From positions 1 to 22,820 of IMG/VR virus record IMGVR_UViG_3300025880_000126: a stretch of DNA of 22,820 nt. The stretch is one strand, 5' to 3'. The position numbers were made by a program, and so were the translations under genes. This DNA is from a virus. Under the pieces are notes generated by a model that was not told the origin of the DNA, searched no databases, and saw only the letters and a program-made list of their open reading frames with translations. Positions 1 to 22,820 of this stretch are shown here, in pieces. How positions within the stretch are numbered: the stretch's first letter is position 1; each line of letters begins with the position of its first letter.

Positions 1-1
1 T

Positions 2-2761
2 TCGGGCTCAAACGGTACCTCAGGCTCATCAGGTACTTCAGGCAATTCAGGCTCTTCAGGCTCATCAGGAACTTCAGGCAGTTCAGGTACTTCAGGTACA
101 TCAGGTTCAAATGGTACCTCAGGCTCTTCAGGTACTTCAGGTACCTCAGGCTCATCAGGCACTTCAGGCACTTCAGGTTCAAATGGCTCATCAGGTTCAT
201 CTGGTACATCTGGTTCTTCAGGAACTTCAGGTACATCAGGTACTAACGGCTCTTCAGGTTCATCAGGTACTTCAGGTTCATCAGGTACTTCAGGTACTTC
301 AGGTTCAAACGGCTCATCAGGTTCATCAGGTACATCAGGTAGTTCAGGTACCTCAGGAAATTCAGGTACATCAGGCTCATCAGGAACTTCTGGTTCAAAT
401 GGTTCATCAGGTTCTTCAGGCACTTCAGGCTCATCAGGAACTTCAGGTACTAATGGTACATCAGGTACTAACGGTTCATCAGGTTCCTCGGGTACATCAG
501 GTAACTCAGGTACATCAGGTAGTTCAGGTACCTCAGGAAATTCAGGTACATCAGGCTCATCAGGTACTTCTGGTTCAGCTGGTTCTTCAGGCTCATCGGG
601 AACTTCAGGCTCATCAGGAACTTCAGGTACTAATGGTACATCAGGTACTAACGGTTCATCAGGTTCCTCGGGTACATCAGGTACATCAGGTAGTTCAGGT
701 ACCTCAGGAAATTCAGGTACATCAGGCTCATCAGGTACTTCTGGTTCAGCTGGTTCTTCAGGCTCATCGGGTACTTCAGGTACTTCTGGATTATCAGGTG
801 TAAATGGTGCCGATGGTACTAATGGCACATCAGGTACTAATGGTACATCAGGTACTTCAGGTTCATCAGGTTCATCAGGTTCATCAGGTACTTCTGGTTC
901 ATCAGGCACATCAGGTAGCTCAGGTACCTCAGGCTCATCAGGTACTTCAGGAACTTCTGGTTCAAATGGTTCATCCGGCTCATCAGGAACTTCAGGCTCA
1001 TCAGGAACTTCAGGCTCATCAGGTACTTCAGGAACTTCTGGTTCAAATGGTTCATCCGGCTCATCAGGAACTTCAGGCTCATCAGGAACTTCAGGCTCAT
1101 CAGGAACTTCAGGTACTTCAGGTACTAATGGTACATCAGGTACTAACGGTTCATCAGGTTCTTCAGGCACTTCAGGCTCATCAGGTACTTCAGGTACTAG
1201 TGGTAACTCAGGTAATAGTGGTTCATCAGGTTCTTCAGGAACTTCAGGTTCATCTGGTACTTCAGGTACTTCTGGCTCAAATGGTACTTCAGGAACTTCA
1301 GGTTCAAATGGTTCATCAGGTTCATCAGGAACCTCAGGTTCATCAGGCACTTCAGGTACCTCAGGTTCAAATGGTACCTCAGGAACTTCTGGTTCAAATG
1401 GCTCATCAGGTTCATCAGGAACTTCAGGTACTTCGGGCTCAAACGGTACTTCAGGCTCATCAGGAACTTCAGGTACTTCAGGCTCATCAGGAACTTCAGG
1501 TACCTCAGGTTCAAATGGTACTTCAGGCTCATCAGGAACATCAGGTTCATCAGGCACTTCAGGTACCTCAGGTTCAAATGGTACCTCAGGAACTTCTGGT
1601 TCAAATGGCTCATCAGGCTCATCAGGAACATCAGGTTCATCTGGCACTTCAGGTACCTCAGGTTCAAATGGTACCTCAGGAACTTCTGGTTCAAATGGCT
1701 CATCAGGCTCATCAGGAACTTCAGGTACTTCAGGCTCAAACGGTACTTCAGGCTCATCAGGAACTTCAGGAAACTCGGGTAATAACGGTACTTCAGGCTC
1801 ATCAGGCACATCAGGTACTTCAGGCTCATCAGGTACTTCAGGTACTTCAGGTTCAAATGGTACCTCAGGTTCTTCAGGTACCTCAGGTACTTCAGGTTCA
1901 AACGGTACCTCAGGTTCTTCAGGTACTTCAGGAACTTCAGGTAGCTCAGGTACCTCAGGAAACTCAGGAAACAATGGTAACAATGGTACCTCAGGTACTT
2001 CAGGTTCAAACGGTACCTCAGGTTCTTCAGGTACCTCAGGAAACTCAGGAAACAATGGTAACAATGGTACCTCAGGTACTTCAGGTTCAAACGGTACCTC
2101 AGGCTCATCAGGTACTTCAGGTAGCTCAGGTACTTCAGGAAACTCAGGAAACAATGGTAACAATGGTACCTCAGGTACTTCAGGTTCAAACGGTACCTCA
2201 GGTTCTTCAGGTACCTCAGGAAACTCAGGTAACAACGGTAACAACGGTACTTCAGGCTCTTCAGGTACTTCAGGTACTTCAGGCTCTTCAGGTACCTCAG
2301 GAAACTCAGGTAACAACGGTAACAACGGTACTTCAGGCTCTTCAGGTACTTCAGGAAACTCAGGTAACAACGGTAACAACGGTACTTCAGGCTCTTCAGG
2401 TACTTCAGGTACTTCAGGCTCTTCAGGTACCTCAGGAAACTCAGGTAACAACGGTAACGACGGTAATGATGGCACATCAGGAAGCTCAGGTACCTCAGGA
2501 AACTCAGGTACTTCAGGCTCTTCAGGTACTTCAGGTACTTCAGGCTCTTCAGGTACCTCAGGAAACTCAGGTAACAACGGTAACGACGGTAATGATGGTA
2601 CATCAGGAAGCTCAGGTACCTCAGGAAACTCAGGTACTTCAGGCTCTTCAGGTACCTCAGGAAACTCAGGTACTTCAGGTTCATCAGGTACCTCAGGAAA
2701 CTCAGGAAACAATGGTAACGATGGAAACAATGGTACATCAGGTTCATCAGGAGCATATGGT
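2..2761 (+). repeat. Gly-X-Y triplet-encoding repeat tract, block 1
   Basis: About 920 consecutive codon triplets with Gly at every third position and no break in phase, encoding mostly GTS, GSS, GNS, GSN and GTN, then GNN from about 1780 and GND from about 2455. The only richer patch is at 782-820 (TSGLSGVNGADGTNG). At the DNA level there are nested near-exact tandem copies: 180 bp offset (361-540 against 541-720), 171 bp offset (511 onward against 682 onward), 81 bp offset (961 against 1042) and 90 bp offset (1561 against 1651). This points to repeated unequal exchange or slippage. All six frames are largely open here because the repeat unit contains no stop in most phases. Confidence 0.95.
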
Positions 2762-4063
2762 GGTGTTCCATTCCAATTCTCTACTGGAACAAGTAATCTA
2801 CCAGCTAACGGTAAAGTCCAATTTAACAATTCTAGCCTAGGAAGTGTAACTATTATATACATTAGTACTACTAACTCTGATGGTATAGGTACTACAGATT
2901 TTTTAAGTGATTTTTCTAAAGGAATTATATACCTTAAATCAGCTAATGGTTCTGATTCTAGTATAATTACAGCTAATGTAACAGCGGTTGCTCAAGGTGC
3001 TAATGCGTCTGTATATAATTTTACTGTAAATAATGTTGTAGGTTCTACCTTTACAAATAATGAAAGAATAAGTTTAATATTAGCCCCTCAAGGTGATTCA
3101 GGTACATCAGGCTCTTCAGGTACCTCAGGAAACTCAGGAAACAATGGTAACGATGGTAACGATGGTTCATCAGGCTCATCAGGTACATCAGGAAACTCAG
3201 GAAACGATGGTAATGATGGTTCATCAGGTAGCTCAGGTACATCAGGAAACTCAGGTAACGACGGTAATGATGGTACCTCAGGTAGCTCAGGTACATCAGG
3301 AAACTCAGGTAACGATGGAAACGATGGAAACGATGGTACCTCAGGTAGCTCAGGTACTTCAGGAAACTCAGGTAACGACGGTAACGACGGTAATGATGGT
3401 TCATCAGGCTCATCAGGTACTTCAGGAAACTCAGGAAACGATGGTAACGATGGAAACGATGGTACCTCAGGTTCATCAGGTACTTCAGGAAACTCAGGAA
3501 ACAATGGTAACGATGGAAACGATGGTACCTCAGGCTCTTCAGGTACCTCAGGAAACTCAGGTAACAATGGTAACAATGGTACCTCAGGTTCATCAGGTAC
3601 TTCAGGTAATAGCTTTAGTATTACATCAGCTGCTGCCAATACAACCTACCGCGTTATTATGGCAGATGGATCAGGAAATACCATATATAGAGATGGTGCT
3701 AATGAATTAGATTATGTAACAGGTACTACTGCTCAAGAGTTAAGGGTAGGTGGTGATGTTATCGCATATTATTCATCAGATAAAAGGTTAAAAGAAAACA
3801 TTGAACCTATTATATCTGCTTCAGCTAAATTATCTCAATTAGGAGGTTATACATTCGATTGGAATGAAATTAGTGGTAAAACCGGTACTGAAATTGGTGT
3901 AATAGCCCAAGAAATTGAAACCCAATTCCCAGAACTAGTAACTACTAGAAAAAATGGATATAAAGCTGTTAAATACGATAAATTAGTAGCAGTATTAATT
4001 CAATCAAATAAAGAATTACTTGAAAGAGTAGAAGCTTTAGAAAAAGAAGTTTATAAAAAATAA
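2..4063 (+). CDS. Giant collagen-like tail fibre with C-terminal S74 intramolecular chaperone (5' partial)
   Basis: Frame 2 is open from the first base to the TAA at 4061-4063, giving 1353 visible residues; the start lies upstream of the window. In order the protein shows about 920 Gly-X-Y triplets (2-2761), a non-repetitive domain of about 110 residues (2762-3091), 174 further Gly-X-Y residues (3092-3613), a short linker, and a C-terminal Peptidase_S74/endosialidase-type chaperone with its SDKRLKEN signature at 3776 and a final coiled coil. Families with this end are trimeric phage fibres; the chaperone drives trimerisation and is then usually autocleaved before the conserved Ser. X and Y are almost only Thr, Ser, Asn and Asp, with no Pro in either block, which is unusual for a collagen-like helix. 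The gene sits directly upstream of a two-domain glycosyltransferase, so glycosylation of Ser/Thr is plausible. Role as a host-binding fibre is inferred; the repeats and chaperone are directly seen. Confidence 0.9.
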   Translation, partial: SGSNGTSGSSGTSGNSGSSGSSGTSGSSGTSGTSGSNGTSGSSGTSGTSGSSGTSGTSGSNGSSGSSGTSGSSGTSGTSGTNGSSGSSGTSGSSGTSGTSGSNGSSGSSGTSGSSGTSGNSGTSGSSGTSGSNGSSGSSGTSGSSGTSGTNGTSGTNGSSGSSGTSGNSGTSGSSGTSGNSGTSGSSGTSGSAGSSGSSGTSGSSGTSGTNGTSGTNGSSGSSGTSGTSGSSGTSGNSGTSGSSGTSGSAGSSGSSGTSGTSGLSGVNGADGTNGTSGTNGTSGTSGSSGSSGSSGTSGSSGTSGSSGTSGSSGTSGTSGSNGSSGSSGTSGSSGTSGSSGTSGTSGSNGSSGSSGTSGSSGTSGSSGTSGTSGTNGTSGTNGSSGSSGTSGSSGTSGTSGNSGNSGSSGSSGTSGSSGTSGTSGSNGTSGTSGSNGSSGSSGTSGSSGTSGTSGSNGTSGTSGSNGSSGSSGTSGTSGSNGTSGSSGTSGTSGSSGTSGTSGSNGTSGSSGTSGSSGTSGTSGSNGTSGTSGSNGSSGSSGTSGSSGTSGTSGSNGTSGTSGSNGSSGSSGTSGTSGSNGTSGSSGTSGNSGNNGTSGSSGTSGTSGSSGTSGTSGSNGTSGSSGTSGTSGSNGTSGSSGTSGTSGSSGTSGNSGNNGNNGTSGTSGSNGTSGSSGTSGNSGNNGNNGTSGTSGSNGTSGSSGTSGSSGTSGNSGNNGNNGTSGTSGSNGTSGSSGTSGNSGNNGNNGTSGSSGTSGTSGSSGTSGNSGNNGNNGTSGSSGTSGNSGNNGNNGTSGSSGTSGTSGSSGTSGNSGNNGNDGNDGTSGSSGTSGNSGTSGSSGTSGTSGSSGTSGNSGNNGNDGNDGTSGSSGTSGNSGTSGSSGTSGNSGTSGSSGTSGNSGNNGNDGNNGTSGSSGAYGGVPFQFSTGTSNLPANGKVQFNNSSLGSVTIIYISTTNSDGIGTTDFLSDFSKGIIYLKSANGSDSSIITANVTAVAQGANASVYNFTVNNVVGSTFTNNERISLILAPQGDSGTSGSSGTSGNSGNNGNDGNDGSSGSSGTSGNSGNDGNDGSSGSSGTSGNSGNDGNDGTSGSSGTSGNSGNDGNDGNDGTSGSSGTSGNSGNDGNDGNDGSSGSSGTSGNSGNDGNDGNDGTSGSSGTSGNSGNNGNDGNDGTSGSSGTSGNSGNNGNNGTSGSSGTSGNSFSITSAAANTTYRVIMADGSGNTIYRDGANELDYVTGTTAQELRVGGDVIAYYSSDKRLKENIEPIISASAKLSQLGGYTFDWNEISGKTGTEIGVIAQEIETQFPELVTTRKNGYKAVKYDKLVAVLIQSNKELLERVEALEKEVYKK
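2762..3091 (+). other. Globular insertion domain inside the collagen-like fibre
   Basis: Non-repetitive segment of about 110 residues within the same reading frame, beginning GVPFQFSTGTSNLPANGKVQ and ending just before the second Gly-X-Y block. The pattern (aromatic plus STGTS, then GKVQFNN, a central Ile/Tyr-rich strand, an 'IIYLKSANG' strand, and a final 'FTNNERISL') resembles a small beta-rich domain that I recall seeing beside collagen-like repeats in other phage tail fibres. The family match is from memory and is inferred, not shown. It would interrupt the rod and could be a kink, a trimer register clamp or a receptor-binding knob. Confidence 0.6.
3092..3613 (+). repeat. Gly-X-Y triplet-encoding repeat tract, block 2 (Gly-Asn-Asp rich)
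   Basis: A second in-frame Gly-X-Y tract of 174 residues built from units of about 18 to 21 residues of the form GTSGSSGTSGNSG followed by two or three GND or GNN triplets. Compared with block 1 it is much more acidic because of the repeated Gly-Asn-Asp. It directly precedes the C-terminal chaperone, so it is probably near the distal end of the fibre. No proline is present. Confidence 0.9.
3776..4060 (+). other. S74-type intramolecular chaperone domain of the fibre
   Basis: The final 95 residues begin with SDKRLKENIEPI and continue through GGYTFDW, IGVIAQEIETQFPELV, KAVKYDKLVAVLIQ and a terminal heptad-like LLERVEALEKEVYKK. This is the characteristic order of the chaperone-of-endosialidase (Peptidase_S74) family: SD.RLKENI, a YTFDW-like strand, IG.IAQE, the 'Y.KL.A.L..A..EL' helix and a coiled coil. 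Family members fold the trimer and then cleave themselves just before the conserved Ser, here the TCA codon at 3776. Cleavage in this protein is inferred from the preserved Ser-Asp and downstream Arg/Lys. Confidence 0.9.
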
Positions 4064-4072
4064 AAAGTAAGT

Positions 4073-4091
4073 AGGGGGGCTAGTCCCCCCT
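4073..4091 (+). terminator. G6/C6 hairpin after the fibre gene, probable terminator
   Basis: AGGGGGG (4073-4079), loop CTAGT, CCCCCCT (4085-4091) forms a perfect 7-bp GC-rich stem starting 10 bases after the fibre stop codon. The downstream sequence is T-rich only in part (TTCATACATTTAG), so this is not a textbook rho-independent terminator, but the stem is very stable in an otherwise AT-rich genome. Confidence 0.7.
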
Positions 4092-4098
4092 TCATACA

Positions 4099-4114
4099 TT
4101 TAGTTACAACTAAA
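4099..4114 (+). promoter_or_regulatory. 16-bp palindrome upstream of the glycosyltransferase gene
   Basis: TTTAGTT-AC-AACTAAA is a perfect inverted repeat with 7-bp arms, 15 bases before the ATG at 4130 and after the fibre hairpin. It could be an operator or a small RNA hairpin near the 5' end of the glycosyltransferase message. No Shine-Dalgarno sequence is present; the leader is AAAAATATAAAGTTATAT. Function is inferred from position and symmetry only. Confidence 0.35.
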
Positions 4115-4129
4115 AATATAAAGTTATAT

Positions 4130-6448
4130 ATGAAACAACCTAAAATATTTGGACATGGTCCTTATGTAGGCACTACAGGATATAGTAATCACACCCGTGA
4201 TTTCTTTAGAGGTATTTCAAATCATTTTCCTTTAAAATTTAGAAATTTTACTGTAGGTAAAAGTTGGGATGGGATGAGTGATGAACCTCATAATAATGAA
4301 TCCTATCTTACAAATTTAGATAAAAAAATACTTCATACTCAAACTGTTTTTAATAATAAACAAGAATTAGAAGATAAAAGAATGTATTCTTCTTTTGGAG
4401 AAGATTTTAATCATAATCTTAATCTAATATTGATGGAAACCAACCATCACTATTTCTACCAGAATTATAAAGGTCCTAAAATTGGTTATAATGTATGGGA
4501 ATCAACCCTACAACCTGAAGGATTTTTTAATAAATGGTGTGAATTTGATCAATTATGGGTTCCTTCCAAATGGCAAGCTCAATGCACCATAGACCAGGGT
4601 GCCGATCCTAATAAAGTAAAAGTAGTCCCTGAAGGTGTGGATGTAGACACATTCTACCCAGAAGATCCACAAACAACATTAGATTATGTAGATGGTAGGT
4701 TTAAATTTATTCATTTTGGACGTTGGGATTATAGAAAATCTACTAAAGAAATTATTGAAGCCTTTTTAAATGAATTTACCCCATCAGAACCCATAGATTT
4801 AATTCTATCTATTGATAATATGTGGGGTAAAGATATGGACGGTTTTGAGACTACAGAAGAACGTTTAGAGCATTATGGATTTACTGATGAGCGTTTAAAA
4901 ATCAAACATTTCCCTTTACGTGAAGATTATATCACATATTTAAAAAATGGTCACGTATTTTTATCATGTGCTAGGGCTGAAGGATGGAATTTACCATTAA
5001 TTGAAGCCATGGCTTGTGGTACCCCTTCTATATACTCAGCTTGTTCAGCACAAATGGAATTTGCTAAGGGTAAAGGTTTACCTGTAAAAGTAATAGGTGA
5101 AAAATCTACTCAAAATAATTCGTATGGTAGATACGATAAAATGGTAGGGAGTACTAATATTCCTGGTAACTATTACGAACCTGATTATAAAGATTTAGGT
5201 CGTGTAATGCGCGATGCTTTTGAAAATTATACAGATCATAAAAAACGTGCTATAGAAGAAGCTAAAATCATCCACCGTGATTTTAATTGGGAAAAAGTAG
5301 CAGAAATAGGTAGAGATACTATTCAAGAATTTATGGATAATTATGTAGCCCCTCCGATAAAACCTAATGAAATTTTAATTTCATATTTAGATGGTCCTAA
5401 AGTAGAAATAGTAGGAGATGAAGATAAAGAATATTTAGTAGAATTTATTAATAGTGATACTAATGAAATTCTTCATAAAACTACTACGAAAAATAATATG
5501 TGGGTTACTTGTAATAAAAAATATTACATCCCATGGATTATTAAAATCAATGGTAGAATTGTAGATACTTTAGATTTAAATAATAAGGAAATTTTAATTA
5601 CTTTAGAATCGAAATCAATAGGTGATACTTTAGCTTGGGCTCCTTATGTTGTAGAATTTGCCAAAAAACATAATTGTAAAGTTATATTTTCTACTTTCCA
5701 TAACAAATGGTTCCAGGGATTAAATACTTATAAAGATATTACATTTATCCCACCAGGTACTTCAGTTAAATGTGATGCCGTTTATAGAATTGGATGGTTT
5801 AAAGAAAATGGAAAATGGGAAGCTTTTGATAAAAACCCAACCCAAGTTAATTTAATACCTTTGCAACAAACAGCAACTGATATTTTAGGGTTAGAATTCC
5901 AAGAATTAAATTATGGGGTTAATTTTAAACCATCTAAACGTCCAATAAAAAATAAATATATTTGTATAGCACCTCGCGCAACTGCTGGATGTAAAGAATG
6001 GCCTCATGAATATTGGACTCAATTAGCAAAACATCTAAATGAATTAGGGTATAAAGTAGTAAATATATCTTATGAGGGTTTTCAAAGTGATTTTATTATT
6101 GATAAACCTAAATTATCTTGGAAAGACACTTATACCTATTTACACCACGCTGAATTATTTATAGGATTAAGCTCAGGTTTATCATGGTTTAATTGGGCTT
6201 CAAATAATCATACAGTAATGATTAGTGCTTTTACTGAAGATAATCACGAATTTACATCCAATGTCACACGTATATCTAGTAAAGCATGTTTTCCTTGTTG
6301 GAATAATAAAAACTTTATGTTTGATGCTGGTGATTGGGATTGGTGTCCTATATGGAAAGGAACAGATAAACAACATATTTGTCACAAATCAATTTTACCT
6401 ACTAAAGTTATTACAGAAATAAAAGATTTATTAAATAATAAAAAATAA
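4130..6448 (+). CDS. Two-domain glycosyltransferase: GT4-type fused to autotransporter O-heptosyltransferase-like (TibC/AAH family)
   Basis: The 772-residue protein has two catalytic units. Residues about 1-405 look like a GT-B, GT4-type retaining transferase: FGRWDYRKS (G197 to K203) and the E-x7-E motif EGWNLPLIE (E284, E292) followed by AMACGTP. Residues about 413-772 match the autotransporter O-heptosyltransferase family: a beta-rich lead-in with NMWVTCNKKYYIPWII, then SKSIGDTLAWAPYV (S494-V507), GLSSGLSW, and a cysteine finger at C720, C723, C739 and C751 with the framing GDWDWCP and KGT.KQ. In TibC the equivalent CxxC plus Cys plus Cys binds iron; the CxxC and the 16-residue step to the third Cys are the same here. 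Known relatives attach heptose to Ser of autotransporter adhesins. The neighbour is a Ser/Thr-rich fibre, so that fibre is the natural candidate acceptor. Donor sugars are unknown. Modification of host surface glycans is an alternative. Confidence 0.85.
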   Translation: MKQPKIFGHGPYVGTTGYSNHTRDFFRGISNHFPLKFRNFTVGKSWDGMSDEPHNNESYLTNLDKKILHTQTVFNNKQELEDKRMYSSFGEDFNHNLNLILMETNHHYFYQNYKGPKIGYNVWESTLQPEGFFNKWCEFDQLWVPSKWQAQCTIDQGADPNKVKVVPEGVDVDTFYPEDPQTTLDYVDGRFKFIHFGRWDYRKSTKEIIEAFLNEFTPSEPIDLILSIDNMWGKDMDGFETTEERLEHYGFTDERLKIKHFPLREDYITYLKNGHVFLSCARAEGWNLPLIEAMACGTPSIYSACSAQMEFAKGKGLPVKVIGEKSTQNNSYGRYDKMVGSTNIPGNYYEPDYKDLGRVMRDAFENYTDHKKRAIEEAKIIHRDFNWEKVAEIGRDTIQEFMDNYVAPPIKPNEILISYLDGPKVEIVGDEDKEYLVEFINSDTNEILHKTTTKNNMWVTCNKKYYIPWIIKINGRIVDTLDLNNKEILITLESKSIGDTLAWAPYVVEFAKKHNCKVIFSTFHNKWFQGLNTYKDITFIPPGTSVKCDAVYRIGWFKENGKWEAFDKNPTQVNLIPLQQTATDILGLEFQELNYGVNFKPSKRPIKNKYICIAPRATAGCKEWPHEYWTQLAKHLNELGYKVVNISYEGFQSDFIIDKPKLSWKDTYTYLHHAELFIGLSSGLSWFNWASNNHTVMISAFTEDNHEFTSNVTRISSKACFPCWNNKNFMFDAGDWDWCPIWKGTDKQHICHKSILPTKVITEIKDLLNNKK

Positions 6449-6451
6449 TAT

Positions 6452-6462
6452 AATATTTATAA
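6452..6462 (+). promoter_or_regulatory. Recurrent late-gene motif AATATTTATAA (copy 1)
   Basis: Copy of a motif also found before four other late genes. Here it ends two bases before the ATG at 6465, so a promoter at this site would leave almost no leader. It contains TATTTATA, the reverse complement of the T4 late promoter octamer TATAAATA. Confidence 0.4.
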
Positions 6463-6464
6463 AC

Positions 6465-6716
6465 ATGAAAAAAGTGTTATTAGAAAAAAAAGAGTTAGAT
6501 ACTATTAAAGAAATTCAACAAACTGAATTAAATTTAGTAAACCAGCTAGGAAATCTTGAATACCAAATCCAAACTTTACAGTTACAAAAAAATGATTTGA
6601 ATACTGAAATTGTTAAATTACAATCCAAAAGTCAAAAATTTGGTGATGATCTTCAACAAAAATATGGAGATGGAAACATTAACATAGAAACAGGAGAGTT
6701 TACAAAAATAGATTAA
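6465..6716 (+). CDS. Small coiled-coil protein, unknown function
   Basis: An 83-residue, charged protein with no Cys. Residues about 10-65 form a long heptad pattern (TIKEIQQTELNLVNQLGNLEYQ then IQTLQLQKNDLNTEIVKLQS), a clear coiled-coil signature, followed by a short polar tail GDGNINIETGEF. There is no signal peptide or membrane segment. It lies between the glycosyltransferase and the tail sheath gene and is preceded closely by the AATATTTATAA motif, so it is likely a late gene. It could be a small virion or assembly factor. I recognise no family and assign no function. Confidence 0.75.
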   Translation: MKKVLLEKKELDTIKEIQQTELNLVNQLGNLEYQIQTLQLQKNDLNTEIVKLQSKSQKFGDDLQQKYGDGNINIETGEFTKID

Positions 6717-6733
6717 TTTTTGATTCTCTCTTA

Positions 6734-6745
6734 AATATTTATAAC
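6734..6745 (+). promoter_or_regulatory. Recurrent late-gene motif AATATTTATAAC (copy 2)
   Basis: Lies 20 bases upstream of the sheath ATG in an A/T-rich leader with no Shine-Dalgarno sequence. Same core as the copies before the tube, tape measure and 12184 genes. Candidate late promoter element. Confidence 0.45.
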
Positions 6746-6765
6746 AAAATAATAATTCTAACACA

Positions 6766-8508
6766 ATGGCAGAAACATTAATATCACCCGGTGTATTAGC
6801 AAGAGAGAATGACCAGTCATTTATTACGCAGCAACCTGTTCAAGTAGGAGCTGCTATCGTTGGTCCTGCGGTTAAGGGTCCAGTAGAGGTACCTACAGTA
6901 GTTACATCTTATAGTGATTATCAAAACAGATTTGGAACTACATTTGATAGTGGTAGTGAAGTATTTTCTTATTTTACTTCAATTGCTGCTTATAATTACT
7001 TCAACAATGGTGGTAACACTTTATTAGTTACTAGAGTAGTATCAGGCTCACTTACAGCATGGGATTATGCTGAAGCAGAAGTTGCTGCTTCAAGTAGTGG
7101 TACTTCATTTACTTTAGAAGCTATTGATAAAGGTGTTATTTTTAATAATACAAGTTCAGTTACTTCAGGTTCATTAGATTCAGGCTCAGTAGATAACGTA
7201 AGATGGCAAGTAGTTGCTCGTAATGAATCATCAGGTACTTTCTCATTAGTAATTAGAAGAGGTGATGATAGAAATGATAATCCAATTGTTTTAGAAACAT
7301 GGAATAATTTATCATTAGATCCTAACTCGGATAACTTTATTTCTAGAGTAATAGGTGATACTAAATTTAATTATAACTCAACAGAAAATTATTTAGAAAT
7401 CTCAGGTTCATTCCCTAACGCTTCTAGATATGTAAGAGTAAAATCTGTAAGCAAAGCAACCCCAAATTATTTAAATAATGGTGGTGACCCAAAATCTGAA
7501 TATACAGGTTCAATCCCTGCACTAGGTTCAGGCTCTTATAATGGTTCATTTAGTAGTGGTGAAGGTAAAAACATCTCATCATATTCTGCTGGTGGTAATT
7601 ACTATGGTAAAGCAGGTACAAGTTCAGGAGCTACAACAGGTGTAACTCAAGGTTTAATAGGTAGTGATTATGATAATATGCTTGATTTATTATCAAACCA
7701 AGATGATTACCAATTTAATGTCTTATTAACACCGGGGCTATTTGATAAAGTTCATGCTTCTCAAACAACAACAGCAATTAACAATACACAAACAAGAGGA
7801 GATAATATTTATGTTTTAGATCCTGTAGTATATGGTTCAACTATTGTTAACGCTACAGGTCAAGGTGATGCTAGAAATACCTCATACGCAGCTATGTACT
7901 GGCCTTGGTTACAAACATTCGAACCAGATTCAGGTAAAAATGTTTGGGTACCAGCATCAACAATGATGGGGGGAGTTTACGCATTTAACGACAGTGTAAG
8001 CGAGCCATGGTTTGCTCCAGCGGGTATCAACAGAGGAGGATTAACTAACGTAATTCGCCCTGAAAGAAAATTATCTCAAGGTAATAGAGATACTTTATAT
8101 GAAGCAAATATTAACCCAATTGCATCATTCCCTGGAACAGGAACAGTAGTATATGGTCAGAAAACATTACAAAAACAAGCTTCTGCGCTTGATAGAGTAA
8201 ATGTTAGAAGATTATTAATTGCTCTTAAATCTTATATTGGACAAGTTGCTCAAACATTAGTATTTGAACAAAATACAGCAGCTACAAGAAATAATTTCTT
8301 AGCAGCAGTAAACCCATATTTAGAAACAGTTCAACAAAGACAAGGTTTATATGCTTTTAAAGTAGTAATGGATGATAGCAATAATACTCCGGATGTAATT
8401 GATAGAAACCAATTAGTAGGTGCTATTTATTTACAACCAACAAAAACAGCTGAATTTATTTACTTAGACTTTAACGTATTACCAACGGGAGCAACTTTCC
8501 CATCGTAA
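6766..8508 (+). CDS. gp18: Tail sheath protein (T4 gp18-like)
   Basis: The 580-residue protein has the canonical sheath N-terminus (ISPGVLARENDQSF, then VGAAIVGPAVKGPVEVPTVVTSYSDYQNRFG), a variable Ser/Gly-rich middle that is probably surface-exposed, and the conserved C-terminal domain: ASFPGTGTVVYGQKTLQ, SALDRVNVRRLLIALKSYIG, TLVFEQNTAATRNNFL and the closing Val/Asp-rich strand YLQPTKTAEFIYLDF. The last region is the strand donated between neighbouring subunits in contractile sheaths. Length is a little under T4 gp18 (659 residues). It is followed directly by the tube gene, the usual order. The protein forms the outer contractile tube that drives injection. The ATG at 6766 is preferred because it begins the conserved N-terminus. 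Confidence 0.97.
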   Translation: MAETLISPGVLARENDQSFITQQPVQVGAAIVGPAVKGPVEVPTVVTSYSDYQNRFGTTFDSGSEVFSYFTSIAAYNYFNNGGNTLLVTRVVSGSLTAWDYAEAEVAASSSGTSFTLEAIDKGVIFNNTSSVTSGSLDSGSVDNVRWQVVARNESSGTFSLVIRRGDDRNDNPIVLETWNNLSLDPNSDNFISRVIGDTKFNYNSTENYLEISGSFPNASRYVRVKSVSKATPNYLNNGGDPKSEYTGSIPALGSGSYNGSFSSGEGKNISSYSAGGNYYGKAGTSSGATTGVTQGLIGSDYDNMLDLLSNQDDYQFNVLLTPGLFDKVHASQTTTAINNTQTRGDNIYVLDPVVYGSTIVNATGQGDARNTSYAAMYWPWLQTFEPDSGKNVWVPASTMMGGVYAFNDSVSEPWFAPAGINRGGLTNVIRPERKLSQGNRDTLYEANINPIASFPGTGTVVYGQKTLQKQASALDRVNVRRLLIALKSYIGQVAQTLVFEQNTAATRNNFLAAVNPYLETVQQRQGLYAFKVVMDDSNNTPDVIDRNQLVGAIYLQPTKTAEFIYLDFNVLPTGATFPS

Positions 8509-8522
8509 AAGTTTAGATAACA

Positions 8523-8533
8523 AATATTTATAA
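8523..8533 (+). promoter_or_regulatory. Recurrent late-gene motif AATATTTATAA (copy 3)
   Basis: Copy 19 bases upstream of the tail tube ATG, with the same spacing as before the sheath gene. The leader is purely A/T-rich (TAGAATAAATTAAACAACA) and has no Shine-Dalgarno sequence. Confidence 0.45.
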
Positions 8534-8552
8534 TAGAATAAATTAAACAACA

Positions 8553-9041
8553 ATGGCAGTATTAGATCCTAACGAAATATTTTTCACAGCGTTTGAACCA
8601 AAACAAGCAAATAGGTTCATCATGTATATTGACGGATTCCCAGCTTATACAATAAAAGGTGTAGGTGCTGTAACCTTATCACAAGGTACAGTAGCTTTAA
8701 ACCATATTAATGTTCAACGTTTTGTAAAAGGCAAATCAACTTGGGGACCTATCCAGTTTACATTGTTTGATCCAATTACTCCTTCAGGCGCTCAGGCTGT
8801 TATGGAGTGGGTACGTTTACACCACGAATCAGTAACTGGTAGAGATGGTTATTCAGATTTCTACAAGAAAGACTTAACATTTAACGTATTAGGTCCTGTA
8901 GGTGATGTAGTCTCAGAATGGATTATCAAAGGTGCTATGATTACAGAAGCTGGTTTTGGCGAATATGGTTGGGATACAGAAAATACTGCTATCAACTTAA
9001 CAATGACAGTTCAACCAGATTATTGTATCTTGAACTTCTAA
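8553..9041 (+). CDS. gp19: Tail tube protein (T4 gp19-like)
   Basis: A 162-residue protein of the size and layout of T4 gp19 (163 residues). Recognisable parts are EPKQANRFIMYIDGFPAYTIKGV at the N-terminus, a loop with TLSQGTVALNHINVQRFVKGKSTWGPI, the helix SGAQAVMEWVRLHHESVTGRDGY, and the C-terminal strands GPVGDVVSEWIIKGAMI and INLTMTVQPDYCIL. These hexameric rings stack to form the inner tube through which DNA passes. It follows the sheath by 44 bases and is closed by a strong terminator at 9061-9092, as expected for a gene needed in very many copies per virion. Confidence 0.97.
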   Translation: MAVLDPNEIFFTAFEPKQANRFIMYIDGFPAYTIKGVGAVTLSQGTVALNHINVQRFVKGKSTWGPIQFTLFDPITPSGAQAVMEWVRLHHESVTGRDGYSDFYKKDLTFNVLGPVGDVVSEWIIKGAMITEAGFGEYGWDTENTAINLTMTVQPDYCILNF

Positions 9042-9060
9042 AAAAATCAATATTTTTATA

Positions 9061-9092
9061 AAGAGAGCTTGGCTTCGGTTAAGCTCTTTTTT
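9061..9092 (+). terminator. Rho-independent terminator after the tail tube gene
   Basis: AGAGCTT (9064-9070), loop GGCTTCGGTT, AAGCTCT (9081-9087) is a perfect 7-bp stem that extends by a G-U and two A-T pairs, with a T6 run at 9087-9092. It lies 20 bases after the tube stop codon. This is the clearest terminator in the window and should separate tube mRNA from the chaperone and tape measure genes. Confidence 0.88.
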
Positions 9093-9132
9093 ATATTCAT
9101 ATGTATACACGATAAACGTTATAAAATAAAAT
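9093..9132 (+). promoter_or_regulatory. Leader of the tail assembly chaperone gene with TATAAAATA
   Basis: After the terminator, the 40-base leader holds TATAAAATA at 9120-9128, four bases before the ATG at 9133. This is one insertion away from the T4 late octamer TATAAATA and is in the forward orientation, unlike the AATATTTATAA copies elsewhere. A promoter is needed here if the preceding terminator is efficient, so this is the natural candidate. Confidence 0.4.
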
Positions 9133-9867
9133 ATGAGTTTTAACTTACCAACAGAAACAATCGAATTACCTTCAAAAGGTCTATTATACCCTGAAGGTCA
9201 CCCATTATCAAACGGTACTATTGAAATTAAATATATGACTGCTAAGGAAGAAGATATCCTTACTAATCAAAACTATATTCAAAATGGAACTGTATTAGAT
9301 AAATTATTAAAATCATTAATTATAACTAAATTTGATTATAATGATTTAGTTATTGGTGATAAAAATGCTGTAATGATTGCTGCTCGTATTTTAGGATATG
9401 GAGCTGAATATAAATTTACTTATAATGGTGTAGAAGAAATTGTTGATTTATCGGAAATTGATAATAAACCTTTAGATGAATCTTTATATACTAAAGGACA
9501 AAATGAATTTACATTTACACTCCCCGCCTCAAATAATGAAATTACATTTAAATTTTTAACTCATGGTGATGAAGCTAAAATTAGTAAAGAATTAGAAGGG
9601 TTAAAAAGAATAAAAAAAGAAGAATCTCCTGAATTAACTACTCGTTTAAAATATATGATTACTTCTATTAATGGGGATCAAGAATCTAAAACTATTCGAG
9701 AATTTATTGATCAAGCTTTTTTAGCTCGAGATGCTAGGGCATTTAGAGAGCATATTTCAAAAATTCAACCAGACGTGGATTTAACTTTTTTTCCCTCCTC
9801 TTCAACAAAATCAATCTCTCTCCCAATTGGGATTAACTTTTTTTGGCCTGACGCCAATCTCGGCTAA
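9133..9867 (+). CDS. Tail assembly chaperone / baseplate hub assembly protein, upstream frame (T4 gp26-like)
   Basis: The 244-residue protein starts with ETIELPSKGLLYPEGHPLSNGTIEIKYMTAKEEDILTN, a signature of the T4 gp26-like baseplate/assembly family, and ends with LPIGINFFWPDANLG. The FFWPDA ending is, from memory, a conserved feature of this family. Many relatives have a Cys pair before it; here that stretch reads FPSSSTKSIS, with no Cys. The gene sits between the tube and the tape measure genes, the position of lambda G/GT-type chaperones. A second open frame (+1 relative) overlaps its end and carries a conserved-looking continuation, so this protein is probably the short product of a frameshifting pair. 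The ATG at 9133 begins the conserved N-terminus. Confidence 0.88.
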   Translation: MSFNLPTETIELPSKGLLYPEGHPLSNGTIEIKYMTAKEEDILTNQNYIQNGTVLDKLLKSLIITKFDYNDLVIGDKNAVMIAARILGYGAEYKFTYNGVEEIVDLSEIDNKPLDESLYTKGQNEFTFTLPASNNEITFKFLTHGDEAKISKELEGLKRIKKEESPELTTRLKYMITSINGDQESKTIREFIDQAFLARDARAFREHISKIQPDVDLTFFPSSSTKSISLPIGINFFWPDANLG

Positions 9868-10117
9868 ACAATATAGATTAAATTTTCTAACTCAAATTCA
9901 CGAAATTTGCTTTTATGGGCAAGGGGGGTATTCTTGGCCTGTAGTCTATGATATGCCTTTATGGTTAAGAAAATTTACTTACTCTAAGATTAAAGATCAT
10001 TATGATAAACAATCAGAAATGATGAAAAAATCTAAAGAATCTTCTAATTCAAATTCTACTAACATGGTAAATTCGGATGGAACTGTAAAAATTCCTACAA
10101 AAAGCAGTTATAAATAA
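9827..10117 (+). CDS. Tail assembly chaperone, downstream frame (gp51/GT-T-like), probably reached by frameshifting
   Basis: Frame 2 is open from 9785, just after a TAA at 9782-9784, to the stop at 10115-10117. Its core, KQYRLNFLTQIHEICFYG followed by GGYSW, VVYDMPLWLRKF and YSKIKDHYDKQ, looks like the helical downstream half of tail chaperones. No ATG lies upstream of this core; the first in-frame ATG (9953) would remove its start, and the only upstream start-like codon is TTG at 9827. The simplest reading is that ribosomes shift +1 (or -2) near the end of the upstream gene to make a fusion. A sequence error or a genuine separate gene using TTG remain possible. It ends 23 bases before the tape measure ATG, matching the G/GT-then-tape-measure order. 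Confidence 0.75.
   Translation: MGLTFFGLTPISAKQYRLNFLTQIHEICFYGQGGYSWPVVYDMPLWLRKFTYSKIKDHYDKQSEMMKKSKESSNSNSTNMVNSDGTVKIPTKSSYK
9833..9867 (+). promoter_or_regulatory. Candidate recoding window in the chaperone gene
   Basis: The overlap contains TTAAC followed by T7 (9833-9844) read as AAC TTT TTT TGG in the upstream frame, then CCT GAC GCC AAT CTC GGC TAA at its end. A +1 shift on the T7 run gives INFF-GLTPISAKQ. A -2 shift at AAT gives FFWPDAN-ISAKQ. A +1 shift at the stop gives PDANLG-KQYRL. The last two keep FFWPDA. The exact site cannot be fixed by inspection. Confidence 0.45.
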
Positions 10118-10127
10118 TATTTATAAC
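10107..10127 (+). promoter_or_regulatory. Perfect 21-bp palindrome containing the late motif in both orientations
   Basis: Left arm GTTATAAATA (10107-10116), centre A, right arm TATTTATAAC (10118-10127) are exact inverted repeats overlapping the chaperone stop codon. The right half is the AATATTTATAAC motif (10116-10127), the left half carries TATAAATA, the T4 late octamer. A further TATAAATA lies at 10129-10136, four bases before the tape measure ATG at 10141. Likely late promoter and/or protein-binding site. Confidence 0.5.
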
Positions 10128-10140
10128 ATATAAATAAATT

Positions 10141-12153
10141 ATGGCAGCATCAGACGAAATTAAAAAATCCACAGCAGCAGCAAAAGAAACTCGAGAAGAA
10201 TTAGAGGGAATTATTGATGCTGTTAAAAATATTGGGGTTAAACTTCAAGAAGCACTTGCTGATGCTATTGATGAGGCTCAAGGATTAGATGATGTTGGTC
10301 AAAAAGTAGCTAAAAGTTATGGAAGAGATATTGTAGGCGGACTTAAAAAAATGACTACAAGTTTTGATAAACAATTAGCTTTACAAGCTAAACTTAATAA
10401 AGGTCAAAACATATCTAAAGAATTAGCAAAAGAAAGAGAAAAACAAGCAGCTAGTGAAGCTGTAATTCAATCTAGAATTAATAATTTATCAAAAAATGAT
10501 GTTGAGTTAAAGCAAAAACTCCAAAATGAGCTTGCTGAAGTTAAATTAAGAGGGGATGCTATTTTAGAAGGTTTAGAACAACAAAATACTAATCTAGTTG
10601 CTCAAAGAGGACTTGTAAGTAGTGTTGGTCAAAATGCTAAAGAATATCTTATAAGTTTAGATAAATCAGGATTAGCAGCTGAAATACTTGAAGGTAATTT
10701 AAGTGGAGCTCAATCAATGGCATTATTAGCTGAAGCGGCCTTAGTAGCAATTGCTAAAGCTACATTAGAAGGTAGTAATCGAATAGCTGAACTAGAAAAA
10801 AATCTAGGAATCAGTTACCAATCAGCATATAGATTACAGATAAGTTTTATAGCAACAGCTAATGCCTCAGAAAAGTTATTTATTACTTCTAAAGATATTT
10901 TAAAGTCATTTTCTGATATAGCATCTCAAACTGGGATTATTTCTGATTTTGGGGGTGATACACTAGTTACAATGACTGCTTTAACTAAACAATTAGGTTT
11001 AGGGGTAAAAGAAGCATCTCAATTATCATTATTAGCCAGAACACAAGGAGAAGATACTGAAGGTATTTTAGATAGTACTGTAGAAACTGTTAATGCTGTT
11101 AACAGACAAAGAAAAAGTGCTATTAGTGCTAAAGCAGTTTTAAATGATATATCTACTGCTTCTGCTTCAATTGTAGTGTCATTAGGAATGTCTCCTCAAT
11201 TATTAGCTGAAGCTGCTACTGAAGCTAGAGCTTTAGGTTTAAGTCTAGAAGGAGTAGATAAAATCGCAGGTTCATTATTAGATTTTGAATCTTCAATTGA
11301 AAATGAACTAAAATTCCAGATGCTAACTGGTAAAGAAATCAATTTAGATAAAGCCAGACAATTAGCACTAGATAATGATTTAGCAGGACTTTCAGAAGAA
11401 ATTGCTAAAAATTCTGAAATTACAGAAGCATTTGCTACAGGTAATAGAATTCAACAACAAGCAGCAGCCGATGCCTTAGGTATGTCTCGTGATGAGTTAG
11501 CTCAAATGGTAATGCAACAAGAGTTTTTAAACCTCTCCCAGGATGAATATATCGAAAAATTTGGAGAGCAATCATACCAACAAATGCAAGCTATGTCAGC
11601 TAGTGATAAGTTTGCTGCTTCAATGGAAAAAATTAAAGGAGTTATAACAGATATTGGTACCATATTTGCCCCTATAGTTGATTTGTTTGCTTCAATAGTT
11701 GGATATTTAGCTCAATCTGAGTATTTTGTATATGCTATTACTGGAGCTTTAGGAGCTATGGCTGCTAAAGCCTCTATTGCTGCTAGTAAATCTATTGTTA
11801 AAGCAGTAGCTGATATTTTTAGTGGTAGTTTTAAAATGAACCCAATTTTAGGTTTTGCTTTAGCAGGAGCCGGAGTTGGTGCTCTTTTTGCTGCGGTTAG
11901 TAAAGCACAAGCAGTAGAAGATGGTATTGCAGATTCTTCACGTGGTCCTTTTACTATTACCGATTCATATGGTAAAATGGCTATGACAGCTAAAGGTGAT
12001 AACTTAGCAGTATCTCCTAATATTAATAAAGGTGGAGGTGGTGATAGTAAAATGTTATCTGTACTAGAACAAATAGCTCAAAAAGACTCAAATGTTTATA
12101 TGGATTCATCAAAAGTTGGGTATGCTGAATCATTAAGTTATAGTAAACTATAA
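10141..12153 (+). CDS. Tail tape measure protein
   Basis: A 670-residue, Ala/Lys/Glu/Gln-rich, mostly helical protein. The N-terminal half is long coiled coil (residues about 1-170, for example AKELAKEREKQAASEAVIQS), the middle has helical segments such as KDILKSFSDIASQTGIISDF and MTALTKQLGLGVKEASQLSL, and two hydrophobic stretches follow (about 500-560 and 568-588, the latter NPILGFALAGAGVGALFAAV). Long coiled coil plus late hydrophobic segments, with a position directly after the chaperone pair, is typical of tape measures, which set tail length and help DNA cross the host membrane. At roughly 0.15 nm per residue, 670 residues would suit a tail of about 100 nm. I see no peptidase or lysozyme domain within it. 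Confidence 0.88.
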   Translation: MAASDEIKKSTAAAKETREELEGIIDAVKNIGVKLQEALADAIDEAQGLDDVGQKVAKSYGRDIVGGLKKMTTSFDKQLALQAKLNKGQNISKELAKEREKQAASEAVIQSRINNLSKNDVELKQKLQNELAEVKLRGDAILEGLEQQNTNLVAQRGLVSSVGQNAKEYLISLDKSGLAAEILEGNLSGAQSMALLAEAALVAIAKATLEGSNRIAELEKNLGISYQSAYRLQISFIATANASEKLFITSKDILKSFSDIASQTGIISDFGGDTLVTMTALTKQLGLGVKEASQLSLLARTQGEDTEGILDSTVETVNAVNRQRKSAISAKAVLNDISTASASIVVSLGMSPQLLAEAATEARALGLSLEGVDKIAGSLLDFESSIENELKFQMLTGKEINLDKARQLALDNDLAGLSEEIAKNSEITEAFATGNRIQQQAAADALGMSRDELAQMVMQQEFLNLSQDEYIEKFGEQSYQQMQAMSASDKFAASMEKIKGVITDIGTIFAPIVDLFASIVGYLAQSEYFVYAITGALGAMAAKASIAASKSIVKAVADIFSGSFKMNPILGFALAGAGVGALFAAVSKAQAVEDGIADSSRGPFTITDSYGKMAMTAKGDNLAVSPNINKGGGGDSKMLSVLEQIAQKDSNVYMDSSKVGYAESLSYSKL

Positions 12154-12158
12154 AATTT

Positions 12159-12170
12159 AATATTTATAAC
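12159..12170 (+). promoter_or_regulatory. Recurrent late-gene motif AATATTTATAAC (copy 5)
   Basis: Exact copy of the 12-base form, 13 bases before the ATG at 12184. The spacing is the same as that between the tape measure copy (10116-10127) and its ATG. It lies six bases past the tape measure stop codon. Confidence 0.45.
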
Positions 12171-12183
12171 AAAACACAATATT

Positions 12184-12399
12184 ATGGGATTATTAAATAA
12201 ATTAACAAATAACGGTTCAAATTTAACTTCATTTAATGGGGCTACTCCTGCTAATATGCCTGGTGCGAGTGATTTATCACCTTTACATGATCAATACTCG
12301 ATCAATGGTAACCCCAACCTGCAGAATAAACCACAACCTTCTACATTAGATTTAGATGGTTTAACTCCTCCTAAGTATACAGATAACTTACCAGGATAA
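12184..12399 (+). CDS. Small hypothetical virion-region protein
   Basis: A 71-residue protein rich in Asn, Pro, Leu and Ser, with no hydrophobic segment or Cys. The C-terminal half (ASDLSPLHDQYSINGNPN and PSTLDLDGLTPPKYTDNLPG) looks like an extended, conserved-type peptide rather than a folded domain. It has its own AATATTTATAAC motif and is followed after four bases by the next structural gene, so the pair is probably co-transcribed. It is likely a small structural or assembly protein of the tail; I do not recognise a family. Confidence 0.7.
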   Translation: MGLLNKLTNNGSNLTSFNGATPANMPGASDLSPLHDQYSINGNPNLQNKPQPSTLDLDGLTPPKYTDNLPG

Positions 12400-12403
12400 T
12401 TAA

Positions 12404-14332
12404 ATGCCGTTAGTAGACTTAAAAACCGACCTTAGATCTCTAAGATTTGGCTCCCCTAACAATCCAGGAGATAGACCTGCTGGTGGGTGGAGTAATCAAC
12501 CTTATATATCAACACCTATTGGAGCTGATTTTTTAGCTCCAACCCCTAATCGCTTTGCTATAGGAAATGGTAGTGATTTTATTTTAAGGGGTGGAGTAAG
12601 TGCTTTTGTAGATGCCTCTACAGATGTTGTAAGGTTAGGTAAAATGTTTACTGATATTAAATCTCCAAATGGTATACAATTTTTAGCAAAACAAAATCTC
12701 CTATCAATGACGGGAGTGAATATATTTGCTGGATATAATACTATAACAAGAATAGCTAATAGAGCAAGATTAAATGATGGTATTTATACTCCATTATCTA
12801 CATTTTTAGCAGCAGGTCCTATAGGAAATCTTATTGGTGGTCACCCATTAAAACAAGGTTCAGACCCAACTGGAAACAATATAGCATTTAGTAGACCTCA
12901 ATATACTAATTTAGTTAATAGATCCAACCCAGTTTTAAGAAATAATTCAAGACTTTTAACCCTTGATAAAAAATTTGTTCGACAACAAACATTTGGTCCT
13001 TTATTCTCTTATTTAGGGGGACCCAATGCAGGTGCTGATGTTGCTTCTATTAATACTATTATTAGTTTTGCTAAAGATGGTACTAGAACAGGTATTAATA
13101 ACCCATTATTTACAGGTGATCGCCCATTTTTCTTTGGTAAAGGAGGAGCTACTCTTACTAATACTGAATTAAATAAATTAAGTAATAATTCATTTAGGAC
13201 AACAGGTAAAGCTGTAGATTTTAGAAGAAAAATCACTTCTAAAGTTATTGGTATTACACAACATGATATAGCTAGAAGAAATGGTACTTTAACTAATGCC
13301 CCAGGTTATAACCTGAAAAACTTTGAAAAAAGAGTAAACGCCGGTAACCCAGGTAATCCCTCGCTTAATAGAAGTAACTATTCTTCGGGTGCTATAGACC
13401 CTACAACAGGTAAAACAAATGTAGTAAATAAAATTAATGCATTGTATATGTACAATGCTGATAATGTTACACAACAAAATGCTGCTGTAAATGATTTTGT
13501 TAAATTTAGATTTGCGGTAATTAACCCAGATAATCCAAAACGAAAAACCTTTGTTCACTTCCCAGCTTTCTTTGATGGTGCTATTAATGATAATATGGGT
13601 GCTAGTTGGGGTAGTTTTAAATATTTAGGTAGAGGTGAAGAATTCTTTAATTACGAAGGATTTACTAGAAGTGTAGGTTTTAGTTTCCAAGTAGTAGCTC
13701 AATCAAAACCTGAGTTATCTATAATGTACCAAAAACTAAATTATCTTCAATCAACTCTAGCACCAAATTTTAGTGAAAATGGGTTTATGAGAGGTAATAT
13801 TCATCAATTAACTATTGGTGGTTACTTTTTTGAACAACCTGGTGTAATTACATCTTTAAGTTATACAATGCCTACTGATTCCCCGTGGGAAATAAGCATT
13901 CCTTCATCGAACCAATCCACCGCCAATATAGGTGGTAACACGTATAGAGATCCCGCAGTAAAAGAATTAACTCACATTATTAATGTTTCTGTTGAATTTA
14001 AACCAATTCAAAGATTCTTACCACAAACTATAGGTTCACCTTTTGATACTACAAATAAAGATGGTATATTTGGTAAAAATAATATTAAACAAAAATTTAT
14101 ACAATTAGCTAATGGGACAGAAGCAAATCAAAATTTATATGATTTAGGAGTTCCTAATGCTGTAGTAATTCCAAATCCTCAGGAATCTTTACCAGATTTA
14201 GCTATTAGTGAAGTTGAACTTGAAGAAATCCCTGAAGAAGATGATTTTGAATTTATAGATATTTTAGGTCAAAGAAGGGCGGCAGAGGCAGAAGAAGCAT
14301 ATACTAACGAGATATTTAATCAAAGATTTTAA
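12404..14332 (+). CDS. Large virion structural protein, probable baseplate or tube-associated protein
   Basis: A 642-residue protein. The N-terminal half is Gly/Asn-rich and irregular. A compact C-terminal beta-rich domain (about 365-530) runs FVKFRFAVINPDNPKRKTFVHFPAF, WGSFKYLGRGEEFFNYEGFTRSVGFSFQVVA, KPELSIMYQKLNYLQSTLAP, GNIHQLTIGGYFFEQPGVITSLSYTMPTDSPWEI, HIINVSVEFKPIQRF; such tube-fold-like patterns occur in baseplate tube-initiator proteins (gp48/gp54-like). The final 40 residues are acidic and helical. It sits between tape measure and gp53-like genes and overlaps the latter by one base (TAATG), implying coupled translation. The baseplate role is inferred from position and fold pattern; the exact homologue is not identified. 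Confidence 0.7.
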   Translation: MPLVDLKTDLRSLRFGSPNNPGDRPAGGWSNQPYISTPIGADFLAPTPNRFAIGNGSDFILRGGVSAFVDASTDVVRLGKMFTDIKSPNGIQFLAKQNLLSMTGVNIFAGYNTITRIANRARLNDGIYTPLSTFLAAGPIGNLIGGHPLKQGSDPTGNNIAFSRPQYTNLVNRSNPVLRNNSRLLTLDKKFVRQQTFGPLFSYLGGPNAGADVASINTIISFAKDGTRTGINNPLFTGDRPFFFGKGGATLTNTELNKLSNNSFRTTGKAVDFRRKITSKVIGITQHDIARRNGTLTNAPGYNLKNFEKRVNAGNPGNPSLNRSNYSSGAIDPTTGKTNVVNKINALYMYNADNVTQQNAAVNDFVKFRFAVINPDNPKRKTFVHFPAFFDGAINDNMGASWGSFKYLGRGEEFFNYEGFTRSVGFSFQVVAQSKPELSIMYQKLNYLQSTLAPNFSENGFMRGNIHQLTIGGYFFEQPGVITSLSYTMPTDSPWEISIPSSNQSTANIGGNTYRDPAVKELTHIINVSVEFKPIQRFLPQTIGSPFDTTNKDGIFGKNNIKQKFIQLANGTEANQNLYDLGVPNAVVIPNPQESLPDLAISEVELEEIPEEDDFEFIDILGQRRAAEAEEAYTNEIFNQRF

Positions 14333-14625
14333 TGGGTAGATATAGTAATACATTAATTAAAAAAAACGAAGAAGGTAGACGCTATTACATTAGTAATAGA
14401 TACGTTGAAATTCCTCGTAATGATAATGATCTGTATGTTATTACTACTGATGAAGATAGATATGATATATTAGCTAACCAATATTACAATGATGCTAGCT
14501 TTTGGTGGGTAATATCTTCAGCAAACCCAGAATTTGTAGGTTCTATATATCCTCCATCGGGAGTTCAGATAAGAATACCTGGCAATTTATCTTTTGTGTT
14601 AAATGCTTTAAATATAAATGAATAA
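14332..14625 (+). CDS. LysM-like baseplate wedge protein (T4 gp53-like)
   Basis: A 97-residue protein. Residues about 20-85 follow the pattern IPRNDNDLYVITTDEDRYDILANQYYNDASFWWVISSANPEF then PPSGVQIRIPGN. This is the LysM-type module (start with a Tyr/Val strand, a helix with DRYD.LA..YY.D...WW.I..AN, and a closing PP.G..IRIP strand) found in gp53 of T4-like baseplates and in gpX-like tail proteins. In these assemblies it ties wedges together around the hub rather than binding peptidoglycan. The start overlaps the stop of the preceding gene by one base and the hub gene follows three bases later, so these genes form one translationally coupled cluster. Confidence 0.82.
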   Translation: MGRYSNTLIKKNEEGRRYYISNRYVEIPRNDNDLYVITTDEDRYDILANQYYNDASFWWVISSANPEFVGSIYPPSGVQIRIPGNLSFVLNALNINE

Positions 14626-14628
14626 GTT

Positions 14629-17600
14629 ATGGCAAATAATAATTTCGAAGGTACTAATTTACTAGGAGGACCTTTTAAACCTTACGTAGACAAACAAGTT
14701 GCTCAAAGGCAAGAACGTTTAGGTAAAATTGAAAAAGATAACCAAGAGATTGTTTGGCAAAACGCTAAATCTGCCTATATAGCATTAGCTTCTTCTGTTA
14801 ACATTGAAAACACAAAGTATGAAGTGCAAACCTTTGCAACCCCTTCTCCAGTAGCTCCACCAACTACTTCTACTACTACAAATGTACCTACTGCAGCAGC
14901 CCAAGCTCAATCCGCAGGACTACAGACTACTATTAGCGAATACGATGATGGTACTAAACGCCTTCAACAATTAGGTTTAGGAAGCTCAGATAGGTTTTTA
15001 GGTAACACATTAGCCAATAATATAGTATTATTTGGTGGTACTGCTTACTTTGAAGTCAACTCTTCAGGCTCATATTCAAACCCATATTATCGTTCGGGTT
15101 TTGCAACATATAAGACTGTATTAAATAGTTTTGCTTATGGATTTGGTGGAACTAGTTTTGGTATGAGTGCTATGCCTGGTATAACTTCTTTTAATATTAA
15201 GTCCCGTAATATGGGTTCTTTAAGAGAAGCCTCAGTAACTATTAGAGCTAATAACAAAACCCAATTTTCCCTTATTGATAGTTTATATTGTAGAATTGGT
15301 TATTCTATGTTTATAGAATGGGGTAATTCTATTTACTTTAATAATAATGGTAAATATGTTTCAAATCCTAATGCTGAAGGTGTAACAAGTTTACTACCTG
15401 CATTCCTCTCAGGTAAAAATGGTAATAAAGTTATTAGTGATAATCCCAATCAATTTTTAGAATTGATAGAAAAACGTAGAGAAAAATCTAATGGTAATTA
15501 CGATGCATTTTTTGGTAAAGTAAAAAACTTTAGTTGGGAGTTTAATAAAGCTGGTTATTATGAAATTAGTTTATCTTTAATTAGTCAAGGAGATATAATT
15601 GAAAGTTTAAATATTGATGGTCAATATGGTGGGACTTCTACAAACCTTTCAGGAAGTGGAGCTAATCAACCACAACCAAATGAAACTTCTGCTTTAACAT
15701 CTTTTTTAACCACTGCTGCTTCACCTTCCTATATATCTAGACAAGTAAATAATGCTAGTTCCGCAGCTAGAACAGGTGCTGGAGCAACGGGTGTAAATAA
15801 CCCAGTTATAAAAAAGGAACAAGTCTCAAAAATAACTTTAGTCCCAGCAATTAACCAAACACTTACAGGGGTGTTTGGTGGACCCCCCACCCCGGGTTCA
15901 ACATCCTCACCTTCTGATACGATTGCATCTTTAAATTATACTCGATTAGAAAGTTCTGTAGGGAAAATTGTTAGTGCTACTGCCACTTTTGGTTCTGAAA
16001 ACCCCTATTTTTATGTACGTTTAGGAGATATTTTAGATTTTATTAAAGACAGATTATTAGTATATTCTTCAGAAGGAGATAATGAAGCTCTTTTAGATAT
16101 AGATACTGATACAAATAAAAATATAATGTACACCCCAGGTATAAATGTATCTGCTGATCCTTCAAAAGTAATGGTTAGAACTAGTTTACCTTACACTAAG
16201 GCTGAACTAACTACAATAGCTAATAGTACAACAGATTGGAATAATAAGGTAAACCAAGGTAGTGTTTTTTCTCTAACAGGAAAAGCAGAATTAGAGTTTT
16301 GGGAATCTAGTGTAAATCCAAATACCCGCCAACCAGGATTTTCTTTACATGGGAAGATAATGAATATTTATTTTGAGTATCAATATCTTATAGATGCTAT
16401 TAAAAATTTAAGAAATGAACAAACTGGAACCATTAGTTTATATGATTTTGTAGATGAATTATGTCAAACTGCTAATAGTTGTTTAGGTGGAGTTAATAAA
16501 CTTACTATTAGATTAGAAGATGATAAAGTAATGAGGATTTATGATCAAAATCCTATTTACGGTACTCAAAATGTTAAAAATTCTATTATTAATCTTTATG
16601 GAATAAACCCAACTCTTAATTCTTCAGGATCCGTAGTAGGAAGAGATGGTAGTTTTGTAACAGACTTTAATATTAAAACAGAATTAACTAATGACTTTGC
16701 TACTCAAGTTACAATTGGGGCACAAGCTCAAAGTAATAACGTAGGATCAGATACTACAGGTTTATCATCATGGAACTCAGGATTAAAAGATAGATTCTTC
16801 CCAGAAAAAATAGATTCTTTAAGAAAAAATAATGGTACAACAGTTCCTACAACCGAAGAAAGAATTAATAAATTAAAAGATCAATTAAAATATCTTTGGT
16901 TAGGGTATGCTGAAGGAATCTTAGGACCTATAAGTGGTGGTACATCAATGGTACAAAGAAAAAATGTTTATTTATTTAAAAATTTTCCCACAACCCGATA
17001 CTCAGAGTTTGTAAAATTACAAAAAGATTGGCTCCAAGAAATTATTAAATTAGAAAATGAAATTTTTAATAAAAACCAAGTAAAAGAAGATAAACAAACT
17101 TTAGGAACTAACCAAATAGGAATGCTTCCAATTAATATTTCTGTTACTATGGAAGGACTTTCTGGGATACGAATATATGATAAATTAGAAGTTGATACTA
17201 GATTCTTACCTAAATATTACCCCCAAACATTAATTTGGATTATTAAAGGTGTTTCACATGAAATCCAAAACAATAAATGGTATACTAAATTAGAAACTAT
17301 AGCAGTCCCTAAATTACCAGAAACTCAAGATCTTAAAAATTTAACTTCTACATCATCCCAATTGACACCCCCTAACACAACCACAACTCCTGGTGTTGGA
17401 TTAGATAGACTAAAATCTCTTATTGGAAAAAAAGAAAGTAATAATAAATATGAAATAGCTAATAATGGTATTGCTGGTGTCCTTTCAACAACTACCATTA
17501 CAGATAAAACTATTGATAATTTATTAAATATTTATGCTAAACTCCCTTCAAGTAACCCCCAAAGAGTATTTGCTATGGGAAGAATGCAAATTGTACCTAA

Positions 17601-18006
17601 TACATTAACCCGCGCATTGACAAAACCTTACGTTCAAGCAGCTGGTATTACTGGAAATAGTTTATTTGATTCTACAACTCAAGAAATTCTATTTGATTAT
17701 TTACTATTTAGCAAACGACGTTCTCTTGGAGAATATCTAAATGGGACTAATTCTGGGACTTTAAATGATTTAGAACTAGCTATTAACCTTTTAGGATATG
17801 AATGGGCTTCATTCCCTGTATTAAAATCATCATTTGGTCACTTTACTAAATCTTTAAGTACAGATCCTAATTGGACTGGTGCTAATTTTGGTGGAAGTGC
17901 TGGTAATCCATCTAATAGTAGTCTTACAGTAGGTGAAGTAGCTGAAGTTTTAGTAAAAACTCGTCAAGAAATAACAGGAAACAATCCTTCATATATTTAT
18001 CCTTAA
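14629..18006 (+). CDS. Baseplate hub protein with C-terminal lysozyme-like domain (gp27/gp5-type fusion)
   Basis: A 1125-residue protein. After a helical N-terminus and a Thr/Pro/Ala linker (about 75-105), residues about 130-330 resemble gp27-like hub domains (PGITSFNIKSRNMGSLREASVTIRA, YSMFIEWGNSIYF, FSWEFNKAGYYEISLSLIS). Residues about 820-900 carry the closing hub strand pattern (ISVTMEGLSGIRIYDKLEVD, LIWIIKGVSHEIQNNKWYTKLETIAVP). A Thr/Pro linker (about 905-922) leads to a lysozyme-superfamily domain: KKESNNKYEIANNG with candidate catalytic Glu936, then GRMQIVPNT (984-992), the usual G.MQ..P.T of lytic transglycosylase-like folds. T4 splits this job between gp27 and gp5; here both appear on one chain. 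It would pierce peptidoglycan at injection. The hub call is strong by position; the exact lysozyme family is not settled. Confidence 0.82.
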   Translation: MANNNFEGTNLLGGPFKPYVDKQVAQRQERLGKIEKDNQEIVWQNAKSAYIALASSVNIENTKYEVQTFATPSPVAPPTTSTTTNVPTAAAQAQSAGLQTTISEYDDGTKRLQQLGLGSSDRFLGNTLANNIVLFGGTAYFEVNSSGSYSNPYYRSGFATYKTVLNSFAYGFGGTSFGMSAMPGITSFNIKSRNMGSLREASVTIRANNKTQFSLIDSLYCRIGYSMFIEWGNSIYFNNNGKYVSNPNAEGVTSLLPAFLSGKNGNKVISDNPNQFLELIEKRREKSNGNYDAFFGKVKNFSWEFNKAGYYEISLSLISQGDIIESLNIDGQYGGTSTNLSGSGANQPQPNETSALTSFLTTAASPSYISRQVNNASSAARTGAGATGVNNPVIKKEQVSKITLVPAINQTLTGVFGGPPTPGSTSSPSDTIASLNYTRLESSVGKIVSATATFGSENPYFYVRLGDILDFIKDRLLVYSSEGDNEALLDIDTDTNKNIMYTPGINVSADPSKVMVRTSLPYTKAELTTIANSTTDWNNKVNQGSVFSLTGKAELEFWESSVNPNTRQPGFSLHGKIMNIYFEYQYLIDAIKNLRNEQTGTISLYDFVDELCQTANSCLGGVNKLTIRLEDDKVMRIYDQNPIYGTQNVKNSIINLYGINPTLNSSGSVVGRDGSFVTDFNIKTELTNDFATQVTIGAQAQSNNVGSDTTGLSSWNSGLKDRFFPEKIDSLRKNNGTTVPTTEERINKLKDQLKYLWLGYAEGILGPISGGTSMVQRKNVYLFKNFPTTRYSEFVKLQKDWLQEIIKLENEIFNKNQVKEDKQTLGTNQIGMLPINISVTMEGLSGIRIYDKLEVDTRFLPKYYPQTLIWIIKGVSHEIQNNKWYTKLETIAVPKLPETQDLKNLTSTSSQLTPPNTTTTPGVGLDRLKSLIGKKESNNKYEIANNGIAGVLSTTTITDKTIDNLLNIYAKLPSSNPQRVFAMGRMQIVPNTLTRALTKPYVQAAGITGNSLFDSTTQEILFDYLLFSKRRSLGEYLNGTNSGTLNDLELAINLLGYEWASFPVLKSSFGHFTKSLSTDPNWTGANFGGSAGNPSNSSLTVGEVAEVLVKTRQEITGNNPSYIYP

Positions 18007-18010
18007 AAAA

Positions 18011-18604
18011 ATGTACTACCCAAAATCCCAAATACAAACTGGATTCTATAGTAATAATGATTTGGCTATATCTAGTACCCAAACCTCATATGTAGGTCCT
18101 TATTTTAAAACATCAGATGGTAACTTCTATACAGGTAAAGAACCAAATGATGGCCCTAACCAACTCCTTATATCTCTATCAGAATCTAATACAATTATTA
18201 ATAATATAAATCCAATAAAAAACAGGGTAGAAGATCTAAGATTTAAAGGCACTAATTTAATATATAGTATTTTAAGTGAAGCATCTAAAAATGATCTTCC
18301 TTACACCCCAATCCCATATTTCCCTATCTTAACCCAAGATGATATTAATAATGGTGAATTTGTAAGATATTTTGCTAAAAAATCAAATCAAAATTTATAT
18401 ACTGAAATTGATGGTAATAATTTTTCTGAATCAGTATCTTCTAATTTATACATAACTTTTCAATTAGTTTGGGTTATTTCTGGAGAAAAAGAAACAGTTA
18501 AACAAATTAATGCAAAACAAGTTGCTTTTGTAGAGAAAAATTTGCAAATTATGGGTTTAGGAGAGTATTTAAAATTTAATTATCTTCAATTTTATCAAGA
18601 GTGA
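18011..18604 (+). CDS. Virion-region protein of unknown function
   Basis: A 197-residue protein that starts four bases after the hub stop codon. It is soluble, with an extended Tyr/Ser/Thr-rich N-terminus (IQTGFYSNNDLAISSTQTSYVGPYFKTSDGNFYTGK) and a mixed alpha/beta remainder including VRYFAKKSNQNLYTEI and LYITFQLVWVISGEKETVKQINAKQVAFVEK. No Cys pairs, membrane helices or enzyme motifs are visible. Its place at the end of the structural cluster suggests a baseplate or fibre-attachment component. No gp25, gp6 or gp8 motif could be seen, so I leave the function open. Confidence 0.7.
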   Translation: MYYPKSQIQTGFYSNNDLAISSTQTSYVGPYFKTSDGNFYTGKEPNDGPNQLLISLSESNTIINNINPIKNRVEDLRFKGTNLIYSILSEASKNDLPYTPIPYFPILTQDDINNGEFVRYFAKKSNQNLYTEIDGNNFSESVSSNLYITFQLVWVISGEKETVKQINAKQVAFVEKNLQIMGLGEYLKFNYLQFYQE

Positions 18605-18636
18605 TATTATAAAAAAAAGGTTGTATATTTAAATAA

Positions 18637-19896
18637 ATGTTTTGGTTAATAGAAAATAAAGAACAATTTGAGGTTTTAAAAAATAGTGGTTTTAAAGAAG
18701 CGTTTGTAGAGATTATCTCAAATAATCCTTACCAACACCCAACACAAAACTCTATTATTGGCTTCTATGTAAGACCCATCCAAGGTCATAAGGGATACAT
18801 TCTACCTATATCTCACCCCGAATGTGAAAATTTGTTTGAGGATGAGGTATATTTATATTTGAAAGGGTTAGAGACGATATATGTAAGAGACAAGAAAGAA
18901 TTCCTACATTACACGATTTTAAAACAACTTGTAGATATAACATTAGGATCTCCTCCGTATATACCTCCAAAAACAACAGCTCATTCTACATTATATAGAA
19001 GATTCCCAGATTTACTTACGGTAAATCAACTCGTGCCAATTACTAAACATTATGAGGTTTGCGAGCAAGTATATGATGATTTGGAGCACCGTGTTAATAC
19101 CGCGGTAAACCCGTTTTATAATGACAAGGTTACATTAGTGTTTAATGCCATAGAGCGTAATGGTATAAAAATTGATAAAAATGAATTTGAAAAACATTTC
19201 CACCCAGTTGAAAACGATGTTGTATACACTAGTTACAACTATAAAACACTTACGACAAGACCATCTAACAAATTTGGGGGAGTTAATTACGCGGCACTTT
19301 CACATAAAGACGGATCCCGAAAAAGTTTTATTCCACGTAATGATATTTTTGTCGAATTTGATATTAGTGCCTATCATCCTACTTTGGCTGCTATGCTTGT
19401 TGATTATGATTTTGGTAGCGGAGATATTCATCAATCCTTTGCGGATATGTATAAGGTTGATTACGCAAAAGCAAAAGAATTAACATTTAAACAGTTATAC
19501 GGAGGAGTATTTGATAATTATAAAGATCTTCCGTTTTTTAAGGCAACATCTGAGTATATACGTACGACCTGGGAGACTTTTCAAACAGAAGGCGTTATTA
19601 CTTGCCCTATCTCTAAATATGAATACAAACGTGATGTTTTAGAGAACATGAATCCGCAAAAACTATTTAACTATATTTTACAAAATATGGAAACGAGCTT
19701 GAATGTTGAAGTATTATTTCGTATATTCAAGTTATTGAAAGGTAGGAATACCAAATTGGTTCTTTACACATATGATTCATTTTTACTTGATGTAGATAAT
19801 AGTGAATTAGAGGTATTAGAACAGATTAAACAGGTTTTTTATAAATTAAAGTTACAACTAAAAGAAAAAAATGGAATCAACTACGATTTTACCTAG
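18637..19896 (+). CDS. Compact family A DNA polymerase-like protein
   Basis: A 419-residue protein carrying the palm and fingers pattern of family A polymerases: a YNYKTLTTRPSN region like the T.GR.SS..PN motif, motif A VEFDISAYHPT (D242), motif B KELTFKQLYGG (K280, F284, Y288) and motif C LYTYDSFLLDV (D380). Compared with the Klenow fragment (about 605 residues) the thumb is nearly absent, only about 30 residues separating NGIKID from the TTRPSN motif. The motif A Glu is His247, and motif C is Tyr-Asp-Ser instead of His-Asp-Glu. The N-terminus (FVEIISNN to GYILPISHPE) resembles a 3'-5' exonuclease domain that has lost its Asp-x-Glu. Both metal-binding aspartates remain, so activity is possible. 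It is followed, overlapping, by an unknown gene and then SSB. A role in DNA synthesis is inferred. Confidence 0.75.
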   Translation: MFWLIENKEQFEVLKNSGFKEAFVEIISNNPYQHPTQNSIIGFYVRPIQGHKGYILPISHPECENLFEDEVYLYLKGLETIYVRDKKEFLHYTILKQLVDITLGSPPYIPPKTTAHSTLYRRFPDLLTVNQLVPITKHYEVCEQVYDDLEHRVNTAVNPFYNDKVTLVFNAIERNGIKIDKNEFEKHFHPVENDVVYTSYNYKTLTTRPSNKFGGVNYAALSHKDGSRKSFIPRNDIFVEFDISAYHPTLAAMLVDYDFGSGDIHQSFADMYKVDYAKAKELTFKQLYGGVFDNYKDLPFFKATSEYIRTTWETFQTEGVITCPISKYEYKRDVLENMNPQKLFNYILQNMETSLNVEVLFRIFKLLKGRNTKLVLYTYDSFLLDVDNSELEVLEQIKQVFYKLKLQLKEKNGINYDFT

Positions 19897-20335
19897 ATAC
19901 GATTATATTTATGGGTTAGACACACATTCACCCCAAAATACAATTGATTTGAATAATAAGTTATTTTGTACCTTTACTAGTCTTGAAAATCTTGATAGAT
20001 TAGTAGAGGATTTACAATCTCAATATACAATCATGTACAACAAGATGTTTGTACTACATATAAAAAGCAACAATGAATACGTTGTTACATACAATGTTGA
20101 TCAGGGCAATGTATCCTCTATTCCAGAGAATACAATTTTAGTTCATCGTAAAAAAGATAGTAACACACTTTACACCATTAATGCCCTAAACGAATTAATT
20201 AAGGGTTTAAATGGTGGTATCGTAGATTCCAGATTTAGAGTAAACTGGCAACACTATCGTAATACAATCCTTTTAACTCAACAAAACGAGCTTAAAGAAC
20301 TAAAAACCAAAATTCACAAAATTATTGAACTATAA
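19871..20335 (+). CDS. Unknown protein of the replication module
   Basis: A 154-residue protein starting 26 bases inside the end of the polymerase-like gene, in another frame, which suggests translational coupling. Visible parts are an N-terminal PRYDYIYGLDTHSPQNTIDL stretch, FTSLENLDRLVEDLQ, a beta-rich middle with VLHIKSNNEYVVTYNVDQ, TLYTINALNELIKGLNGGIVD, and a charged helical C-terminus (LTQQNELKELKTKIHKIIE). No Cys and no enzyme motif. Since the neighbouring polymerase lacks an obvious thumb, a subunit role is conceivable but is speculation. No family recognised. Confidence 0.65.
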   Translation: MESTTILPRYDYIYGLDTHSPQNTIDLNNKLFCTFTSLENLDRLVEDLQSQYTIMYNKMFVLHIKSNNEYVVTYNVDQGNVSSIPENTILVHRKKDSNTLYTINALNELIKGLNGGIVDSRFRVNWQHYRNTILLTQQNELKELKTKIHKIIEL

Positions 20336-20367
20336 TTTGGATTAGTCCAAAACGTTTCGTATATTAC
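20336..20367 (+). promoter_or_regulatory. Candidate Bacteroidota-type promoter with overlapping hairpin, upstream of SSB
   Basis: TTTG (20336-20339) and TATATTAC (20360-20367) are separated by 20 bases, the spacing of the Bacteroidota primary-sigma promoter (TTTG, about 19-21, TAnnTTTG); the downstream element matches TAnnTT but not the final TG. The leader to the ATG at 20392 is 24 bases and contains no Shine-Dalgarno sequence. An inverted repeat TTTGGA-TTAG-TCCAAA (20336-20351) covers the upstream element, a possible operator or RNA hairpin. It likely drives the SSB-UvsX-nuclease operon with host polymerase. Confidence 0.5.
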
Positions 20368-20391
20368 AGTTATTAATAAAAAGTTATAAAC

Positions 20392-21216
20392 ATGGATTTA
20401 GACGTAATCAAGCAGCGTTTAGAGGCTCTGCAAAAACCCACCTCTAACAACAACAACAATGGTAAGTCATTGTTCTGGAAACCATCAGTAGGGAAACAAA
20501 CAGTTCGTATTGTTCCTTCTAAGTTTAACAAAGCAACTCCTTTTAGTGAATTGTATTTCCATTATGGTATTGGAAAACCAGTAATGATTTCTCCAATTAA
20601 CTTTGATGAGAAAGACCCATTAGTAGAGTTTGCTAAAAAACTCCGTCAAACCGACCAACCTGAGAATTGGAAATTGGCTAAAAAGCTCGAACCAAAAGTT
20701 CGTTACTTCGCTCCTGTTATCGTTCGTGGTATGGAAGATGAAGGTGTTAAGATTTGGCAATTCGGTAAAGAGCTATATTCATCATTCCTGTCAATGGCAA
20801 TGGATGATGAAGTAGGTGACTTTACAGATGTAGTTGCTGGTCGTGATATCAAGCTAACTACTGAAGGGCCAGAAATGACAGGTACTAAGTATAATCGTAC
20901 TGTAGCTTCTCCATCAATGAAGCAAACACCACTAGATGCTGATGCTTCAAAAGTAGAGAGCTGGTTATCAAATCAGGTAGACCCACAAGGTGTATTTAAA
21001 CAAGTTCCTTACGATGAAATGAAATCAAACCTAGAGTCTTGGTTATCTCCAGAAGATGCTGCTCAAGAAGGTGATATCATTGATGATGAAAAGGAAGTAG
21101 AAACTCCTCAAACTAATTATTCTTTGAATACTTCTACAGACAATGTTAAGCAAACCAAATTAGATAAATTTGATAGTTTGTTTGATGATGATAGTAGTAA
21201 CGATCTTCCATTCTAA
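20392..21216 (+). CDS. gp32: Single-stranded DNA-binding protein (T4 gp32-like)
   Basis: A 274-residue protein resembling gp32 of T4-like phages: KSLFWKPSVGKQTVRIVPSKFN at about 24-46, the aromatic-rich FSELYFHYGIGKPVMISP, KKLEPKVRYFAPVIVRGMEDEGVKIWQFGKELYSSFLSM, and an acidic disordered tail. It contains no Cys, so the zinc site of T4 gp32 is missing. The last residues (FDDDSSNDLPF) mimic the acidic DxPF tip used by bacterial SSB to recruit partners. It coats single strands and loads recombination and replication proteins. It is two bases upstream of the UvsX gene, so both are surely co-transcribed, and a candidate promoter precedes it. Confidence 0.9.
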   Translation: MDLDVIKQRLEALQKPTSNNNNNGKSLFWKPSVGKQTVRIVPSKFNKATPFSELYFHYGIGKPVMISPINFDEKDPLVEFAKKLRQTDQPENWKLAKKLEPKVRYFAPVIVRGMEDEGVKIWQFGKELYSSFLSMAMDDEVGDFTDVVAGRDIKLTTEGPEMTGTKYNRTVASPSMKQTPLDADASKVESWLSNQVDPQGVFKQVPYDEMKSNLESWLSPEDAAQEGDIIDDEKEVETPQTNYSLNTSTDNVKQTKLDKFDSLFDDDSSNDLPF

Positions 21217-21218
21217 GT

Positions 21219-22301
21219 ATGGCTAGAAAGGCAAGTAAATCACTAACAGCAGCTGTGTCTGCTGAGATTAAAAGTAAATTTGATCTAAGTAATTTCAAGG
21301 ATAAGAAAGGTCTTAGTGGGAACGTTAAGTTTAAACCCCAACAGTGGGTCCCACTAAGCAATGCCTTCCAAGAAGTTACTTCAGTACCTGGAATCCCTAC
21401 AGGACATATTTGTCTACTTAGAGGACATTCAGATACAGGAAAAACTACAGCACTTATTGAAGCTGCTGTTAGTGCTCAAAAAACAGGAATTCTCCCCGTA
21501 TTCATTATTACTGAAATGAAATGGAATTGGGAGCACGCTATGCAAATGGGTTTAGATATTGAAGAAGTATTTGATAAAGAGACTGGTGAGTTAATAGATT
21601 ACCAAGGTAATTTTATCTATGCTGATAGAGAAACAATCCATACAATCGAAGATGTTGCTGCTTTTATTCTTGACTTATTAGATGAGCAGAAAAAAGGTAA
21701 TTTACCCTTTGATTTAATGTTCCTTTGGGATTCTATCGGTTCAGTACCTTGTGAATTATCTGTACGTTCTAATAAAAATAATAACGAGTGGAATGCTGGT
21801 GCTATGTCAACCCAATTCGGTAATAGCGTTAATCAAAGAATTACATTATCACGTAAGGAAAGTTCAGCATATACTAATACATTAGTTTGTATTAATAAAG
21901 TTTGGACAGCAAAACCAGAATCACCAATGGGTAAACCAAAGTTGATGAATAAAGGTGGATTTGCTATGTGGTTTGATGCTACGTTTGTAGTTACATTTGG
22001 TAATATTGCTAATGCGGGAACATCTAAGATTAAAGCAATCAAAGATAAAAAGCAAGTTGAATTTGCTAAACGTACTAATCTACAAATTGATAAAAACCAC
22101 ATTAATGGTCTTACTACTAGAGGTAAAATTATTATGACACCACATGGTTTTATTAATGATACAGAAAAAGACCTTAAAAAATATAAAGATGACCATACTA
22201 AAGAATGGAGTAAAATCCTAGGTGGTGGTGATTTTGATATTATAGAGGAAGTTTACGAGGAACCTCAACCTGAGGTATTTACAGAACAAGAACCAAGTTA
22301 A
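21219..22301 (+). CDS. uvsX: UvsX/RecA-like recombinase
   Basis: A 360-residue RecA-fold ATPase. The Walker A is GHSDTGKT at 69-76, the Walker B DLMFLWDSIGS has Asp171, and the surrounding helices (GHICLLRGHSDTGKTTALIEAAVSAQ cut to the core here, and QFGNSVNQRITLSRKE) follow UvsX of T4-like phages. Residues 1-40 are basic and may mediate filament contacts; the C-terminus ends in an acidic tail (EEVYEEPQPEVFTEQEPS). It forms filaments on single strands coated by the upstream SSB and drives strand invasion in replication and repair. The gene begins two bases after the SSB stop codon, and the nuclease gene starts three bases after its own stop. The ATG at 21219 has no Shine-Dalgarno sequence. 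Confidence 0.92.
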   Translation: MARKASKSLTAAVSAEIKSKFDLSNFKDKKGLSGNVKFKPQQWVPLSNAFQEVTSVPGIPTGHICLLRGHSDTGKTTALIEAAVSAQKTGILPVFIITEMKWNWEHAMQMGLDIEEVFDKETGELIDYQGNFIYADRETIHTIEDVAAFILDLLDEQKKGNLPFDLMFLWDSIGSVPCELSVRSNKNNNEWNAGAMSTQFGNSVNQRITLSRKESSAYTNTLVCINKVWTAKPESPMGKPKLMNKGGFAMWFDATFVVTFGNIANAGTSKIKAIKDKKQVEFAKRTNLQIDKNHINGLTTRGKIIMTPHGFINDTEKDLKKYKDDHTKEWSKILGGGDFDIIEEVYEEPQPEVFTEQEPS

Positions 22302-22304
22302 GTT

Positions 22305-22820
22305 ATGGCAAATAAGGATTTATTAGAGCTCCTCAATAATATGGATAAGGAGCCGGAGACACCCTCCTCACAACATGAAAGAGTTTTATTTATTGACGGT
22401 CTAAATCTATTTTTTAGAAACTTCGCAATGCTCAATATTGTAAATGAGCACGGCGTTCATGTAGGGGGGTTAGGAGGATTTGTTCGTTCTTTGGGGACTC
22501 TAATAAATGCTATTCAGCCAACAGCAATGTACATTATCTTTGATGGAGAAAATTCATCAATGAATCGTAAAAATGTTCTTTCAGAATATAAGTCTGGCCG
22601 TCATCAGTCTCGTATTACTAATTGGGAAATATTTGAAGACGTAGGAGATGAACACGATGCTAAATTAGACCAAATCGTAAGATTAATCGATTACTTAAAG
22701 TGTCTCCCTGTAAAAACCATAGCGCTCGATAAAGTAGAGGCCGATGATATTATCGCGCATTTGGCGACGACTATCACCAATACCCATGACAACTCTCGAG
22801 CGTTTATTGTCTCCAGCGAT
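22305..22820 (+). CDS. RNase H / 5'-3' flap nuclease (T4 Rnh-like), 3' partial
   Basis: The ATG at 22305 opens a frame that stays open to the last base (172 codons). The motifs of the FEN/T4 RNase H family appear in order: VLFIDGLNLFFRNF with Asp31 and Asn34, IIFDGENSSMNRKNVLSEYKSGR with Asp80, Arg88 and Lys96, and VEADDIIAHLA with Glu145, Asp147 and Asp148, which bind catalytic metals. These nucleases remove RNA primers and 5' flaps at lagging-strand fragments. Residues 1-25 form a short charged extension not seen in the minimal domain. It starts three bases after the UvsX stop codon. The C-terminal half is outside the window. Confidence 0.88.
   Translation, partial: MANKDLLELLNNMDKEPETPSSQHERVLFIDGLNLFFRNFAMLNIVNEHGVHVGGLGGFVRSLGTLINAIQPTAMYIIFDGENSSMNRKNVLSEYKSGRHQSRITNWEIFEDVGDEHDAKLDQIVRLIDYLKCLPVKTIALDKVEADDIIAHLATTITNTHDNSRAFIVSSD

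Follow-up and report, generated by a model that had tools for sequence, protein, structure and literature searches.

A TibC-like glycosyltransferase encoded beside a proline-free collagen-like tail fibre is a probable modifier of that fibre in a marine phage

Collagen-like repeats without proline raise a question of stability; proline-free Gly-X-Y repeats are expected to form weak triple helices. Such a protein is encoded in the window analysed here, a linear virus fragment of 22,820 bp from a phage described as marine, where a Ser/Thr-rich, Pro-free Gly-X-Y fibre gene (2-4063, + strand) is followed, after a gap of 66 bp, by the gene for a 772-residue enzyme (4130-6448, + strand). The first-pass annotation of the window had described this arrangement, with coordinates, lengths and cysteine numbers that all proved correct, and had proposed that the phage uses the enzyme to glycosylate its own fibre. 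To our knowledge, virion glycosylation is known in few phages.

The fibre ORF encodes 1353 aa and its 5′ end lies beyond the window edge; a complete homologue with an ATG start is present in another record (L008, 3879-7934, 1351 aa). Stretches with seven or more consecutive Gly-X-Y triplets contribute 364 triplets, with GTS accounting for 42%, GSS for 27.5% and GNS for 8%. Position X is occupied by Thr (45%), Ser (34%) and Asn (20%) and position Y by Ser (78%), Asn (15%) and Asp (6%), with Thr confined to X. About 80% of the X and Y positions are Ser or Thr and none is Pro, of which the whole ORF contains five. Ser occupies Y in 75–81% of triplets in the window fibre, in the enzyme-positive phage set and in the bacterial set alike. 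The collagen profile PF01391 matches the fibre with 93.6 bits, and the C-terminus (about 3776-3943, + strand) matches Peptidase_S74 (PF13884; 62.4 bits, cut-off 22), an intramolecular chaperone typical of trimeric tail fibres. Based on the uninterrupted Gly-X-Y runs and the C-terminal Peptidase_S74 domain, the protein is classed as a collagen-like tail fibre with an S74 chaperone, and a triple helix is predicted.

The gap between the two genes contains a G/C hairpin (4073-4091, AGGGGGG-CTAGT-CCCCCCT), with no T-run 3′ of it on the + strand. Sixteen bp downstream of the enzyme gene is an ORF of 83 aa with no assigned function (6465-6716, + strand), and beyond it are the genes for the contractile tail sheath protein (6766-8508, + strand; phrog_23, 1.2e-76; Pfam Phage_sheath_1) and the tail tube (8553), and a match to a T4-type baseplate protein (9133). 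The sheath gene at 6766 places the enzyme inside the virion-structure gene cluster. The sequence TATTTATA is found at 6454-6461, 6736-6743, 8525-8532, 10118-10125 and 12161-12168, shortly upstream of consecutive structural ORFs, and these sites perhaps represent a late-promoter motif, the total count of which is weakly above chance. The late-promoter motif TATAAATA occurs 10 times in the window against 5.5 expected, a number reached by 6% of shuffles, and was discarded as evidence.

The enzyme is a fusion of two glycosyltransferase halves. The N-terminal half (residues 1-405; 4130-5344, + strand) is of the GT4 (GT-B) type, matching PF00534 (Glycos_transf_1) at residues 189-312 with 34.6 bits (cut-off 26.4) and, in Foldseek searches, HepE, MshA and GlgM; it contains the E-x7-E motif EGWNLPLIE, in which E284 and E292 are nearly invariant. 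The C-terminal half (residues 411-772; 5360-6448, + strand) is of the TibC/AAH O-glycosyltransferase type. TIGR04414 matches residues 415-766 with 236.8 bits (cut-off 200), and among PDB sequences the top hit is TibC (4rap; phmmer, 2.5e-40). TibC is also the top PDB match of the AlphaFold2 model of the enzyme (pLDDT 88) in Foldseek (4rap_A; E 1.6e-28, TMt 0.82), followed by GT4 enzymes and by weaker matches that include the SdgB structures 7ec1 and 7vfo. The curated model and the predicted fold both support membership of the TibC/AAH family.

The TibC-like half is composed of a beta-barrel, a GT9-like catalytic domain and a Cys4 finger. In TibC, D110 is the catalytic base, T226, K230, R286 and W305 hold the donor, and iron is bound by C339, C342, C358 and C370 (PMC4358343). 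The window enzyme contains the GDTLAW motif with D499 aligned to D110, has T618, K622 and W686 at the positions of T226, K230 and W305, and aligns C720, C723, C739 and C751 to the four cysteines of TibC, suggesting that the Cys4 iron finger is kept, with the metal predicted. The equivalents of D110, K230 and W305 are invariant in 85/85 family members aligned; in the phage enzymes, the first finger Cys is kept in 38/41 and the remaining three in 37-38/41. The two family assignments, the GDTLAW motif and the four-Cys finger had all been recognised in the first-pass annotation, and each is upheld by these profile matches and alignments.

Members of the autotransporter-heptosyltransferase family (BAHT) transfer ADP-heptose to Ser and are dodecameric. 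The ADP specificity of TibC is explained by an H-bond from R286 to adenine N1, and the alanine mutant is inactive (PMC4358343). The position of Arg-286 is Thr-667 in the window enzyme and is V, T, L, S or I across its clade (non-Arg in 18/18), while Arg is kept in 15/17 autotransporter-type enzymes. With the catalytic residues intact and R286 replaced, sugar transfer is expected and the label ‘heptosyltransferase’ exceeds the evidence; heptose as the sugar, as implied by the first-pass annotation, is not established, and ADP-heptose as the donor in the window clade is possible but not supported. As a marker of ADP-heptose supply, an HldE-C-like adenylyltransferase was rejected (5/24 enzyme-positive vs 2/22 enzyme-negative fibre records, p = 0.42). 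A heptose-1-phosphate adenylyltransferase above the curated cut-off was found only in G036, an enzyme-positive phage that keeps Arg-286, so the HldE-C-like gene gives no general support for heptose. In one relative (L036), a UDP-galactopyranose mutase gene (6896-7999, + strand) is located directly upstream of a GT4-TibC fusion, a hint that galactofuranose may be one donor.

The association of enzyme and fibre was surveyed in three sets of phage contigs, chosen solely by a DNA pattern for GTSG[ST]SGTSGTSG (n = 50), by a neutral 14-base pattern (n = 50), or by a pattern for GPX collagen, after inspection for real GXY runs (Pro-type, n = 49, L404 being included without a long run). TIGR04414 enzymes are present in 19/50 contigs with a GTSG-type fibre, 0/50 neutral contigs and 1/49 Pro-type contigs (Fisher p = 4.6e-7 and 5.8e-6 for the GTSG set against the neutral and Pro-type sets, respectively, with contigs treated as independent, which is true in part). 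The single Pro-type positive, G131, was dismissed as an exception, as it also encodes a 2645-aa Ser/Thr GXY ORF; without this mixed contig the Pro-type count is 0/48. Among records of at least 60 kb, the enzyme is found in 12/20 of the GTSG set, 1/15 of the Pro-type set and 0/12 of the neutral set. It is absent from 31/50 Ser/Thr-fibre contigs, most of which are fragments, as are most of the records surveyed, and such absences are weak.

In the reverse direction, 64 phage relatives were picked by the enzyme. The Ser/Thr fibre is directly upstream of the enzyme in the window and its closest relatives. In other relatives the order is Ser/Thr fibres, Pro-rich fibres, glycosyltransferase-like genes and then the enzyme; the Pro-rich fibres occupy this intermediate position in G006, G008, G011, G013, G015 and G131, and in several relatives these Ser/Thr-poor fibres are nearer the enzyme than the Ser/Thr fibres. 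Where no contig end interrupts the fibre cluster, the enzyme-selected records have a Ser/Thr-rich fibre, and those lacking one end at or before the fibre cluster. Three records that seemed fibre-less within 8 kb (L021, L032 and L038) were dismissed, as the whole records show Ser/Thr fibres farther upstream. A 46-kb fragment (G016) has no Ser/Thr fibre, and its left end is inside a low-Ser/Thr fibre gene. The co-occurrence that the first-pass annotation had anticipated among related phages stands, with one divergent and true exception, LR756504 (636 kb), where the enzyme is present and collagen-like repeats are absent from the whole genome, a case of the kind that the first-pass annotation had named as speaking against its proposal. 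This finding indicates that the enzyme branch is not strictly tied to collagen-like fibres; the fibre-enzyme pairing is a strong tendency and not a fixed rule.

In the 735-kb phage LR756501 the GTSG DNA pattern matches 218 times (reversed control, 0) and a TibC-like enzyme is encoded, and an isolate, Microcystis phage Mel-JY01 (PP395634), encodes a 1226-aa relative of the enzyme with GT4 and TibC-like parts. At the start of the Mel-JY01 record (L066, PP395634.1) there is a Ser/Thr GXY fibre ORF of at least 865 aa (2-2599, + strand), overlain by an antisense annotation on the wrong strand (WWT39287.1, 739-2298, − strand, with ‘VPEVPRVP’ repeats). Some TibC-like copies stand alone, at ~360-420 aa, and the relatives differ in whether this core is fused to GT4 or to a larger protein; given that the GT4 module is optional, the exactly two glycan steps of the first-pass annotation are not established. 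A 170-kb record (L518, IMGVR_UViG_3300046010_015054) encodes, at 11302-14309 on the − strand and beside two GPQGP collagen-like fibres, both a 2OG-Fe(II) oxygenase (PF13640, 1.1e-13) and a 794-aa GT4 + GT25 protein. The oxygenase is possibly a prolyl hydroxylase, in which case this phage might both hydroxylate and glycosylate Pro-rich collagen-like fibres.

The cellular TIGR04414-type enzymes are divided into an autotransporter type (53 loci), mostly found beside long Ser/Thr/Asn/Gly-rich adhesins, and a non-autotransporter group (27 loci) from methanotrophs, other gammaproteobacteria and phage-like contigs binned in MAGs. Ser/Thr GXY (GTSG) repeats are encoded within 7 kb in 20/27 loci of the non-autotransporter group vs 0/53 of the autotransporter type (p = 2.5e-13, with loci treated as independent, which is true in part). 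The bacterial repeats (GSS 37.5%, GTS 33.6%) are like those of the phage fibres in make-up. Often the repeats belong to a small secreted or lipoprotein-like protein whose gene adjoins the TibC-like gene, examples being found in Methylobacter, Methylococcaceae and Methylomicrobium (L533, L535, L537 and L547). The co-occurrence thus exceeds chance in both phages and bacteria. In the enzyme tree, a 100/100 branch separates the autotransporter enzymes from those of phages and GTSG-associated bacteria, which interleave with one another, well-supported branches forcing at least 10 changes between phage and cell labels. The interleaved tree and the bacterial gene pairs show that the pairing extends beyond a single phage lineage.

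These observations are best explained if the 772-aa protein acts as a protein O-glycosyltransferase of the phage, with the phage's own Ser/Thr-rich Gly-X-Y fibre as its substrate, a role that its sequence and genomic context make probable. The surveys back the pairing on which the first-pass annotation built the same proposal; the glycan itself is a prediction. Phage glycosyltransferases that act on host surface glycans are known from O-antigen conversion, and the enzyme could instead alter LPS or capsule, blocking superinfection or changing the receptor, with its position next to the fibre incidental. The match of the C-terminal half to Glyco_transf_9, the LPS heptosyltransferase family, and the glycosyltransferase-like neighbours in relatives are compatible with such a role, but the half scores 236.8 bits as TibC/AAH against 24 bits for the LPS heptosyltransferase I model (cut-off 185). 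The gene also lies among virion genes and is paired with Ser/Thr-GXY repeats across phage lineages and bacteria, making action on the host surface unlikely.

About equally improbable is that the enzyme glycosylates virion proteins but acts mainly on a different fibre or structural protein, the Pro-rich GPX fibres of the relatives being among the candidates. The intermediate position of the Pro-rich fibres in six relatives and the enzyme of LR756504 would fit this, whereas the contrast between Pro-type contigs (none positive, G131 aside) and Ser/Thr-fibre contigs, and the position of the Ser/Thr fibre, immediately before the enzyme in the window and in the closest relatives, argue against it. 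The two genes might also be frequent in the same lineages of large aquatic phages without being enzyme and substrate: glycosyltransferases of every kind are more numerous in larger phages, and several positives (L513, L514 and L518) have the sheath type of the window. The counts in size-matched records of at least 60 kb nevertheless retain the difference between the sets, and one lineage gives no explanation for the repeated phage/cell changes on the tree or for the independent bacterial gene pairs; hitch-hiking of this kind is very unlikely.

If the enzyme does act on the fibre, glycosylation would probably occur in the cytoplasm of the host, while the fibre is being assembled or earlier. The constant core, the TibC-like half, would transfer one sugar from a nucleotide donor to Ser hydroxyls in the (Gly-[Thr/Ser]-Ser)n repeats, Asp-499 serving as the putative catalytic base, like TibC/AAH acting on autotransporter adhesins. 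TibC modifies Ser, not Thr (PMC4358343), and in the fibre the glycan would be started on Ser, probably that in position Y. A second sugar is most likely contributed by the GT4 half, whose presence and form vary among relatives, and extension could be performed by this half or by neighbouring glycosyltransferases. The glycan may give the very long, thin fibre stability, hydration and protease resistance, stability being what repeats without proline may require of it; effects on host range are also possible.

The system is most similar to the BAHT enzymes TibC of ETEC and AAH of DAEC (TIGR04414), sharing the fold (TMt 0.82), the catalytic Asp/Lys/Trp, the Cys4 finger and a repetitive Ser-rich partner encoded nearby. 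It differs in that the enzyme is phage-encoded and fused to GT4, has Arg-286 replaced and is separated from the autotransporter-linked enzymes by the 100/100 branch, and in that a GXY phage fibre carrying Peptidase_S74 takes the place of the adjacent autotransporter beta-helix adhesin. O-glycans on triple-helix-like GXY repeats are found in BclA of Bacillus spores, which is Pro-Thr rich (GPT), and in the mimivirus collagens, which undergo lysyl hydroxylation and glucosylation; their enzymes belong to families other than the TibC type. SdgB, a weaker fold match, modifies Ser in simple staphylococcal serine-aspartate repeats; it is not TibC-like and its substrates are Gram-positive surface adhesins. 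In mycobacteriophages, capsid and tail-tube subunits are reported to carry glycans at their C-termini (Freeman et al. 2023, as described in PMC12619734). Phage structural proteins are glycan carriers there, as is predicted for the window, which differs in its TibC-type enzyme and long GXY fibres. A phage TibC-like protein has been named before (A0A6J5SVC1, ‘Glycosyltransferase Aah/TibC’). In the literature searched, no report joins ‘collagen-like’, ‘heptosyltransferase’ and ‘glycosylation’, and none describes TibC-type enzymes paired with Ser/Thr GXY fibres, the equivalent pairing in bacteria or the loss of Arg-286.

More tentatively, and on balance doubtfully as a whole, this distinct branch of the TibC/AAH family may be devoted to modifying (Gly-[Ser/Thr]-Ser)n repeats, in phages as well as in bacteria, with Ser glycosylation replacing (hydroxy)proline in holding Pro-free fibres together and with the clades lacking Arg-286 using a donor other than ADP-heptose. 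If fibre glycosylation proves true, GTS/GSS repeats together with a TibC-type enzyme would provide a rule that predicts glycosylated fibres in many uncultured phages and some bacteria. The autotransporter-heptosyltransferase family would gain a new class of substrate in these repeats, whose glycosylation would be a possible route from simple repeats to stiff or protected fibres.
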